Positions 1 through 64,000 of a DNA stretch of 64,000 nucleotides are shown piece by piece. Under the pieces are notes generated by a model, which worked only from the letters and a program-made list of their open reading frames with translations, was not told the origin of the DNA and searched no databases. The position numbers and the translations under genes are program-made. How positions within the stretch are numbered: the first letter of the stretch is position 1; each line of letters begins with the position of its first letter. Source of the DNA: an uncultured Dehalococcoidia bacterium. Lineage in GTDB: Bacteria > Chloroflexota > Dehalococcoidia > Lucifugimonadales > G958296245. The stretch covers positions 682,001-746,000 of the forward strand of contig OY282458.1 of the NCBI GenBank assembly GCA_958296245.1, written 5' to 3'.

Positions 1-3000
1 CTGCCTGTGGCATAGCTCGCCCTGATCGTGCCGAAGTCATGGTTGTTGCCGACCAGTCCGCCCACCCCTTCTTCCCCGGACACGCTGCCCGTGGCGTAGC
101 TCGCTCTAATCGCGCCATTGTTCTCCCCGACCAGCCCGCCGGCTATTCTACCCTGCGACACGCTGGCTGCGGCATAGCTGGTGACCACGACGCCGGCGCC
201 GGCATTCAGCCCAACCAGTCCTCCGACTTTATCACCCCCCGACACGTTGCCCGTCGCATAGCTGCCGATGATCGTGCCCCCGTTGCGCCCGACCAGCGCG
301 CCCACTTCCAGCCCGCCCGACACGTTGGCGCGCGCCAGCCCTACGCGGCGGATGACGCCCGAGAAGCCTACCAAGCTGAACAGCCCGACGTGAAAACTGC
401 TATGTCTGACAAACAAGCCGGCGATAGTGTGACCATTGCCCTCGAACGTACCCTGGAATGTCCCGGGGGATGACCTGGCGTACCACCCAATCGACAGCCA
501 GCCTTCACCGCCCTCCCCTCTGCTCCAGCCCCGGTCGACCGAGCCTGATGCGTAGCTGCCGGGGTCGTCGAAGTCCAGGTCTCTTGCCAGCTCGTAGCCC
601 ACGCAGCCCTCACCGGGGCAGCCCGTACCCACCGCCTCCGAGAACGCCTTGGCATAATCGGCTGCGTGTCTGGGGTGGTCCGCTTCGCCGTCGCCGTCTA
701 GGTCGTAGCGAATGGCGTCCAGATGCTCCAAGCTGGAGACCTCGATGAGGCCGTCATCATCCGCATCGTAATCGCGCGAGACCGAGGGAGTGGGGGTTGG
801 CGTCGCCGGAGCGGGCTCACCGTCACCCCCTCCGGCCTCTCCCCTGGGCTGATCGCCGAACTCCTCCCAGCTTGCGATGCCGTCGCCGTCGAAGTCCACC
901 TGCAGGGCCGGATACTGATCGGCCGAGCCGAAGCTCCAGGGGTCGTCCGCGCCGGTTGTCTCATCATCGTCGCCGTCGGCGTTGTCTATGTCCATATTCC
1001 ATGCGCTGTAGATGTCGGTATAGGTGGTCGGCGCCTGCAACTCGACGGTGGTCTTGCCCTTGGCGCCGGAGTTGAACCCGAATGCCACGCCATACGATTG
1101 CCCGGAGGTTCCGATATCCCAGTAGCTGGCGGCGATCCCGTTCGGGTCATCGTTCACTCCAACCAGCCCGCCTGAGGCCTCCGACACCCTGCCCGTCGCG
1201 TAGCTGGCCCTGATCGTACTTCCGTGAGCGTTGTAGCCGGCCAGTCCGCCGGTCTCCAGTCCGCCGGCCTGGGGATCCCCCGACACGTTGCCCGTGGCGT
1301 AGCTGGATATGATTGTGCCTCCGATGAAGTTGGCCCCGGTTAGGCCTCCGACTTTTCCAATCCCAGACACGCCGCCTGTGGCGTAGCTCGCCGCGATCAT
1401 GTCATAGTTTTCGCCGACCAAGCCGCCAACCCTGCTACTCCCCGACACGTTACCCGTGGCGTAGCTGGCGCTGATATTGCCTTGGGTCTTGTTGTTCCCG
1501 ACCAGCCCGCCGACGCCGCTGCCGATATTCCCCGATACGTTACCCGTGGCGTAGCTGGCGCTGATCGGGCCGCTGTTAGACCCTACCAACCCTCCCGCCA
1601 AGTCATCCCCCGACACGTTGCCCGTGGCATGGCTGCCAATAATCGCGCCCCCGTTGTCCCCAGCCAGGCCGCCGACACCCACGTCCCCCTGCACGCTTCC
1701 CGTAGCATAGCTATCGCTGATCGTGCCCCCCGTGCCCCCCGACCCTTCGTTGCTCCCGACCAAGCCGCCGACCCACCAGTTCCCCCGCACGCTTCCCGTA
1801 GCATAGCTGCCGCTGATCGCGCCATCGTTTGCGCCCGCCAACGCGCCGACCACCCCCCACCCGCTGACTCGGGCCTCGACCAGCCCGACCCGACGGATAG
1901 CGCCTGCACTGCCCACACGCCCGAACAGGCCCACGTCGTCGTCGCGGGCGATGAACAGGTTGGCGATGGTGTGGCCGTTGCCGTCGAAGGTGGAGTTGAA
2001 CATCTCATCAATAGAAGGGCCGATGGGGCGCCAGCCCTCATTGCCCTCCCCTATGCTCCAGCCCTTGTCCACCGAGCCGGACGCGTAGCTGTTCGGATCG
2101 TTGAAGTCGAGGTTCCCCATTAACTCATAGCCCGCGCAGCCGCTGTTGGGGCATGCACCTCCCGGTAACGCGTTGGGGAACGACTCGGCGTAGGCGTCCG
2201 CATCGGAGGGGTCATCCGCTTCGCCGTCGCCGTCTAGATCGTAGCGAATGGCGTCCAGATGCTCCAGGCTGGAGACCTCGATGAGGCCGTCGTCATCCGC
2301 ATCGTAATCGCGCGAGACCGAGGGAGTGGGGGTTGGCGTCGCCGGAGCGGGCTCACCGTCACCCCCTCCGGCCTCTCCTCTGGGCTGATCGCCGAACTCA
2401 TCCCAGCTTGCGATGCCGTCGCCGTCGAAGTCCACCTGCAGGGCCGGATACTGATCGGCCGAGCCGAAGCTCCAGGGGTCGTCAGCGCCGGTTGTCTCAT
2501 CGCCGTCGCCGTCGGCGTTGTCTATGTCCATATCCCATGCGCTGTAGATGTCGGTATAGGTGGTCGGCGCCTGCAGCTCGACGGTGGTCTTGCCCTTGGC
2601 GCCGGAGTTGAACCCGAATCCCACGCCATACGATTGCCCGGAGGTTCCGATATCCCAGTAGCTGGCGGCGATCCCGTTCGGGTCATTGTTCACTCCAACC
2701 AGCCCGCCTGAGGCCTCCGACACCCTGCCCGTCGCGTAGCTGGCCCTGATCGTACTTCCGTGAGCGTTGTAACCGGCCAGTCCGCCGGTCTCAGCTTTCC
2801 CCGACACGTTGCCCGTGGCGTAGCTGGATATGATTGTGCCTCTGATGAAGTTGCCCCCGACTAGGCCTCCGACTGTTCCAATCCCAGACACGCCGCCTGT
2901 GGCGTAGCTTGCCGCGACCGTGGCGTAGCTTTCGCCGACCAAGCCGCCAACCCTGCTATCCCCCGACACGTTACCCGCGGCGTAGCTGGATATGACCTTG

Positions 3001-3812
3001 CCTCGTCTATTGTTGTCCGCGACCAGCCCGCCGACGCCGATAGTGCCCGACACGTTACCCGTGGCGTAGCTGGCGCTGATCGGGCCGCTGTTAAACCCTA
3101 CCAACCCTCCCGCCGCGAAGTTATCCCCCGTCACGTTGCCCGTGGCATGGCTGCCAATAATCGCGCCCCCGTTGCTCCCCGCCAGGCCGCCGATACTCAC
3201 GTCCCCCTGCACGCTTCCCGTAGCATAGCTATCGTTGATCGTGCTCCCTTCTTTGTTGCTCCCGACCAAGCCGCCGACCCACAGGTTCCCCCGCACGCTT
3301 CCCGTAGCATAGCTGCCGCTGATCGCGCCATAGTTTGCGCCCGCCAACGCGCCGACACGCTCCCACCCGCTGACCCGGGCCTCTACCAGCCCGACCCGAC
3401 GGATAGCGCCTGCACTGCCCACACTCCCGAACAGGCCCACGTCGTCGTCGCGGGCGATGAACAGGTTGGCGATGGTGTGGCCGTTGCCGTCGAAGGTGGA
3501 GTTGAACCTCTCATCAATAGAAGGGCCGATGGGGCGCCAGCCCTCATTGCCCTCCCCTATGCTCCAGCCCTTGTCCACCGAGCCGGACGCGTAGCTGTTC
3601 GGATCGTTGAAGTCGAGGTTCCCCATTAACTCATAGCCCGCGCAGCCGCTGTTGGGGCATGCCCCTCCCGGTAACGCGTTGGGGAACGCCTCGGCGTAGG
3701 CGTCCGCATCGGAGGGGTCATCCGCTTCGCCGTCGCCGTCTAGATCGTAGCGAATGGCGTCCAGATGCTCCAAGTTGAAGACCTCGATCAGACCGTCATC
3801 GTCGGCATCGTA
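1..3812 (-). repeat. In-frame tandem modules of ~1.5 kb within the GLUG gene
   Basis: The block around 679-967 recurs at 2215-2503 and in shorter form at 3721-3812. The offsets are 1536 bp (512 codons) and 1506 bp (502 codons), both multiples of three, so the frame is kept. Two of the linker blocks (about 723-1175 and 2259-2711) are nearly identical at base level, which suggests recent duplication or gene conversion. The third module, at the left edge, is more diverged. Each module holds a DxDxDG-type block followed by several ~30-residue GLUG repeats. Confidence 0.9.
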
Positions 3813-3926
3813 ATCGACCGCTTCCTCTGCCTGCGCGCGGATGCTTCCCAGGCTCATCAGAGATGAGAGCAGCAGGACGACCCCGAAGGCGTGGGTTACG
3901 CGAGCAGTGGATTTCCTGATCTGCAT
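1..3926 (-). CDS. Secreted GLUG-repeat surface protein (partial, C-terminus outside window)
   Basis: The frame stays open from the ATG at 3926 down to base 1, so at least 1308 residues are present and the C-terminus lies outside the window. The N-terminus (MQIRKSTARV, then VVLLLSSLMSLGSIRAQA) is a good Sec signal peptide. The mature part opens with Asp-rich calcium-loop-like segments (DYDADDDGLIEV, YDLDGDGEAD), followed by many GLUG-type repeats of the form GGLVG...I..SYATGNVSG. The GLUG motif is known from bacterial surface and adhesin-like proteins; the specific ligand is unknown. The protein is made of ~500-residue modules, each starting with the DADDDGLIEV block and joined by a TPTPTPSVS linker. 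It follows the HAD gene by 46 bp on the same strand. I see no anchor because the C-terminus is missing. Adhesion or a matrix role is inference. Confidence 0.9.
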   Translation of the reverse strand, partial: MQIRKSTARVTHAFGVVLLLSSLMSLGSIRAQAEEAVDYDADDDGLIEVFNLEHLDAIRYDLDGDGEADDPSDADAYAEAFPNALPGGACPNSGCAGYELMGNLDFNDPNSYASGSVDKGWSIGEGNEGWRPIGPSIDERFNSTFDGNGHTIANLFIARDDDVGLFGSVGSAGAIRRVGLVEARVSGWERVGALAGANYGAISGSYATGSVRGNLWVGGLVGSNKEGSTINDSYATGSVQGDVSIGGLAGSNGGAIIGSHATGNVTGDNFAAGGLVGFNSGPISASYATGNVSGTIGVGGLVADNNRRGKVISSYAAGNVSGDSRVGGLVGESYATVAASYATGGVSGIGTVGGLVGGNFIRGTIISSYATGNVSGKAETGGLAGYNAHGSTIRASYATGRVSEASGGLVGVNNDPNGIAASYWDIGTSGQSYGVGFGFNSGAKGKTTVELQAPTTYTDIYSAWDMDIDNADGDGDETTGADDPWSFGSADQYPALQVDFDGDGIASWDEFGDQPRGEAGGGDGEPAPATPTPTPSVSRDYDADDDGLIEVSSLEHLDAIRYDLDGDGEADDPSDADAYAESFPNALPGGACPNSGCAGYELMGNLDFNDPNSYASGSVDKGWSIGEGNEGWRPIGPSIDEMFNSTFDGNGHTIANLFIARDDDVGLFGRVGSAGAIRRVGLVEARVSGWGVVGALAGANDGAISGSYATGSVRGNWWVGGLVGSNEGSGGTGGTISDSYATGSVQGDVGVGGLAGDNGGAIIGSHATGNVSGDDLAGGLVGSNSGPISASYATGNVSGNIGSGVGGLVGNNKTQGNISASYATGNVSGSSRVGGLVGENYDMIAASYATGGVSGIGKVGGLTGANFIGGTIISSYATGNVSGDPQAGGLETGGLAGYNAHGSTIRASYATGRVSEASGGLVGVNDDPNGIAASYWDIGTSGQSYGVAFGFNSGAKGKTTVELQAPTTYTDIYSAWNMDIDNADGDDDETTGADDPWSFGSADQYPALQVDFDGDGIASWEEFGDQPRGEAGGGDGEPAPATPTPTPSVSRDYDADDDGLIEVSSLEHLDAIRYDLDGDGEADHPRHAADYAKAFSEAVGTGCPGEGCVGYELARDLDFDDPGSYASGSVDRGWSRGEGGEGWLSIGWYARSSPGTFQGTFEGNGHTIAGLFVRHSSFHVGLFSLVGFSGVIRRVGLARANVSGGLEVGALVGRNGGTIIGSYATGNVSGGDKVGGLVGLNAGAGVVVTSYAAASVSQGRIAGGLVGENNGAIRASYATGSVSGEEGVGGLVGNNHDFGTIRASYATG

Positions 3927-3972
3927 CCGCAACACCTATGGCCCTCCGTTTCGGGTCGGGCGCGACCGTCAC

Positions 3973-4671
3973 TTACGCGACCAGCGGGGGCAACTCCGTC
4001 AGCGTCGAGATTCGGGGGCAGCGGTCGTAGGCGCTGTGGATGCCGTCGCGGTCCAGGAGCACCGGCGCTATGCCGGCCCTTGCGGCGCCCTCAACGTCCG
4101 AGGCCGGCTGATCGCCGACGTGCATCGCCTCTCCGGGTTGCGCCCCGGCCCGCTCCAAGGCCGTCCGAAATATCGCGGGGTCCGGCTTGTCGACACCCAC
4201 CTCCCCCGACGTAACCACGACGTCAAGGAGCCCGCCGAGTCCCAGCTTGCCCGCTATCTCGCCTCCCGTCTGGTCGATATTCGATATCATGCCTACCGTT
4301 ACGCCGCGGCGCCTGAGCACGCCCAGCGTGGGCGCGGCGTCGTCAAAAGGAGCAAGCCCATATGGGATCCTGCGCAGTCGGCGCCATATCTGCGCGGCCA
4401 ACTCCGCCGACACGTCGACGCCGCACCCACGGAGCACGAAGCGCTCATATTCGGCAAAGAACGCCTCCTTCGCAGGTCCGCTCCTGAGCCTCACGGGAGC
4501 CGCGGCGTTCTGCTCGCTCATGTAGGCGTCGGCGGCCGCGTAGCCCCGTATGACGCCCTCAGGGGTGACCTCGATCCCGAAATCGCGGCAGGCCTTGGAC
4601 TGCACCTCGTACCGGGACGGACGGAAGCCCGCCAGCGTGCCGTACATGTCGAAGAATACGGCCTTGATCAT
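3973..4671 (-). CDS. HAD-superfamily hydrolase
   Basis: This is a 232-residue cytosolic HAD phosphatase of the IA (phosphoglycolate phosphatase/REG-2-like) type. Motif I is DMYGTL at residues 8-13, with Asp8 the expected nucleophile. Motif II is SNID near residue 135, and the acidic metal site is HVGDQPASDVEGA near residue 190. The cap lies between motifs I and II. Length fits the family. The substrate cannot be read from sequence. The start (ATG 4671) has no clear Shine-Dalgarno. The gene is divergent from the HypE-like gene and is followed closely by the GLUG-protein gene on the same strand. Confidence 0.88.
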   Translation of the reverse strand: MIKAVFFDMYGTLAGFRPSRYEVQSKACRDFGIEVTPEGVIRGYAAADAYMSEQNAAAPVRLRSGPAKEAFFAEYERFVLRGCGVDVSAELAAQIWRRLRRIPYGLAPFDDAAPTLGVLRRRGVTVGMISNIDQTGGEIAGKLGLGGLLDVVVTSGEVGVDKPDPAIFRTALERAGAQPGEAMHVGDQPASDVEGAARAGIAPVLLDRDGIHSAYDRCPRISTLTELPPLVA

Positions 4672-4745
4672 GGCGTAGCCATGATAGCATGAATCGCCTG
4701 AGGTCCAGCCGCTCTACCGCAATCAGGACGCCGGGGGGCCGCAAC

Positions 4746-5756
4746 TTGAAACTCAAAGCCGGGAAACTGCCCCTCGGAGTGCTGTCGCGGCTGCTGAGCA
4801 AGGTTGAGTTGAGCGACCCCCGGGTAGCCCTGGGGCCAAAGGCCGGAGAGGACGCGGCGCTCATCGACTTCGGAGACCGCTACCTCGTGGCCAAGACGGA
4901 CCCCATCACCTTCGCCACGGACCTTATAGGCTGGTACGTGGTCCAGATCAACGCCAACGACCTGGCCGTAATGGGAGCGGCGCCCCGTTGGCTCATGGTC
5001 ACGTTGCTTCTGCCCGAGGGCGTGAGCGCCGCCGCCGTCGAGAGAATTTTCGACCAGATCGGCGCGGCCTGCAAAGAGCTCGGCGTCACCCTCGTCGGGG
5101 GCCACACGGAGGTGACCTACGGCCTGCCGCGGCCCATAGCGGTCGGCGCTATGCTGGGGGAGGCCGCCAAGGACCAGGTGGTGACGACGTCGGGCGCTCG
5201 ACCCGGCGATGCAATCGTGCTGACAAAGGGCGTCGCAATCGAGGGCGCGGCAGTGCTGGCCAGGGAGGACCCCGAGACGCTCTTGGCCCGCGGTGTCCGG
5301 AACGAGGACGTTGAACGCGCTAAGGGCTTCCTCTTCTCGCCCGGCATCAGCGTACTGCGCGACGCAAACACTGCGCGCGGCGCCGTGGACGTGCACGCTA
5401 TGCACGACCCCACGGAGGGAGGGGTCGCCACCGGACTGCTGGAGATGGCCGAGGCCGCCGGCGTCGGCCTGCTCGTGGACCTGACCGCCGTACCCGTCCT
5501 CCCGGAGTGTAGGCGGTTGTGCGAGGCCCTAGACCTGGACCCGATGGGCCTCATCGCGTCGGGCTCCTTGCTGGCGGCGGTGCCGCCCGGCGACGTCCCC
5601 GTGCTGATCGAGGAACTGGCGAAAGTCGGAATCCCGGCTTACGAGATTGGACGGTTCACCCGCCGCGCCGAAGGCGTCAAGGCTATTACCAACGACGGCG
5701 CCCGCGGCCTGCCGGTATTCCCCCGGGACGAACTGGCCCGGCACTTCTCCGACTGA
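4746..5756 (+). CDS. AIR synthase-related / HypE-like protein
   Basis: The product belongs to the PurM/AIR-synthase superfamily (HypE, ThiL, SelD, PurM). It has the N-terminal nucleotide-binding half (GEDAALIDFGDRYLVAKTDPI, INANDLAVMGAAPRW) and the C-terminal half (DPTEGGVATGLLEMAEAAGVG). This pattern is closest to HypE-like stand-alone proteins, but no hydrogenase maturation genes are nearby, so a hydrogenase role is not supported. An ATG at 4689 is in frame, but it would lie 17 bp from the divergent HAD start. The TTG at 4746 (KLKAGKLPLG) has a G-rich stretch 7-8 bases upstream and gives ~336 residues, the usual family length, so I prefer it. The start is the least certain part. Confidence 0.82.
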   Translation: MKLKAGKLPLGVLSRLLSKVELSDPRVALGPKAGEDAALIDFGDRYLVAKTDPITFATDLIGWYVVQINANDLAVMGAAPRWLMVTLLLPEGVSAAAVERIFDQIGAACKELGVTLVGGHTEVTYGLPRPIAVGAMLGEAAKDQVVTTSGARPGDAIVLTKGVAIEGAAVLAREDPETLLARGVRNEDVERAKGFLFSPGISVLRDANTARGAVDVHAMHDPTEGGVATGLLEMAEAAGVGLLVDLTAVPVLPECRRLCEALDLDPMGLIASGSLLAAVPPGDVPVLIEELAKVGIPAYEIGRFTRRAEGVKAITNDGARGLPVFPRDELARHFSD

Positions 5757-5798
5757 GAAAAGCCGAGAACACGCAGCGAGTCAAACCCGGTCCTTTTG

Positions 5799-5827
5799 TT
5801 GACAGCGTGGGGCGTCTCGATTACTAT
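5799..5827 (+). promoter_or_regulatory. Sigma-A type promoter of groESL
   Basis: TTGACA at 5799-5804 and TACTAT at 5822-5827 are separated by exactly 17 bases. The predicted transcription start, about 5834, falls inside the inverted repeat just downstream. This is the best housekeeping promoter in the window. Confidence 0.85.
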
Positions 5828-5831
5828 TTGA

Positions 5832-5858
5832 TTAGCAGTCGGACGTAGTGACTGCTAA
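5832..5858 (+). promoter_or_regulatory. CIRCE-like operator (HrcA target) of groESL
   Basis: This is a perfect 9-9-9 inverted repeat: TTAGCAGTC, nine bases, GACTGCTAA. The CIRCE consensus is TTAGCACTC-N9-GAGTGCTAA, so each arm differs at one position and the change is compensated, keeping the palindrome. It overlaps the predicted start point and sits ~95 bp before groES, the usual place. HrcA repression of the heat-shock operon is the expected function; no hrcA gene is in the window. Confidence 0.88.
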
Positions 5859-5950
5859 CGTGTATCCGGCAGACTCGGGGTGTGGCAGGACTGGGTGGGC
5901 CGGGGAGCGTGATTCCAAGTCTGGAGAAGACTTCATTATAGGAGGGAACA

Positions 5951-6259
5951 ATGGCGACGCAGACGAAGGTGGAGTTCAAGCCGTTAGGGAACCGGGTCGT
6001 GATCGAGCCGAGCGAAGAGGACGAGCAGATGAGCGCGGGGGGTATCTACATTCCGGACACCGCCAAGGAGAAGCCGCAGCTGGGAACGGTGGTTGCGGTT
6101 GGTCCGGGCAAGCTGTCGGACGACGGCTCGACGAGGGTGCCGATGGAGGTGGCTGTCGGAGACACGGTCGTCTACTCGAAGTACGCGGGCACCGAGTACC
6201 GCGAGGGGGACATCGAGTACCTGGTGGTGCGCGAGGACGACGTCCTGTTCAAGAAGTAG
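5951..6259 (+). CDS. groES: Co-chaperonin GroES (Cpn10)
   Basis: The 102-residue product is a full-length GroES, the heptameric lid of the GroEL cage. The N-terminal start FKPLGNRVVIEPSEEDEQMSAGGIYIPDTAKEKPQLGTVVAVG includes the mobile loop that contacts GroEL, and the end YLVVREDDVLF is typical. A strong ribosome site (AGGAGGG) lies before the ATG. It is the first gene of a two-gene operon, 45 bp before groEL, under the promoter and CIRCE-like operator upstream. Confidence 0.97.
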   Translation: MATQTKVEFKPLGNRVVIEPSEEDEQMSAGGIYIPDTAKEKPQLGTVVAVGPGKLSDDGSTRVPMEVAVGDTVVYSKYAGTEYREGDIEYLVVREDDVLFKK

Positions 6260-6304
6260 TACCGGCCCAAGTGCAGCAATAGCCAAAATCAGGAGGAGGC
6301 AGAT

Positions 6305-7915
6305 ATGCCAAAGCAGTTATCGTTCGGTGAGGAAGCCCGCACTGCGATGAAGCGGGGAATCGACATCATGACGGACACGGTTGGGGTGACGCTCGGCCCC
6401 AAGGGGCGCAACGTGGTGCTGGACAAGAAGTTCGGGCCGCCCCAGGTCTGCAGCGACGGCGTGACGATCGTCAAGGAGATCGAGCTGGAAGACGCCTACG
6501 AGAACATGGGCGCCCAGCTTCTGAAGGAGGCGGCGAGCAAGACGAACGACGTGGCCGGAGACGGCACGACTACGGCGACGGTCTTGGCGCAGGCCATCAT
6601 CCATGAGGGGTTCCGGAACATCGCCGCCGGCGCCAACCCCATGGCCATCAAGCGCGGGGTGGATACGGCCGTCGTGGCTCTCCGAGGCGAGATAGGCAAG
6701 ATGGCTACCACCGTTTCGGGTAAGAACCAGGTCGCCCAGGTGGCCTCGCTCTCTGCTCACGACGAGGAGATGGGCCAGCTAATCGCGGAGGTGATGGAGA
6801 AGGTCGGCAAGGACGGGGTCATTACGGTCGAGGAGTCGAAGGGCCTCAGCTACGAGCAGGAGTTCGTGGAGGGGATGCAGATCGACAGGGGCTACATCTC
6901 CCCGTACTTCATTACCAATCAGGACAGGATGGAGTCGGACATCGAGGAGCCCTACATCCTGATCACCGACAAGAAGTTGTCGGCGGTGTCGGACCTGCTC
7001 CCCGCGCTGGAAAAGATCCTGCAAGTGGGCAAGAACGTGGTCGTCGTGGCCGAGGACATCGAGGGCGAGGCCCTCGCAACCCTGGTGGTCAACAAGCTGC
7101 GCGGCACGCTGAATTGTCTCGCGGTGAAGGCCCCCGGGTTCGGCGACCGCCGGAAGGCCATGCTCGAGGACATGGCCATCCTGACGGGCGGCGTCGTCAT
7201 CAGCGAGGAGGTCGGCAGGAAGCTCGACTCCGTGACGGTCGACGACCTTGGCCGCTGCCGCCGCATCGTGGCTTCCAAGGAGGAGACGACCTTCGTTGAG
7301 GGCCGCGGGTCGGAGGACGGCATCCAGGGACGGATCAAGCAGATCAAGGCCCAGATCGACGAGACTACGTCGGACTACGATAGGGAGAAGCTCCAAGAGC
7401 GTCTCGCCAAGCTGTCGGGCGGCGTCGCCATCATCAAGGTGGGCGCGGCCACCGAGATCGAACTCAAGGAGAAGAAGCAGCGGGTGGAGGACGCCCTGTC
7501 GGCCACCCGGGCTGCGGTGGAAGAGGGGATCGTTCCCGGCGGCGGGCTGGCGCTGATACGGGCCAGCTCCTCGCTGGACGGCCTCGGAATCAGCGGCGAC
7601 GAGGGTACCGGAGCGCAGATCATGAAGAAGGCGTTGGAGCGCCCTCTGAAGCTGATCTCCGAGAATACCGGCGTGGCGGGCGAGGTCATCCTCGCCGAGA
7701 GCCTGAAGTCCGAGGGTGACTGGGGCTATGACGCCGAGGTCGGCGAGTTCACTCACCTGCTGGAGCGCGGGATCATGGACCCTGCAAAGGTGACGCGCGC
7801 CGCGATCGAGAACGCGGCCAGCGTGGCGTCCATGGTGCTCACCACCGAGTCGCTCATCACCGACATCAAGGAGGAGCAGCCGCCCATGCCGGCCGCGCCC
7901 CCGATGGACTACTAG
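6305..7915 (+). CDS. groEL: Chaperonin GroEL (Cpn60)
   Basis: The 536-residue product is the tetradecameric ATP-dependent folding cage. It shows the ATP-binding segments [12 protein letters not shown] and [22 protein letters not shown] with the catalytic Asp region, the apical domain [17 protein letters not shown], and [15 protein letters not shown]. The C-terminal tail ends in MPAAPPMDY rather than the Gly-Gly-Met repeats of E. coli GroEL. An AGGAGGAGG ribosome site precedes the ATG. It is co-transcribed with groES and followed by terminator hairpins. Confidence 0.98.
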
Positions 7916-7922
7916 ACCGAAC

Positions 7923-8013
7923 ATGGCGGACGGGCGCCGACAAGCCCCGTCCGCCATCGTCGCGGGTCTGTAAAATAGAAGCGGCCCCGGGAAACCCCGG
8001 GGCCGCTTCTATT
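7923..8013 (+). terminator. Double terminator hairpin after groEL
   Basis: Two hairpins follow the groEL stop. The first pairs 7923-7934 with 7946-7957. The second is an 18-bp stem (7974-7991 with 7996-8013) with a four-base loop that runs into ATTTTT, a classical Rho-independent terminator. It also separates groEL from the minus-strand genes that end at 8123. Confidence 0.88.
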
Positions 8014-8122
8014 TTTGGGAATATCTTTGCGCCTTGGACTCCCGCTCCCCCTAGCAGGGTATCCGGCTGGGACGCGCCGGACGGCCCTCTCCAGCTCTCG
8101 TCGTATCCTCCAGACTCTAGCC

Positions 8123-8755
8123 TTAAGTGCGCTGGTCGTGTGAGGATTCGAGTACGCGGATGACGTGTCTAACCTTATCTTCGTCGTCGGGATCGACCAC
8201 GCAAGTCCAGCCTTGGGGCCGGTTGTCTCTATACCTATTCTCGAACAACTTGTGAGGGTCGTTAAATGGCCAGTAGGCGTACACGCGATACATACCCGGA
8301 TTCTTACCTGCAATGTTGAACCGGACAAATCCAAAACGCGACTTGTCGGGGCGTTCCAATTGGAAGCCCCGGTCACTGGGATCGTCTGGAATTGGAATAA
8401 CCTCGCGCTTGATTCGGCGTATGAACGCCAACTCTTTGATCACCTCGGTTCGCCCTTCCGCACGACGCTCTTCCCGTATCTTCTCGACTCGTTCTGCCAG
8501 CCCTCTTGCCAAGACCACTAGATACCCCCCTGTTTCGACCGCGACCAATGCAACCGCAGCCGATGTGATCATAAGTGGAGCAGACCGTTCCCATACGGCA
8601 AGTCCGATGTCGAAGAGATTGCCAGAGCCATCCCCGCGAGCGAACTCCTTCCAAGTCACCAGCCCAATGTAGAAGAGAACCTGAGCGACAAAGGCCAAGA
8701 AATAGGCCCGCTGCGCTCCTCTGCCCACACTCCATATGGACTCACGCTCAGGCAC
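8123..8755 (-). CDS. Hypothetical membrane protein with two transmembrane helices
   Basis: I do not recognise a family. The 210-residue product has two hydrophobic segments, about residues 17-38 (YFLAFVAQVLFYIGLV) and 57-84 (APLMITSAAVALVAVETGGYLVVLA). These are followed by a charged, helix-prone stretch (ARGLAERVEKIREERRAEGRTEVIKE) and a soluble C-terminal part rich in Asp/Arg/Tyr. The GTG start has a good GAGGAGGG site. It lies 33 bp downstream of a lipoprotein gene on the same strand, so the two may be co-transcribed. Function unknown. Confidence 0.6.
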   Translation of the reverse strand: MPERESIWSVGRGAQRAYFLAFVAQVLFYIGLVTWKEFARGDGSGNLFDIGLAVWERSAPLMITSAAVALVAVETGGYLVVLARGLAERVEKIREERRAEGRTEVIKELAFIRRIKREVIPIPDDPSDRGFQLERPDKSRFGFVRFNIAGKNPGMYRVYAYWPFNDPHKLFENRYRDNRPQGWTCVVDPDDEDKVRHVIRVLESSHDQRT

Positions 8756-8788
8756 TCGCCCTCCTCGACCATAGCAAGTCTACCGTAG

Positions 8789-9250
8789 TCACGGTGTCGG
8801 TGTAGGGGTGGGTGTCGAAGTGGGTGTAGGAGTAGGTGTAAGGGTGGGTGTCGAAGTGGCTGTGGGAACTGAAGGCCCCTCAATGGCTGCAAGCCGCTTG
8901 TTGAGAACGGCCAACTGATCACGCAGACCCATGAGCGTAGCTTGTTCAGCGCCTACGACATCCCTACGGCCAGCCTGGCACCCGTTCTCCCACACCAATT
9001 CCAACAGCACCGAACTACTCAACTCAGTGTTAGTGACAGGATCCGGGGTCGGAGTTGGGCCAAAGCCAAAGTGGAATCGGTTGGCATCGTACTGTTTGTA
9101 ACCGGTCATCAGGCGTTCAACGTCCACCTCACAGCCTGTGCGGTACGAGTCTATATTCTCAACGAGCTTCTCCGACTGAGCATACTCACTGAAACTGCAC
9201 CCGATCAAGACACCAGTCGAAGCGATCAACACCAGAACCATAAACTTCAT
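8789..9250 (-). CDS. Small lipoprotein with Thr-Pro tail
   Basis: The 153-residue product begins MKFMVLVLIASTGVLIGC, a signal peptide with a lipobox ending at Cys18, so it is probably lipid-anchored. The middle is a polar helical segment with two more Cys. The last ~25 residues are a Thr-Pro repeat (TPTLTPTPTPTSTPTPTP), resembling an extended spacer but placed at the C-terminus. A G-rich ribosome site precedes the ATG. I recognise no named family. The downstream membrane protein gene (8755-8123) probably forms a pair with it. Confidence 0.65.
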   Translation of the reverse strand: MKFMVLVLIASTGVLIGCSFSEYAQSEKLVENIDSYRTGCEVDVERLMTGYKQYDANRFHFGFGPTPTPDPVTNTELSSSVLLELVWENGCQAGRRDVVGAEQATLMGLRDQLAVLNKRLAAIEGPSVPTATSTPTLTPTPTPTSTPTPTPTP

Positions 9251-9281
9251 TGGACGCCCCCCTGCGGCAAGGATTTAGGCT

Positions 9282-9380
9282 ACTCACCACAAGTCTGCCG
9301 GGGTCCGTATGTGCTGCAAGGGGGCACGAAGCTCTCCTTGCGCACATACTTCGCCCCCGAGAGGCCAGACTGTGGTGAGT
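9282..9380. repeat. Long imperfect inverted repeat (~40-bp arms)
   Basis: The arm 9282-9321 (starting ACTCACCACA) matches the reverse complement of 9336-9380 (ending TGTGGTGAGT) with a few mismatches and one ~5-base gap. Transcription from either side would give a ~100-nt stem-loop. It could be a palindromic MITE remnant or a structured RNA; no T-tract follows, so a simple terminator is unlikely. Confidence 0.7.
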
Positions 9381-9486
9381 CCTGACTCCAGTCAAGCCAA
9401 CACGTTCATAGGGTGCAGGCAATACCGACGGACGTCATGAGCCGGGAGGACCCCGGAAATTGTCCCAGGATTCCGGCGCCGTAACC

Positions 9487-9518
9487 TTGAAACCGCCAAC
9501 TGTGCCCGCTGCTATAAT
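9487..9518 (+). promoter_or_regulatory. Candidate dnaE promoter
   Basis: A perfect TATAAT lies at 9513-9518, with TTGAAA at 9487-9492. The 20-base spacing is longer than ideal. If used, transcription starts near 9525, which rules out the in-frame TTG at 9518 as the dnaE start. Confidence 0.5.
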
Positions 9519-9604
9519 TGCTGCCGTGCGGGACTACCGGCCTCTGGCGAGGCTCCCGTCCCGCAGGGGACGGAGCGTTCGCCGCTCGTCGAGCCTCAGC
9601 TTTG

Positions 9605-12600
9605 GTGGTGGCATTAGCAACCTTGTTCACTCATCTCCACGTCCATACCGAATACAGCCTTCTGGACGGCCTCAGCAGGATCGACCCTCTGGTGGGCCGT
9701 GCTGCCGAGCTTGGTATGGGGAGTCTGGCGATCACCGACCACGGCGGCTTGTACGGGGCCATCGACTTCTACCAGGCTGCCAAGAAGGCCGGGATCAAGC
9801 CGATCATCGGGTGTGAGATGTACGTTGCTCCCGGCAGCCGCCACGATCGGCTACCAAGTGATAAGACCCCCTTCCACATCACCGTTCTGGCCAAGGATCT
9901 GCGAGGCTACGGCAATTTGGTCAAGCTGGTGACTGCGTCGCATCTGGAAGGTTTCTACTACAAACCGCGCGTCGACAGGGACCTGTTCGAGCGGTATGGC
10001 GAGGGGCTGGTGGTGCTATCCGGCTGTCCGAGCGGGGAGGTGCCGCGGCTGATATCCGAGGGGCGGATGGACGAGGCCCGCGGGTCCGCGCAGTGGTACA
10101 GGGAGGTCTTCCCTGACTACCATCTTGAGCTGATGCAGCACGGCGGTGTGGAGCAGCTCCCGGCGGTCAACAGGGGGCTGATGGAGCTCCACCGCGAACT
10201 TGGCATCCCCGTCGTTGCCACCAACGACTCGCATTACGTCAACGAGGCCGACGCCTACCTTCAAGACGTTCTGATTTGCATCCATACGAACACCACCGTC
10301 GAGGATGCCGGGCGCCTGCGTATGGAGGAGCCGTCCTATTACCTCAAGAGCGAGGAGGAGATGCGGGCGTTGTTCCCCGAGGTCCCGCAGGCGCTGGAAA
10401 GCACCGAACGGATCGCCGAGACGTGCAACTTGGACCTCGACTTCTCGCAGGTACACATGCCGGGGTTCCCCGTGCCGGAGGGGCTCACCCCGGACGCCTT
10501 CCTGTCGAGGCTGTGCGAGGAGGGTCTGCGGCGGAGGATCGGCAGCGTGAGTGAGGACCAACGGCAGAGGCTGGCCTCGGAGTTGGAGGTGATCAGGCAG
10601 ACCCGCTATGCCAATTACTTCCTGGTCGTTTGGGACATCGCGAGGTTCGTGAGAGAGCGCGGTATATATTTGGCCGTCAGAGGCAGCGCCGCTGCCAGCT
10701 TGGTGCTGTACTGCCTCGACGTGACGGACGTCAACCCGTTGAACTACGGGCTGGTGTTCGAGCGTTTCTTGAACATAGAGCGTAAGGAGATGCCCGACAT
10801 CGACATGGACTTTCAGGACGACCGGCGCGAGGAGGTGTTGAACTACGTCGTCTCGAAGTACGGCCGCGACCACGTCGCCCAGATAATCACCTTCGGCACG
10901 CTCGGCGCGCGCGCGGCGATTCGCGACACCGGGCGGGCGTTGGCGATGCCGTATGACGTCGTGGACCGCATCGCAAAGGAGGTGCCCACGAGGCTTCACA
11001 TCACCCTCGACGACGCTCTGAAGGAGAGCCCGGAGCTGCGGGAGGTGTACGAGGCAGACGAGGGCGTGAAGAAGCTGATGGACACGGCCCGCGGGCTCGA
11101 GGGCGTCACGCGGCACTCCAGCACGCACGCGGCCGGGGTGGTCATCTCAGAGGAGCCGTTGGACACCTACGTTCCTCTTCAGAGACCGGGCAAGGGCGAC
11201 GAACAGGGCATAGCTACTACTCAGTACTCGATGGATCCGATAGCCGAGCTTGGACTTCTCAAGATCGACTTCCTGGGTCTCGTCAACTTGACGATCCTGG
11301 CCAACGCCCTGGAGCTCATAGGCAAGACCCGCAGCGTGCGCCTCTCCTTGAGCGATATTCCCCTGGACGACGCTCTGACGTTCGAGATGCTCTCCAAGGG
11401 GGATACCGTGGGGGTGTTCCAGCTCGAGGGCGCGGGGATGACCCGGTACATCCAGGAGCTCAAGCCGGGCTCGCTGGGAGACGTCGCGGCGATGATCGCC
11501 TTGTACCGGCCTGGGCCTATGGAGCACATAGGCACCTTCATAGGGGCGAAGCATGGCCGGGAAGACGTGCGGCACCCTCACCCCAAGCTCAAGGACATCT
11601 TGGAAGAGACCTACGGCGTCATCGTCTTCCAGGATCAAGTGTTGCTCATCACACGCGCCTTCGCGGGATACTCTCTCGGGGAGGCCGACATTGTTCGCAA
11701 GGCCATGGGCAAGAAGATCCCGGCCATCATGGCGGAGGAGAAGGAGAAGTTCATAGCCGGGGCCCTCGGCCAAGGGTATGAGAAAGAGCTCGCCGACCAG
11801 GTGTTCGCGCTCGTCGAGCCGTTCGCGGGGTATGCGTTCAACAAAGCCCACGCCTACAGCTACGGGCTGATCTCGTACTGGACGGCTTATCTGAAGGCCA
11901 ACTACCCGGCCGAGTACATGGCTTGCCTGCTGAACGCGAACTCCGACAACCCCGACAAGGCGCCCAGCATGGTGCTGGAGTGCCGACGGCTAAATATCCG
12001 GGTGCTCGGCCCCAGCGTCAACCGGAGCGAGGCTGCGTACTCCATAGAGCAGCGCCCCGGCGGGGTGGCGCTGCGGGCCGGCCTGGCGTCCATCAAGAAC
12101 GTGGGAGACGCGGCGGTATTGCCCATCATCGAGGCGAGGCGGGAGTCGGGGCAATTCACGTCCATCGAGCATCTGTGCCGGACCGCCGACATGAGCGCCA
12201 CCAACCGCAAGGCGTTAGAGAGTTTGATCCGCGCCGGGGCGCTAGACGATCTGGGAGATAGGGCCGCGCTGCTGGTGGTCGTGGACAAGATGCTGTCGCT
12301 TGCCCAGAGCGAAGCGCGTCTGCGTGAGTCGAACCAGACCTCGATGTTCGATCTCTTCGGTGATTCCGTTCCGACGCCTCTCGCCACTATTGATCTCCCG
12401 GCCGAGAGTGCGAGCGTTCAGGAGAAGATGAGCTGGGAAAAGGAACTGCTGGGGGTGGGGCTGTCGGGGCGCTCCCTATTGGACCTGTCGGTCCAGGCAG
12501 GGTCTGAGGTCGTCCTATCGCGCCGCGACATAGTCCCCGAAATGGACGGCAAGAGGATAGTCTTGTATGGGGAAGTAGCCTCGGTGACCGAGAGGTTCAC

Positions 12601-13330
12601 CAAGAACCAGAAGCCCTACGCGATAGTGAACCTGAATCTCTTCAACGGCAGCATCGACGTCTTTGCGTGGGACAACGTATTACAGCAGACCCAGGATCTG
12701 TGGACGCCGGGCGTCCTCGTGTCCGTCGTGGGATCTGTAAGGGCGCGAGATGACCGCGTCAGCATTTCCTGCCTGAGCGCCAAGAGGGTCGAGCTGTCCG
12801 ACGAAGGCGCGCGGGCTGATTCCGAGGAGCCTGCCTCGCCGGAGGTCGATATCGAGCCGGAGAAGACGGAGCCCGCCGGCGTTGCCGAAGGCGTTCCCCC
12901 GTACGCAAGCCGTTCGGACGGCGGAGGTCCCAACGGTCAGCCGTTGGCCCATACGCCACGGGGGGATGGTCCCATTAGTGCAGACACGGGAGGCGCGGGC
13001 TCGGGCGTTGGTCTGCCGCCGGACGATCGGGCGAGGCCGGAAGCTGCTGACGACGTGAACGGGATGCCGCCCGGACCGCGCCGCTTGGTCGTCACGATCA
13101 AGGAGACCGGAAGCCCAAAGGACGACGTCTATTTGCTGGACGAGGTGAAGAGCCTGCTCATGGAACATCAGGGCCAGGACGAGGTGATCTTGGAGATACT
13201 CACGGCGGGCCGCATTGTTACGCTGGAGTGGCCGATGGTCCGCGCGGACGTGGGCCCGGAGCTCCAATTGGGACTCCGCGAGGTGTTGGGGTCCGCCGGC
13301 CACGCTCAGATAACCGAGCTCGCCGCGTAG
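9605..13330 (+). CDS. dnaE: DNA polymerase III alpha subunit
   Basis: This is the replicative polymerase, ~1240 residues. Domains in order: PHP domain (FTHLHVHTEYSLLDGL, TDHGGLYGAIDFY), polymerase palm with the catalytic PDIDMDF near residue 400, MDPIAELGLLKIDFLGL and the fingers, the tandem HhH region, and an OB fold (KRIVLYGEVASVTERFTKNQKPYAIVNL). A ~90-residue low-complexity Gly/Pro/Asp linker then leads to a small C-terminal domain (RRLVVTIKETGSPKDD...). Start codons at GTG 9605, GTG 9608 and TTG 9623 are all possible. The in-frame TTG at 9518 overlaps the -10 box and is unlikely. This is the DnaE1-type, not PolC. Confidence 0.96.
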   Translation: MVALATLFTHLHVHTEYSLLDGLSRIDPLVGRAAELGMGSLAITDHGGLYGAIDFYQAAKKAGIKPIIGCEMYVAPGSRHDRLPSDKTPFHITVLAKDLRGYGNLVKLVTASHLEGFYYKPRVDRDLFERYGEGLVVLSGCPSGEVPRLISEGRMDEARGSAQWYREVFPDYHLELMQHGGVEQLPAVNRGLMELHRELGIPVVATNDSHYVNEADAYLQDVLICIHTNTTVEDAGRLRMEEPSYYLKSEEEMRALFPEVPQALESTERIAETCNLDLDFSQVHMPGFPVPEGLTPDAFLSRLCEEGLRRRIGSVSEDQRQRLASELEVIRQTRYANYFLVVWDIARFVRERGIYLAVRGSAAASLVLYCLDVTDVNPLNYGLVFERFLNIERKEMPDIDMDFQDDRREEVLNYVVSKYGRDHVAQIITFGTLGARAAIRDTGRALAMPYDVVDRIAKEVPTRLHITLDDALKESPELREVYEADEGVKKLMDTARGLEGVTRHSSTHAAGVVISEEPLDTYVPLQRPGKGDEQGIATTQYSMDPIAELGLLKIDFLGLVNLTILANALELIGKTRSVRLSLSDIPLDDALTFEMLSKGDTVGVFQLEGAGMTRYIQELKPGSLGDVAAMIALYRPGPMEHIGTFIGAKHGREDVRHPHPKLKDILEETYGVIVFQDQVLLITRAFAGYSLGEADIVRKAMGKKIPAIMAEEKEKFIAGALGQGYEKELADQVFALVEPFAGYAFNKAHAYSYGLISYWTAYLKANYPAEYMACLLNANSDNPDKAPSMVLECRRLNIRVLGPSVNRSEAAYSIEQRPGGVALRAGLASIKNVGDAAVLPIIEARRESGQFTSIEHLCRTADMSATNRKALESLIRAGALDDLGDRAALLVVVDKMLSLAQSEARLRESNQTSMFDLFGDSVPTPLATIDLPAESASVQEKMSWEKELLGVGLSGRSLLDLSVQAGSEVVLSRRDIVPEMDGKRIVLYGEVASVTERFTKNQKPYAIVNLNLFNGSIDVFAWDNVLQQTQDLWTPGVLVSVVGSVRARDDRVSISCLSAKRVELSDEGARADSEEPASPEVDIEPEKTEPAGVAEGVPPYASRSDGGGPNGQPLAHTPRGDGPISADTGGAGSGVGLPPDDRARPEAADDVNGMPPGPRRLVVTIKETGSPKDDVYLLDEVKSLLMEHQGQDEVILEILTAGRIVTLEWPMVRADVGPELQLGLREVLGSAGHAQITELAA

Positions 13331-13354
13331 GTTGTCTGGGCAGGCGGCCTTGGT

Positions 13355-13603
13355 ATGCCGATGAACTGGGTAGTGCTTACCACGGCTCCTTCGCTGCCTA
13401 TAGCCGAAATGTGGCGGGACGTGCTGGCGGAGGAAGGCATCCCTGCCCTCATTCGCCCCGGCGACGCCATGACTAGCTATCTCGGCGTGACGTCATACCC
13501 TTGCAGGATCATGGTCAACGCCGATACGTTTGATCGGGCTCTGCAGATACTGGACGTCGGGCAGGATCCCCCGCCCGACGCGCGGTCTGACGGAGCGGGG
13601 TAG
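13355..13603 (+). CDS. DUF2007-like small protein
   Basis: The 82-residue product (MPMNWVVLTTAPSLPIAEMWRDVLAEEGIPALIRPGD) resembles the DUF2007 family of small 'putative signal transducing' proteins, in which a ferredoxin-like fold opens with a strand and a helix bearing EAE/AEM..L...GI. It lies 24 bp after dnaE on the same strand and is probably in the same transcript. The ATG at 13361 is an alternative start. Function is not established for the family. Confidence 0.7.
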   Translation: MPMNWVVLTTAPSLPIAEMWRDVLAEEGIPALIRPGDAMTSYLGVTSYPCRIMVNADTFDRALQILDVGQDPPPDARSDGAG

Positions 13604-13604
13604 G

Positions 13605-14117
13605 TCACACGAGGCCGCGCCGGCCGCTTTCCAGGTCCAGCAGGCGTTGCTTCAGGTCCAGCCGCTTTGCGCCTCTGCCAAAACCGCGGAGGTGTCCGTT
13701 GCTTGCGATCACCCGATGGCAGGGGACTACTATAGGTAGCCGGTTTCCGGCCATCGCCTGACCCGCGGCGCGAGCCGCTTGGGGGCTTCCGGCCTGAGCC
13801 GCCAGCCACCCGTAGGACCGGGTCTCCCCCGGCGGGATCGAGCGGCAAGCCCTCCAGGCGGCGGCGTGGAAGCGGGGCGCGCCTTCGAGGTCGATCGACT
13901 CTCCGGCAAAGTCGATGGCCCGGCCGTCGAAATACGCGGCCAACCTGCGCTTGAGGTCGTGGAGACCCTTTCCCGACTCCTGGGCGTTCTCGATGGATAG
14001 CTCCGCCGCGCACTCGTCGGGGGTTCGCAGCGGTAGGGTGGTGCGGCGCAGTCCCCTTGCGGAAACCGACAACCCCATCCACCCGAAAGCGGTCTCGAAT
14101 ACGTCGTATTGAAACAT
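13605..14117 (-). CDS. ogt: Methylated-DNA--[protein]-cysteine S-methyltransferase
   Basis: The product repairs O6-alkylguanine by suicidal transfer of the alkyl group to a Cys. The active-site motif IVVPCHRVI is present, preceded by the helix-turn-helix region IPPGETRSYGWLAAQAGSPQAARAAGQAMAGNRLP and followed by LRGFGRGAKRLDLKQRLLDLE. ATG 14117 (MFQYDVFETAFGW) gives 170 residues, the Ogt length, and avoids overlapping the transglutaminase gene; an upstream in-frame start would overlap it by ~70 bp. The gene follows the transglutaminase gene by 19 bp, so it may be the last gene of that operon. It ends two bases from the convergent DUF2007 gene. Confidence 0.93.
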   Translation of the reverse strand: MFQYDVFETAFGWMGLSVSARGLRRTTLPLRTPDECAAELSIENAQESGKGLHDLKRRLAAYFDGRAIDFAGESIDLEGAPRFHAAAWRACRSIPPGETRSYGWLAAQAGSPQAARAAGQAMAGNRLPIVVPCHRVIASNGHLRGFGRGAKRLDLKQRLLDLESGRRGLV

Positions 14118-14136
14118 CAAGGCCAGACCTCGCACT

Positions 14137-16647
14137 TCAGCGGCCCAAGAGCCGCCCGAACGCCCGTGACAGCATCCCGCCCCTGATGCGTTTCCAGGCG
14201 GCGTTAGCATCTTGCCGGTCTTCGTGAGTGGGGTCCTTACGGCCGTATCTATGAGATGAAAATGTCCATGCTATCCTGCGAGAGTCCGGGCCTGCTTCCG
14301 GTAGTACGCTCTCGATGGCGCTGGCATATTCGATGGGGGTCTGACTGGGCCGCAGCTTCACGCCCGCGAGGCGGCCCATGCGGCTCAGCCTCGAGTAGAG
14401 CTTTTCCACTGAGGCGGCCCCGGCCAGGACCCCGCTCCAGACAACGCCGATCAGCGCCCCTGTCAGGGCGAGTATCCCGACGGCGGTCAAGGCCGGAACG
14501 AGCAGCCGACGCGAGCCGTCGAGGCCGTCGAAGTCGGTTGGGATGTCGGTCGCCTCCAGGCCCGTGGCCAACTCCAAGGGGTCCAGTTCCGAGTCTTCTT
14601 CCCCGGCCGCCGGGTCGTCGATAAGCTCGGGGGTCTCAAGGCCGGGCTCGGAGACCGGGTTCAGGAGCCGGGAGGGTACCGGGAATCTGGCGGTGGGCTC
14701 GAAGTCGATCCATCCGTAGCGCGGGAAGTACACTTGTACCCACCCGTGGCTGTCGGAGTCGCGGACGAGCGTAGCCCCCAGCTCTGAGTCGTACTCCCCT
14801 GGGGCGTAGCCGACTGCCATTCTGGCTGGGACGTCGACTGTACGCAGCATGACGGCCATCGCCGAGGCGAAGTAGGCGCTATAGCCGGCCTTGGACTCGA
14901 ACAGGAAGTAGTCCACCCCGTCCCATCCCCTGGGCGGCGCGTCTATGTCATGCGAGTAGGCGAGGCTGGGGCCTCTGAGGTAGGACTGGATGGCAATGGC
15001 CTTCGCGAAAGGCGTAGTCAAGTTTTGCGTCAGGTCCCGGGCGAGGTCGCCCACCCGCTGGGGGGTGCCGGCCGGAAGCTGGAGATAATGATCTTCGATG
15101 AAGGAGCTGTAATCCGTGCTGGCAGACGTCAGATCGGAATCGTCGGCTATCGAGACGAACGAGACCATCGAGTAGCCTTGTTTCTCCCGGAGGCCGTCGG
15201 TCAGCCGCCACGACACGATGTCCGGCGCTGAGGCCGGCTTTCGCTCGACCGTCACGGTCTGGACGAATTGAGTCGAGCTGACGTCGTTGGGCGTGACGTC
15301 TATAAGGACGAGGTCGTCGGGCAGCCGCCGTGAGATGAAGGCCTCCAGGTAGACGTCGGGCGGAGGCACGAGGCTTTGCCTAAGGTCGTTGGCGAGGGCC
15401 CGAATGTCGCCGGGCAGCAGGGCGTCGTCGGTGGAGTCCTGCATGTCGACTACGAAACGCTTCGGCGACAGCACCTGCGCCGTGGCCTGATGGGTCATAT
15501 CTTCCACGGCGCCCCCGGCGAGGAATTCCGACGTGTCGATTCTGGTGCGTATGCTCTGGTGAACGGGGACCCGTTTCTGAAGGTCGGCCTGCGGCGGCGC
15601 CGGCGTGTCGGGGCCGAACTCCAGCGCCTCCGTATCGCCGGATACCCAGCCGCTGGGGGTGTATTCGCTGTACGTGTGGGACAGCCAGTACGACGGATAG
15701 TCAGTGTTGGCCTCGAATAGGACGTTCTCTCCGAGGGAGACCTTGCCTGTAAACGGCAGGTTCTCTCCGAACTCGCACCCGAAGTTCTTGCGGCACGGTA
15801 TCCCGGAGGTCAGCCTTGCAAAGACGTCCTCCATGGACGCGACCGGCTGCCGCGCAGCTCCCCATACGGCTGCCAGCTCGTAGGAGACGACGACCCGCAG
15901 GGGCATGAAGGCCGAGAGCAGCACGACGCCGATGCTCACCCATACGGCGGCGTGCAGGGTCTGCCACCCGCTTCTGGAACTGAACGCCACCCCGATCCGG
16001 CGCCATATATTCTGCCTGTGAACGACGTTGACCCTCACCACCAGAAGCATTGCGAAGAACAGATATAGGAAGAACTTCCAGCCGTACTCCTCCGGCAGGA
16101 AGCTCAGGTTGGAAACTATCGTCAGCCCCCCGAGCACGACGGCTACCCAGGCCGTGTTGTTTCTAAAAACGAACCACGAGCTGACGTAGCCGAGCACCCA
16201 GGTCAGCCCAAGTATTATCACCGAGATGGGCATCAGGTCCGCGCTTATGCCGCCCGTTGATGCTTCTCCGTACCAGGCCGCCATGCGGTCCCACATCTCC
16301 CGGACCGCTCCGGCCAGGCTCGGGTCCTCTGCCAAGGACGCTGCCTGAAACACGACGACGACCGTTCCCAGCAACAGCGCCACGGGATGCAGCAGCAGCG
16401 CGTGTAGAGGCGTCTTCGACAGCACGAGCCCGGAGACGACCGCCAGCAAGAGGATGACCGCCAGCCCCGGAGTGGACACCCATTCCACGGAGGAGACCGA
16501 CTCGGCCACCACCCCCACGGACGCGAGCAGCAGCGCCAGGGTAAGCCAGCCCTGGCTGGGCGTGTACCGCTTCAACCATGCGGCCAACCGCCCGGCGAAT
16601 TCCCCCTGACCGGCCATCCGCGCCGCCGCTGCGCTGCCGGCGCTCAT
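14137..16647 (-). CDS. Transglutaminase-like membrane protein (TgpA type), nucleophile Cys replaced by Ser
   Basis: The 836-residue product has several N-terminal transmembrane helices (roughly residues 30-270), an extracytoplasmic domain, a transglutaminase-core domain (about 540-660), a further helix near 730, and a C-terminal DUF4129-like tail. In the core the usual G-Y/F-C-x-x-F/Y-A-S-A motif reads GYSAYFASAMAVMLR: the expected Cys is Ser590 (codon AGC, 14878-14880). The His (SHGWVQVYF, His634) is kept, and the usual DPT reads FEPT. Family members that keep Cys are proteases or crosslinkers; this copy may be inactive or use Ser. It overlaps the DUF58 gene by four bases (ATGA), within a MoxR-DUF58-TGase operon. 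Confidence 0.92.
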   Translation of the reverse strand: MSAGSAAAARMAGQGEFAGRLAAWLKRYTPSQGWLTLALLLASVGVVAESVSSVEWVSTPGLAVILLLAVVSGLVLSKTPLHALLLHPVALLLGTVVVVFQAASLAEDPSLAGAVREMWDRMAAWYGEASTGGISADLMPISVIILGLTWVLGYVSSWFVFRNNTAWVAVVLGGLTIVSNLSFLPEEYGWKFFLYLFFAMLLVVRVNVVHRQNIWRRIGVAFSSRSGWQTLHAAVWVSIGVVLLSAFMPLRVVVSYELAAVWGAARQPVASMEDVFARLTSGIPCRKNFGCEFGENLPFTGKVSLGENVLFEANTDYPSYWLSHTYSEYTPSGWVSGDTEALEFGPDTPAPPQADLQKRVPVHQSIRTRIDTSEFLAGGAVEDMTHQATAQVLSPKRFVVDMQDSTDDALLPGDIRALANDLRQSLVPPPDVYLEAFISRRLPDDLVLIDVTPNDVSSTQFVQTVTVERKPASAPDIVSWRLTDGLREKQGYSMVSFVSIADDSDLTSASTDYSSFIEDHYLQLPAGTPQRVGDLARDLTQNLTTPFAKAIAIQSYLRGPSLAYSHDIDAPPRGWDGVDYFLFESKAGYSAYFASAMAVMLRTVDVPARMAVGYAPGEYDSELGATLVRDSDSHGWVQVYFPRYGWIDFEPTARFPVPSRLLNPVSEPGLETPELIDDPAAGEEDSELDPLELATGLEATDIPTDFDGLDGSRRLLVPALTAVGILALTGALIGVVWSGVLAGAASVEKLYSRLSRMGRLAGVKLRPSQTPIEYASAIESVLPEAGPDSRRIAWTFSSHRYGRKDPTHEDRQDANAAWKRIRGGMLSRAFGRLLGR

Positions 16648-17858
16648 GCCCGCGTCTCCGCGGCCATCAACTCATCGGACGCCTGGAGGCCTGCCGTCTT
16701 GTAGACACGGCTCAACGACAGCGGGACGTCGCCGCCCAGGCTCACCACGTACGGCGGGATGCCGGCCGAGTAGAGGTCAGGTACGACTTCCAGGGTATCG
16801 TAGGCCCCACCGAACGACCGCGCGTCGAGCAACGCAACTGCAGCCCGCGACCTCCGGCGGGTCAGCTCCCTGAGGGCAGAGACCCATTCGCTCACGTGGG
16901 ACGCCGTGATGATGACGAGCGAACTGTTGTATCCCCACAGGCCCTCCTCCCTTGCTAAGACCTCATGCAACGCCAACGTGCCCTCGGCCTTGCTCATAGC
17001 CAGGAACTCCATGATCCTTTCCTGCTGGCCGGCCCCTGTGTCGGCAGAGAGGAAGTAACGGCGGTCTCCGTAGGCGATGAGCCCCACCGGGAGTTGGGCG
17101 TCGAGGTGTTTCTTTGCCAGGGAGGCGCCAATGGAGACGGCGTATTCGTCCGTGCTCTCGTCGAGGTACCCCGCCTGCGTGTCGCGGGAGAGGTCTATGA
17201 TTATCCAAACGTCGGACGAGTGGCCCAGGTCGAAGTCCTTGGACATCAGCCTGCCCATCTTGGCGGTGCTGTTCCAGTGGACCCGGCTTATGCTGTCGCC
17301 GAAGGAGTACTCCCTGACGCTGGCGGCGTGCGGGGTTAGGTCGTGGGTACGCTTGCGGCTCGACCCCTCTCCGGAGAGATGGGCGGCGGGGAACGTGAAC
17401 CCCGGCACGTCGAAGAGTCGGGGATATACGACCAGGTCCTGCTTGCCCCCGATCATCATGTCCCGTTGGAACAGCCCGAACGCGTCTGTGTTGGAAACCC
17501 TCACCGGCCCAAAGCTGTATACGCCCCGCTTGCGGGCGGGCGCGTCACCGGTCCACGAGTGGGACCCCTTGGTGAAGAAGCCCATCGCCGTGGCGTTGGA
17601 GTAGCCCGGCATGTCCGTTACGTCCTCGACCTCGATAACGGGCTTCGGCAAGATGCTCTCGTTGGTCACCGTGATCCGGTCGCGTATCCGGTCTCCCACC
17701 CGCGCCCGCTTCGCCCCCCGCTCGATCGCGACCGTGAGCCAACGCAGGCTCAACCAGTTCCATAGGAAGCTGAAGGCGATCAGAATGCCGAGGAGGTAGA
17801 ACAGCCGGTGATACAGCGAAAAGCCCGTCGACAGGGCGGCAAACGCCGTCAACCCCAT
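16644..17858 (-). CDS. DUF58 domain protein
   Basis: The product (~404 residues) has two N-terminal hydrophobic segments, then a beta-rich part (RDRITVTNESILPKPVIEVEDVTDMPG), then the DUF58 core VREYSFGDSISRVHWNSTAKMGRLMSKDFDLG and a vWA-like fold (VWIIIDLSRDTQAG). Such proteins pair with MoxR ATPases. The ATG at 17858 cuts into the first helix. The open frame continues upstream through KPLKRFYLLLVL right up to the moxR stop with no ATG/GTG/TTG; the only near-start is ATC at 17910-17912, which has GGGAGG seven bases upstream. The true start may therefore be non-canonical. It overlaps the next gene by four bases. Confidence 0.92.
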   Translation of the reverse strand: MGLTAFAALSTGFSLYHRLFYLLGILIAFSFLWNWLSLRWLTVAIERGAKRARVGDRIRDRITVTNESILPKPVIEVEDVTDMPGYSNATAMGFFTKGSHSWTGDAPARKRGVYSFGPVRVSNTDAFGLFQRDMMIGGKQDLVVYPRLFDVPGFTFPAAHLSGEGSSRKRTHDLTPHAASVREYSFGDSISRVHWNSTAKMGRLMSKDFDLGHSSDVWIIIDLSRDTQAGYLDESTDEYAVSIGASLAKKHLDAQLPVGLIAYGDRRYFLSADTGAGQQERIMEFLAMSKAEGTLALHEVLAREEGLWGYNSSLVIITASHVSEWVSALRELTRRRSRAAVALLDARSFGGAYDTLEVVPDLYSAGIPPYVVSLGGDVPLSLSRVYKTAGLQASDELMAAETRA

Positions 17859-17915
17859 CAGAACGAGGAGAAGGTAGAAGCGTTTGAGAGGCTTCGGGCT
17901 GCCCTGGAAGATCTC

Positions 17916-18917
17916 CTAGCCTCCCGCCCTGGATCTCGCTTCGGCCCCGGGCACCGGGACATCCTCGAGCAGGCCGTTGATGATGTCCTGGCTCCGCACG
18001 CCGCGCATCCTGGCCGCAGCCGCGACTATGATCCTGTGGCTGAGCACCGGCGCCGCGAGGGCCTTCACGTCATCGGGCAGTACGAAGTCCCTGCCCCGGA
18101 GCAGGGCCATGGCCTGGGAGCCTCGGTACAGCGCCAGCGACCCCCTGGGCGAAGCCCCCAAGGAGATGTCCTCGTGCGAGCGCGTCGCCTCGATTATGGC
18201 TACCAGGTACCGCTTCACCAGCTCATCCACGTAGACCCGTCTCGTTGCCTCCTGAATGCTCACCACGCCCTCCGCCGTCACCACGGGTTCCAGGGCGTCT
18301 ATGGGATGCGCCGTGCGCTGGTTCTCGACGATCGCCAACTCCTCCTCCACCGTGGGGTAGCCCAACGAGATCATGAGCAGGAACCGGTCCAGCTGGGCCT
18401 CCGGCAGGGGGAACGTGCCCTCGTACTCTATAGGATTCTGGGTCGCCATTACCATGAAAGGACGCGGCGTCCGGTAGGTGACGCCCTCCACCGTGACTTG
18501 CCGCTCCTCCATCGACTCCAGCAGGGCCGATTGCGTCTTCGGAGTGGCCCGGTTGATCTCGTCGGCCAGCACCAGTTGGGAGATGATCGGGCCCTGCTTG
18601 AACTCGAACTCCCCCGACTTCTGGTTGAATACCGATACGCCCGTGATGTCGGTCGGCAGCAGGTCGGGCGTGAACTGGATGCGCTTGAAGGTGCAGTTCG
18701 CAGAGCGGGCCAGGCTCCTCGCAAGCATCGTCTTGCCCACTCCCGGCACGTCCTCGATGAGCACGTGCCCTTGGCACAGGAGGCCGATCACGGCGAGGTC
18801 GACCGCGTCATCCTTTCCGATGATCACCTTCCTTATATTGCTGCCGATCTTGTGCGCCTCCACGTTGGCGCGGTCAACCCCGCCGCTCTCGCCTTCTGGG
18901 GTCACGACGTCATTCAA
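17916..18917 (-). CDS. MoxR-family AAA+ ATPase
   Basis: The 333-residue product has Walker A ([16 protein letters not shown]), Walker B ([15 protein letters not shown]), sensor 1 ([23 protein letters not shown]) and the MoxR C-terminal lid. MoxR ATPases act as chaperones for vWA-domain partners; the DUF58 protein encoded next is the likely partner. The start is a TTG (18917), chosen because AAGGAGGAG lies eight bases upstream. It is the first gene of the MoxR-DUF58-transglutaminase operon, possibly with ogt last. Confidence 0.95.
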
Positions 18918-19098
18918 ACTGCTCCTCCTTGCAGGCGGGCCATGCGCCCCGCTTGTATCTTGCGGCAGCGCAACCCGGGACTGTCTCCGCGATTCTACGG
19001 CACTTCTTTAGAATACGAAAGACGGCGGCGCTCGGATTCCCCCCGCCCGGATATGCTGCGCTGCCTGTAGGGCGCTTGAACGCCTCCGGCAGCGGCCC

Positions 19099-20046
19099 CT
19101 AAGCGTACTCGGCGATATGGCTGAACAGGTCTACGACGCGCTTGGTGTCCGCCTCGGGCAGGCCAGGGCGCTCCAGCGCCGCCAGGTTGTGCGCCAGGTG
19201 CTCGACGCTGGACGTGCCCGTCAATACCGTGGATATCGCGGGGTGGTCCGCGGCGAATTTGTAGGCCGCGCTGATCACGGAATCCACCTCGCCGCGCACC
19301 AGCCAGCCCAGGGGGTCCTTGGCGGGCACGCCGTCCGCCGGCGTCAGTCCGCGCGCCTTCCAGTCGGCGATCAGCTCCTCCAGCAACCGAGGGTCAGGCA
19401 GCTTGATCCTAACCGCCGCCATATTCATGATCCCCACCCCGTGCTCCTGCGCCAGGGGCAGCACCTCCCGCGCCGCGTACTGGTTCAGGATCCCGTACTT
19501 GATCATCGCTACGTCCCAGAGGCCCGGGTCGGAACTGAGCGCGATCTTGGCCAAGCGGTGCTCCGGGTCCGCATGGAACCTCTCGCTGAATCCGGTGAAC
19601 CTGAGCTTGCCCTCCTCGCGCAGCCGCTCCATCTCCGGGAAGTACCTCTCCACCATCTGCCCGTACTGGCCCGGAAGCGGGCCGTGGAACAGCATCACGT
19701 CAACGTAGTCGGTACGCAGCCGGCGCAGGCTCCTATCTACGGACGCGCGCAGTTCCGCCGGCTCGTCGGGCAGCACGTCCGCCGCCTGGCTGCCCCACCA
19801 CTTCGTCACAAGGTGGTACGACTCACGCGGTACGCCCCTTAGCGCCCTGCCCAAGATCATCTCGCTGCCGCCGTACGACTTCGAAGTGTCGAACAGGTTG
19901 ATCCCCAGATCGAGGCATCGCCTGATCAAGGCGTCCTGCTCGGACGCCGACAACCCCTTCGCCTGTCCGAGATTGCTGGGCCCGCCGGTGCCAAAGCTCG
20001 CAAGCGACACCCGCAACCCCGTCCTGCCCAGAGTGCGGTAGATCAT
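19099..20046 (-). CDS. Aldo/keto reductase
   Basis: The 315-residue product is a NAD(P)H-dependent oxidoreductase with the (beta/alpha)8 fold. The catalytic tetrad is visible: Asp and Tyr in INLFDTSKSYGGSE, Lys in HLVTKWWG, His in VMLFHGPLPG. The N-terminus MIYRTLGRTGLRVSLASFGTGG is typical. The substrate is not predictable. It is 39 bp downstream of a small conserved-looking gene on the same strand. Confidence 0.93.
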   Translation of the reverse strand: MIYRTLGRTGLRVSLASFGTGGPSNLGQAKGLSASEQDALIRRCLDLGINLFDTSKSYGGSEMILGRALRGVPRESYHLVTKWWGSQAADVLPDEPAELRASVDRSLRRLRTDYVDVMLFHGPLPGQYGQMVERYFPEMERLREEGKLRFTGFSERFHADPEHRLAKIALSSDPGLWDVAMIKYGILNQYAAREVLPLAQEHGVGIMNMAAVRIKLPDPRLLEELIADWKARGLTPADGVPAKDPLGWLVRGEVDSVISAAYKFAADHPAISTVLTGTSSVEHLAHNLAALERPGLPEADTKRVVDLFSHIAEYA

Positions 20047-20085
20047 CGGCGTCTCCTCCCTCGGCAGTGCCTCGGCGCGCTGCCG

Positions 20086-20406
20086 TTAGCCGTGCGCATG
20101 GCCCCCGTTGCCCTGGAAGCTGCGCGTGCTGTAGACCCCCAGGTCGCGGCCCTGATGCACGTGCACGATCACCTCCTGGCGGTTGATGCCCACCGAGTTC
20201 ACCAACTCCTCGTCCACCGTGTCCACGAGGTCCTGAATCTCCTCGTCGGTCAGGCTCTCGGCGATGCTCATGGTGGCGTGGACCACCGTTTCGGCGAAGT
20301 GGATGTCCACCCGCCCCAGGGCATCCTCCCCGCTCAGGATGGTATAGCATTCCGAGCTGGGCGTACGGCATTCGCGTTCGAAGTAGAAATTGCTGTTCAT
20401 TGTCAT
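20086..20406 (-). CDS. Small hypothetical protein
   Basis: No family is recognised. Taking the ATG at 20406 (MTMNSNFYFERECRTPSSECYTILSGEDALG) gives 106 residues, with GGGGAAAGG just before it. The sequence is acidic, with helix-rich TDEEIQDLVDTVDEELV and a C-terminal IVHVHQGRDLGVYS segment, and appears globular and cytosolic. An upstream extension of the frame runs into repeat DNA and is probably not translated. It sits upstream of the aldo/keto reductase and may be co-transcribed with it. Confidence 0.65.
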   Translation of the reverse strand: MTMNSNFYFERECRTPSSECYTILSGEDALGRVDIHFAETVVHATMSIAESLTDEEIQDLVDTVDEELVNSVGINRQEVIVHVHQGRDLGVYSTRSFQGNGGHAHG

Positions 20407-20918
20407 CCTTTCCCCGGCGCGCCGGGGGGCCGCTTCGGTTTCTTCGGTGGATCCTCCCTGGGAGCGCGGGCGTCTCGCCTGCTCCGTCCTGTGCCGGAAA
20501 GACGGATGATCCTCCCTGGGAGCGCGGGCGTCTCGCCTGCTCCGTCCTGCGCCGGAAAGACGGGATGAGTGTAAAGCCGTCCTAATATGAAACGACACCG
20601 CCTAATCTGGGACAGGTCCGGGGCGGGGCCCCTCTGCACCCCCCCGTAATCCTGGAGACCCCTTCTTTGGAAGGGGAATAGATTATATATCTGAGGGACA
20701 CCCTCAGACACCCGGCAAAGGGGCGCTGCCCCTCTGCACACCCCGTAATCCTGGAGAGTCCTTCTTTGGAAGAAGGGATAGATTATATATCTGAGGGACA
20801 CCCTCAGGCACCCGGCGAGGGGCTCCGCCCCTCTGCACACCCCGTAATCCCGGGGTAGTGTCTTAGTTTGAAAATCCGAATCTCCGAGCCTTCCACGCGC
20901 TAGCTAGCTGAAAGGGTG

Positions 20919-20946
20919 TTGACGCTTTGGCCGGAAGGTGTATACT
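20919..20946 (+). promoter_or_regulatory. Promoter facing the tRNA-like element
   Basis: TTGACG at 20919-20924 and TATACT at 20941-20946 are 16 bases apart. The start would be near 20953, and a terminator on the same strand follows at 21064. The resulting ~140-nt transcript would run antisense to the tRNA-like cloverleaf. Confidence 0.6.
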
Positions 20947-20964
20947 TGAATTGAGGTTGCGGTA

Positions 20965-21057
20965 AGGAGGGCAGCGGAGTCGAACCGCAACGCTAGCCTT
21001 GGACTAGCTGCTCATGGGATTCTGAGTCCCAGTCCCGTCCAACGGGCAATACCCTCC
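20965..21057 (-). tRNA. tRNA-like gene, class II, 8/4 fold, anticodon CAG (allo-tRNA-like)
   Basis: On the minus strand a full cloverleaf forms. The acceptor stem has 8 bp (GGAGGGTA with TGCCCTCC); the D arm is short (CCCG-TTGGA-CGGG, 21034-21046); the anticodon arm is TGGGA-CTCAGAA-TCCCA with anticodon CAG (21022-21024). A long variable arm has a 7-bp stem (20992-21008), and the T arm has 4 bp with the canonical TTCGACT loop. Acceptor plus T stem total 12 bp as 8+4, like published allo-tRNAs and tRNA-Sec, not the usual 7+5. The base after the acceptor is T, not the A expected for Leu, and CCA is not encoded. The clear promoter and terminator lie on the opposite strand, so it could be a decayed gene or part of a plus-strand structured RNA. 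Confidence 0.5.
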
Positions 21058-21063
21058 GATTGA

Positions 21064-21096
21064 GACCCCCGGCTTACTGAGGCTGGGGGTCTTCTT
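21064..21096 (+). terminator. Rho-independent terminator
   Basis: GACCCCC (21064-21070) pairs with GGGGGTC (21085-21091), and TTCTT follows. It closes the plus-strand transcript predicted from the promoter at 20919. Confidence 0.65.
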
Positions 21097-21538
21097 ATTC
21101 TCCCACCCCCTCTTAGAAGAGCTTGACAAAATACCCTTAATCACCCTGTAGTCTCTCGCGTGACCTTGATAGGTCGTTCGTAGAAATCCGCAATCCGACG
21201 CGGGGGGATGGGGATGGATTATATATCTGAGGGACACCCTCAGACACCCGGCAAAGGGGCGCTGCCCCTCTGCACACCCCGTAATCCCTGCGCCTCCCTG
21301 GGAGCGCGGGCGTCTCGCCTGCTCCGTCCTGCGCCGGAAAGACGGATGAGTGTAAAGCCGTCCTAATATGAAACGACACCGCCTAATCTGGGACAGGTCC
21401 GGGGCTCCGTCCCTCTGCACACCCCCGTAATCCTGGAGACCCCTTCTTTAAAGGAGAACAGGATTATATCTGAGGGACGCCCTCAGACGCCCGGCAACTG
21501 ACGCCTGGCAACTGGCGCCTGGCTACTCTGGGCCCCGG

Positions 21539-22810
21539 CTAGTTCCGTACTTGGCCTGAGCCGAGCGCCACCCACTTATAGGAGGTCAGCTCTCTGAGGC
21601 CCATGGGACCCCGCGCGTGCATCTTGTTGGTGCTTATGGCAACCTCGGCGCCCAGCCCGAGCTCGCCGCCGTCGTTGAACCGCGTGCTCGCGTTCACCAA
21701 CACCACCCCGGAGTCGACCTCGCGCACGAACCGGTCGGCCACCGCATCATCCTCCGTCAACACGGTGTCCGTGTGCCCCGACCCGTAGGCCTCGATGTGC
21801 TCCAACGCCTCGTCCACCGTGTCCACCACCCTAACCGACGCCGTGAGCGATAGGTACTCGCGCCCCCAGTCCTCCGGCGCCGCCGGCCTGACGCCCTCCC
21901 CCGCCGACTGCCCCAAGATGGTCAACGCCCTCCGGTCCGCCCGTATCTCCACCCCGTCCTTACTCCACTCGGCGGCCAGCTTTGGCAGGTAGGCGGGCGC
22001 TATGGCCGAGTGCACCAACACGGTGTCCAGCGCGTTGCACACCGAGGGCCGCGAGACCTTGGCGTTGTACGCGACGGCCACCGCAAGGTCCACGTCCACT
22101 TTCCGGTCCACGTAGGCGTGGCACACGCCCACCCCGCCGGTGATCGCCGGCATCGCCGCCTCCGCCGCCACGCGGCGCACCAGCTCCGCCCCGCCTCTGG
22201 GCACCATCAAGTCCAGGTAGTCCTTCATCCCGAGCATCTCGCCCACCAGGGCCCGGTCCGTGGACCTGACGATCTGCACCGACTCGCGGGGCAGCCCAGC
22301 CGCCGCCGCGCACTCGCTCGCAAGGCCGGCGAGCGCCGAGTTGGTGCGGACGGCCTCGCTGCCGCCGCGCAGGAACGCCGCGTTGCCCGACTTGACGCAC
22401 AGCGCCGCTATGTCGATGGTGATGTTGGGCCTGCTCTCGTAGATGACGCCGATGACCCCCAGCGGCACGCGCCGCTTGAACACCTGCAACCCGTTCGGCA
22501 ATACCCGCTCGTCGAACACGTCCGCCAGCGGGTCCGGCTGCGAGAGCACGCCGCGCACGCCCGCCGCCGCCCCCGCGAGGCGGCCCTCGTCCAGCAGCAG
22601 CCGGTCCAAAAAGGACTCGTTCGCCCCGTTCGCCCGCGCCGCCTCATGGTCCTGCTCGTTGGCGCTCAATACCTCGTCCCGGCGCGCCGTCAGCGCGTCG
22701 GCCATACGGGCCAGCGCGTCGTCCCGCCGCATACCGGACGCGCGCGCCAGCAGCCGCGCCGCCCTGCGCGCCGCCCTGCCCATCTCCTCCAACTCGCGCC
22801 TTACCTTCAT
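21539..22810 (-). CDS. proA: Glutamate-5-semialdehyde dehydrogenase (gamma-glutamyl phosphate reductase)
   Basis: The product catalyses the second step of proline synthesis: NADPH reduction of gamma-glutamyl phosphate. The 423-residue chain has the ALDH-like fold with GVIGVIYESRPNITIDIAALCVKSGNAAFLRG, PRGGAELVRRV, the catalytic Cys in SVCNALDTVLVH, and the C-terminal NASTRFNDGGELGLGAEVAISTNKMHARGPMGLRELTSYKW signature. The start ATG 22810 overlaps the proB stop by four bases (ATGA), indicating translational coupling. Confidence 0.97.
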   Translation of the reverse strand: MKVRRELEEMGRAARRAARLLARASGMRRDDALARMADALTARRDEVLSANEQDHEAARANGANESFLDRLLLDEGRLAGAAAGVRGVLSQPDPLADVFDERVLPNGLQVFKRRVPLGVIGVIYESRPNITIDIAALCVKSGNAAFLRGGSEAVRTNSALAGLASECAAAAGLPRESVQIVRSTDRALVGEMLGMKDYLDLMVPRGGAELVRRVAAEAAMPAITGGVGVCHAYVDRKVDVDLAVAVAYNAKVSRPSVCNALDTVLVHSAIAPAYLPKLAAEWSKDGVEIRADRRALTILGQSAGEGVRPAAPEDWGREYLSLTASVRVVDTVDEALEHIEAYGSGHTDTVLTEDDAVADRFVREVDSGVVLVNASTRFNDGGELGLGAEVAISTNKMHARGPMGLRELTSYKWVALGSGQVRN

Positions 22811-23961
22811 ATCAACACCATGTTGCTGCGGTGGACCACCTCGTCCCCGTTGTGGCTGACCCTCTTGCTTATCTCGCTGGAGTGCAGGCCCTTTATTTGC
22901 GTCAAGTCGCTCGCCCCGTAGTTGGCGATCCCGGCGGCCACCCTGCCCCGCGACCGGTCCACGATGGACACGATGTCGCCCCGCGCGAAGGTCCCGATCA
23001 CCTCCTGCACCCCGGCGGGCAGAAGGCTGCGGTTGCTCCTGCGCAGCACGTCCGCCGCCCCGTCGTCCACCACTATCTCGCCGCGCGTCGATAGGCCGCT
23101 CCGCATCCAACGCTTCCGACTCTCCATCCTCGACACGGCCGCCGGGAAGAAGGTCCCGACGCGCTCGCCCCGCGTCAATTTCCCCAGTACGTCGGGGTCG
23201 AGTCCGCTCGCTATGACCGTATCCACTCCGCAGGCCGTCGCCAGGCGGGCCGCCTCGATCTTCGTTATCATGCCTCCGCGCCCCCTGCCTCCCAGCGTCC
23301 CCCCCGCCTCCGCCGGCGCCTCCCCTTCTTGTAGGTCCACGCGGGGCACCAAGCGCGCGCCGGGGTCCACGTGCGGGTCGGCGGTGTACAGCCCGGGAAC
23401 CCGGCCCAGCAGCGCCAGCAGATCGGCGTCGACCAGGTTGGCGACCAGCGCCGACAGCGTGTCGTTGTCGCCGAACGCCTCCCCCTCCAGCTCGTCCACC
23501 GCGACAACGTCGTTCTCGTTGACTATGGGAATGACCCCGCGCTCCAGCAGCGATAGGAGGGTGTTGCGGACGTTCAGATACCCCAGGCGGTCGGCCAGGT
23601 CCCTGCGGGTGAGCAGCGCTTGGGCGACCGGTATCTGGCGCCAGTCGAATATCTGCTCATAGGCGTGCATCAACCGCCCCTGGCCCGCCGCCGCCATGAC
23701 CTGCCTGTGGGGGATGCTCCGCTCCTCGCGGGACAGCCCGAGGACGTGGCGGCCCGCGGCCACCGCGCCGGACGAGACGAGCACGACCTCGGCCCCGTCG
23801 TCCCGCAACTGCGCCATCTGCTCGGCCAACGCCGCCATCATCCGGATGTTCAGCCGGTCCGTCTCGTGGGTCAACAAGGTGGTACCCACCTTGACCACGA
23901 TGCGGCGGTACCCAGCCCCGGCGGCCAGTCCGCCGGCCTCTACGTTTCCCCTTGGCGACAT
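22807..23961 (-). CDS. proB: Glutamate 5-kinase
   Basis: The product phosphorylates glutamate for proline synthesis. It has the amino-acid-kinase domain (RRIVVKVGTTLLTHE, VVLVSSGAVAAGRHVLG, PIVNENDVVAVDELEGEAFGDNDTLSALVANLVDADLL, GGMITKIEAARLATACGVDTVIASG) and a C-terminal PUA domain (GEIVVDDGAADVLRRSNRSLLPAGV). ATG 23961 gives 384 residues, close to the usual ~370 for PUA-containing ProB. A possible -10 TATAAT (minus strand, 23989-23994) lies ~30 bp upstream. It forms an operon with proA. Confidence 0.97.
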   Translation of the reverse strand: MSPRGNVEAGGLAAGAGYRRIVVKVGTTLLTHETDRLNIRMMAALAEQMAQLRDDGAEVVLVSSGAVAAGRHVLGLSREERSIPHRQVMAAAGQGRLMHAYEQIFDWRQIPVAQALLTRRDLADRLGYLNVRNTLLSLLERGVIPIVNENDVVAVDELEGEAFGDNDTLSALVANLVDADLLALLGRVPGLYTADPHVDPGARLVPRVDLQEGEAPAEAGGTLGGRGRGGMITKIEAARLATACGVDTVIASGLDPDVLGKLTRGERVGTFFPAAVSRMESRKRWMRSGLSTRGEIVVDDGAADVLRRSNRSLLPAGVQEVIGTFARGDIVSIVDRSRGRVAAGIANYGASDLTQIKGLHSSEISKRVSHNGDEVVHRSNMVLI

Positions 23962-24077
23962 TGTCAAGAAGCCCCCACGCTCCCAGCCATTATATATGAG
24001 AGGAAGGTCTGAGGGGCAGGCGAGACCATATATGAGCATCGAAGAGCAGGCGAGACGCCTGCGCTCCTGTTCCCCCC

Positions 24078-24415
24078 CTGGGAGCGCAGGCGTCCCGCCT
24101 GCATACGCATTGCCCGCCTGCATACGCATTGACAATAGGGGGGTGACATTCCGCGCCACCCTAAAAAGGCCTGCTATTGGGGCGGTCCATTCCTCGACGG
24201 CCGCGTGTGCAAGGGCTTAAGGGCGGGAGCAGGCGAGACGCCTCCCCTGGGAGCGCAGGCGTCCCGCCTGCATACGCATTGCCCGCCTGCATACGCATTG
24301 ACAATAGAGGGGTGACACTCCGCGCCACCCTAAAAAGGCCTGCTATTGGGGCGGTCCATTCCTCGACGGCCGCGTGTGCAAGGGCTTAAGGGCGGGAGCA
24401 GGCGAGACGCCTGCG
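24078..24415. repeat. 169-bp tandem duplication with REP-like ends
   Basis: The segment starting CTGGGAGCGCAGGCGTCCCG at 24078 is repeated at 24247 (offset 169) with only a few differences. Each copy contains a doubled CCTGCATACGCATTG, the block CGCCACCCTAAAAAGGCC, and a GCAGGCGAGACGCC end that belongs to the dispersed REP-like family. It fills most of the 592-bp gap between proB and the FAH gene; I see no gene there. Confidence 0.88.
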
Positions 24416-24422
24416 CTCCTGT

Positions 24423-24453
<31 letters not shown>

Positions 24454-24506
24454 TCTTGCATTGACCTCAAGGGGGTTGTAGAAGGCGTCTACATCTCCTA
24501 TGCTCT

Positions 24507-24555
24507 CCACTAACCACTAACCACTAACCACTATCCACTATCCACTATCCACTAT
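24507..24555. repeat. Heptamer tandem repeat (3x CCACTAA, 4x CCACTAT)
   Basis: Seven perfect 7-bp units run up to the FAH-family gene. Its ATG (24554) is made by the last AT of the repeat plus the next G. No Shine-Dalgarno can fit in this tract. Related heptamers (CCACTAA, CCACTCT, CCACTCT) follow the stop at 25335-25355. Confidence 0.9.
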
Positions 24556-25330
24556 GAAACTCATCAGATACAGGCGCGGCGGCGAGGCGCAATACGGGGC
24601 GCTGGCGGAGGACGGCTCGATCATGCGCCTGTCCGGATCGCCCTTCGGGGACTTCAGCGTCGGCGGGAAGGCCGCCGACCTGGCCTCCGTTGAGGTGCTG
24701 CCCCCGGTCGAACCCTCCAAGATAGTCGGCGTGGGCGCCAACTACATGGCGCATATAGAGGAGAGCGGCTTGAAGCCGCCCAACTTCCCCATGCTCTTCG
24801 CCAAACCCCCAACCTCCGTAATCGGCCACGACGGCGCCATCGTCTACCCACGGCAGGGCCGGGAGGTACACTACGAGGCCGAGCTGGCGGTCGTCATCGG
24901 CAGGACGGCCAGGCGCGTACCGGAAGCCAAGGCCCTGGACTACGTGCTCGGCTACACCTGCGGCAACGACGTGAGCGAACGCGTCATCCAGGCTGCGGAG
25001 ATGGCGACCGGCGTCCTGCTGGTGAGCAAGGGCTTCGACACCTTCTGCCCGCTGGGCCCCGTCATCGCCGCCGGCCTGGACCCGTCCGACCTCCGCATCG
25101 GGGCGCGCCTCAACGGCGTTCAGAGGCAGGACGCCAGCACCTCGGACCTGCTCTTCACGGTCCCCGCCCTCGTCGCCTACGTCACCGAGGCGATAACGCT
25201 GCTGCCGGGCGACGTGATAATGACCGGCACCCCCTCGGGCGTCGGCCCGATGGCCCCCGGCGATACCGTGGAGGTGGAGATCGAGGGCATAGGGACGCTG
25301 CGCAACCGAGTCGCCGCCGAAACTGTCTGA
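24554..25330 (+). CDS. Fumarylacetoacetate hydrolase (FAH) family protein
   Basis: The 258-residue product has the FAH fold of metal-dependent C-C hydrolases, decarboxylases and isomerases. Signatures: KIVGVGANYMAHIEE, PMLFAKPPTSVIGHDGAIVYPRQGREVHYEAELAVVIG (the E..E metal ligands), GYTCGNDVSER, KGFDTFCPLGPVI and the C-terminal LLPGDVIMTGTPSGVGPMAPGDTVEVEIEGIG. The substrate is not determined by sequence; such proteins act in aromatic and keto-acid degradation. The start codon lies in the CCACTAT heptamer array, with no visible ribosome site. It is monocistronic. Confidence 0.93.
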   Translation: MKLIRYRRGGEAQYGALAEDGSIMRLSGSPFGDFSVGGKAADLASVEVLPPVEPSKIVGVGANYMAHIEESGLKPPNFPMLFAKPPTSVIGHDGAIVYPRQGREVHYEAELAVVIGRTARRVPEAKALDYVLGYTCGNDVSERVIQAAEMATGVLLVSKGFDTFCPLGPVIAAGLDPSDLRIGARLNGVQRQDASTSDLLFTVPALVAYVTEAITLLPGDVIMTGTPSGVGPMAPGDTVEVEIEGIGTLRNRVAAETV

Positions 25331-25374
25331 CTCTCCACTAACCACTCTCCACTCTAAACTGACTCCCCCCTTCA

Positions 25375-25404
25375 TTGACAACCCGCGAATACGTCATGTA
25401 TAGT
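25375..25404 (+). promoter_or_regulatory. Promoter P1 of the surface-protein gene
   Basis: TTGACA at 25375-25380 and TATAGT at 25399-25404, spacing 18. It would give a leader of ~245 nt before the GTG at 25655. The 324-bp gap (25331-25654) holds this promoter and a second one; I see no gene. Confidence 0.7.
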
Positions 25405-25481
25405 TCGCTAGGCTTACGGGCGGAGGCGATGGGGTGCGGATATGTGCGGATATCTTGGATACGAAGGGGTGGTTGCGCGCC

Positions 25482-25510
25482 TTGACAAGCGCGTTGCCGT
25501 GGTGTACAAA
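25482..25510 (+). promoter_or_regulatory. Promoter P2 of the surface-protein gene
   Basis: TTGACA at 25482-25487 and TACAAA at 25505-25510 with a 17-base spacer. Two strong promoters in tandem suit a highly expressed surface-layer gene. The leader also carries a hairpin GTCGGCCCGAAAGGGCCG near 25560. Confidence 0.65.
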
Positions 25511-25654
25511 CGTACCGGCTTGACTAAACAAACGGGGCATTCGAGATGGCAACGCGGCGTCGGCCCGAAAGGGCCGCGTTCTGTTGTGTCATAGGGTTCG
25601 GATAGGCAGCTTAGCTTAGGTAAAGGCCCGCAAACATAATTAGGGGGTAGGCAA

Positions 25655-28600
25655 GTGAACAAGTCGTTGAAGTTTCTAGCTATAGGATTGGCGCTGGCAG
25701 TGCTGCTGGTGTCGCAAGTCGGCGTCAACCGCACGGACACGGCGGAAGCGGCGGCGGTGAATCTCGATGATGAGATGGTGGAGTTCACCGACGACGCTGG
25801 CGAGGAGAAGGACTTCTTCAAGTCCGGTGACACAGTCCACTTCTTCCTCAAGGACGACAGTCTGGCCTTGCCTACCAGCAACCAAAGGACGACTGTGGAG
25901 TGGAAGGTCACTGATGACGTTCCAAACGACCCGCGGACGACCTTTAACTTGTTCAACGGATCAGTCGGGGACAATTCGGATATTGATGGCACAACCTTCA
26001 GCAGTACGAGCACGAAGTACGCCAATTACGCTCCCTTGAACACGGCGGATCCCCCTGTCAGAGACGCGTCGCTGACGCCCTTGGTGGGCAGTCCCACGGT
26101 CACGACAGTGGAGAGAGACGCGAATGGGAACGATGTGGGGACGGAGAGAGAACTCACCGTCGTAGGCTTGTCCCGTAATGCGGGTACCTTCGAACTCTTG
26201 GACCAGGTGGAACACGACCGCGACGGGAGCACCGCCACAGACACAATTCTCAAGGTCGTGTTCGAGTACGAGGTCGCGGACGTGTTCATGGCCAAACACA
26301 CTGGGACGCCGGCCAGGACTGAAAACCGCGCCAAGGTCACCAGCAGCTCGGATGGAGTTGGCGACTGGGTGACGATCAGAGAGGTCGCGGACGAAGGCAG
26401 CATGGACCCCGCCTCCAGGAGCCACATCTACTACGGCTCCATCGTGCTGTCCGACGACTCCGTCGCAAGCGCCACTAGCAGCGGCCACGTCTGGGTGCGG
26501 GACGGCGATACGCTGACCGTCACCTTTTACGAGGACGATCACGTCACCGTGATCGACAGCGACGAAGCCACAATCGACGACGAGGACCCGGGCATCACCG
26601 GCTTCGACCCCGCAAACAATGCGAAGCTGGACGACACGGCGCCCCCCGTAAGCTTCACGATGAGCGACGACGGCGCCGGGTTCGACACGAAGGAGTTCAC
26701 GGACAACGTCGACCTCTTGGTGGTGAACGGTATTAGCGCGTGCCTGATCGACGACGAGGAGCTGACTGCCACGAGCCTGACTCAGCCCGAGGTCGAAGTC
26801 CTGTTCCGGACCAGCCGTAATTGGGGCACACAGGGCGTCGGCCCGTGTGCGGCGCCGGGTGACGCGGCTGCCGTGACTGCTCTTACAACGAGCGCCGGAT
26901 TGGTGGATGACGACGGCGACAGCACGGTGAATTTCGTGGCCGCCCCCGGCTTCCTCAATGTGAACACGACTGCTCTGGGCGCCAACAATCATGGGATGGC
27001 CTTCGATATAATTGCCGTCTCCGAGGACGGCGCCGGCAATACCGGTATGGCCAAGGTGACGGTCACGATCGACACCGAGGACCCCGGGATCGACCAGAAC
27101 GACAGTCAGACCGGCTTGACTTGGGACACGGCCAAGAATAAAGAGGCGAACAGCAGGGCCGCCATCAGGGTTGCCTTCACCGAGTCGCTGCGGCCCGACA
27201 CCGTGGACGTTGAAGACTTCACGGTCGAGAACCCCGACATGACGATCGCATCGGTGATAGTCGGCGGAGTCAACACCGAGGATGACAATCGCAAGGATGA
27301 GTACGTCTACCTGGTGTTGGCCGGAGACCTCGCGTCCGACGCCCGTCCGCGCGTCGAGCTGGACGGCTCGATAAGGGACGTGGCGGGGAACGAGCTCAAG
27401 AAGGCGAGCATCGCCAGGGTCGCGGACAAAATTAAGCCTAAGGTGACGGTTGACGACTTCTCTGCCCAGCTTCTGCCCGATAAGGGAGAGTCGACGATCA
27501 CGTTCAGCGCGGATGAGAACATGGGGTCCACGGCCTCGGCCATTCGCCAAGAGTGCACGTGCCTGGTGATCACGGGCGGCGGCGGCGAAGAGATCATAGG
27601 CGACGACAATGACGGCGTGGATAAAGGCGCCGTGTCGCTGCCCACCCCGTCCACCGGTAGGCACACGTTCAAGCAGTCGTCGGGCAGTAGGGCCACGGGC
27701 ATATACGGCGTGCTGGTGCAGGCCAGCGACAGCCAGGCAAACGTGACGCAGGCCGGCGCTGTGAAGGTCACGAACGAGGAAGTGGCGGTGAAGGCTGCCG
27801 ACGTGACGGGCATCACCCAGGCTATCCCTGCTGATGAAGATGCTGGTACTGCTGCTGTTCCTGCTGAGTTGACCGTGACGCTGAAGCTCAAGAATTGGCC
27901 TCTGACCGACTCCGACACCGACGAATCGTTGGCTGATGAGGTCGAGGTGAGGACCAGCACCGGCACCGCCGCGGTTGCAGGCGTGACGGTGACGACCGTG
28001 GACTGGGAAGACGGCACGGTGACCCTGAAGGTGGTGGGCACCGGGCTGGATAGTACGCTTCTGAATAGTGCGAAGACTGCTAGTAAGGACGGCACGGTCT
28101 ACGTCACCTACTCCTACGTGCACGCCGACCAGGTGATACAGGTGGACAAGGATGCGCCGGGGGTGGAGTTCTTCCCGCGAGGGGACACCCAGGAGGCCAG
28201 GCCGTTCGTCCGCATCCAGTTCAATGACGCTGAGTACGCGGGAGACACGCACACGACGGTCACGGTGACGTCGGCGACGCTGACCGATCCTGACGGCAAC
28301 GAGACGGTGCTGGTTGACGAGGACATGAACCTGCTGAGCACGAGCGACAACAAGCTGTTCAGCTACCTGCCTCCGTCGGACCTGGCGCTTGGCGAGTACA
28401 CGATAGCCGCCGTGGGTAGGGACGCCGCCGGCAATGCGACGGAAGAGATGTCCGGCAAGTTCAAGGTGATAGCGCGGCCCAAGGTGACGATCCCGCTGAC
28501 GCTGGGTTGGAACCTGATAGCGCTGCCCGCGACCCCGACGGACATGAGCATCGATACGGTTATAGACGTTGCGGCGGTTGAGACGGTGCTGACCTACGAC

Positions 28601-29011
28601 CCGACGGTCGAGGGCGGCTGGCAGGCTGCGGTGCGCGTGAACGGCTCGTTCGAGGGTGCGCTGACCATGATCGACGCGACGAAGGCGTACCTGGTCTACA
28701 CGACCAGCGAGCAAGACCTGAAGGTGGACATACCGGGATTGATGCGGGGATCCCTGCCTCCGGCGGTACAGCTATACGCCGGTTGGAACCTGGTCCCCTC
28801 GTCCAGCCTGGACCCCGCCTTCCCGGCGCGCGACGTGGACGCTTACTTCAGCGGGCTGGAATGGACGAGAGGCTACTACTACGACAGCGACGGCCGACTC
28901 ACGGGATTCACGCCGGGGACAGGCGCTGGGGCCACCAGCGATGACACCCTGGTTGTGAAGGGCAGAGGGTTCTTCCTCTACCTGACTGAGGACGGCACGC
29001 TGGTACCGTAG
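25655..29011 (+). CDS. Large acidic secreted protein, S-layer-like
   Basis: The 1118-residue product starts at a GTG with AGGGGG upstream. It has a signal peptide (KSLKFLAIGLALAVLLVSQVG, cleavage likely near TAEAA). The mature part is Asp/Thr/Val-rich and strongly acidic, with repeated Ig-like or cadherin-like beta-sandwich signatures (DDTAPPVSFTMSDDGAGFD, VTVTIDTEDPGID, DKDAPGVEF, AVGRDAAGNATEE). The C-terminus has two similar halves beginning LGWNLIALPATP and AGWNLVPSSSLDP. I see no sortase, TM or SLH anchor. High expression is suggested by tandem promoters and a strong terminator. A surface-layer role is inference; a large adhesin is the alternative. Confidence 0.85.
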   Translation: MNKSLKFLAIGLALAVLLVSQVGVNRTDTAEAAAVNLDDEMVEFTDDAGEEKDFFKSGDTVHFFLKDDSLALPTSNQRTTVEWKVTDDVPNDPRTTFNLFNGSVGDNSDIDGTTFSSTSTKYANYAPLNTADPPVRDASLTPLVGSPTVTTVERDANGNDVGTERELTVVGLSRNAGTFELLDQVEHDRDGSTATDTILKVVFEYEVADVFMAKHTGTPARTENRAKVTSSSDGVGDWVTIREVADEGSMDPASRSHIYYGSIVLSDDSVASATSSGHVWVRDGDTLTVTFYEDDHVTVIDSDEATIDDEDPGITGFDPANNAKLDDTAPPVSFTMSDDGAGFDTKEFTDNVDLLVVNGISACLIDDEELTATSLTQPEVEVLFRTSRNWGTQGVGPCAAPGDAAAVTALTTSAGLVDDDGDSTVNFVAAPGFLNVNTTALGANNHGMAFDIIAVSEDGAGNTGMAKVTVTIDTEDPGIDQNDSQTGLTWDTAKNKEANSRAAIRVAFTESLRPDTVDVEDFTVENPDMTIASVIVGGVNTEDDNRKDEYVYLVLAGDLASDARPRVELDGSIRDVAGNELKKASIARVADKIKPKVTVDDFSAQLLPDKGESTITFSADENMGSTASAIRQECTCLVITGGGGEEIIGDDNDGVDKGAVSLPTPSTGRHTFKQSSGSRATGIYGVLVQASDSQANVTQAGAVKVTNEEVAVKAADVTGITQAIPADEDAGTAAVPAELTVTLKLKNWPLTDSDTDESLADEVEVRTSTGTAAVAGVTVTTVDWEDGTVTLKVVGTGLDSTLLNSAKTASKDGTVYVTYSYVHADQVIQVDKDAPGVEFFPRGDTQEARPFVRIQFNDAEYAGDTHTTVTVTSATLTDPDGNETVLVDEDMNLLSTSDNKLFSYLPPSDLALGEYTIAAVGRDAAGNATEEMSGKFKVIARPKVTIPLTLGWNLIALPATPTDMSIDTVIDVAAVETVLTYDPTVEGGWQAAVRVNGSFEGALTMIDATKAYLVYTTSEQDLKVDIPGLMRGSLPPAVQLYAGWNLVPSSSLDPAFPARDVDAYFSGLEWTRGYYYDSDGRLTGFTPGTGAGATSDDTLVVKGRGFFLYLTEDGTLVP

Positions 29012-29043
29012 AGCCAGCCCCAACCGGATTGCGGCAATGAGTA

Positions 29044-29083
29044 GAAGGCCCCCCTCCCCAACACGGGGAGGGGGGCCTTCTTT
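29044..29083 (+). terminator. Strong Rho-independent terminator
   Basis: A 16-bp GC-rich stem (29044-29059 with 29065-29080) has a five-base loop and is followed by TTT. It ends the surface-protein transcript. Confidence 0.9.
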
Positions 29084-29198
29084 AGTGAGCGGTGGTCAGT
29101 GGCCGGTAGCCAGCGGGGCCCTGGGAGCGCGGGCGTCTCGCCCGCCCGGCCTCCGACGGTATGCTAGAGTCACCGTGGTATCATTCAAGGAGCTTGGA

Positions 29199-29342
29199 AT
29201 GACCACTCAGCCTAAGCGCGATAGAGGCCGTCCACCCCGGCCAGAGCCGGAGCCCATACAGGACAAGCCGGAGAACATCATAGCCGCCGTTGTGCGGACC
29301 CGGCCCAAGCCGGAGCGCGACCGCATCATGAATGGAGGCTAG
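29199..29342 (+). CDS. Small basic protein upstream of aspartic protease
   Basis: The 47-residue product (MTTQPKRDRGRPPRPEPEP...) has an AAGGAG ribosome site seven bases before ATG 29199. It is rich in Arg, Lys and Pro, with no fold visible. Its stop is three bases from the GTG start of the next gene, so the two are almost certainly co-translated. It might be a partner, antitoxin-like or targeting peptide for the protease; this is speculative. Confidence 0.55.
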   Translation: MTTQPKRDRGRPPRPEPEPIQDKPENIIAAVVRTRPKPERDRIMNGG

Positions 29343-29345
29343 CCC

Positions 29346-29699
29346 GTGGGTACGTTCAAGGCGCGTATCGGAGTCAGCGACGGGAACGGCGGGCCTACTG
29401 AATGGGTAGAGGCGCTTGTAGATACCGGCGCAACGTGGACGGTCCTACCGCACTCTATGTTAGAACGCATAGGGATATACCCTGACACCAAAATGACGTT
29501 CACCTATGCTGATGGCCGGGAGGTCCTATTGCCAGTGGGGGAGGCCCGCTTAACCGTAGAGGGCAAGGCAACCTTCAACCCTGTAGTCTTCGGAGAGGAA
29601 AAGCGGTATCTCTTAGGCGCTACGTCTCTACAGGTATTCGGGCTGATTGCTGACACTACAAATCACCGGCTCACGCCCGCGCCGGTTCTACTCCTCTAG
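29346..29699 (+). CDS. Retropepsin-like aspartic protease (clan AA)
   Basis: The 117-residue product is a single-domain retroviral-type protease: EWVEALVDTGATWTVLPHSMLERIG carries the DTG catalytic triplet in its usual context, followed by the flap region and the second conserved segment RYLLGATSLQVFGLIAD (the LLG-type motif). It should act as a dimer. The GTG start has GGAGG from the end of the upstream small gene. It has no signal peptide. Substrate unknown; such small proteins are common in Chloroflexota and Cyanobacteria, often next to small ORFs. Confidence 0.82.
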   Translation: MGTFKARIGVSDGNGGPTEWVEALVDTGATWTVLPHSMLERIGIYPDTKMTFTYADGREVLLPVGEARLTVEGKATFNPVVFGEEKRYLLGATSLQVFGLIADTTNHRLTPAPVLLL

Positions 29700-30084
29700 C
29701 CTCTCCCTTCCTCGTCTCCCACCCTATCACCCCCCGGGGTAAGCACGTATATAATTCCCTTACCAAAGGTGCGGGCGAGACGCCCGCGCTCCCAGGAGGC
29801 GCCAGGGGCGGGCGAGGATCAAAGACATCTGCTTCCATCGGGGCTAGGCCAGTCGAAGAGGACCTCATGAAGAAGGTTGTTGGCAGACACCCGCAGTCAT
29901 TGAACAAGAATGCAGCAGTATTGACAATATCCATAGATCAAGATATTCTAACCTTAGTAGGGAATTGGTGCGTTGCCTGATTCGCAACCCCGAGGATCGC
30001 CAAGAGCGGAGTCTTGTGTTCCCAACGGGTTCCAGCTTCGCCACTAGCATCGCCGATTCCCTCAATAGCTAAGAACGAAGAGGT
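29700..30084. other. Intergenic region with decayed dispersed repeat
   Basis: At 29770-29880 there is a REP-like GCGGGCGAGACGCCCGCGCT followed by a block GATCAAAGACATCTGCTTCC...GACCTCATGAAG that matches the right part of the MITE-like elements at 50858 and 62955, but without the terminal inverted repeat. The rest shows no convincing gene. A hairpin with a T-run (GAAGAGG...CCTCTTCGCTTTTT, 30078-30115) lies at the end of the DUF3800 gene and may terminate plus-strand transcription. Confidence 0.6.
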
Positions 30085-30831
30085 TCAGACCGGTGTCTGG
30101 GCCTCTTCGCTTTTTAGATCCTCGAACCTGAAGCCCCGCCTCGGAACCTCTTCATCCAGTGAGTTGCTGCGCCATTCCAGCTCGCGCACGCGGTCGCATA
30201 TACGTTTGATGTCGGTGCGGCCCTGGTTCTGCTGGGCGAGTGCGTAAGCAACCAGATCAGCCAACTGTATCCCTAGAGTTGCCTTCGAACTCACGAAGAA
30301 CGGCGTTTCGACGATATAGGACAGCTGACGCCCGGATGGGCTCCCGTAGAGAAAATTCCCGAAGGCCAGTGCTCTTGCGGTATCCGTACGTTCGTCCTGT
30401 GAGTCCAAGGCGACGATAGCCATATCGTCTTGGTGTTCCTCGGACATCATGGCGTTCACCCTCTCCAAGAGGCGACTGTATGCTCGGTATACAATCGGCT
30501 CTGTCAGTTCCTCAGAGAAAGTCATCGTGTCTAAGTTCCTCAGTCCCACGGCGAATGCCCTGACCTCGTTCAGCTTGCAAAGACTTAGCAACTCCTCACA
30601 GAACTCCCGCTTCTTCGGGCTGCTGGTCACAGCGTTCTTGTTCAGGAGGAGCCGACCCTTGATCTCGAACTGGTAGGGTTCTGAGGCCTCCCAAAACTTA
30701 CGCTCCAATTGGAAGACCTCCCGAAAGAATTCTTTGCTCCGGCTGGGATGTATGGCGATAGCGCCCCACACTGTGAACCCACTTGGATCTTTCGGGCGCG
30801 GCCATTCAGATTCATCGACGAAAACCAACAC
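30085..30831 (-). CDS. DUF3800 domain protein
   Basis: The 248-residue product starts with VLVFVDESEWPRP, the DUF3800 N-terminal motif (VDESG-like), and ends with TLGIQLADLVAYALAQ, the QxADLxA motif. The two acidic motifs suggest a nuclease-like (RNase H-fold) active site, but function is not established. I chose GTG 30831 because GGAGG lies eight bases upstream and the domain begins there; an upstream TTG at 30966 would add 45 unconserved-looking residues. The gene is solitary and flanked on both sides by repeat debris, consistent with accessory DNA. Confidence 0.8.
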   Translation of the reverse strand: MLVFVDESEWPRPKDPSGFTVWGAIAIHPSRSKEFFREVFQLERKFWEASEPYQFEIKGRLLLNKNAVTSSPKKREFCEELLSLCKLNEVRAFAVGLRNLDTMTFSEELTEPIVYRAYSRLLERVNAMMSEEHQDDMAIVALDSQDERTDTARALAFGNFLYGSPSGRQLSYIVETPFFVSSKATLGIQLADLVAYALAQQNQGRTDIKRICDRVRELEWRSNSLDEEVPRRGFRFEDLKSEEAQTPV

Positions 30832-31152
30832 GGCTGAACCTCCAGGGAAGAGTAATCTCCCTGAGGCTAACACATCCCCTCTCCAGAGGTTGGGGCCTGC
30901 CCTCTCTTGTTTCCGCCACTTTCCCTCCCAATTTTGGACGCCCTCTAATCCCGCAAAATCCCGCAAATTCTGCCCTCGATACAGGCGAACTTTGTCCCTG
31001 ATTTAGTTAGGCGGTGTCGTTTCATTTAGACGGTGCGGAGGGCGGGGATCAAAGACGTCTGCCTCCTCCGGCCTTGAGTTTGCCGGCTTTAACCCTCGTG
31101 TGCTACACTTCCAGGGAATTGCTAGGGAACGTTGGGCAGAATGCGAGGCGAG

Positions 31153-31416
31153 ATGCAGTTGAACGGTACCCAGTCGATAATCGAGGAGTTCCGCATGCGG
31201 GACGGCGATACCGGCTCCACCGAGGTGCAGGTGGCGGTCATGACGAGCCGGATAAAGGGACTCACAGAGCATTTGAGGTACCACCACCACGACGAATCCA
31301 CCCGGCGCGGCCTTCTCGGCCTGGTCGGGAAGCGGCGTCGGCTGCTCCGATATCTCAATCGCAGAGACGTGGGCCGTTACAGGACCCTCGTCGCCAAACT
31401 TGGACTGAGAAGATAG
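31153..31416 (+). CDS. rpsO: 30S ribosomal protein S15
   Basis: The 87-residue product is S15, a primary 16S rRNA binder: [71 protein letters not shown] is the full signature. ATG 31153 gives the standard length with GAGG just upstream; ATG 31141 is also in frame. It precedes pnp, the classical rpsO-pnp arrangement. Confidence 0.96.
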
Positions 31417-31441
31417 TCCCGCCCCTCGGGACTATCTTTTT
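31410..31441 (+). terminator. Terminator/attenuator between rpsO and pnp
   Basis: AAGATAGTCCCG (31410-31421) pairs with CGGGACTATCTT (31427-31438) across a five-base loop, then TTTT. The rpsO stop codon lies inside the stem. It would reduce or process read-through into pnp. Confidence 0.85.
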
Positions 31442-31483
31442 GCCCAGGCTTCCCTCATAGCCCCAGGAGGTCTTAGATACCAC

Positions 31484-33787
31484 ATGCCATCCATCTTTCA
31501 GACGCAAATAGGCTCCCAGACCCTGACGATCGAGACGGGCCGCCTCGCCAAGCTGGCGAACGGCTCCGTCCTCGTCACCTATGGGGAATCGGTCGTACTC
31601 GTCACCGCGACGATGAGCAAGCCCAGGGAGGGTATAGACTTCTTCCCGCTCACCGTCGACTTTGAAGATCGCCTCTACGCAAGGGGCAAGATCCCCGGAA
31701 GCTTCTTCCGCAGGGAGGGGCGGCCCAGCACCGACGCCGTTCTCATCGACCGGCTGACCGACCGTCCCGTTCGACCCCTCTTTCCGAAGGGGTTCCGAAA
31801 CGAGGTCCAGATCATCGCGACGCCGCTATCGGCGGATATGGAAAACCCGTTGGACATCCTCTCGGTGGCGGGGGCCTCGGCGGCCCTGTCCGTCTCGGAC
31901 ATACCCTTCGGCGGCCCCCTGGGGATAACCCGCGTCGGGTACGTTGACGGCGAGTTCGTCATCAACCCCACCTACCAGCAGTCGGCCCAGAGCCGCCTCG
32001 ATCTGGTCGTGGCGGGCACCCGTGACGGTGTGCTGATGATGGAGGCCGGCGCCTTCGAGCTGCCCGAGGAGGTGGTCATCGACGCCATCAAGTTGGCGCA
32101 GGAGACCAATCTCAAGGTCGTAGACCTTCAGGACCAGCTCGTCAGGGAAACCGGCAAGGCGAAGGTGAAGTTCCACGCGCCGGAGCCGCCCGCAGGGGTG
32201 GGCGCCGAGGTGGACGCCCTGCTAAACGGCCGGCTCTCCCATGCCTTCGAGCCCGGTATAGGCAAGACGGAACAGTCGAGCCGGCTGGGCGGCCTGAAGA
32301 GAGACCTCGTAAGAGATCTCGGGGAGCGGTTCGAAGAAGGCGACGTCGAGGAGGCGTTCGAGGCCGCCGTTGCGGCGGAGTTCCGCAGGCGCGTTCTCGA
32401 AACGGGGCAGCGCCCCGACGGGCGCGGCCTGAAAGAGATAAGGCCGCTGGACTGCGAGGTTGGGTTGCTGCCCAGGACCCACGGCAGCGGCCTGTTCCAG
32501 CGGGGAGAGACGCAGATACTCGGCCTGGCGACCCTTGGCTCGGTGGGCGACGCGCAGAAGATCGACACGCTCAGCCCCGACGAGTCCAGACGCTTCCTGC
32601 TGCACTACAACTTCCCGCCGTTCAGCACCGGAGAGACGCGGCGCGTGGGTTCCCCGGGCCGCCGCGACATCGGCCACGGCGCCCTCGCGGAGAAGGCGTT
32701 GCTTCCCGTGATACCGAGCGAGGAGGATTTCCCGTACACGATACGGGTTGTCGCCGAGGCCCTCGGCTCCAACGGGAGCACCTCTATGGGCAGCGCCTGC
32801 GCAGGCACGCTGGCGCTCATGGATGCCGGGGTGCCCATCAAGAGGCCTGTGGCGGGCATATCCGTCGGCCTGGTGACGGGCGAGGATGGGCGGTTCGAGA
32901 CGCTGACGGACATCCAGGGTATGGAAGACCATATCGGGGACATGGATTTCAAGGTGGCGGGCACGACGGAGGGCGTAACGGCCATCCAGCTTGATATCAA
33001 GGTGCAGAATATCGGCTTCGAGGTGGTCGAGCAGGCCTTGGCCCAAGCCAAGGAAGCCCGTATGACCATCTTGGACCGCATGGCACAGACGATATCCAGC
33101 CCGCGTTCCGACGTGAGCGACCACGCGCCCAGGCTGACCCGCATATCCGTCCCCGTGGACAAGATCGGCGCGGTCATCGGCCCCGGAGGCAAGACGATAC
33201 GGGGCATCGTGGAGGAGACTAAGGCCACGGTGGACGTGCAGGATGACGGTACGGTGTTCATCGGCTCTAGCGACCGTGAGGCGGCCCAGAAGGCCATAGA
33301 CATGGTCGAGGCGCTGACCAAGGAGGCAAAGAAGGGGGAGATCTACACGGGCAAGGTGGTCCGCATCCTCGACTTCGGCGCCTTCGTCGAGATCCTGCCG
33401 GGCAAGGACGGGATGGTCCACATCAGCGAGTTGGCCGATTACCGGGTCCCCAGTGTGGAGGACGTGGTGCAGCTGGGCGAAGAGATAACGGTGATGGTCA
33501 AGGACGTCGACCCCGTGACGGGGAAGGTCGCGCTCTCGCGGCGCGCCCTGCTGGCGGACGACGGGTCGGACGACGGCGGCGAGCCGAGGCCGTCCGGGCC
33601 TCCGCCGGCCGGAAGGTCGGACGAGCGGCCGCCGCGCCACGGCAACGGCAGGCCCCGGGGCGAAGGCCGCCCAGGCGGCGGTAGACCCCGAGGCGAGGGC
33701 CGCCCAGGCGGCGGCAGACCCCGACAGGGCGGCGGCGGAAGGGGCGGCTACAGGTCGGACCGAGGCCCCAGATCGGACAGGCGGTAG
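31484..33787 (+). CDS. pnp: Polyribonucleotide nucleotidyltransferase (PNPase)
   Basis: The 767-residue product degrades RNA 3'->5' phosphorolytically and can add tails. Domains: two RNase PH folds (VLVTATMSKPREGIDFFPLTVDFEDRLYA and the second with RTHGSGLFQRGETQIL, GSNGSTSMGSACAGTLALMDAGVPI), a helical linker, a KH domain (DKIGAVIGPGGKTIRGIVEE), and an S1 domain (GEIYTGKVVRILDFGAFVEILPGKDGMVHISEL). The C-terminal tail is a Gly/Arg-rich repeat (RPRGEGRPGGG), longer than in most PNPases and likely RNA-binding. AGGAGG precedes the start. Confidence 0.98.
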   Translation: MPSIFQTQIGSQTLTIETGRLAKLANGSVLVTYGESVVLVTATMSKPREGIDFFPLTVDFEDRLYARGKIPGSFFRREGRPSTDAVLIDRLTDRPVRPLFPKGFRNEVQIIATPLSADMENPLDILSVAGASAALSVSDIPFGGPLGITRVGYVDGEFVINPTYQQSAQSRLDLVVAGTRDGVLMMEAGAFELPEEVVIDAIKLAQETNLKVVDLQDQLVRETGKAKVKFHAPEPPAGVGAEVDALLNGRLSHAFEPGIGKTEQSSRLGGLKRDLVRDLGERFEEGDVEEAFEAAVAAEFRRRVLETGQRPDGRGLKEIRPLDCEVGLLPRTHGSGLFQRGETQILGLATLGSVGDAQKIDTLSPDESRRFLLHYNFPPFSTGETRRVGSPGRRDIGHGALAEKALLPVIPSEEDFPYTIRVVAEALGSNGSTSMGSACAGTLALMDAGVPIKRPVAGISVGLVTGEDGRFETLTDIQGMEDHIGDMDFKVAGTTEGVTAIQLDIKVQNIGFEVVEQALAQAKEARMTILDRMAQTISSPRSDVSDHAPRLTRISVPVDKIGAVIGPGGKTIRGIVEETKATVDVQDDGTVFIGSSDREAAQKAIDMVEALTKEAKKGEIYTGKVVRILDFGAFVEILPGKDGMVHISELADYRVPSVEDVVQLGEEITVMVKDVDPVTGKVALSRRALLADDGSDDGGEPRPSGPPPAGRSDERPPRHGNGRPRGEGRPGGGRPRGEGRPGGGRPRQGGGGRGGYRSDRGPRSDRR

Positions 33788-33817
33788 CAAGCAGGCCCCG
33801 CCGCGCACCCCTTGGCC

Positions 33818-33968
33818 GTGGGTCTGAGGGGCGCCCCCCAGATATAATTGAAGCCACTTCCTGAGCAGGAAGTGGCTTCCGTGTTGTGTAGAGGAGCGCC
33901 GCCGCTCTGCCGGGAGTCTGTGGGCGCCCTTCGGATATAATTGAAGCTGCGGAAGGTTCTTCCGCAGC
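33818..33968 (+). repeat. Duplicated ATATAATTGAAGC-hairpin element
   Basis: Two copies of a short element (about 33818-33879 and 33915-33968) share the frame GTCTGxGGGCGCCC then GATATAATTGAAGC, each followed by a perfect hairpin. The hairpins differ in sequence (CCACTTCCT/AGGAAGTGG and TGCGGAAG/CTTCCGCA), so pairing is kept while bases change. TATAAT is present in both (33843, 33936) but no -35 is evident. They lie between pnp and dapB and may be processed leader or terminator hairpins. Confidence 0.65.
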
Positions 33969-33996
33969 CTGCTAAATACCTACGGAGGCGTCAACT

Positions 33997-34788
33997 ATGT
34001 CCTCGATCAACGTGGTTGTGAACGGCGTCAACGGGCGGATGGGGCAGGAGGTGCTCCGCGCAGTGTGCAGGGAGCCGGACATGCTGCCGGTGGGCGGGGC
34101 CGACCTCCGGGCGGACGTCGCGTCGGCGGCGCTGCCCGACGGCTCCGGGTCCATCCCCGTCTCGTCCTCGCTGCTGGACGTGCTCGGAGATGCGCGGGTC
34201 GTGGTCGACTTCACCAACGCGGAGGGCGCGATGGACGCCATCCGAACCGCCGCGCCCAGAGGGGTTAACGTGGTTGTGGGGTCTACGGGCATCCCCGCCG
34301 CCGGATACGAGGAGGCGGAGGACCTGGCGCGCCGCCACGGGGTCGGCGTCTTCATAGCGCCCAACTTTGCCCTGGGCGCCGTCCTGATGGCCCACCTCGC
34401 CCGCGTGGCAGCCCCGTACTTCGACTATGCGGACCTGACCGAACTGCACCACGAGGCGAAGATCGACGCTCCTTCAGGCACCGCGCTCGCCATCGCCAAG
34501 GCGGCGGCGGAAGGCAGGGGAAGGGATTTCACGGCCCCCAAGGCGGAGAAGGAGATCATCCCGGGCACCCGCGGGGGGGAGTCCCAAGGCGTGGTGATCC
34601 ACAGCGCCCGGATGCCCGGCCTGACGGCGCATCACCAGTTGGTGTTGGGCGCGCTGGGCCAGACCCTCACCATCCGCCACGATTCCATAAACCGCGAAAG
34701 CTTCATGCCCGGGGTAGCCATGGCCGTCCGACACGCGGCGGCCAACCCGGGCCTGACAGTCGGCCTGGACAAGATCATGGGCCTGTAG
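33997..34788 (+). CDS. dapB: 4-hydroxy-tetrahydrodipicolinate reductase
   Basis: The product reduces the DapA product in the lysine/diaminopimelate pathway. The Rossmann start is VVVNGVNGRMGQEVLRAV; the central ALMAHLARVAAPYFDYADLTELHHEAKIDAPSGTAL carries the active-site HHxxKxDAPSGTA motif, followed by RGGESQGVVIHSARMPGLTAHHQLVLGALGQTLTIRHDS. Length 263 is normal. GGAGG lies nine bases before the ATG. First gene of dapB-asd-dapA. Confidence 0.97.
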   Translation: MSSINVVVNGVNGRMGQEVLRAVCREPDMLPVGGADLRADVASAALPDGSGSIPVSSSLLDVLGDARVVVDFTNAEGAMDAIRTAAPRGVNVVVGSTGIPAAGYEEAEDLARRHGVGVFIAPNFALGAVLMAHLARVAAPYFDYADLTELHHEAKIDAPSGTALAIAKAAAEGRGRDFTAPKAEKEIIPGTRGGESQGVVIHSARMPGLTAHHQLVLGALGQTLTIRHDSINRESFMPGVAMAVRHAAANPGLTVGLDKIMGL

Positions 34789-34847
34789 TCGTTGCCGTCG
34801 TTCCTGAAGTGGTATCATCCCTCAATCCCACTGCAAGCGGGGGCGAA

Positions 34848-35873
34848 ATGGACAAGCCAAGGATAGCGTTAGTCGGGGCGACGGGCGCCGTCGGGAAGGT
34901 CTTCCTCGGCATCCTCGAGGAGGGGAGGTTTCCGGCCGGCGAGGTCAGGCTATGCGCGTCGAAGCGCTCCGTAGGCATGGAGGTCGCTCTCAATGGCCGC
35001 CGGCTGCTCGTCGAGGAGCCGACGCCTGAGCTGTTCTCCGAGGTGGACGTGGTGTTCATAGCGGCGGGCAGCAGCGTAAGCCGCGCCCTGGCGCCCGTAG
35101 CCGCGGATAGCGGCGCCCTCGTGGTGGACAAGAGCTCGGCGTTCCGCATGGAGCCCGACGTGCCCCTGGTCGTGCCGGAGGTCAACGGGGACGACCTGCG
35201 CGGCCACAACGGCATTGTGGCCGTGCCGAACTGCTCCACGACGCAGTTGGTGATGGTCCTGAAGCCGCTCCACGACGCCAACCCCATCGCGCGCGTGGTG
35301 GTGGACACCTACCAGTCGGTTTCCGGGACGGGCGCGGCAGCCGTGCGCGAGCTGACCGAGCAGAGCGGCCAGGCGCTGGAAGGGGGCGAGGTCAGGCCGT
35401 CTGTCTACCCGCACCGGATCGCGTTCAATCTCCTGCCGCAGGTCGAGTCGTTCCTCCCGAACGGCTATACGCAGGAAGAGATGAAGATGACGAACGAGAC
35501 GCGCAAGATCATGCACCTGCCCGACCTGCCCATCTCGGCCACCTGCGTCAGGGTGCCGGTCATGGTCTCCCACGCCGAGGCCGCCCACGTCGAGTTCGAG
35601 CATAGCATCAGCCCAGGCGAGGCGCGGGAGGTGCTGGACGCGGCGCCGGGTGTCACCGTGCTGGATGACCCCGACTCTGCCCTGTACCCGATGCCGGTCG
35701 ACGCCGAGGGCAAGGACGACGTGTTCGTGGGACGCATCCGTCAGGACGTGTCGAAGCCGAACGGCATAGCGTTGTGGCTGGTGAGCGACAACCTGAGGAA
35801 GGGCGCCGCGACGAACGCGATTCAGATCGCTGAGGAGGCGATGAGCCGGGACCTTCTGCCAGCCAGGGCTTAG
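34848..35873 (+). CDS. asd: Aspartate-semialdehyde dehydrogenase
   Basis: The product makes aspartate semialdehyde from aspartyl phosphate, the branch compound for lysine, threonine and methionine. ATG 34848 (MDKPRIALVGATGAVGKVFLGIL) places the Rossmann glycine loop at the N-terminus and gives 341 residues; an upstream in-frame start at 34809 has no such match. The catalytic Cys is in VPNCSTTQLVMVL, with VDTYQSVSGTGAAAVRELTEQ and RVPVMVSHAEAAHVEF completing the active site. It lies 59 bp after dapB and 75 bp before dapA. Confidence 0.97.
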   Translation: MDKPRIALVGATGAVGKVFLGILEEGRFPAGEVRLCASKRSVGMEVALNGRRLLVEEPTPELFSEVDVVFIAAGSSVSRALAPVAADSGALVVDKSSAFRMEPDVPLVVPEVNGDDLRGHNGIVAVPNCSTTQLVMVLKPLHDANPIARVVVDTYQSVSGTGAAAVRELTEQSGQALEGGEVRPSVYPHRIAFNLLPQVESFLPNGYTQEEMKMTNETRKIMHLPDLPISATCVRVPVMVSHAEAAHVEFEHSISPGEAREVLDAAPGVTVLDDPDSALYPMPVDAEGKDDVFVGRIRQDVSKPNGIALWLVSDNLRKGAATNAIQIAEEAMSRDLLPARA

Positions 35874-35948
35874 GAGAGGGGGCCAAGCGGGCGCGTATCA
35901 TCGCTGATGGACGGCGCGGCTTCTACACTGCCAGAGGAGGAGCTAACG

Positions 35949-36839
35949 ATGACCAAGATAGGAAGGCTTCTAACCGCGATGATCACGCCCTTCGACGCGG
36001 AGGGCGAGGTGGACTACGGCCAGGCGCGCAAGCTGGCCAAGGGGCTGGTCAGATCGGGCAGCGACGGCCTCGTCATCGGAGGGACTACCGGCGAGGCCCC
36101 GTCCATGACCGACGAGGAGAGGCTCCGGCTGTTCGGCGAGGTCAAGGACGCCGTGGGCAAGGACGCCGCAGTCGTAGCCGGCACGACCGACAACAACCAC
36201 CGCAAGTCCGTTGAGATCTCCCAGGAAGCGGAGAGGGTGGGGGCGGACGGCCTGCTGCTCACGGTGCCCGCCTACAACAAGCCGCAGCAGGAAGGGCTCT
36301 ACCAGCACTTCAAGGCCATAGCCGAGGCGACGAGCTTGCCCGGGGTCCTCTACAACGTGCCCAGCCGCACCTCGCTGAACATGGAGGCGGAGACCACGCT
36401 CCGGCTGGCCGAGATCGACAACATCGTCGGGGTCAAGGAGGCGTCCAGCGACTACGTCCAGATCACCCGCATCATCGACGCCGCCCCGGACGGCTTCGAG
36501 GTCTGGTCCGGCAACGACGACGAGACGTTCCCGATCATGTGCGTCGGCGGCTACGGCATAGTCAGCGTCGCTTCCAACATCATCGGAGACCAGATCAAGG
36601 CGATGATGGGCATGGTACTGGAGGGGGACGTGGAGAGCGCCGCCCGGGAGCACCGGCGGATGCTGCCGCTGTTCAAAGCGCTGTTCTGGGTCACCAACCC
36701 CGTGCCCGTCAAGTACGCGGTGAACCGCGCCGGCTTCGACGCCGGCAAGCCCCGGCTGCCCATGGTGGAGGCCGACACAGCCTTCCGCGCCAAGTTCGAC
36801 CCGGTCATGGACCAGTACGAGATGGACCTACCGGTCTAG
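35949..36839 (+). CDS. dapA: 4-hydroxy-tetrahydrodipicolinate synthase
   Basis: The product condenses pyruvate with aspartate semialdehyde. It shows LLTAMITPFDAEGEVDY, GLVIGGTTGEAPSMTDEER, the Tyr in VLYNVPSRTSLNM and the Schiff-base Lys in NIVGVKEASSD. ATG 35949 has AGAGGAGGAG upstream and gives 296 residues; the frame extends upstream to another ATG at 35907, judged untranslated. Last gene of the dapB-asd-dapA run. Confidence 0.97.
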   Translation: MTKIGRLLTAMITPFDAEGEVDYGQARKLAKGLVRSGSDGLVIGGTTGEAPSMTDEERLRLFGEVKDAVGKDAAVVAGTTDNNHRKSVEISQEAERVGADGLLLTVPAYNKPQQEGLYQHFKAIAEATSLPGVLYNVPSRTSLNMEAETTLRLAEIDNIVGVKEASSDYVQITRIIDAAPDGFEVWSGNDDETFPIMCVGGYGIVSVASNIIGDQIKAMMGMVLEGDVESAAREHRRMLPLFKALFWVTNPVPVKYAVNRAGFDAGKPRLPMVEADTAFRAKFDPVMDQYEMDLPV

Positions 36840-36856
36840 CCTGCACTTCGAGGCAA

Positions 36857-36883
36857 AAGACCCGGCCGTATGTGCCGGGCCTT
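36857..36883. terminator. Bidirectional terminator between dapA and panB
   Basis: CCCGGC/GCCGGG forms the core of the stem (36857-36866 with 36874-36883) around a seven-base loop. On the minus strand it is followed by TTTT, serving panB; on the plus strand it follows the dapA stop by 18 bp. Confidence 0.7.
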
Positions 36884-36964
36884 CACTGATGCAACGAAGC
36901 GCGAGGTGCAGGCAGAAAGGTAGTGTATGTGACTCCGTTCCGACTGGGGCGGCTGCGGCCGCTT

Positions 36965-37816
36965 TCAGGCGGTCTGCTGCTGGAGGATGTCCTCCGCAAG
37001 CTCGGCCAGGATGCTCTCCTCCGTGCAGAAGCTCTCCGCGTCCGTGGGGAAGCGCCCGGACTGCACGTCTCCGGCATACTGCGCGACGGCCTGCGCCATG
37101 GCGTCAGCGATCTCCGCGTAGCGGCGGGCGTGCTTCCGGGGTTCCGGCAGCAGCCCCAGCACGTCGTGCAGCACCTGCACTTGCCCGTCGCAGTGAACCC
37201 CGGCGCCGATGCCGATGGTTGGGATGGAGAGCCGCTCCGTTATCAGCCGAGCTACCGGTGCGGCCACCAGCTCCAGCACGACCGCATACGCGCCGGCGGT
37301 CTCCAGGGACACCGCGTCTTCCACCAACGCCTCGGCGGCGCTGGTCGTCTTGCCCTGTACGCGGTAGCCTCCGATCTGGTTCACCGACTGTGGGGTGAAT
37401 CCTATGTGGCCCATGACCGGAATGCCGGCCCCGACTATGCGCTCGACCGTGCCGGCCAAGCGCCGCCCGCCCTCCAGCTTGACCGACTGCGCGCCGCCCT
37501 CTTGGAGCATGCGCCCGGAGTTGCGCACCGCGTCCTCGACGCTGGCCTGATAGCTCATGAACGGAAGGTCCGCCACGACGTGGACCTTCTCCGTGCCTCG
37601 CACGACCGCTTTGACGTGGTGGATCATGTCGTCCATGGTCACCGGCAGGGTGTCGCCGTGGCCCAGCATGACGTTGCCGAGGCTGTCCCCGACCAGCACT
37701 ACGGGGACCCCGGCGCGCTCGACGATCGCGGCTGAGGTGGCGTCGTACGCCGTGACCATCGCGATCTTTCGGCCTTTGTGCTTCATGGCCTTGATGCTGC
37801 GTATCGTGGCCCTCAT
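36965..37816 (-). CDS. panB: 3-methyl-2-oxobutanoate hydroxymethyltransferase
   Basis: The product makes ketopantoate for pantothenate/CoA synthesis. Signatures: KIAMVTAYDATSAAIVERAGVPVVLVGDSLGNVMLGHGDTLPVTMDDMIHHVKAV, ADLPFMSYQAS, AQSVKLEGG, GIPVMGHIGFTPQSVNQIGGYRVQGK and IPTIGIGAGVHCDGQVQVLHDVLGL. ATG 37816 with GGGAGG upstream gives 283 residues; a longer frame to 37864 would overlap the peptidase gene. It lies 14 bp after that gene on the same strand. No panC is visible. Confidence 0.97.
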   Translation of the reverse strand: MRATIRSIKAMKHKGRKIAMVTAYDATSAAIVERAGVPVVLVGDSLGNVMLGHGDTLPVTMDDMIHHVKAVVRGTEKVHVVADLPFMSYQASVEDAVRNSGRMLQEGGAQSVKLEGGRRLAGTVERIVGAGIPVMGHIGFTPQSVNQIGGYRVQGKTTSAAEALVEDAVSLETAGAYAVVLELVAAPVARLITERLSIPTIGIGAGVHCDGQVQVLHDVLGLLPEPRKHARRYAEIADAMAQAVAQYAGDVQSGRFPTDAESFCTEESILAELAEDILQQQTA

Positions 37817-37830
37817 GTCAGACCTCCCGG

Positions 37831-38793
37831 TCAAAGCTCCGAGGCCGCAGGTATACCGCCGCATCCCTTGGCCGACCTGACCCCTCTGACGATGGCCCGC
37901 GCGGTGCAGAGGGTCGCCGCCGCGCAGAGCTTGTGCATGTTCACCTCTGCGTCGGTTCGGCCCGTGGCCAAGGAGAACATGGCGTCGCCGTCGCTCATCG
38001 TGTGGGCGGGCCGCACCGATAGGGCGATGCCGTCGTGGGAAACGGACGCAAGCTTATTGGCCTGCTCCTTGTTCAGCCTGGCATTGGTGGCGACGACGCC
38101 GATGGTGGTGTTCTGTCCCGGCAGGCCGTCCGACGCGCACGAGCCGCCGCTGACCAGGGCCTCCGACGCGTCGACCATGCCGTCGCTGGTCCTTGGTCCC
38201 GCCACCAGCTCGGCGGTCGCGGCGTCCATTATGCTGCCGACCGCATTCACGGCAACCACCGCGCCTACCACGACGCCGTTGCCGGTCTCGATGCGGGATA
38301 CGCCCAGGCCGCCCTTCATCGCCAGATCGGACCCCAGCAGCTTGCCCACGGTGGCCCCCGTGCCGGCGCCGACGCTGCCCTCCGGGGCCGTGCTCGCGGA
38401 GGCGTCCAGACACGCCATGTACCCGCTCTGCCAGTCTGGGCGCACGCTTCCGTTGCCGACCCAGAGGTCGAACAGCACCGCGGCCGGTACGATGGGGACG
38501 ATGTATCCGCCTGCCCTGAAGCCGGACTCCTTCTCTTCCAGGTAGCGCACGACCCCCGAGGCGGCGTCCAGTCCGAAGGCGCTGCCTCCCGTCAGGAGCA
38601 CCGCCTGGACCTCTGTCACCACGTTGCCGGGGCGCAGGGCGTCGGTCTCCCTGGTGCCGGGCGCGGAGCCGCGGACATCGACCCCGGCGACAGCCCCTTG
38701 CTCGCAGAGCGCAACCGTGCAGCCGGTCAGGGCCTGCGTGTCCGTGTAGTGGCCGACTCGGACGCCCGGCACGAAGCAGGTAGGCGTGATCAA
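37831..38793 (-). CDS. P1 family (DmpA-like, S58) peptidase
   Basis: The product is an Ntn-hydrolase-fold aminopeptidase/amidase that self-cleaves. It shows PGVRVGHYTDTQALTGCTVALCEQGAVAGVDVRGSAPGTRETDAL, AVLLTGGSAFGLDAASGVVRYLEE, PEGSVGAGTGATVGKLLG and the likely autocleavage region GQNTTIGVVATNARL, where a Thr would become the new N-terminal nucleophile. I chose TTG 38793 (LITPTCFVPGVRVGHYTD) because GGGAGGG lies eight bases upstream; the GTG at 38856 is an alternative. It is probably co-transcribed with panB, although the link in function is not obvious. Confidence 0.92.
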   Translation of the reverse strand: MITPTCFVPGVRVGHYTDTQALTGCTVALCEQGAVAGVDVRGSAPGTRETDALRPGNVVTEVQAVLLTGGSAFGLDAASGVVRYLEEKESGFRAGGYIVPIVPAAVLFDLWVGNGSVRPDWQSGYMACLDASASTAPEGSVGAGTGATVGKLLGSDLAMKGGLGVSRIETGNGVVVGAVVAVNAVGSIMDAATAELVAGPRTSDGMVDASEALVSGGSCASDGLPGQNTTIGVVATNARLNKEQANKLASVSHDGIALSVRPAHTMSDGDAMFSLATGRTDAEVNMHKLCAAATLCTARAIVRGVRSAKGCGGIPAASEL

Positions 38794-38962
38794 GCGAAGA
38801 ACCCTCCCGGCGGTCTGAGGGAAGGCTCCGCTATTGACAGCGGCGCACAGGCGCACGCCAAGGCCATCGACATGGTTACGCTCACCGTTCCCAGAGGATT
38901 GGCTGCGTAGAAAATCATACCAGCCCAGAGAGCCTTGTTCAATTTACGGGGTACTGGCTTCC

Positions 38963-38992
38963 TTACAGCTTGGCGCGGCGTTGTTGTAGAAT
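38963..38992 (+). promoter_or_regulatory. Candidate promoter of lpdA
   Basis: TTACAG at 38963-38968 and TAGAAT at 38987-38992 with 18-base spacing, ~28 bp before the lpdA start. The -35 is a weak match. Confidence 0.4.
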
Positions 38993-39019
38993 AGGCGAAG
39001 CTTCGATGGAGGCAGTCGG

Positions 39020-40402
39020 TTGGCAGACTTCGACGTCGTTGTAGTGGGCAGCGGTCCGGGTGGGTACGTTGCCGCGATCAGGGCGGGACAGCTTGGTCTC
39101 AGGACGGCCATCGTAGAGAGGGCCGAGGTGGGCGGCGTCTGCTTGAACTGGGGCTGCATCCCCAGCAAGGCGCTGCTCAGGAACGCCGAGGTGGTCGGCC
39201 TCGTGCAGCACGCCGAGGATTACGGAATCGCCTTCGACAACGTCCGGTACGACTTTGGCAAGGCCATTGACCGCAGCCGCCAAGTGGTGGAACGCCTGAC
39301 CACAGGCGTAGCTTTCCTGCTCAAGAAGAACGGGGTCGTCTACGTTGAAGGCCACGGGGGCTTGAAGGATAGCAGGACCGTAGAGGTTCGCGGCAGTGGC
39401 CGCACCCTGACGACGGACAACGTGATCATCGCCACCGGCGCCCGGTTCCGCGACTTGCCCAACCTCCCCATCGACGGCAACGTTGTGATAACCAGCCGCG
39501 AGGCGCTCGCTTTGCGAGAGGTCCCGAAGCGCGTCGTCGTCGTCGGGGGCGGGGCCACGGGCGTCGAGTTCGCCTACGTGTACTCGAAGTACGGCGCCGA
39601 GGTGACCATCGTGGAGCTCCTTCCCAGGCTGACCCCCTTGGAGGATCGGGACGTCAGCGTCCAGCTCGAGAGGAGCTTTGCGCGCGGCGGGATCAGGTCG
39701 ATGACAGGCTCCAGAGTGGAGAGCGTGGAGGCGGCTTCGGGCTCCGCCCGCGTCACAGTGTCCAGCGCCGGCTCCGAATCCGTGATCGAGTGCGACAGGA
39801 TCCTAGTTGCGGTCGGGTCGCAGGGCAACATCGAGGACATCGGCTTGGAGGACGTGGGTGTGGCGACCGAGCGCGGCTTCATCCCCGTCGACGACCGGAT
39901 GGCCACCAACGTGCCGGGCGTCTATGCCATCGGGGACGTGACCGGGAAGATGCTGCTGGCCCACGTAGCCTCTGCGCAGGGGGTCGCGGCGGTCGAGGAC
40001 ATCGCCGGCCTGGAGCCTCCCGCCCTCGATTATGACATGATGCCCCGTGCAACTTATTGCCGCCCCCAGATCGCCAGCTTTGGGCTGACGGAGGCGCAGG
40101 CGAAAGAGCGGGGGTACACGGTCAAGACCGGCAGGTTCCCCATGATGGCCAGCGGCAAGGCGCTGGCGCTGGGCGAGACAGAGGGGATGGTCAAAGTGGT
40201 GGTGGACGCGGAGGTGGGAGACCTCCTCGGCGCGCACATGATAGGGGCGGAGGTCACGGAACTACTGGGCGAGCTTGGGATGGCGAGGCTCTTGGAGAGC
40301 ACAACCAAGGAGTTGGGCTGGCTGGTGCATCCCCATCCGACCATATCGGAGGCGATCAAAGAGGCTGCTCTAGCGGCCGACGGCGAGGCGATTCACATTT
40401 GA
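39020..40402 (+). CDS. lpdA: Dihydrolipoyl dehydrogenase (E3)
   Basis: The product reoxidises dihydrolipoyl groups of the pyruvate dehydrogenase complex. The FAD site is DVVVVGSGPGGYVAAIRAGQLG; the redox disulphide is VGGVCLNWGCIPSKALL; the NAD site is RVVVVGGGATGVEFAYVYSKYGAEVTIVE; the second FAD contact is VYAIGDVTGKMLLAHVAS; the C-terminal interface has the base HPHPTISE. The start is TTG (39020), supported by GGAGG ten bases upstream. It opens a run with pdhA, pdhB and E2, transcribed in the same direction. Confidence 0.97.
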   Translation: MADFDVVVVGSGPGGYVAAIRAGQLGLRTAIVERAEVGGVCLNWGCIPSKALLRNAEVVGLVQHAEDYGIAFDNVRYDFGKAIDRSRQVVERLTTGVAFLLKKNGVVYVEGHGGLKDSRTVEVRGSGRTLTTDNVIIATGARFRDLPNLPIDGNVVITSREALALREVPKRVVVVGGGATGVEFAYVYSKYGAEVTIVELLPRLTPLEDRDVSVQLERSFARGGIRSMTGSRVESVEAASGSARVTVSSAGSESVIECDRILVAVGSQGNIEDIGLEDVGVATERGFIPVDDRMATNVPGVYAIGDVTGKMLLAHVASAQGVAAVEDIAGLEPPALDYDMMPRATYCRPQIASFGLTEAQAKERGYTVKTGRFPMMASGKALALGETEGMVKVVVDAEVGDLLGAHMIGAEVTELLGELGMARLLESTTKELGWLVHPHPTISEAIKEAALAADGEAIHI

Positions 40403-40566
40403 CAGGCTGCTGAGCCGCTGGGGTTTGCAGTGGGGATATGCTCTGCCTCCGGCAGATATAATCCATCCCCCATTTGGTTCAGGAAGCGGGGTGGGAGCTG
40501 GCGAGCATCTCCCCGCAGCCTGGTAAGGTGGGTCTGTAAAGAGGGTATCGGACGAGTTCATCAAAG

Positions 40567-41535
40567 GTGGTAACCGAGCAAGCAAAGAGAGATGCGGCGC
40601 ACCTGTACGGGCAAATGCTCCTCATACGGAGGTTTGAGGAGCAGTGCGAGCGCCTGTACATGGACGGCAAGATCCGGGGGTTCCTCCACCTCTACATAGG
40701 GGAGGAGGCTGTTGCGGTGGGTGCGCTCTCGGTAGTGCGCGATGATGATTACGTCATCACACACTACCGAGACCACGGCCACGCGCTGGCCAGAGGCATG
40801 TCCCCGAAGGCCGTAATGGCCGAGTTGTTCGGCAAGGTCACCGGCGCCAGCGGCGGCAAGGGTGGGTCCATGCACCTGTTCGACGTGAAGAAGAGGTTCA
40901 TGGGAGGGCACGCCATTGTGGGCGGGCACCTGCCCATCGCGGTGGGGCTCGCGTTGGCGGTCAAGTATCGCGGCGGCGATGAGGTCGTAGTCTGCTTCTT
41001 CGGCGACGGCGCCGTCAATCAGGGAGAGTTCCACGAGTCACTGAACCTCGCGTCCCTGTGGAACTTACCCGTACTGTTCTTCTTGGAGAACAACCTATAC
41101 GGCATGGGCACCCACGTGGACCGGGCGCACGCCGGAGGCAGGGACATCTTCCAGTCGGCTGACTCCTACAAGATACCGGCGGCCCAGGTTGACGGCATGG
41201 ACGTCATGGCCGTGAGCGAGGCCACAGCCGAAGCGGTCAAACGGGTGCGCAGCGACGGCGGCCCGGTCTTCCTGGAAGCGATGACGTACCGGTTCAGAGG
41301 CCACTCCGTCGCCGACCCGACGGCCTACCGCGACTCGGCTGAAGTCGAGGTGTGGCGCGACAGGGACCCGATCTCCTTGTTCGGCAAATTCGCCCTGGAA
41401 CAGGGCCTTATCGAGGAGCACACCCTCGACCGGCTGGATACGGTAGTCGAGGAGGTCGTGGCCGAGGCGGTCCGCTTCGCAGAGGAGAGCGCCGACCCGC
41501 CTCCGGAGGCGCTGTACGCCCATGTCTACTCTTGA
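40567..41535 (+). CDS. pdhA: Pyruvate (2-oxoacid) dehydrogenase E1, alpha subunit
   Basis: The product is the thiamine-diphosphate half of E1. It shows MLLIRRFEEQCERLYMDGKIRGFLHLYIGEEAVAVG, the DYVITHYRDHGHALARG segment and the ThDP motif GDGAVNQGEFHESLNLASLWNLPVLFFLENN (GDG...NN). The late TYRFRGHSVADPTAYR phosphorylation-loop region is also present. GTG at 40567 is the likely start, though the ribosome site is weak. Acetoin dehydrogenase E1 alpha is a close alternative assignment, since sequence alone hardly separates the two. Confidence 0.92.
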   Translation: MVTEQAKRDAAHLYGQMLLIRRFEEQCERLYMDGKIRGFLHLYIGEEAVAVGALSVVRDDDYVITHYRDHGHALARGMSPKAVMAELFGKVTGASGGKGGSMHLFDVKKRFMGGHAIVGGHLPIAVGLALAVKYRGGDEVVVCFFGDGAVNQGEFHESLNLASLWNLPVLFFLENNLYGMGTHVDRAHAGGRDIFQSADSYKIPAAQVDGMDVMAVSEATAEAVKRVRSDGGPVFLEAMTYRFRGHSVADPTAYRDSAEVEVWRDRDPISLFGKFALEQGLIEEHTLDRLDTVVEEVVAEAVRFAEESADPPPEALYAHVYS

Positions 41536-41603
41536 GCCGAGAGAGGGTTTCTCTTGCCATGACGAGATCAGAGGATGCCCGGATGGGGCATTGAGTACGT
41601 ATA

Positions 41604-42581
41604 ATGGCTGAGCTGACCATCAGAGAGTCGATCGCCCGAGGTCTCAGGGAAGCTATTGAGGGCGACGACGCCGTCTTACTCATGGGAGAGGATATAGGGG
41701 CCTATCGGGGCGCCTATGCAGTGACACGCGGGTTCCTGGACGACTACGGCCCTGAACGTATCAAGGATACCCCGATATCCGAGTCGGCGATCGTAGGGGC
41801 GGCGATTGGGGCCGCCTTGGCCGGACTCAGACCCATAGTAGAGATCATGACTATCAATTTTCTGCTCTTGGGCATTGATCAGGTCGTCAACCACGCGGCC
41901 AAGCTCCGGTACATGTCCAACGGTCAGATGAGGGTGCCCTTGTTGATCAGAACCGTTACGGGAGGCGGCGCTCAGCTTGGCGCCACTCACTCCCAAAGTC
42001 TGGAGGGCTGGTTCGCCTCTGTGCCCGGCCTCAAGGTCGTGGCGCCGTCGGACCCGTACGACGCTCTCGGCCTGTTCCGTACGGCCGTTACCGACGACAA
42101 TCCGGTCATATTTGCCGAGCACGCCCTCCTGTACGGCGTCCGAGGCGAGGTGCCGGACGCGCATTATGCGATCCCATTCGGTCAGGCTAAGATAAAGCGG
42201 CTGGGTGACGACGTTTCCCTGATCGGGACCTCCAGGATGGTTCACGTAGCTATGGACGCAGCCGATCTCCTCGCTCGACGAGGGGTTGAGGCGGAGGTCA
42301 TAGACCTGCGCACCCTGCGCCCACTGGACACAGAATCAGCCGTCGAGTCGGCAAAGAAGACGGGCCGCGTCGTGGTAATCGAAGAGGCGTGGAGAACCGG
42401 GGGGTTCGGCGCAGAGGTCGCCAGCAGGATCCAGGAAGAGGCATTCGACCACCTGGATGGTCCTGTGGGCCGAGTTGGCGGAGCCGACGTGCCCTCACCC
42501 TATGCAGGCAAACTGGAGGCCTCGGTCATTCCCAGCCCCGAAAAGGTGGCCGATGCGGTCAGCGATCTATTCGGGATGTAG
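41604..42581 (+). CDS. pdhB: Pyruvate (2-oxoacid) dehydrogenase E1, beta subunit
   Basis: The 325-residue partner of E1 alpha has LTIRESIARGLREAIEGDDAVLLMGEDIGAYRGAYAVTRGFLDDYGPERIKDTPISESAIVGAAIGAALAGLRPIVEIM, the RTVTGGGAQLGATHSQSLEGWFASVPGLKVVAPSDPYDALGL region, and the C-terminal transketolase domain ending VGRVGGADVPSPYAGKLE. It follows pdhA by 68 bp and precedes E2 by ~80 bp. No strong Shine-Dalgarno is seen at the ATG. Confidence 0.93.
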   Translation: MAELTIRESIARGLREAIEGDDAVLLMGEDIGAYRGAYAVTRGFLDDYGPERIKDTPISESAIVGAAIGAALAGLRPIVEIMTINFLLLGIDQVVNHAAKLRYMSNGQMRVPLLIRTVTGGGAQLGATHSQSLEGWFASVPGLKVVAPSDPYDALGLFRTAVTDDNPVIFAEHALLYGVRGEVPDAHYAIPFGQAKIKRLGDDVSLIGTSRMVHVAMDAADLLARRGVEAEVIDLRTLRPLDTESAVESAKKTGRVVVIEEAWRTGGFGAEVASRIQEEAFDHLDGPVGRVGGADVPSPYAGKLEASVIPSPEKVADAVSDLFGM

Positions 42582-42661
42582 AAAGTCGCTTAGGAGTGTG
42601 CTCAAGACTGGCGAGCGTCGCTTGATCACAGCTAAGTTAGAATGAACGGAGGAGGTGCGCC

Positions 42662-44437
42662 CTGGCTACTGAACTGAACATGCCGCAAATGGGTTACGAC
42701 ATGCGCGAAGGTACTGTTGTGCGGTGGCTCAAGGCTGAGGGTGACGAGGTGAAGGTTGGCGAGCCGATCGCCGAGATCGAGACGGACAAGGCCGTTGTCG
42801 AGTTTGAGTCCACGGCAACGGGAGTCTTGATCAAACTGCTGGTTTCGGAGGGGTCCTCTGTGCCCGTCGGCCAACCGATTGGCATTGTCGGCGTGGCAGA
42901 CGAGGAGACCCCGAAGACTGGGGGAGACGTAGACGAGGTCTCGGCTGAGGCGGAAGCGGAAACGGAAACGGCTCCGCCTCCCTCCGAGCACGTCCAGCCC
43001 CCGCCTGTACCAGAGGCGCCGCCCGCCGAGGCACAGGCCGTAAACGCTGGGGAAGTCCGCGCATCTCCCGTGGCGCGCCGCATCGCCGAAGAACGGAGAA
43101 TTGATCTCTCGCAGGTAACCGGCACGGGTCCCGGCGGCAGAATTACTAGGGACGACGTGCTGTCGTTCGAGCCCCCGGCCGCCGAGGTCGTGGAGGAGCC
43201 TGCCGCTGCCGAGGTTACGGAGGAGCCGCCCACTGCCGAGGTCGTGGAGGAGCCTGCCGCTGCCGAGGTTGTGGAGGAGTCTGCCGCTGCCGAGGTCGTG
43301 GAGGAGCCTGCCGCTGCTGAGGTCGTGGAGGAGGCGCCGGCTGCCGAGGTTACGGAGGAGCCGCCCACTGCTGAGGTCGTGGAGGAGCCGCCCGTCGCTG
43401 AGGTCGTGGAGGAGGCGCCGGCTGCCGAGGTCGTGGAGGAGGCGCCGGCTGCCGAGGTCGTGGAGGAGTCTCCCGCTGCCGAGGTTACGGAGGAGTCTCC
43501 CGCTGCCGAGGTTACGGAGGAGGAGCCTGCCGCTGCCGAGGTTGTGGAGGAGCCTGCCGCTGCTGAGGTCGTGGAGGAGCCTGCCGCTGCCGAGGTTACG
43601 GAGGAGGAGCCCGCTGCTGAGGTCGTGGAGGAGTCCGCCGCTGCCGAGGTTGTGGAGGAGTCCGCCGCTGCTGAGGTTGTGGAGGAGTCCGCCGCTGCTG
43701 AGGTTACGGAGGAGGAGCCGCCGGCCTCCGAGGCGCCTGAAGCGCCGTCGGGCGCCGAAACGGTCGTGTTGACCCGTATGAGGCAGCAGATCGCCCGCGT
43801 CACCGTGAAGAGCAAGACGGAGATCCCGCACTTCTACGTCTCCGCCGACATAGACATGACCGAGGCGATGGGCCTCCGAGCGCAGATCAACGAGCGGATG
43901 GAAAGTGAAGGGATCAAGATCAGCGTCAACGACCTCGTCGTCATGGCGTGCGCGTCGGCGCTGAAGAAGCACCCGAAGTTCAATTCCTACTTCCTAGACG
44001 ACGCGATCCAAGTGCAGGACCGGATAAACATCGGGATCGCCATCGCGGAGGAGGACGGGCTGATCATCCCGGCTGTCATGGACTGCGCTAGGAAGTCGTT
44101 GAGCGAGATCGCCGGCGCAGGCAAGGAGCTGATCAACCGCGCAAAGACCGGTACGCTTCGCCCTGAGGAGTACACTGGCGGAACGTTCACGGTGAGCAAT
44201 CTGGGGATGTACGACGTCGCCAGCTTCACGGCGATAATCCACCCTCCGCAGGCCGCCGTGCTGGCGGTGGGTAAGGTTGCTAAGCGCCCGGTCGTCCGCG
44301 GTGATGACATAGCTATCGCCCAGGTGATGACGGCGACCCTATCGGCGGACCACCGCGTGGCCGACGGCGCCGAGGGCGCTGATCTCCTCATCGAGATCAA
44401 GAAAGCTTTGGAGAATCCCTTCAGCTTCCTGGTGTGA
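42662..44437 (+). CDS. pdhC: Dihydrolipoamide acetyltransferase (E2) with long repeat linker
   Basis: The product carries acyl groups on lipoyl-Lys and passes them to CoA. Order: lipoyl domain (~7-90, Lys in IETDKAVVEFES), E3/E1-binding domain (~132-168, SPVARRIAEERRIDLSQVTGTGPGGRITRDDV), a ~190-residue linker of twenty AEV(V/T)EE units, and the catalytic domain (~365-591) ending with the HxxxDG motif in LSADHRVADGAEGADLL. GGAGGAGGTG is perfectly placed for a CTG at 42662 (translating as (M)ATELNMPQMG, the usual E2 start) but ~22 bases from the ATG at 42680, so I favour CTG. A short ORF (42642-42677) also overlaps the start. Confidence 0.94.
   Translation: MATELNMPQMGYDMREGTVVRWLKAEGDEVKVGEPIAEIETDKAVVEFESTATGVLIKLLVSEGSSVPVGQPIGIVGVADEETPKTGGDVDEVSAEAEAETETAPPPSEHVQPPPVPEAPPAEAQAVNAGEVRASPVARRIAEERRIDLSQVTGTGPGGRITRDDVLSFEPPAAEVVEEPAAAEVTEEPPTAEVVEEPAAAEVVEESAAAEVVEEPAAAEVVEEAPAAEVTEEPPTAEVVEEPPVAEVVEEAPAAEVVEEAPAAEVVEESPAAEVTEESPAAEVTEEEPAAAEVVEEPAAAEVVEEPAAAEVTEEEPAAEVVEESAAAEVVEESAAAEVVEESAAAEVTEEEPPASEAPEAPSGAETVVLTRMRQQIARVTVKSKTEIPHFYVSADIDMTEAMGLRAQINERMESEGIKISVNDLVVMACASALKKHPKFNSYFLDDAIQVQDRINIGIAIAEEDGLIIPAVMDCARKSLSEIAGAGKELINRAKTGTLRPEEYTGGTFTVSNLGMYDVASFTAIIHPPQAAVLAVGKVAKRPVVRGDDIAIAQVMTATLSADHRVADGAEGADLLIEIKKALENPFSFLV
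43184..43733 (+). repeat. 27-bp coding minisatellite in E2 linker
   Basis: Twenty units of about 27 bp encode AEVVEE or AEVTEE plus a three-residue spacer (PAA, SAA, APA, PPT, SPA). Units are close to identical at base level, so copy number is likely to vary by slippage or unequal exchange. The opposite strand is also open through the array because of its composition, giving a false Ser/Thr/Ala-rich frame. Confidence 0.92.
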
Positions 44438-44507
44438 CTGCCCCCAACTGCCTGCGGATGGAAGATAGGGCCTCGGCTGTCGGAGGATTGAACGCCCGGG
44501 CGCCGCG

Positions 44508-44951
44508 CTAGCGTCTGCGGCGCCCTTCGATAGCGTCCTTGAGGCCCTTCAACATCCGTTTGTCGAAGCGCTTCATTGCCCCCGCCACGAGGGGCGTCAT
44601 AAGCATCTTCCAGCCGTCAGCAACGACCTCGCATTCCATCTCCACCTTGGTCCCCGAACCATCTTCGGAGAAGGTGTAGCTGTAGGTCGTCAGATAGCCG
44701 CCCTTGTCGAACTCCGTGATGAACCTCCGCGGCGGGTCGAACTCCTTGACTTCTAGATCGACGTGGCCCGTACGCTCGGCGGCCTGGCGGGTCTCCCGGT
44801 AACGCGAGCCGGCGGCCATCGGCCCATCAGTCAGCATCTCTACAGCCACGACGCCCGGCAGCCATCGGGATGAGTTGCCGATGTCGGTTACGTAGTCGAA
44901 CACCGCTTGGGGTGAGAGCTTGATCTTCTCGCTGGTCTTGAATCCGGGCAT
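44508..44951 (-). CDS. SRPBCC (START/Bet v1-like) family protein
   Basis: The 147-residue product begins FKTSEKIKLSPQAVFDYVTDIGNSSRWLPGVVAVEML, the usual SRPBCC opening (AxxVFxxltDp..w..W), followed by the beta strands RYRETRQAAERTGHVDLEVKEFDPPRRF and TTYSYTFSEDGSGTKVEMECEV and the long C-terminal helix. It binds a hydrophobic ligand; the ligand is unknown. GGGAGGAT lies six bases before the ATG. It is convergent with the E2 gene. Confidence 0.85.
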   Translation of the reverse strand: MPGFKTSEKIKLSPQAVFDYVTDIGNSSRWLPGVVAVEMLTDGPMAAGSRYRETRQAAERTGHVDLEVKEFDPPRRFITEFDKGGYLTTYSYTFSEDGSGTKVEMECEVVADGWKMLMTPLVAGAMKRFDKRMLKGLKDAIEGRRRR

Positions 44952-45204
44952 ATTTCATCCTCCCTCTCGCCGCACACCCGAGATCCCATATGAGAAACGG
45001 GTCTGTCCCTGCTGGGACGCGGTGCCAGGTACTGCTATGCCATATCGTACACGACCGGTGTAGATAGGGTTAATCCACCCAATTCCCACTTGGATTTGCC
45101 TAGCGCAGCTAGTAGCGTAACAGTTAGGATGATGTCAGTCAGTGGTTCGAAGATACGGATCACTGCTGCGGAAGTCACCAGACCCGGAAGGAGAGGAGAC
45201 CAAA

Positions 45205-45798
45205 ATGGAGGGGATCTTTTTCGCATTGATCGGCGCGGCATTGTTCTCCCAGTCCTGGTACATGCTGGGTGTCTACTCAGAGGGCAGGACGGTAGGATTG
45301 TTCGTGGGTGGGATCGGACTGCTGGTCATCGGCGCAGTATTGCTGTCGCCGGCGTCCACACTCACCGATTCGGGATCAGCCTGGATGCTGCTTACCGGTG
45401 AGGGCACCAAGCCGTACGCCTGGCTGGCGCAGACCATGGTCATGAAGACCCTGATACTTGCATGGGGTCTGTATGCTGTGGGCGTAGCGGCCCATGGGCT
45501 GTGGGACTTCGATGAGAAAGCGATAGGCTTCTACAGCGTTTTCCTGACCGTCCTGAGTGGGATTGCGTTCATGTACTTCGCGGTGGAGTTGGAGCCGCTG
45601 TACGGAACGGCTGCGTGGCTCGGCATCTCAGCCGCGACCCTCTTCCTGACTGTGCTGGCCGCCATGATGTTCATCACCCTGTCGTTCACGTTCAACGTGA
45701 TGAGGGTTGTGACGGGCTGGTTCATACTCGTTGGCGGAAGCGTCGTGGCGATCATCGGCCTTCTCGTGCTATCCACTGCCATCTCATCTTTCAGCTAG
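45205..45798 (+). CDS. Polytopic membrane protein (possibly AmiS/UreI-like)
   Basis: The 197-residue product from ATG 45205 (AAGGAGAGGAG upstream) has about six hydrophobic segments: GIFFALIGAALFSQSWYMLGV, GLFVGGIGLLVIGAVLL, TLILAWGLYAVGVAAHG, GFYSVFLTVLSGIAFMYFAVE, WLGISAATLFLTVLAAMMF and VVTGWFILVGGSVVAIIGLLVL. Layout and size resemble the AmiS/UreI small amide/urea channel family, with a D/E-G-R segment after helix 1, but I cannot confirm this and no amidase or urease is nearby. An alternative is an unassigned integral membrane protein. Confidence 0.65.
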   Translation: MEGIFFALIGAALFSQSWYMLGVYSEGRTVGLFVGGIGLLVIGAVLLSPASTLTDSGSAWMLLTGEGTKPYAWLAQTMVMKTLILAWGLYAVGVAAHGLWDFDEKAIGFYSVFLTVLSGIAFMYFAVELEPLYGTAAWLGISAATLFLTVLAAMMFITLSFTFNVMRVVTGWFILVGGSVVAIIGLLVLSTAISSFS

Positions 45799-45844
45799 GC
45801 GCACGACCACTGGAAGACCAATTGACGAAGGGTGGGCTGGGCCT

Positions 45845-47821
45845 ATGAGCGAACAAAAGCTAACCGTAGAGGATATCCTCGCTCAGAGCGACCAGGAGGC
45901 GGGGCGTTTCTCCTGGGAAGGCACCTTTGCCGACTACCTGAGCATGGTCGTCGACACGCCGTCCATCTCACGGCTGTCTCACGCGACTGTGTACGAGGCG
46001 ATTGTGGAGTGCGGGACGGAGGCCGGGGCGGACGGCGAGGTGGTCTACGGCCTCTTCAAGGACAAGATATACGGCTTAGAGAGGGCGTTGCACAACATCG
46101 TGCAGTACTTCGAGGCCTCAGCCCGGCGCCTCGAATCCCGCCGGAGGATACTGCTGCTGCTGGGTCCGCCCGCCAGCGGCAAGTCTACGATCGTCGACCT
46201 CATCAAGCGGGCGCTTGAGGCGTACACCCGAACCGATCGGGGGGCGGTCTACGCGATTGCCGGCTGTCCGATGCAGGAGGACCCCCTCCACCTTTTACCG
46301 CACCGTCTCAGGCCCGCCCTGAGAGAGCAGTACGGCGTGTACATAGAAGGCGACCTCTGCCCGCGTTGCCGATACCTTCTCAGGGTCGGGCACGGAGGCA
46401 GGGTCTCGGACGTGCCGGTAACGCGCGTGACCTTTTCCGAGCATGAGGCGATAGGAATCGGCTACTACGTGGCCACCAACCCGCGCCCCGACGCGTCTAT
46501 GCTGGTGGGCAGCGTGGATACGGCGCAGCTTCAGGGCGACCGCGCCGAAGTTGCAGGGAAGGCCTTCAGACTGGACGGGGAGTTCAACGTCGCCAATCGC
46601 GGGATCATGGAGTTCGTTGAGATATTCAAGGCCGACCCCCACCTTCTGACCACACTTCTGGGGCTGGCGCAAGAGCTTGTCATAAAGATGGACAAATTCG
46701 GCTCGGTCTATGCCGACGAGGCGATCGTAGGCCACTCGAACGAAGGCGACTTCGCGGCGTTTGCCGCGGACGAACGCTCCGAAGCGCTCAAGGACAGGAT
46801 CATCGCTGCCCAGATACCCTACAATCTCAGGGTTAGCGACGAGGTCCGCATATACGGGGACATGATAAGAAGTTCCACGTTGCAGAGCGTCCACGTCGCC
46901 CCTCTGACCCTGCGCGTAGGCGGCACGTTCTCCGTCCTCTCCCGGCTCGACCCGCCGTCCCGGCAGGGCATGAGCGTGATGGACAAGCTTCATCTGTACG
47001 ATGGGGAGAGGGTGCATCCATATTCTCGACAGGACCTCGTCGAGATGCAGCGCCACCACCTTAACGAGGGGATGTCCGGCATATCGCCGAGATACGTCAT
47101 GAACCGGCTGGGCGCCGTTGCCAGTAAGCCCGGCGTCTCCTGCATCACCCCATTGGCGGCGCTCGACAGCCTGTGGCAGGGTCTCGATCAGAACGTGAGC
47201 CTTGGGAAGATCGACGTACCAACGTACGTCTCCATGGTGTCGGAGACCGTGCGGGAGTACGGCATCTTGGCGGTAAAAGAGGTCCAGAGGGCATATGACG
47301 AGTCGTTCGAGGACGCGGCCAACAGGTTGCTGAACGACTACGTAGGAAATGTTGCGTCCTACCTGTCGGGGTCCCACGGGGCCGATAGGGATGTAGAGCG
47401 AGACATGAGGGAGCTGGAGCGGGCGATCAACATTGCCGAGCGAAGCAAGGACGCGTTCCGGACGGAGATACACCGGCTTGCGGTTCGGCGCAAGGAGGAA
47501 GGGTCCGCTCTCGTCTATTCGACGGAATCTCGGTTGCGCACGGCGATTGAATCGAGACTATTCGTGCCCCGCCACAAGCTTGATCGCGACCTGACGGAGC
47601 CGCGCTTTGCCCGGCAGAAGGCCCTGTGGGCCCAGAGACGGGCCTCGATCACCGAGCGCCTGAAGAACCGCTACGGCTACTGCTCCGTCTGCGCGTGCGA
47701 TCTGCTCGATTACGCAACGCACGTGCTCAAGGGCAATCCAGTCATGAAAGCGCCCAAGAACGAGGGGATAGAGTGGCAGTGGCCCTTGGATAGAGCCGAG
47801 CCGGACGCCTCGGTAAGCTGA
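45845..47821 (+). CDS. prkA: PrkA family serine protein kinase
   Basis: The 658-residue product has the PrkA AAA domain (SRRRILLLLGPPASGKSTIVDLIKRAL, Walker A; CPMQEDPLHLLP, a PrkA signature), ANRGIMEFVEIFKADPHLLTTLLGLAQE, and the C-terminal kinase-like domain (ISPRYVMNRLGAV, REYGILAVKEVQRAYDESFEDAANRLLNDYVGNV). ATG 45845 matches the family start. PrkA is involved in stress/sporulation signalling, and AAA-driven protease activity has also been reported. Its usual partners YeaH/YhbH and SpoVR are not adjacent here. Confidence 0.93.
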   Translation: MSEQKLTVEDILAQSDQEAGRFSWEGTFADYLSMVVDTPSISRLSHATVYEAIVECGTEAGADGEVVYGLFKDKIYGLERALHNIVQYFEASARRLESRRRILLLLGPPASGKSTIVDLIKRALEAYTRTDRGAVYAIAGCPMQEDPLHLLPHRLRPALREQYGVYIEGDLCPRCRYLLRVGHGGRVSDVPVTRVTFSEHEAIGIGYYVATNPRPDASMLVGSVDTAQLQGDRAEVAGKAFRLDGEFNVANRGIMEFVEIFKADPHLLTTLLGLAQELVIKMDKFGSVYADEAIVGHSNEGDFAAFAADERSEALKDRIIAAQIPYNLRVSDEVRIYGDMIRSSTLQSVHVAPLTLRVGGTFSVLSRLDPPSRQGMSVMDKLHLYDGERVHPYSRQDLVEMQRHHLNEGMSGISPRYVMNRLGAVASKPGVSCITPLAALDSLWQGLDQNVSLGKIDVPTYVSMVSETVREYGILAVKEVQRAYDESFEDAANRLLNDYVGNVASYLSGSHGADRDVERDMRELERAINIAERSKDAFRTEIHRLAVRRKEEGSALVYSTESRLRTAIESRLFVPRHKLDRDLTEPRFARQKALWAQRRASITERLKNRYGYCSVCACDLLDYATHVLKGNPVMKAPKNEGIEWQWPLDRAEPDASVS

Positions 47822-48385
47822 TTACCCGCAAGGGCTTTCGATGCCGGGCGGCATCCCGTAGATTCTTACCGGGCTCCCCACTGCGACCCCGTATTCGTCC
47901 GCCTCTCCGGCGTTGATCTCGAAGTTGTAGGCCGCTGGCGCCCCGGACGAGTAGGTGGGAAGCTCCGCCTGTTCCGTACCGAGGGCCGGTACGGGCACAT
48001 TCGCCGTGACGTCCACGACTGTGCAATCTTCCCCGATCCAGACGAAATCCAACGGGAATCGCATCTCATTCATCCAGAAGCTCGACGCTATCGAGTCCTC
48101 GAATACGAAGAGCATTCCCGTCTTGGGTGTTAGGCTGTCGCGGCCTGAGAGGCCTCTCGCCCTGTGGGCGGGGCTGACAGCCAGTTCCGCCTCGAACCTC
48201 ACGCCGCCGATAACCACCCCGGCCTTGGCTAGTGCGTCGGTCTCCGTGGATGGGGTTGGTGCTGCCGCGCTGAGGGGGACCGGTGTTGGGGCCGCGGTCG
48301 GGATTGCGGGGAGGGCTGCCCACTCCCGATCGGTTGAGGGCCTGCACCCGAGGGCTACGAGGCAGAGCGTGAGCAAGAGGAGCAT
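47822..48385 (-). CDS. DUF192 lipoprotein
   Basis: The 187-residue product starts MLLLLTLCLVALGC, a lipobox signal peptide, followed by an Ala/Pro/Thr linker. It then has the DUF192 domain: VEAELAVSPAHRARGLSGRDSLTPKTGMLFVFEDSIASSFWMNEMRFPLDFVWIGEDCTVVDVTANVPVP with the typical SFWMxxMxxPLDxxWI core. DUF192 proteins are secreted, of unknown role. ATG 48385 lies 19 bp past the mutS2 stop; a longer frame would overlap mutS2. It abuts prkA tail to tail (stops touch). Confidence 0.9.
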   Translation of the reverse strand: MLLLLTLCLVALGCRPSTDREWAALPAIPTAAPTPVPLSAAAPTPSTETDALAKAGVVIGGVRFEAELAVSPAHRARGLSGRDSLTPKTGMLFVFEDSIASSFWMNEMRFPLDFVWIGEDCTVVDVTANVPVPALGTEQAELPTYSSGAPAAYNFEINAGEADEYGVAVGSPVRIYGMPPGIESPCG

Positions 48386-48404
48386 GAGCCGGCTCGCGAC
48401 AGGG

Positions 48405-50828
48405 TCAGGCAAGCTCGACAACCGTAACCCCTTCGCCTCCTTCTCCTTGTTCGCCCGGCCGGAAGGACTTGGCCGTGGCGTGACGCTCCAGCAAATCCCT
48501 GATGGCCATGCGCAACGCCCCGGTCCCACGTCCGTGGACAATGCGCGCTGAGCCGATTCCGTTCATCAGCGCCTGATCCAAGAAGCCCTCCACCTTGTCC
48601 AGCGCCTCCTGTACCCGCATTCCGCGGACATGAAGTTCGACTGAGGGCAGAAGGGGTTGCAGGTCGTAGCTCACCCTGATCGCAGGCTCATCGCTACGGA
48701 CGGGATCCTGAGATGGGCCGATCCGGTGGGTGTCCAACCGTAGGCGGACGTCTCCGGCCGTGACCTCGACCTGCCCGCTGTGGTCCGGAGCCGAGGTCAC
48801 GACGCCCTCGACGTTGAGTCCCTTCACGACGACCCGGTCCCCTACGGCCAAAGGACCTTCCTCTTCCTGCACAGGCGTTATCGGGATGGCCTCCTCGACC
48901 TTGCGCAAGTCCTCTCTAGCTGCCTCCAACTCCGCGCCGGCCTCGGGAGCCCTGCCCGGCGGGGCGTTCCATGACAGTGTCGACTCGACGCGGCGAAGCT
49001 TGCGCCGGACGCCGTCGAACCGTGCGGACATCTCCTTGCTCAGGCTGTGGAGGATATCCTCGCGGCGCAGGAGCAGCTCATGGAGTTCGTCGTCCAGCCG
49101 GGCTCTAGCCCTCTCCGCATCGGCACTGGCGCGGGACGCCTCGTCCAGTAGGCGCTTGAGCTGCTCGCGCTCGCGGTGTAGGTCGCCCAGCCAGTCCTCG
49201 AAACTAAGGTGGCGCGGCTCCATGAGTCCCCGGGCCTCTGCCAGGATGCCTTGCGGAAGTCCAAGCCGGGCGGCGACGGACATGGCATAGCTGCGCCCGG
49301 GGACCCCTGCGGTGAGGCTGTAGGTGGGTGTAAGGGTCGACGGGTCCAGGTCGACGCTGGCATTCATCATGCCCAGGGCCCCGGCTGCATAGAGGGCAAC
49401 CGACCTGTGGTGAGTCGTCGCCACCGACGTCACACCCCTTGCAGCCAGACGGCTCAGGATCGCCTTTGCCAACGCGGCCCCCTCTTCAGGGTCCGTGCTG
49501 GCGCCGAGTTCGTCCAGGAGCACCAGCGAGCGCCCGGTGGATTCGCTCAGGATGCCGATCACGTTTTGGACGCGGGCCCCAAAGGTGGAGACGGAACCCT
49601 GGACGCTCTGTTCGTCTCCCACGTCTGCGAAGATCCCGTCGAAGACGGGAAGGCTACTGCCCTCTCCCACGGGCGCCATGAGTCCGGATTGCTGCATGAC
49701 AGCCGCAAGGCCCACTGTCTTCATGGCGACTGTCTTGCCTCCCATGTTCGGGCCCGTGATGACCAGGATTGGGCGCTCGGGGTCAATGTTCACGTCGATG
49801 GGCGTCACCTCGCCGGCGAGGAGCGGGTGTCTGGCTCGCAGGAGGCGTACGACCGGCTGCCCGCTCTCCGAATCCACCGGCGGCAGCGCATTGGCGCCCC
49901 TGATGGAGATGCTGTACCTGGCGCGCGCCATGATGAAGTCGATGCGCGCCGTAATATCCGCGCCCCGGGCGACGTCGGGCTCGGCGTTGCCGACCAGCGC
50001 CGACAACTCCCGCAGGATACGCGCGATCTCCTCTTCCGCCTCCAGCGCCCGCTCCCGCCATGCGTTGCACAGGTCCACGGTGGTCAGAGGCTCGACGAAC
50101 AACGTGGCGCGGGAGTTGGAGAAATCATGAACGACGCCGGGTATCCGGCCTCTCATCTCGGCCTTGACCTGTAATGTCAGCCTGCCGCCTCTTACGGAGA
50201 CGACCTTGTCCTGCAACGCCTCATTCCCAAGGGTGGAATGGATGAGAGCGTTCAGCGTCTCGAACGCGTGCGCGTAGGCCCGCCTGGAGCGGCGTCTGAG
50301 CTCGCCCAGCACAGGGCTGGCGTTATCGACCACCTCGCCCCTGATGCCTATCGACGACGTGATGCGGCGCGCTATTCGGGTGAGGTCGGGGATGCCGCCG
50401 GCCATGGCGGCCAGTCCGGGGGCAACGTCGCCGGCTGCCCCAAAGGCGCTCCGGGCCTTTGCCAAGACCTCCATGAAGGCCGCAGCCGATTGAAGCTCGG
50501 CGCCTGTGAGAACGCCTTCGAGGGCGGCTCTCTGGGCGAGGGGCAGGGGGTCCTCGGCAGCGGAGAGGTCCACGTCGGGGTGTTGCTCCAAGAACGCCAT
50601 CCCCTCGGCCGTCTCAGCCATCATGGCCCGCGCCGCGCTCGCGCTATAGCTTGGCGACATCTCAGAGGCCCACGACTTCGCCGTCGGGAACGCCGCCATG
50701 TCAGCGACCCGCGCCCTGACGGCGGGGAAGTCGAGCGCCTCCAACGACTTCGCCCTCAGGTCTAGCGCGCCGGGATCCGCTCGCACCGCGGGGCCGCTCG
50801 GCGCGCCCTGTCTAGTGGCTTCGGCCAT
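48405..50828 (-). CDS. mutS2: MutS2 endonuclease / DNA mismatch repair-like ATPase
   Basis: The 807-residue product has the MutS core and ATPase (LVITGPNMGGKTVAMKTVGLAAVMQQSG Walker A, DEQSVQGSVSTFGARVQNVIGIL, LVLLDELGASTDPEEGAALA Walker B), a coiled coil, and a C-terminal Smr nuclease domain (SVELHVRGMRVQEALDKVEGFLDQALMNGIGSARIVHGRGTGALR). MutS2 suppresses recombination and, in some bacteria, rescues collided ribosomes. Length is normal. The DUF192 gene follows on the same strand. Confidence 0.96.
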   Translation of the reverse strand: MAEATRQGAPSGPAVRADPGALDLRAKSLEALDFPAVRARVADMAAFPTAKSWASEMSPSYSASAARAMMAETAEGMAFLEQHPDVDLSAAEDPLPLAQRAALEGVLTGAELQSAAAFMEVLAKARSAFGAAGDVAPGLAAMAGGIPDLTRIARRITSSIGIRGEVVDNASPVLGELRRRSRRAYAHAFETLNALIHSTLGNEALQDKVVSVRGGRLTLQVKAEMRGRIPGVVHDFSNSRATLFVEPLTTVDLCNAWRERALEAEEEIARILRELSALVGNAEPDVARGADITARIDFIMARARYSISIRGANALPPVDSESGQPVVRLLRARHPLLAGEVTPIDVNIDPERPILVITGPNMGGKTVAMKTVGLAAVMQQSGLMAPVGEGSSLPVFDGIFADVGDEQSVQGSVSTFGARVQNVIGILSESTGRSLVLLDELGASTDPEEGAALAKAILSRLAARGVTSVATTHHRSVALYAAGALGMMNASVDLDPSTLTPTYSLTAGVPGRSYAMSVAARLGLPQGILAEARGLMEPRHLSFEDWLGDLHREREQLKRLLDEASRASADAERARARLDDELHELLLRREDILHSLSKEMSARFDGVRRKLRRVESTLSWNAPPGRAPEAGAELEAAREDLRKVEEAIPITPVQEEEGPLAVGDRVVVKGLNVEGVVTSAPDHSGQVEVTAGDVRLRLDTHRIGPSQDPVRSDEPAIRVSYDLQPLLPSVELHVRGMRVQEALDKVEGFLDQALMNGIGSARIVHGRGTGALRMAIRDLLERHATAKSFRPGEQGEGGEGVTVVELA

Positions 50829-50857
50829 GACGATGAGATTCTATCAGGAGTTAGCTG

Positions 50858-51089
50858 GAACTGTTCAGACTCTGTGAGACCCGGCGCAGGCCGGAATCTT
50901 AAGGGTGGTGCGGGCGAGACGCCCGCGCTCCCAGGAGGCGCCTATAATCTGGGACAGACTCCTCACTTCTGGCAGGGGGTCTGAGGGCTGCGCCCCCAGT
51001 TGCCAAGGGGCGGTCGGGTGGGATCAAAGACGTCTGCTTTATCGGGGCTGCGCCAGTCGAGAAGACCTCACGAAGCCTGAACGGGTTAC
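50858..51089. mobile_element. MITE-like element, copy A (232 bp)
   Basis: The ends are imperfect inverted repeats of ~25 bp: left GAACTGTTCAGAC..., and the right end read in reverse is GTAACCCGTTCAGGC.... Flanks show an imperfect 8-bp direct repeat, GTTAGCTG (50850-50857) and GTTGGCTG (51090-51097). No coding capacity. The interior carries the GCGGGCGAGACGCCCGCGCT palindrome and GATCAAAGACGTCTGC block shared with other copies. It fills most of the 349-bp gap between mutS2 and thrB. Confidence 0.8.
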
Positions 51090-51177
51090 GTTGGCTGACG
51101 GAGCCGGGGCAGCCCGGGCCGTCTCGTGCTATTATACGAATCACCCATCCAACCGTTCCGACCCCATACACTCCGCC

Positions 51178-52083
51178 ATGCTAAGCAGCGTAACCGTCAG
51201 ATCCCCGGCGACCACTGGAAACCTCGGCCCCGGTTTCGACTGCCTTGGGATGGCCTTGGACATCTGGAACTTCGTCCAGGTGGAGGCCGGCGCATCCGCG
51301 TTTGAGGTCTGCGGGGAAGGGCGCGGCGAGCTGGAGGCGGGCCCAGGCAACCTGGTCTACGATTCGTTCCAGATGGCCTTCAACGAGGCGGGGCAGACGG
51401 CGCCCGAGGTAAGTATCGTCTGCAACAACGGCGTACCCATAGCCAGGGGGCTTGGGAGCAGCGCGGCGGCTGTGGTGGCCGGGCTAACGGCGGGGAACGA
51501 ATTCATCGGTAGAGCCATCAGCCGCGAGCGGCTCCTGCAGATGGCCTCGGACCTGGAAGGCCACCCGGACAACGTCGCTCCGGCGCTGTTGGGAGGCTGT
51601 CGGGTCGTGGTGCGGGACGGCGGCAGGCTCGTCACCGGCGCAATCCCCGTGCCGGAAGGCATCAGGGCGGTGTTGTTCATACCCGACGTGCAGATGGCCA
51701 CGGAGGAAGCGCGCTCAGTGCTGCCGAGCCGGGTCAGCGTCGAGGACGCCGTGTACAATATCGGGCGGGTAGGACTGCTGGTGGGGTCGTTGTCGTCGGG
51801 AGACCTGTCCCACTTGGACACCGCGACACAGGACAGGCTGCACCAACCCTACCGGGACAGGATATTCCCCGCGATGAAGAACGTATTCCGGGGCGCTATG
51901 GATGCCGGGGCCCTGGGCGTCTTCCTGTCGGGGGCGGGCTCCAGCGTTCTGGCGATTACCCAGGGCCGAGAGGTCACCATCGGCTACGAGATGGCGGACG
52001 CAGCAGCAAAGTCGGGCGTCAGCGGCACGGTCAGAGTGACCCGGCCCTCGCCCCGGGGCGTCGAGGTGCTGAATAGGGGATGA
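51178..52083 (+). CDS. thrB: Homoserine kinase
   Basis: The product phosphorylates homoserine for threonine synthesis. It is a GHMP kinase: VTVRSPATTGNLGPGFDCLGMALDIWN (N-terminal), the ATP loop GVPIARGLGSSAAAVVAGLTAGN, GHPDNVAPALLGGC and the C-terminal GALGVFLSGAGSSVLAI. ATG 51178 is the family start; the long upstream extension runs through the mobile element and is not coding. An extended -10 (TGCTATTAT, about 51127-51135) may be its promoter. It sits 22 bp before lysC. No thrC is visible. Confidence 0.96.
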   Translation: MLSSVTVRSPATTGNLGPGFDCLGMALDIWNFVQVEAGASAFEVCGEGRGELEAGPGNLVYDSFQMAFNEAGQTAPEVSIVCNNGVPIARGLGSSAAAVVAGLTAGNEFIGRAISRERLLQMASDLEGHPDNVAPALLGGCRVVVRDGGRLVTGAIPVPEGIRAVLFIPDVQMATEEARSVLPSRVSVEDAVYNIGRVGLLVGSLSSGDLSHLDTATQDRLHQPYRDRIFPAMKNVFRGAMDAGALGVFLSGAGSSVLAITQGREVTIGYEMADAAAKSGVSGTVRVTRPSPRGVEVLNRG

Positions 52084-52105
52084 GACCCGCGGACGAAGGG
52101 CAGAC

Positions 52106-53338
52106 ATGGCTCTGGTAGTTCAGAAGTACGGCGGCAGTTCGCTGGTGGACGCGGCAGCAGTGCTGCGTGTCGCCGAGCGGGTGGCCGAAGCGCAGCGCGG
52201 CGGCGACCGCGTCGTTGCCGTCGTATCGGCGATGGGCAAGACAACCGACGACCTGATCGCCCTGGCCCATCGGGTCTCGGAGGAGCCGGACCCGCGCGAG
52301 TTGGACGTGCTGCTCTCCACCGGCGAGCTTCAGAGTTGCGCGCTGGTTGCAATGGCTCTACGCGCTCATGGCCGCGACGCCGTCAGCCTCAACGGCGCGC
52401 AGGCCGGCATCCGCACCGACACGCGGTACGGGAACGCGAGGATCGCCGTCATCGAACCGGAGCGCGTCACCCGCGAGCTAACCAGGGGGCGCATCGTCGT
52501 CGTCGCGGGCTTCCAGGGGAGCACGGAGGAGATGGACGTGACCACTCTGGGTAGGGGCGCGTCGGACCTGTCCGCCGTCGCGCTCGCAGCCAGACTTGGG
52601 GCGGACCGGTGCGACGTATACACCGACGTGGACGGCATCTACACTGCGGATCCGAACCTGGTGCCGGAGGCGCGCAGGCTCAGCGAGATCGGCTTCGAGG
52701 AGATGCTTGAGATGGCCAGCCACGGAGCCAAGATGAACCCGAGGTCGGTCGAGTTTGCTATGGTGTATAACGTTCCTATCAGGGTCGCCTCCAGCCTCGT
52801 GGATGGGCCCGGCACACTGATTCATCAGGAAGCTAACATGCAGAAGGAAATTGGAGAGATCCGAGACAGGGTCAGGGGAATAGCCACTGAGGCCGACGTG
52901 GCTATGATAGCCGTTCAAGGCTTGGAGGATCGCCCGGGAATCGCCGCACACCTGTTCGAGCCTCTGGCCGACTCGGACTTGAGCGTAGACGTGATCGTCC
53001 AGAACGCGGGAGCGGACGGCTTCTCGAACATCGGATTCACCGTAGCCCGGAAAGACTTGGGCCGGGCGAGGGGCGTGGCGGAGACGGCGGCGCGCGAGCT
53101 TGGAGCGCGCGGAGTGGTCAGCAACGACCGGCTGGCCAAGGTTAGCATCGTAGGCACCGGGATGCAGAATGAGCCGGGATACGCGAGCAGGGTGTTCAGG
53201 GCCTTAGCCGACGCCGGCGTCAACATCGAGATGGTGTCCACCTCCGAGATTCGGATAACGTGTGTCGTTTCCGAGGCGCAGCTAGGAGAGGCCGCGCGCG
53301 CCCTTCATGCCGCCTTCGAGCTCGACCAGCAGGGATAG
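52106..53338 (+). CDS. lysC: Aspartate kinase
   Basis: The product catalyses the first step of the aspartate family. The kinase domain has MALVVQKYGGSSL, VVAVVSAMGKTTDDLIALA, LDVLLSTGELQSCALVAMAL, TTLGRGASDLSAVALAARLGADRCDVYTDVDGIYTADPNLVPEARRL. Two C-terminal ACT domains (IAVQGLEDRPGIAAHLFEPLAD, VSIVGTGMQNEPGYASRVFRALADAGVNIEMVSTSEIRITCVV) indicate allosteric control by lysine and/or threonine. Length 410 is typical. It is coupled with thrB. Confidence 0.97.
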   Translation: MALVVQKYGGSSLVDAAAVLRVAERVAEAQRGGDRVVAVVSAMGKTTDDLIALAHRVSEEPDPRELDVLLSTGELQSCALVAMALRAHGRDAVSLNGAQAGIRTDTRYGNARIAVIEPERVTRELTRGRIVVVAGFQGSTEEMDVTTLGRGASDLSAVALAARLGADRCDVYTDVDGIYTADPNLVPEARRLSEIGFEEMLEMASHGAKMNPRSVEFAMVYNVPIRVASSLVDGPGTLIHQEANMQKEIGEIRDRVRGIATEADVAMIAVQGLEDRPGIAAHLFEPLADSDLSVDVIVQNAGADGFSNIGFTVARKDLGRARGVAETAARELGARGVVSNDRLAKVSIVGTGMQNEPGYASRVFRALADAGVNIEMVSTSEIRITCVVSEAQLGEAARALHAAFELDQQG

Positions 53339-53453
53339 AGACACCCCGCGCCGGGCGCCCCCTTACGCAGTACTACGGACCGCACCTTGTCCGCTCACCC
53401 TGAGCATCACACCGGAGCCGGAGCGGCGTTGTCCGCCCGCCGAGGCGTTCGTC

Positions 53454-54200
53454 GTGCCTAGCCAGCTAGGCGAGCATGCACCTCTGCTGTCGGTCGTCAT
53501 ACCGGCATTCAACGAAGAGCAGCGGATCGGGGTCACGCTGGACGCCCTGGCCGAGTACCTGAAAGAGCACCCCTTCGAGTGGGAGGTCTTGGTCGTAGAC
53601 GACGGGAGCACGGACGCCACCGTCCAGGCGGTCGCTGGTAGAGTGAGCCCGGGCGGGCGCGTTCGGGTCCAGTCCGTCCCTCACCGCGGCAAAGGTTGGG
53701 CGGTCAGGTTCGGTATGCTTGCAGCCAGCGGAAGATTCAGGCTGATGTTCGACGCCGACATGGCAATGCCCGTCAGACAGATTGGGGATTTCCTGGCTCG
53801 GATGGAAGAGGGTTGGGACATCGTGATCGGGTCGCGGGAGGCGAGCGGCGCGGTGCGGAGCGGCGAGTCGTTCGCCAGACACCTCCGAGGCAGGACATTC
53901 AACCGGGCCGTCAGCCTGTTGGTCGTCTCCGGGTATCGGGATACCCAGTGCGGCTTCAAGTGCTTCAGAGGCGAAGTGGCCGACAGGATATTCAAGCTGC
54001 AACGGACGCGGGGGCTCGCCTTCGACGTCGAGGTGCTGTACCTGGCGCGGAGAATGGGCCTGGAGGTGCTTGAGATGCCCATAGGCTGGCGCCATGATAG
54101 GGAGAGCAGGATAAGGCCTTTCGCAGACTCCCTGGAAATGCTGCGGGACGCGGCGCTGATCAGGCTTAGGGATGTGTGCGGCTTCTACAAACTCGGATAG
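53454..54200 (+). CDS. Family 2 glycosyltransferase (dolichyl-phosphate glucosyltransferase-like)
   Basis: The product has the GT-A fold: LLSVVIPAFNEEQRIGVTLDALAEYL, VLVVDDGSTDAT, VPHRGKGWAVRFGMLAASGRFRLMFDADMAMP (DxD), DIVIGSRE, and GYRDTQCGFKCFRGEVADRIF, the ALG5-type signature. It lacks transmembrane helices. The likely role is loading sugar onto polyprenyl phosphate at the membrane surface. The frame opens with ATG 53307, which overlaps lysC by 32 bp and adds a low-complexity Pro/Arg stretch; GTG 53454 starts just before the domain (GAGGC upstream), and I prefer it. Confidence 0.9.
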   Translation: MPSQLGEHAPLLSVVIPAFNEEQRIGVTLDALAEYLKEHPFEWEVLVVDDGSTDATVQAVAGRVSPGGRVRVQSVPHRGKGWAVRFGMLAASGRFRLMFDADMAMPVRQIGDFLARMEEGWDIVIGSREASGAVRSGESFARHLRGRTFNRAVSLLVVSGYRDTQCGFKCFRGEVADRIFKLQRTRGLAFDVEVLYLARRMGLEVLEMPIGWRHDRESRIRPFADSLEMLRDAALIRLRDVCGFYKLG

Positions 54201-54236
54201 GCTGCTCCGGCAGTGGCGGACGTCAGGGAGGGGGAG

Positions 54237-54956
54237 ATGACGCAGCCCCCGCTGGTGGTTATCGTAATCCCCACCTACAACGAGGCCGCCAACTTGGACG
54301 AATTGACCCGCCGGATATTCGCCCTTGGCATCCCTAACACCAAGATCATCTTCGTCGACGACGGCTCGCCTGACGGCACGGGAGAAGCAGCCGAGAAGCT
54401 TGCCGCTGAGCATGAGGGGCGCTTGGAGGTGATCCAGCGGGGCGGCAAGCTTGGCTTGGGCACCGCCTACGTCAGAGGGTTCTCCCAGGCCCTGAGCGAG
54501 GGCGCGGACTACGTCCTGCAGATGGACGCGGATCTTTCGCACCCCCCGGAGGCAATACCCGCGCTTATCGAAAAGCTGGGCGGCGCCGACGTCGTGGTGG
54601 GGTCCAGGTACGTGGAGGAGGGCGGCGTCGATGAGTCTTGGCGGTTGTCCAGGCGGGCGTTGAGCTACTTCGGCAACCTGGGGATACGGTTGATAACGGG
54701 GCTCGACGTGAGGGACGCCACGTCGGGATTCAAGGCATTTGAGGCAGGCGCGCTCCGGGGTCTGGACATGGGAGGGTTCAGGTGCGCCGGGTTCGCTTTC
54801 CAAGCGGAAATGGCCCACGCGTGCCAGAGGAAGGCCTACACCGTGGCGGAGCACCCCATCATCTTCATGGACCGCACCAAGGGCCGGTCTAAGATGTCCG
54901 CGGCGATACTGGCAGAGGCGGTATGGAAGCTCCTACCGCTGCGGTGGCGCCGCTGA
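54237..54956 (+). CDS. Polyprenol monophosphomannose synthase-like GT2
   Basis: The 239-residue product resembles DPM1/Ppm1: VIVIPTYNEAANLDELTRRIF, IIFVDDGSPDGTGE, GKLGLGTAYVRGFSQALSEGADYVLQMDADLSHPPEAIP, DVVVGSRYVEEGGVDESWRLSRRALSYFGN, DATSGFKAFEAG. It has no C-terminal membrane domain. It would transfer mannose (or a related sugar) to polyprenyl phosphate. ATG 54237 has AGGGAGGGGGAG directly upstream. It is 36 bp after the other GT2, so the pair probably serves the same cell-envelope glycosylation route. Confidence 0.92.
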   Translation: MTQPPLVVIVIPTYNEAANLDELTRRIFALGIPNTKIIFVDDGSPDGTGEAAEKLAAEHEGRLEVIQRGGKLGLGTAYVRGFSQALSEGADYVLQMDADLSHPPEAIPALIEKLGGADVVVGSRYVEEGGVDESWRLSRRALSYFGNLGIRLITGLDVRDATSGFKAFEAGALRGLDMGGFRCAGFAFQAEMAHACQRKAYTVAEHPIIFMDRTKGRSKMSAAILAEAVWKLLPLRWRR

Positions 54957-55057
54957 CGCTAGATTTCGCGGCAACGAACCCCCGCTAAAGCTTGCGCATC
55001 CCCAATCCGTGGCCTTAGAATCCGCCGGTCAAATGCGTCTATTTTCGTACATCCACG

Positions 55058-55900
55058 ATGACTATCCTACGTACTGACGAGCGCCCCAAGTACAAGAAAG
55101 AACGGGCAAAGCGGGCCGTCGCCCTCGCCAAGGAAGGCCGGTGGGCGGAAGCCGCCGCTGCCAACAAGTCGCTCGTCGGCGACTTCCCCGAGGACCTGGA
55201 GTCCTACAACAGGCTCGGGAAGGCGCTGATGGAGCTTGGGCGCATCGGCGAGGCCAAACGCGCCTTTCGGCGGGCCCTGGAGATCTCGCCCCACAGTTCC
55301 ATAGCCATCAAGAATCTGGACAGGCTGGAGCAGCTTGGTGGGGAGGATCTAAGGATCTCAATCAGGGCGAGCGCCGCGCCCCATGCATTCATCGAAGAGA
55401 GCGGCAAGGCCGGCACCACGTCGCTTGTGAGCTTGGCCCCGCCCAAATTCTTGCTCAGGATGTCGCCCGGGCATCCGGTCCACCTCAGATTGCAGGGGGG
55501 GGCCTTGGAGGTCGAGGACCCACTTGGTGATTACCTCGGACGCGTAGAACCGAAGCTGGCGTCGAGGCTGGCGCGCCTGATGAAAGGCGGGAACCGCTAC
55601 GAGGCGGCGGTCACCAGCGTCAGCGAAAACGAGATGACCATCATCATCCGCGAGGTCTTCAAGCACCCGTCCCAGGCAGCCTCCCCCTCGTTCCCTTCCA
55701 AGGCCAGTGAGGAGCGGCGAATGCAGGCGCTCATCAGCCCGGGCATCGGTGAACTGGATGACGATCCCGATCCGGGGGACCCTCCGTCTATGAAGGACTG
55801 GTCCGACGATGACACCGAACCGGGCGATGATCATGCCTTCTCGCCGGTGATACACCGCATCATTGCCTCGGACGGCTCCGAGCTGGGCGAGGATGTATGA
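55058..55900 (+). CDS. TPR-domain protein
   Basis: The 280-residue product has two or three TPR-like helices at residues ~15-95 (AVALAKEGRWAEAAAANKSLVGDFPEDLESYNRLGKALMELGRIGEAKRAFRRALEISPHSSIAIKNL), then a beta-rich middle (VSLAPPKFLLRMSPGHPVHLRLQGGALEVEDPLGDYLGRVEPKLASRLARLMKGGNRYEAAVTSVSENEMTIIIREVF) that resembles HIRAN/AbrB-like small barrels, and a very acidic C-terminal tail (ELDDDPDPGDPPSMKDWSDDDTEPGDD). No signal peptide. Role unknown; the conserved-looking middle might bind a partner. Confidence 0.75.
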   Translation: MTILRTDERPKYKKERAKRAVALAKEGRWAEAAAANKSLVGDFPEDLESYNRLGKALMELGRIGEAKRAFRRALEISPHSSIAIKNLDRLEQLGGEDLRISIRASAAPHAFIEESGKAGTTSLVSLAPPKFLLRMSPGHPVHLRLQGGALEVEDPLGDYLGRVEPKLASRLARLMKGGNRYEAAVTSVSENEMTIIIREVFKHPSQAASPSFPSKASEERRMQALISPGIGELDDDPDPGDPPSMKDWSDDDTEPGDDHAFSPVIHRIIASDGSELGEDV

Positions 55901-55929
55901 GGACGGGGAATTGAACGGCCGGCCGGGGC

Positions 55930-56193
55930 CTACGAATGCTCGTCCCCTCCGGACAGAGGCCGCTCACGGTAGTAAAGTCCCCAGCGCTGCATCGCTTCTC
56001 TGATATTCGGGTCATTCAGAGACGCCAGCTGCTTGAAGAACCCCGCCAGCGCGTGAACGTGCCGCAGCTCCTCCGAACATACCCAGGACGCCTCGCCCGG
56101 CACCACGTATATAAGCCCGTTCTGGTGCTCACACCGGACCTCGATCCGCTTGCCGCCAGACCCTTCTTTTACCGTCAGCCCGTAGCCGTTCAT
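55930..56193 (-). CDS. Small hypothetical protein
   Basis: No family is recognised. The 87-residue product (MNGYGLTVKEGSGGKRIEVRCEHQNGLIYVVPGEASWVCSEELRHVHALAGFF...) has two Cys and a short beta-rich N-terminal half, then a helical half (LASLNDPNIREAMQRWGLYYRERPL). It is convergent with the TPR gene 29 bp away. Codon usage is similar to neighbours, so it is probably real. Confidence 0.5.
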   Translation of the reverse strand: MNGYGLTVKEGSGGKRIEVRCEHQNGLIYVVPGEASWVCSEELRHVHALAGFFKQLASLNDPNIREAMQRWGLYYRERPLSGGDEHS

Positions 56194-56263
56194 TGGAGAT
56201 GCCCTTGTCCTTGCTCTGTCAGTCTTCCGGGAGCAATTATAGCAGCCGGTGCGCGCGCCAAAT

Positions 56264-56599
56264 AACTGTTCGGACTTAGTGGGACCTGTCCCAGATTAGC
56301 AGTAGGCAGCGCCGTTTCATAGGACGGCGCTACACTCATCCGTCTTTCCGGCGCAGGCCGGAATCTAGGGGTGGCGCGGGCGAGACGCCCGCGCTCCCAG
56401 GAGGCGCCTACTAATCTGGGACAGACTCGACTTGGTGGGACCCGAAGAGGGAAGTCCAGAGAGGTTCTTCCCTCCGGCAGGGGGTCTGGGCTGCCGACGC
56501 CAGTCTCACCGGCGGCGACGACGGGTTCTCCCCCTGGCAGGGGGGCTGGGGGCTGTGCCCCCGGTTACAAAGGGGCGGGCGGGTGGGGATCAAAGAACA
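56264..56599. mobile_element. Degenerate composite repeat, copy C, flanked by 15-bp direct repeats
   Basis: The segment starts AACTGTTCGGACT, like the left end of MITE copies A and B, contains the ACTCATCCGTCTTTCCGGCG block also present (inverted) at 20511-20640 and 21293-21406, the GCGGGCGAGACGCCCGCGCT palindrome, and a second GTGGGACCCGAAGAGG start inside, suggesting one element nested in another. It is bracketed by perfect 15-bp repeats GTGCGCGCGCCAAAT (56249-56263, 56600-56614). The 484-bp gap 56194-56677 holds nothing else. Confidence 0.65.
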
Positions 56600-56677
56600 G
56601 TGCGCGCGCCAAATGTCCGTGGCCCGCGTGGGCCTCTGGTGGTATGATTCCCGCAGCGAGCGCTTAAGGAGGAGAGA

Positions 56678-57475
56678 ATGAAGGAAAGGAACGTCCTGCG
56701 GGACCTGATCAGAGAGGGTAAGCCGACCATAGGGACCCACCTATTCAGCCAGTGGCCGGGCATGGTCGAGTTGGTCGGCTACAGCGGCACTATGGACTAC
56801 ATCGAGTTCTCCGGCCAGTACGCGCCCTACGATCTGTTCTCTCTGGAGAACTTTGGCCGCGCCCTCGACATATTCGACCACCTGTCAGCGATGATGAAGC
56901 TCGATCAGGAGCCCAGGACGTATTTGGCCGAGCGGGCGGTGGGCTCCGGTATCCAAAACCTGCTCTTCGCTGAGATTCGCAACCTCGACGACGCGAAGGA
57001 GGCCATTGCGGCGATCAAGCCGACGACGCCCGAGCACGGGGGCCGCGTGGGCGCGGCCAGCACGCGAGACAACGCGTACGTGCATCCCGGCCTCAGCCTC
57101 CAGGAGTTCGTCCGCCGCCGCAGCGAGGGGGTGCTCGCGCTCATGATAGAGAAGAAGACCGCCGTCGAGCAGCTGGAAGAGATACTCGGTACGGGCAAGA
57201 TCGACATGGTCCAGTTCGGGGCCGCCGACTACTCCATGACGGTTGGGCTGCCGGGGGAGTATACGCACCCCAAGATAAAGGAAGCTGAACGCTACACCAT
57301 TGATACGGCCATCAAGATGGGGGTGCGCCCGCGCGTAGAACTGAGCCGATGGGAGGACGCGCAGCCCTACATCGACATGGGCGTCATCGACTTCTGCATA
57401 GGCAGCGATGTCGGCTCGTTCTACGAGTACTGCAAGGACCAGGGTGAGGGCATAGCCAAGGCGCTGGGCAAGTGA
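56678..57475 (+). CDS. HpcH/HpaI aldolase family protein
   Basis: The 265-residue product resembles class II pyruvate aldolases (HpcH/HpaI/citrate lyase beta family): TIGTHLFSQWPGMVELVGYSGTMDYIEFSGQYAP, GSGIQNLLFAEIRNLDDAKEAIAAIKP (with the metal-binding Glu context), LALMIEKKTAVEQLEEILGTGKIDMVQFGAADYSMTVGLPGEYTHPKIKEA. AAGGAGGAGAG precedes the ATG. It would cleave a hydroxy-acid to pyruvate or glyoxylate; the substrate is unknown. The adjacent PhyH dioxygenase and MBL hydrolase suggest a catabolic cluster. Confidence 0.9.
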   Translation: MKERNVLRDLIREGKPTIGTHLFSQWPGMVELVGYSGTMDYIEFSGQYAPYDLFSLENFGRALDIFDHLSAMMKLDQEPRTYLAERAVGSGIQNLLFAEIRNLDDAKEAIAAIKPTTPEHGGRVGAASTRDNAYVHPGLSLQEFVRRRSEGVLALMIEKKTAVEQLEEILGTGKIDMVQFGAADYSMTVGLPGEYTHPKIKEAERYTIDTAIKMGVRPRVELSRWEDAQPYIDMGVIDFCIGSDVGSFYEYCKDQGEGIAKALGK

Positions 57476-57512
57476 CGCAGGGCGCAGGCGGCGCGCGCTC
57501 GAGGAGCTTCAG

Positions 57513-58316
57513 ATGCTGACCGACGAACAGAAACTGTTCTACGACACCTTCGGGTTCCTGGTGTTCAAGCAAGCCTTCTCCCCCACGGAGATGGAGGAAA
57601 TATCCCTGCTGTTCGACGACGTGATGACAGAGTTCAGGTACGGTAAGCCCTTCCCGGGCAAGAAGCGGCAGATGATGATGAGTCTGGTCGAGCAGAGGCC
57701 CGCCCTGTCGTCACTGCTGGAGGATGATCGGGTCTACGGGGTCGTGGAGGACTTGCTGGGTCCGGACTTCGTCTGGATAGCGGGCGACGGGAACCTGTAC
57801 GTGGGCGATACGTCGTGGCACGCGGACCTAGGCAACCGGATGATGGGCTACCCGGTCATCAAGGTTGCCATGTACTTGGACCCCGTCCGGGTAGACGCAG
57901 GCTGCCTGAGGGTCATCCCCGGCTCACACAGGGGCCCGCTTGCGAATGCGTGTCTGTCCCTTAGCGGGCATCGGCAGGACCCGCCCGTGTACCCCTTCGG
58001 CGTCACGGGAGAGAAGGTGCCCTTCTTTCCCCTCGAGTCGGACCCGGGTGACCTGGTCTTCTTCAGCCAGCACCTGTTCCACTCGTCGTTCGGCGGCGGT
58101 AGCCACAGGCGAATGTTCACGATGAACTTCGCCGCGAAGCCGAATACCCCCGAACAGGCTGAGTTCCACCGAGGGATGTATGAGAACCACCTCAGCTTTC
58201 AGCAGAAGAACGACTACTACTCGACTGACCGCGTGTACCAAGAAGGGTTCTTAGAGGGAGGCGGGCCGCGTCGGCAGAGCATGGTACGGCAACTGGTCGA
58301 GTGGGGCTTCCGCTAG
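57513..58316 (+). CDS. Phytanoyl-CoA dioxygenase (PhyH) family protein
   Basis: The 267-residue product is a probable Fe(II)/2-oxoglutarate dioxygenase. It has FYDTFGFLVFKQAFSPTEMEEI at the N-terminus, the metal ligands His/Asp in TSWHADLGNRM, RVIPGSHRGPL, and the distal His in FSQHLFHSSFGGGSHRRMFTMNFAA with the 2OG-binding Arg. GAGGAG precedes the ATG. It is 37 bp after the aldolase gene. Expanded PhyH families are known in SAR202-type bacteria; the substrate here is not known. Confidence 0.92.
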   Translation: MLTDEQKLFYDTFGFLVFKQAFSPTEMEEISLLFDDVMTEFRYGKPFPGKKRQMMMSLVEQRPALSSLLEDDRVYGVVEDLLGPDFVWIAGDGNLYVGDTSWHADLGNRMMGYPVIKVAMYLDPVRVDAGCLRVIPGSHRGPLANACLSLSGHRQDPPVYPFGVTGEKVPFFPLESDPGDLVFFSQHLFHSSFGGGSHRRMFTMNFAAKPNTPEQAEFHRGMYENHLSFQQKNDYYSTDRVYQEGFLEGGGPRRQSMVRQLVEWGFR

Positions 58317-58332
58317 GCGGTTATGGGACGAG

Positions 58333-59181
58333 ATGGGCATCCACGTAGCGCCTCGCGTTCTCGGTATTCCGGTTGGGGACCTGGACAACGTCGTGTACTT
58401 GGTCGCCGGCGACCGGGCTGTCTTCATTGACGCCGGGTACGACGTTCAGGCCGACGTCGACTCGTTGGTGAGGCAGTGGGGCGACGCGGGCAGACCACAG
58501 GTGGAAGCCATCGTAGTGACCCACCGGCACCCCGACCACGCGGGGGGCGCCCGGCTGCTGGCTGATGCGACGGGAGGCGTTGTAACCGCTGCGGCGGCGG
58601 AAAAGCCCCATATCGAGGAGGCCTTCCCCGGCGCCGTCGTCGGCAGGACCATCGAGGACCGGGAGCTAATGGACCTCGGCGGGGTGATGCTTGAGTTCGT
58701 CCACACGCCGGGACACACGATGGGGAGCGTTTGCGTCTACTACCGAGAGGAGCGCGTACTGTTCACCGGCGACACGGTGCTGGGTACCGGTACGACGACG
58801 ATAAATCCTGAGCAGGGCAGCGTCGGCGCTTACGTCGAATCTCTCCGCATGTTGCTGGACTTCGACCTGCGGCTGATATGCCCCGGGCATGGCGCGGTCA
58901 TAGATGAGCCTCAGGCCAAGATCCGGGAGGCCATCGACCGGCGGCTCTCCAGGGAGCGGGATATCGTCAGACTCCTGTCGAACGGTCACCATACGTCCGA
59001 ACAACTCTTTGCCGCGCTGTATGCCGGCATCGACCCGAGCCTTCGTGAAGTGGCTCGCAGGCAGATCAGATCCCACCTGGTCAAGCTGGAATCCGAAGGC
59101 CGCGTGACTATCCGGGGCGAGGAGGCCAAGCTTGAAACGGAGGCTTTCCCTTCTCAATCCGCTTCGAGGGAGGCGCGTTAG
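58333..59181 (+). CDS. MBL-fold metallo-hydrolase
   Basis: The 282-residue product has the beta-lactamase-like zinc sites: VTHRHPDHAGGARLL (HxHxDH), HTPGHTMGSVCVYY, LFTGDTVLGTG and LICPGHGAVIDEP, followed by a C-terminal winged-helix-like part (REAIDRRLSRERDIVRLLSN...EVARRQIRSHLVKLESEGRVTI). This LACTB2-like layout fits thioesterase or nuclease activities. It lies 16 bp after the PhyH gene and two bases before lysA. Confidence 0.92.
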   Translation: MGIHVAPRVLGIPVGDLDNVVYLVAGDRAVFIDAGYDVQADVDSLVRQWGDAGRPQVEAIVVTHRHPDHAGGARLLADATGGVVTAAAAEKPHIEEAFPGAVVGRTIEDRELMDLGGVMLEFVHTPGHTMGSVCVYYREERVLFTGDTVLGTGTTTINPEQGSVGAYVESLRMLLDFDLRLICPGHGAVIDEPQAKIREAIDRRLSRERDIVRLLSNGHHTSEQLFAALYAGIDPSLREVARRQIRSHLVKLESEGRVTIRGEEAKLETEAFPSQSASREAR

Positions 59182-59183
59182 GT

Positions 59184-60500
59184 ATGAGCTTCGAGAGCAT
59201 CGACGTATTCCCCGTGACCGCGCGGGTCAACGGCGCCGGACATCTGAGTCTAGGCGGCTGCGACGTAGTGGACCTAGCCTCTCAGTTCGGTACGCCGCTC
59301 TACGTCTTCGACGAAAACACGCTGCGCCTGACGTGCCGCGAGTTTGTTGGCGAATTCACCGTGCGATACCCCGATACGAAGACGCTCTACGCATCTAAGG
59401 CCTATATCAATCCCGCCTTGGCGAGGTTGATACACGAAGAGGGGCTGGGCTTCGACGTGGTCTCCGGCGGCGAGCTCGCCGTCGTGACGGCCTCGGGCAT
59501 CCCAGGCGGGGACGTCTACTTCCACGGCAACAACAAGGCCCCGCAAGAGCTGGAGATGGCGCTCGACGTCGGCGTCGGTAGGATCGTCATCGACAACACC
59601 TATGAGCTTGGCCTTCTCGACCAACTGGCCCGCGCTCGCGGCGTCTCTCAAGACGTTCTGCTGCGCGTCTCGCCGGGGGTGGACCCCCACACCCACGCTC
59701 ACACCACAACGGGGATACTGGACAGCAAGTTCGGCTTGGCCGTCGATACCGGCGAAGCCGAGCGGGCGGTACTCGATGCGATAGCCGCACCCAACCTGAA
59801 CGTCGTGGGCCTCCATTTCCACTTGGGATCGCCCATATTCGAGCTGGAGCCGTACTCCATCGCCATCGACGCCGTGCTGACCTTCGCGCGGAGGCTCGCG
59901 CCCAAAGGACTCGAGCTGAGGGAGTTCAGCCCCGGCGGGGGGTTCGCCATCGGGTATATGCGCGACCGGCTCCCGCCCGCCATAGGCGCATATGCCGACG
60001 TGATTACGTCCACGTTGAAGCAGCGCACCGCCGACCTTGGCATTGAAGATCCCACCCTGGTCATCGAGCCGGGCCGCTCCGTCGTGGGTCGTGCAGGCGT
60101 TGCCCTCTACACGGTGGGCGCCATCAAGGACATACCCTCGGTGCGCAAATACGTTTCGCTGGACGGGGGCATGGGCGACAACATTCGCCCCGCGCTGTAC
60201 GACTCACAGTACGAAGCCGCGGCAGCCAACCGAATGTTGGAGCCGGCAGCGGAGACCGTAACGCTTGCGGGCAAGTACTGCGAGTCCGGCGACGTGCTCG
60301 TCCGGGACGTCGATCTCCCAAGATTGTCTCAGGGCGACCTCGTGGCCATTCCCGCAGCGGGCGCCTATGCGCCGGCGATGGCCAGCAACTACAACCTGAA
60401 CCCGAGGCCCGCCGTTGTGTTGGTGAAAGACGGGGAGGCGCGACTGATACGCCGCCGGGAGACCTACCAGGATCTCGTTCTGGCCGACGTGCTGGAGTAG
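59184..60500 (+). CDS. lysA: Diaminopimelate decarboxylase
   Basis: The product performs the last step of lysine synthesis with PLP. Signs: TLYASKAYINPALARLIHEEGLGFDVVSGGELAVV (PLP Lys in YASKAY), NNKAPQELEMALDVGVGRIVIDN, GLHFHLGSP, GGGFAIGY, VIEPGRSVVGRAGVALYTVG, GDNIRPALYDSQYEA, and CESGDVLVRD...AAGAYAPAMASNYNLNPRPAVVLV. Length 438 is typical. AGGAGG-like GGGAGGCG precedes the ATG. It is separated from the other dap genes and sits directly after a hydrolase gene. Confidence 0.97.
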   Translation: MSFESIDVFPVTARVNGAGHLSLGGCDVVDLASQFGTPLYVFDENTLRLTCREFVGEFTVRYPDTKTLYASKAYINPALARLIHEEGLGFDVVSGGELAVVTASGIPGGDVYFHGNNKAPQELEMALDVGVGRIVIDNTYELGLLDQLARARGVSQDVLLRVSPGVDPHTHAHTTTGILDSKFGLAVDTGEAERAVLDAIAAPNLNVVGLHFHLGSPIFELEPYSIAIDAVLTFARRLAPKGLELREFSPGGGFAIGYMRDRLPPAIGAYADVITSTLKQRTADLGIEDPTLVIEPGRSVVGRAGVALYTVGAIKDIPSVRKYVSLDGGMGDNIRPALYDSQYEAAAANRMLEPAAETVTLAGKYCESGDVLVRDVDLPRLSQGDLVAIPAAGAYAPAMASNYNLNPRPAVVLVKDGEARLIRRRETYQDLVLADVLE

Positions 60501-60505
60501 CCGCA

Positions 60506-61534
60506 GTGGAGCCTGGTCCCGTCACGTGGCGCACCTTCGGACAGGATGGGGCGGTAGATCTTCTGAAGCGCAGCCTGCAAGCAGGTCGTGTTGCTCACGC
60601 GTACCTCATCTCCGGACCCCGGCAAGTGGGCAAGATGACGCTCGCGCTCGACTTGTGCAGGGCCGTAAACTGTCTGGCCCCCGAGCGCCCGTGCGGCGCC
60701 TGCGCTCAGTGTCGGCGCATCGAGCGCGGCCTCCACGCCGACGTTCGCGTCGTCGGTGTCGGCGGGAGCGGCGCCCCCGGTAGTAGGGCCAAAGCATCCA
60801 TCGGCATCGACCAGGTCCGGGACGTGCAGCGCGAGGCGGCGTTGAAACCCTTCGAGGGCGCATCCCGGTGCTTCATCTTCGACGGCGCCGAGCGGATGAG
60901 CATGGAGGCTGCGAACTCGCTGCTCAAGACCCTGGAGGAGCCTCCGCCGCAGGTGCTGATCGTAGTGCTGGCGGCCCAGGCGGACGCCCTGCTCCCGACG
61001 CTCGTCTCGCGGTGCCGCGTGCTGGAGTTACGTCCGGCGCCCGCGGCCTCGATCTCCCGCATGTTGATCGAGGAACATGGCGTTAACCCGAAAGACGCCG
61101 ACGAGATCGCGCGCCTTTCGGGAGGGCGGCCAGGATGGGCGGTCGAGGCCGCCGGCAGCCCCGATCTCCGCCAGGCGGCGGTCGAGCGGCTGCAGGCCAT
61201 AGAGGACACGCTGCAAAACGGAATCGAGGGAAGGTTCGCCCATGCCGTGCGGATGGCCTCGTCCTTCTCACGGGACAGGGAGGCCGGAAGAGAAGAGCTG
61301 GCGCTGTGGCTGAGCTGGTGGCGCGACGTGTTGATGGCGCAGGAGGGTCTCGACGAGCTCGTTACCTACGTGTCCAGACGAGACGCGATGGCGTCCATCG
61401 CCGGGGGGATGTCGGAGTCCGAGGTGGTCGGCGCAATCAAGACGGTGTTGCACACTGCCCAGCTGCTTGACCGCAACGTCAATCCCCGGCTGGCCTTCGA
61501 GTCCATGATGCTCAGGATACCATCCACCCGTTAG
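60506..61534 (+). CDS. holB: DNA polymerase III delta' subunit
   Basis: The 342-residue product is a clamp-loader subunit. It has LISGPRQVGKMTLALDLCRAVNC (P-loop-like), the zinc module CLAPERPCGACAQCRRIERG with four Cys, RCFIFDGAERMSMEAANSLLKTLEEPPPQVLIVVLAAQADALLPTLVSRCRVLELRP (the SRC motif), and the C-terminal collar helices. The GTG start at 60506 overlaps the end of lysA closely (5 bp gap), with GGAG in the lysA end. It pairs functionally with dnaE in this window. Confidence 0.94.
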   Translation: MEPGPVTWRTFGQDGAVDLLKRSLQAGRVAHAYLISGPRQVGKMTLALDLCRAVNCLAPERPCGACAQCRRIERGLHADVRVVGVGGSGAPGSRAKASIGIDQVRDVQREAALKPFEGASRCFIFDGAERMSMEAANSLLKTLEEPPPQVLIVVLAAQADALLPTLVSRCRVLELRPAPAASISRMLIEEHGVNPKDADEIARLSGGRPGWAVEAAGSPDLRQAAVERLQAIEDTLQNGIEGRFAHAVRMASSFSRDREAGREELALWLSWWRDVLMAQEGLDELVTYVSRRDAMASIAGGMSESEVVGAIKTVLHTAQLLDRNVNPRLAFESMMLRIPSTR

Positions 61535-61661
61535 GCCTGCTTCTACCGGTCATTGCGGTCCGCCAGCACCTGGGGGGCATAGCCCTCAGACCCCCTGCCA
61601 GAGGGGAGAACCCTCTCTGGACTTCCCGGCCACGGCGCCCGAACGTCCAGAATGACTCGGC

Positions 61662-62171
61662 CTAATCGACCCAGGGTATGAACTGCCGCCATTCTTCTAG
61701 GATCGTTCTCTGGTGGAACAGCGCGTAGGGATCGGGGCGCGGCGCCCGAGGCTCCTTCAGGAGCCGCATACGGGCCTCCTTCGGGGTCAGACCGGCCTTC
61801 CTGTGGTTGCAGGGTATGCAGGCGCTCGCCACGTTATCCCAGACGTGGGGGCCTCCCCTGGAGCGTGGCACGACGTGGTCGAGGGTTAACAATTTGGTCT
61901 CGGCCCCGCAGTAGAGGCACGTGAACCGGTCGCGGTAGAACACCGCACGCCGGGACAGACGGCGTTGCACCAGAGGACGTTTGACCATCGTGAATAGGCG
62001 GATGACGGATGGCGCCGGGAAGGACATGGTGACGCTGCGAATGTACCCGCGGCCGTTCTCCATCAGCTCGGCCTTGCCCAGAGCCAGCAGCACGAACGCC
62101 CTCTTCACGTTGCAAACGTTGAGGGGCTGGTAATTCTGGTTCAGCACCAGTACCGGGTCGGATGTAACCAT
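61662..62171 (-). CDS. HNH endonuclease
   Basis: The 169-residue product shows VLVLNQNYQPLNVCNVKRAFVLLALGKAELME, the N-terminal part of the common bacterial HNH family, then a zinc-knuckle HNH: CLYCGAETKLLTLDHVVPRSRGGPHVWDNVASACIPCNHRKAG. It is a solitary, housekeeping-type HNH protein of unknown role. It follows the CvpA-like gene on the same strand after 64 bp. Gap 61535-61661 contains a truncated, inverted fragment of the dispersed repeat (about 61579-61632). Confidence 0.92.
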   Translation of the reverse strand: MVTSDPVLVLNQNYQPLNVCNVKRAFVLLALGKAELMENGRGYIRSVTMSFPAPSVIRLFTMVKRPLVQRRLSRRAVFYRDRFTCLYCGAETKLLTLDHVVPRSRGGPHVWDNVASACIPCNHRKAGLTPKEARMRLLKEPRAPRPDPYALFHQRTILEEWRQFIPWVD

Positions 62172-62235
62172 GTGCGCGCCGCGACGTGTGTATGGCTGGC
62201 GGAACCAATCCCTTTATGCAGGCGCCCCAGCCTGT

Positions 62236-62796
62236 CTAGTCCTCCAGTATATCAAGAGCGCTACGGAAGTCTGAGGGGATGAGCCCAAGGGTGCTGCCGG
62301 GAATGGTGTTCGCAACCTTGATGAAGACGGGAACGGTCCGCGAGCCTTTCAGCGCGTCTTCCAGGGCCTGCGTGGAGTCCTCGACTCTGGGTAGCTCGCT
62401 CGGAGCGAAGTCGTAGGTCAGCCGGGCCAGCCCGACTATCGTGGCTCCGAGTAGCGCCAGACCAAGGACGGTCCCCAGTACCAAGCCGCCCACCCTGTCG
62501 GCCACGCTGCTCAGGCCCATCGTGGCCGCGGTAAGAAAGGGCTTGGCCGCTTTGAATATAAACCTCGCGGCGACGACTCCCAGCGCGATGATGATGGCGT
62601 AGGAAACGACTGTAACGAGGGTATCGGCCCTGCCAGAGCCGACTACGCCGCCTGCCACGCCGCTCAACTGGCTCGCCGCCAGCCACCCGACGTAGCCGCC
62701 GGCGGCCAGTGCGGCGGCGCCCAACAGGCCCATTCTCAGCCCTGTGACAGCACTCACCACCACCACGCCTATCAGTAAGAAATCCAGCCAGTTCAT
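62236..62796 (-). CDS. CvpA family membrane protein
   Basis: The 186-residue product starts MNWLDFLLIGVVVVSAVTGLRMGLLG, the CvpA opening, with four transmembrane helices (LGAAALAAGGYVGWLAASQL, TLVTVVSYAIIIALGVVAARFIF, and GGLVLGTVLGLALLGATIVGL). CvpA is needed for colicin V export in E. coli and envelope homeostasis in others. AAGGGGCAGG precedes ATG 62796; the longer frame upstream runs through repeat DNA. Confidence 0.87.
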   Translation of the reverse strand: MNWLDFLLIGVVVVSAVTGLRMGLLGAAALAAGGYVGWLAASQLSGVAGGVVGSGRADTLVTVVSYAIIIALGVVAARFIFKAAKPFLTAATMGLSSVADRVGGLVLGTVLGLALLGATIVGLARLTYDFAPSELPRVEDSTQALEDALKGSRTVPVFIKVANTIPGSTLGLIPSDFRSALDILED

Positions 62797-62954
62797 TGCC
62801 TGCCCCTTCGATTCCTGGCCTGTCCCGAGCCGTAGGCGCGCCCGGTCATGAAAGACAGGGGATGCGGGCCGAGTTTGCTCCAAAGCGTAGTGTACCATAG
62901 CGCCCCGCAACGCTGGAGGCCCGCCTTGGTGTCTTTTACAGGCGCGTGTCATCC

Positions 62955-63189
62955 GAAACTGTTCAGACCTTGTGAGACCCGAAGGGGGGAAGTCCGGAGA
63001 GGTTCTCCGCTCTGGCGGGGGTTGGGGTTCTCCCAGTCTCCGACGGCGGCGGCGTGTACCTGGTCCTCCCTCTGGCAGTGGGTCCTGGGGCCACGCTCCA
63101 GTTACCAAGGGGCGGGTGGGGATCTAAAGACGTCTGCTTTATCGGGGCTGCGCTAGTCGAAAAGGACCTCACGAAGTCTGAACGGTTAC
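62955..63189. mobile_element. MITE-like element, copy B (235 bp)
   Basis: Left end GAAACTGTTCAGAC and right end (reverse) GTAACCGTTCAGAC form inverted repeats of ~26 bp. Perfect 8-bp target duplications TGTCATCC lie at 62947-62954 and 63190-63197. No coding capacity. The interior shares the CTTTATCGGGGCTGCGC block with copy A at 50858. The 524-bp gap 62797-63320 contains only this element and short flanks. Confidence 0.85.
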
Positions 63190-63320
63190 TGTCATCCAAA
63201 TTGACGAGCACGAACTCCAGTGCTAATATGTTCTCATGAGCATGTGGGCAGGACTCCCATACCCCGATCCGATACATCGGACTCTGTAGGGTCGAGCGCC
63301 GCCTGAGGCGCTTCCAGGCC

Positions 63321-64000
63321 ATGAGGCACATCCTCCACGCGGATTTCGACGCGTTCTACGCGTCAGTCGAGCAGCTCGATAACCCAGCCCTCAGGGGCCA
63401 GCCGGTGGTCGTTGGCGGCAGCCCCCACCACCGCGGCGTGGTGGCGTCGGCCTCGTATGAGGCGCGCCGTTTTGGGGTCGGGTCCGCAATGCCGATGCGG
63501 ACGGCCCTCAACCGCTGTCCCCACGTGGTCCGGGCTCCGCCTCGGTTCCCGCGTTACCACGAGATGTCCGCGCGGGTGATGGACATATTCCGCCAGACTA
63601 CCCCGCTGGTCGAGCCCCTCTCACTGGATGAGGCATTCTTGGACATAACTCGGCAGGCGGAGCTTGGGCAAGACCCCGTCGAGTGCGCGAAAGGCCTCAG
63701 GCGTCGGGTAGAGTCGGAGCTTGGGTTGACCATCTCGGTAGGCGTGGCGTCCAGCAAGTCGGTAGCGAAGATCGCGTCCGGCATGGACAAGCCGGACGGG
63801 CTGACGGTGGTGGATCCCGGCACGGAGAGCAGCTTTCTGGCCGCCCTGCCTGTGGACAAGCTGTGGGGCGTCGGGCCCAAGACGGCTGCCATGCTCACAG
63901 GCCAAGGCTTCAAGACGATTGGGCAGATTGCCGACCTGTCCGAGGCGTGGTGGGCCTCTTCCTTTGGGAGATCCGGCGGCGCGATGCGCCGGTTGGCACT
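63321..64000 (+). CDS. dinB: DNA polymerase IV (Y family), partial
   Basis: This is the first 226 residues of a translesion polymerase, cut by the right edge. It starts MRHILHADFDAFYASVEQLDNPALRGQPVVVGG (catalytic Asp), GVVASASYEARRFGVGSAMPMRTALNRCP, the second acidic motif PLSLDEAFLDITR, GLTISVGVASSKSVAKIASGMDKPDGL, and LWGVGPKTAAMLTGQGFKTIGQIADL (HhH). The ATG at 63321 has GAGGCG ~10 bases upstream. Nothing in the visible part suggests inactivation. Regulation: no LexA box is evident. Confidence 0.95.
   Translation, partial: MRHILHADFDAFYASVEQLDNPALRGQPVVVGGSPHHRGVVASASYEARRFGVGSAMPMRTALNRCPHVVRAPPRFPRYHEMSARVMDIFRQTTPLVEPLSLDEAFLDITRQAELGQDPVECAKGLRRRVESELGLTISVGVASSKSVAKIASGMDKPDGLTVVDPGTESSFLAALPVDKLWGVGPKTAAMLTGQGFKTIGQIADLSEAWWASSFGRSGGAMRRLA

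Follow-up and report, generated by a model that had tools for sequence, protein, structure and literature searches.

What is encoded on the minus strand at 20965-21057 of this 64,000-nt stretch of an uncultured Dehalococcoidia genome (the window), and is it used? The original prediction described a class II tRNA with an 8-bp acceptor stem, a 4-bp T stem, a long variable arm and a TTCGACT T loop, a description with which both ARAGORN and the MFE fold agree. ARAGORN called one tRNA in the window, at exactly these coordinates, and the MFE fold of the minus strand was a cloverleaf of -42.5 kcal/mol that was equaled by 1 of 200 shuffles, with an 8-bp acceptor stem, a short D stem, a 5-bp anticodon stem, a variable region of 26 nt that includes a stem-loop and a 4-bp T stem. 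The anticodon CAG, the T at position 73 and the absence of an encoded CCA had also been read correctly. The parts of the gene are as follows.

20965-21057, minus strand: allo-tRNA gene, 93 nt (ARAGORN, MFE fold, covariance models R1 at 106.2 bits and R2 at 97.1 bits, covariation over 11 members)
21057-21050 with 20973-20966, minus strand: 8-bp acceptor stem (ARAGORN, MFE fold)
21046-21034, minus strand: D arm (ARAGORN, MFE fold)
21031-21015, minus strand: anticodon arm (ARAGORN, MFE fold)
21022-21024, minus strand: anticodon CAG, which would read CUG, with U33 before it and A37 after it (ARAGORN)
21008-20992, minus strand: stem-loop of the variable arm (ARAGORN, MFE fold)
20988-20974, minus strand: T arm (ARAGORN, MFE fold)
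20965, minus strand: U73 (sequence)

At gathering scores, Rfam had no match at the tRNA locus. At permissive settings the sole good match was tRNA-Sec (35.3 bits, E = 1.5e-5, cut-off 47), and the canonical tRNA model of Rfam was unmatched even then. A 7/5 fold was rejected: its would-be 49-65 pair is T-T in the window copy and Watson-Crick in none of 11 aligned members. In 10 of the 11, a standard pair occupies the eighth acceptor position, which makes the 8/4 fold clear, and the earlier preference for 8/4 over a canonical tRNA is supported. Reading the DNA as an integron attC site failed for lack of core sites.

Relatives were collected with two covariance models. R1, built from the first five members, found others in a further five genomes from the order. 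R2 was retrained on members from Chloroflexota, Patescibacteria and Acidimicrobiia only, with no acidobacterial sequence in training. Both models hit the minus strand at the window locus. A pattern scan of GTDB contigs, combined with the model, added at least Patescibacteria (Magasanikbacteria), one Acidimicrobiia MAG and one Gammaproteobacteria MAG; since the scan gives minimum counts and the genome searches sampled at most 400 genomes each, this distribution is a lower bound. Over the 11 hand-aligned members, 19 of 26 pairs covaried with changes on both sides (shuffled mean 8.2), and 90% of cells paired, compared with <50% when the partner was slid by one column; these counts are biased towards the structure to which the alignment was fitted. 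Given this covariation, a second copy in the same genome and relatives in several phyla, the minus strand of 20965-21057 is confirmed as a real, structurally odd tRNA gene, far beyond chance.

R2 yielded 53 matches, scoring 49-74 bits, which were spread over 37 of the 250 Acidobacteriaceae genomes sampled (about 15%), with UAU, GCG and GUC among their commonest anticodons. The same three are named as the predominant anticodons of 8/4 allo-tRNAs in a review (PMC7609411). Because a model without acidobacterial training sequences recovers tRNAs with these anticodons in a published allo-tRNA host family, we file the window tRNA as an allo-tRNA, as the phrase 'allo-tRNA-like' had anticipated, and we hold this assignment, taken alone, with high confidence. 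Homology was judged by model matches in the host family and not against the published sequences themselves. It is the first Chloroflexota allo-tRNA in the literature searched, which did not cover the original 2017 allo-tRNA paper.

The anticodon varies among relatives (CAG, GCG, GAG, UAA, CUA, GAA, GCA, GUA, GAU, CAC and UAC in the 11 hand-aligned members). All 11 have U33 and a purine at 37, and U33, near-universal in tRNAs, is retained in nearly all non-acidobacterial members. Many Acidobacteriaceae allo-tRNAs (for example, L226, L231 and L233) have C33, with loops such as CCGTCAA and CCGCGAA. In Patescibacteria, all 11 allo-tRNAs of loci L272-L282 carry GAU, compared with the diversity seen elsewhere. 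Beside the allo-tRNA of genome G145 (anticodon GTA) lies a second odd tRNA-like sequence (L058:1424-1490) with an apparent 9-bp acceptor and no ARAGORN call, possibly a 9/3-type companion. Tandem allo-tRNA-like genes occur at L186:628-711 and 768-854 (TAC and TAA), the first with broken pairs, about 2.7 kb from a tyrosine recombinase-like ORF. Plasmid and phage collections gave no DNA match, and a lone pattern match in viral contigs (L198) was not confirmed by the covariance model. Among the GTDB contig pattern matches listed, most were coding or chance and were thrown out by the model. R1 matches around 30-37 bits, and Dehalococcoidia matches of 42-48 bits that ARAGORN called tRNA-Sec, were taken as canonical Ser, Leu or Sec tRNAs.

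Amino-acid identity had been left as unclear in the original prediction on account of base 73 and the missing CCA. Both of those points stand, but the acceptor is informative: its GGAGGG equals the first six pairs of the genome's tRNA-Ser genes (GGAGGGG, GGAGGGA) and is unlike its tRNA-Leu acceptors (GCCGAAG, GCCCAGG, GGGGAAG). The serine identity elements are thus mixed, with six acceptor pairs of the host tRNA-Ser but U at base 73, where G is a serine identity element. All other aligned members, and most relatives, have G73; the two copies of the window genome have U73. Some relatives encode CCA, which is absent from both copies and present in 14 of 16 canonical tRNAs inspected in the genome. 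SerRS recognizes the variable arm, not the anticodon. In Escherichia coli, Silvibacterium allo-tRNAs put serine at leucine codons (PMC7609411). On the strength of those experiments and of variable-arm recognition, serine charging is expected, and the window tRNA would then read CUG as a leucine-to-serine missense suppressor; both charging and decoding are inferred.

The genome surrounding the gene is a single contig of 2.69 Mb that is 98% complete, and its relatives are SAR202, Dehalococcoidia and Chloroflexota MAGs. It holds a second copy (G000:C1:2568143) that is 86% identical and has the anticodon GCG. Neither this copy, nor the mobile-element context, nor the theme of an antisense partner had been part of the original prediction, which had placed the tRNA between direct repeats of ~190 bp: repeats do flank it, at a measured length of about 177 bp. 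The features around the tRNA are listed below.

20511-20688 and 21293-21469: flanking direct repeats of about 177 bp (repeat comparison)
20854-20872, plus strand: left terminal inverted repeat of an IS1-like element, GGTAGTGTCTTAGTTTGAA (0 mismatches; 0.00 expected)
20854-21057, no strand assigned: stretch common to the second copy (102/110 identical in the flank, 83/93 in the tRNA; sequence comparison)
20919-20946, plus strand: sigma-70-like promoter TTGACG-16-TATACT, directed into the tRNA through its 3' side (scan 1 versus 0.3 expected; z = 3.6)
20953-21095, plus strand: predicted antisense RNA over the whole tRNA, its ends inferred from promoter and terminator and unobserved
21062-21093, plus strand: 14-pair hairpin with a T-rich tail, the intrinsic terminator of the antisense transcript (terminator-like hairpin search)
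21097-21129, minus strand: TTGTCA-21-GAGAAT, a weak remnant of a sense promoter directly upstream of the hairpin (read from sequence)

Homology between the two copies starts at the terminal repeat at 20854 and ends at the tRNA 5' end. Their ten differences within the tRNA fall in the D loop (one), the anticodon (two), position 44, the variable loop (three) and the acceptor (three), where the eighth pair is A-U in the window and G-C in the second copy, and the seventh is U-G and U-A, respectively, so that no pair is broken in the acceptor, D, anticodon or T stems. The second copy sits in a 392-bp element. Each end of that element carries the repeat of which the window copy retains the left one, GGTAGTGTCTTAG, related to the terminal repeats of the G111 carrier described below, and the target duplication matches at 6 of 8 positions; the window has no right end of the IS1-like element. 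No transposase of IS1-like type lies near either copy, and no autonomous partner was seen in the genome via the terminal repeat, whose third match there (L050) has no tRNA and was rejected. A more complete carrier is present in a SAR202 relative (G111, bin22), where the allo-tRNA lies within an element with 22-nt terminal inverted repeats that are 95% complementary and start with GGT. This element encodes a transposase split over two ORFs that matches IS1 only weakly in NCBIfam (24 bits versus a cut-off of 100, no better after fusing the two frames) and carries a putative lipoprotein/peptidase passenger; a perfect 8-bp target duplication, GGCCACAC, was read from the sequence ends. The IS1 family is characterized by its transposase, GGT-type terminal inverted repeats and target duplications of 8-9 bp. 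The window allo-tRNA sits in the remnant of an IS1-like element, the IS1 assignment itself being weak. Just beyond the G111 element are CRISPR-like repeats (GTTCACCCCCAC...GTGGGGACAGC; L042:440-540). Elsewhere in the window, 24072-24409 is a head-to-tail duplication of a 169-nt unit (98% identity) near the 5' end of a proB-like ORF.

As had been proposed, a clear promoter and terminator are present only on the opposite strand. Of the antisense promoters, only that of the window copy is convincing; the second copy has a partial one, keeping the -10 but not the -35. On the sense side, the second copy has the better promoter (TTGACG-18-CAGAAT), with a scan score above shuffles (z = 2.6) that the window does not reach (z = -0.6). 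The hairpin at 21062-21093 would also fall in the 5' leader of any sense transcript. The second copy has a hairpin of unrelated sequence at the same place, and most non-acidobacterial relatives have one similarly placed: hairpins scoring ≥18 close to the tRNA 5' end were found at 11 of 17 non-acidobacterial loci versus 4 of 39 acidobacterial loci with partner RNAs. The other Chloroflexota members have the hairpin and no clear antisense promoter. We infer, with no transcription data, that the two copies differ in their degree of silencing. Several UAU-type members (among L229, L247, L260, L269 and L271) have an antisense TATAAT-like site within a few bases of the 3' end of the tRNA.

Because U73 without CCA is unusual for the genome and the sense promoter is weak, the window copy may be silent or decaying. 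Whether it is expressed as a tRNA seems to us evenly balanced, in the absence of expression data. In its strongest form this doubt makes the gene a decaying copy of a dead mobile element, with a fold that is merely inherited and no expression as a tRNA. The missing right end would fit, as would the fact that the tRNA is no more similar to its second copy than the flank is. Against it, the acceptor, D, anticodon and T stems have no broken pair, and the changes between copies are all in loops, at unpaired positions or pair-keeping. We regard simple decay as unlikely, though still a serious contender.

What the antisense transcript might do is suggested by relatives, in which a separate sequence complementary to the anticodon arm lies near the tRNA. 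This pattern was first spotted by eye in the flanks and then tested on an enlarged set. In the 250 nt downstream of the tRNA, uninterrupted complementarity of ≥12 nt that included anticodon-loop bases was found at 25 of 70 loci and in none of 1,192 swapped tRNA/flank pairs; at ≥10 nt, the figures were 32 of 70 loci and 0.4%. Canonical tRNAs gave no such complements (≤7 nt for six tRNA-Ser from the Patescibacteria search and ≤8 nt for 34 tRNAs of the window genome). Among Acidobacteriaceae loci, with the UAU group set aside, cognate duplexes averaged -34.0 kcal/mol versus -21.1 kcal/mol for swapped ones with another loop. There, 37 of 39 loci have a partner complement, a judgement from duplex energy and by eye with no single threshold; the two without are L215, which has Ns in the flank, and L265. 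A promoter precedes the complement at 33 of the 39 loci at ≥8/12 (29% of shuffles) and at 28 at ≥9/12 (5% of shuffles), and a terminator follows at 33 (without a shuffle control), so that the partner usually has both of its own. Since most complements begin 5-9 nt after the end of the -10, they would form the 5' end of the partner RNA. In eight loci (L220, L223, L231, L232, L234, L238, L239 and L240), the last 15-20 nt of the tRNA 5' leader are partly complementary to the anticodon arm and also resemble the start of the partner RNA.

All 13 Patescibacteria allo-tRNAs (11 newly found and two from Magasanikbacteria) have a partner nearby. It lies upstream at nine of the new loci and downstream at two, with 12-16 exact nt at ten and about 15 nt with one wobble at L282; both Magasanikbacteria partners are upstream, with a wobble or mismatch. 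Because L276 and L277 have almost the same sequence, not every locus counts as independent. Upstream partners at L275, L276 and L280 include a hairpin or stretch that resembles or complements the tRNA variable arm. The strongest sign that the pairing matters comes from two Dehalococcoidia genomes, G433 and G453, in which the module occupies the same site between metK and ahcY. The two tRNAs are almost the same in the acceptor, variable and T arms and differ greatly in the D and anticodon arms. Each has a downstream partner fitted to its own tRNA, with 20 and 13 exactly matching nt, respectively; anticodon arm and partner have thus switched together. No separate complement was found within 250 nt of the window copy or of the other IS1-type, Acidimicrobiia and UAU-type members; for the window copy, a search of the rest of its genome for an anti-anticodon RNA encoded in trans also came up empty. 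Together, these patterns suggest that allo-tRNAs are kept in check by partner RNAs, which go unmentioned in the literature searched; as that did not include the original 2017 paper, priority is unverified.

On balance, and without great confidence, we lean towards a composite reading in which the window gene, an allo-tRNA of observed fold, family and mobile context, is inferred to be transcribed, charged with serine and read at CUG, to be silenced by antisense RNA along lines suggested by the complementarity observed in relatives, and to form with that RNA an addiction-type module. The gene would have arrived on the mobile element, of which one end survives, and low-level transcription would yield a tRNA that places serine at CUG codons. 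The module would consist of two RNAs, the tRNA and a partner able to base-pair with its anticodon arm. For Acidobacteriaceae, Patescibacteria and some Dehalococcoidia, this partner would be a small RNA transcribed separately from a promoter of its own and beginning with the anti-anticodon stretch, and in the window it would be the antisense transcript of the whole tRNA, started at 20919-20946 and ended at 21062-21093. By opening or masking the anticodon arm, this RNA would keep the mistranslating tRNA silent. The likeliest role may be a toxin-antitoxin-like one that aids persistence of the mobile element; anticodon arms that change together with their partners would avoid cross-silencing among copies, as expected of addiction-type modules. 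A tRNA-specific antisense partner, one criterion for toxin-antitoxin systems, is seen in relatives, whereas the window offers only a predicted overlapping antisense RNA, whose complementarity is automatic and is no proof by itself. More broadly, allo-tRNAs might be one half of widespread, unrecognized RNA-RNA modules with a co-evolving anti-anticodon RNA (a tRNA toxin and an antisense antitoxin), the window copy being a mobile variant with a full-length antisense partner; no toxicity has been shown, and we offer this only tentatively.

The main rival to addiction is simple regulation of a suppressor tRNA, that is, an ordinary allo-tRNA that suppresses missense with serine at a low level or serves as a stress tRNA, with partners that only tune its level. 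The fold is intact and tRNA-like, the Silvibacterium tRNAs do insert serine in E. coli (PMC7609411), and a purely selfish element would not need the fixed metK/ahcY site of G433 and G453. Yet anticodons differ among nearly all non-acidobacterial members, often within one genome, and because they differ so widely a single decoding task is hard to sustain. We doubt this explanation without being able to discard it.

It is improbable that the plus-strand transcript is itself the functional RNA and the tRNA shape a by-product. The only strong promoter and terminator are indeed on that strand, but G-U wobbles far exceed A-C mismatches (115 versus 20 over 70 members, 26 versus 9 in non-acidobacterial members and 11 versus 0 in the acceptor stem of the latter alone), which identifies the tRNA strand as the strand under selection. 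U33, the T loop and G18G19 are features of the tRNA strand, a Patescibacteria locus (L130) has an extended -10 and a terminator on it, and the plus strand, once its terminator is removed, is no more stably folded than shuffled sequence (z = -0.93). Finally, despite its top Rfam match and leucine anticodon, the gene can safely be dismissed as tRNA-Sec (anticodon CAG, not UCA, and a score under the cut-off) or canonical tRNA-Leu (which has a 7/5 branch, a leucine-type acceptor and A73, none of them present here), as its acceptor is serine-like and the genome's ordinary tRNA set already includes a true tRNA-Sec (UCA, 65.9 bits) and a canonical tRNA-Leu(CAG).

Among known systems, tRNA-Sec shares the 8-bp acceptor and long variable arm with the window tRNA and differs in its anticodon and in the window's 4-bp T stem, 4-bp D stem and sub-threshold family score. 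The G111 carrier resembles the IS1 family in its two-ORF transposase, GGT repeat start, 8-bp duplication and IS1 match, and departs from it in the weak profile score and in its allo-tRNA and lipoprotein/peptidase passengers; the window-genome copies differ further in having no transposase. CreT toxins are RNAs that sequester tRNA (CreTA, PMC8501985). Like CreTA and type I/VIII toxin-antitoxin systems, the modules comprise two adjoining small RNA genes, one neutralizing the other, but here the presumed toxic RNA would be the tRNA itself, the partner would pair with the anticodon arm, no Cas protein is involved and toxicity has not been shown.

The closest comparison is with the allo-tRNAs of Mukai et al. 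(2017), for which a review lists Clostridia, Proteobacteria and Acidobacteria as hosts and one link to a transposon-related ORF (PMC7609411). The window tRNA has in common with them the 12-bp acceptor branch, which in allo-tRNAs is divided either 8/4 or 9/3 and here, as in all 11 aligned members, is 8/4, the long variable arm, the likeness to tRNA-Sec and the serine-type acceptor, and its family shares their widely varying non-serine anticodons. Partner or antisense RNAs are a further difference as far as the literature searched goes, the 2017 paper aside. To our knowledge, the role that allo-tRNAs play in the host has been a question ever since they were discovered. Partners that track the anticodon arm across Acidobacteriota, Patescibacteria and Chloroflexota lead to a testable hypothesis, that these tRNAs are normally silenced by base pairing, which if true would provide natural, sequence-programmable off-switches for orthogonal tRNA design. 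To the published allo-tRNAs the window adds a new phylum, Chloroflexota, and a member with U73 and no CCA, and, with the complete IS1-like carrier and target duplication of its relative in G111, a mobile-element route of spread.
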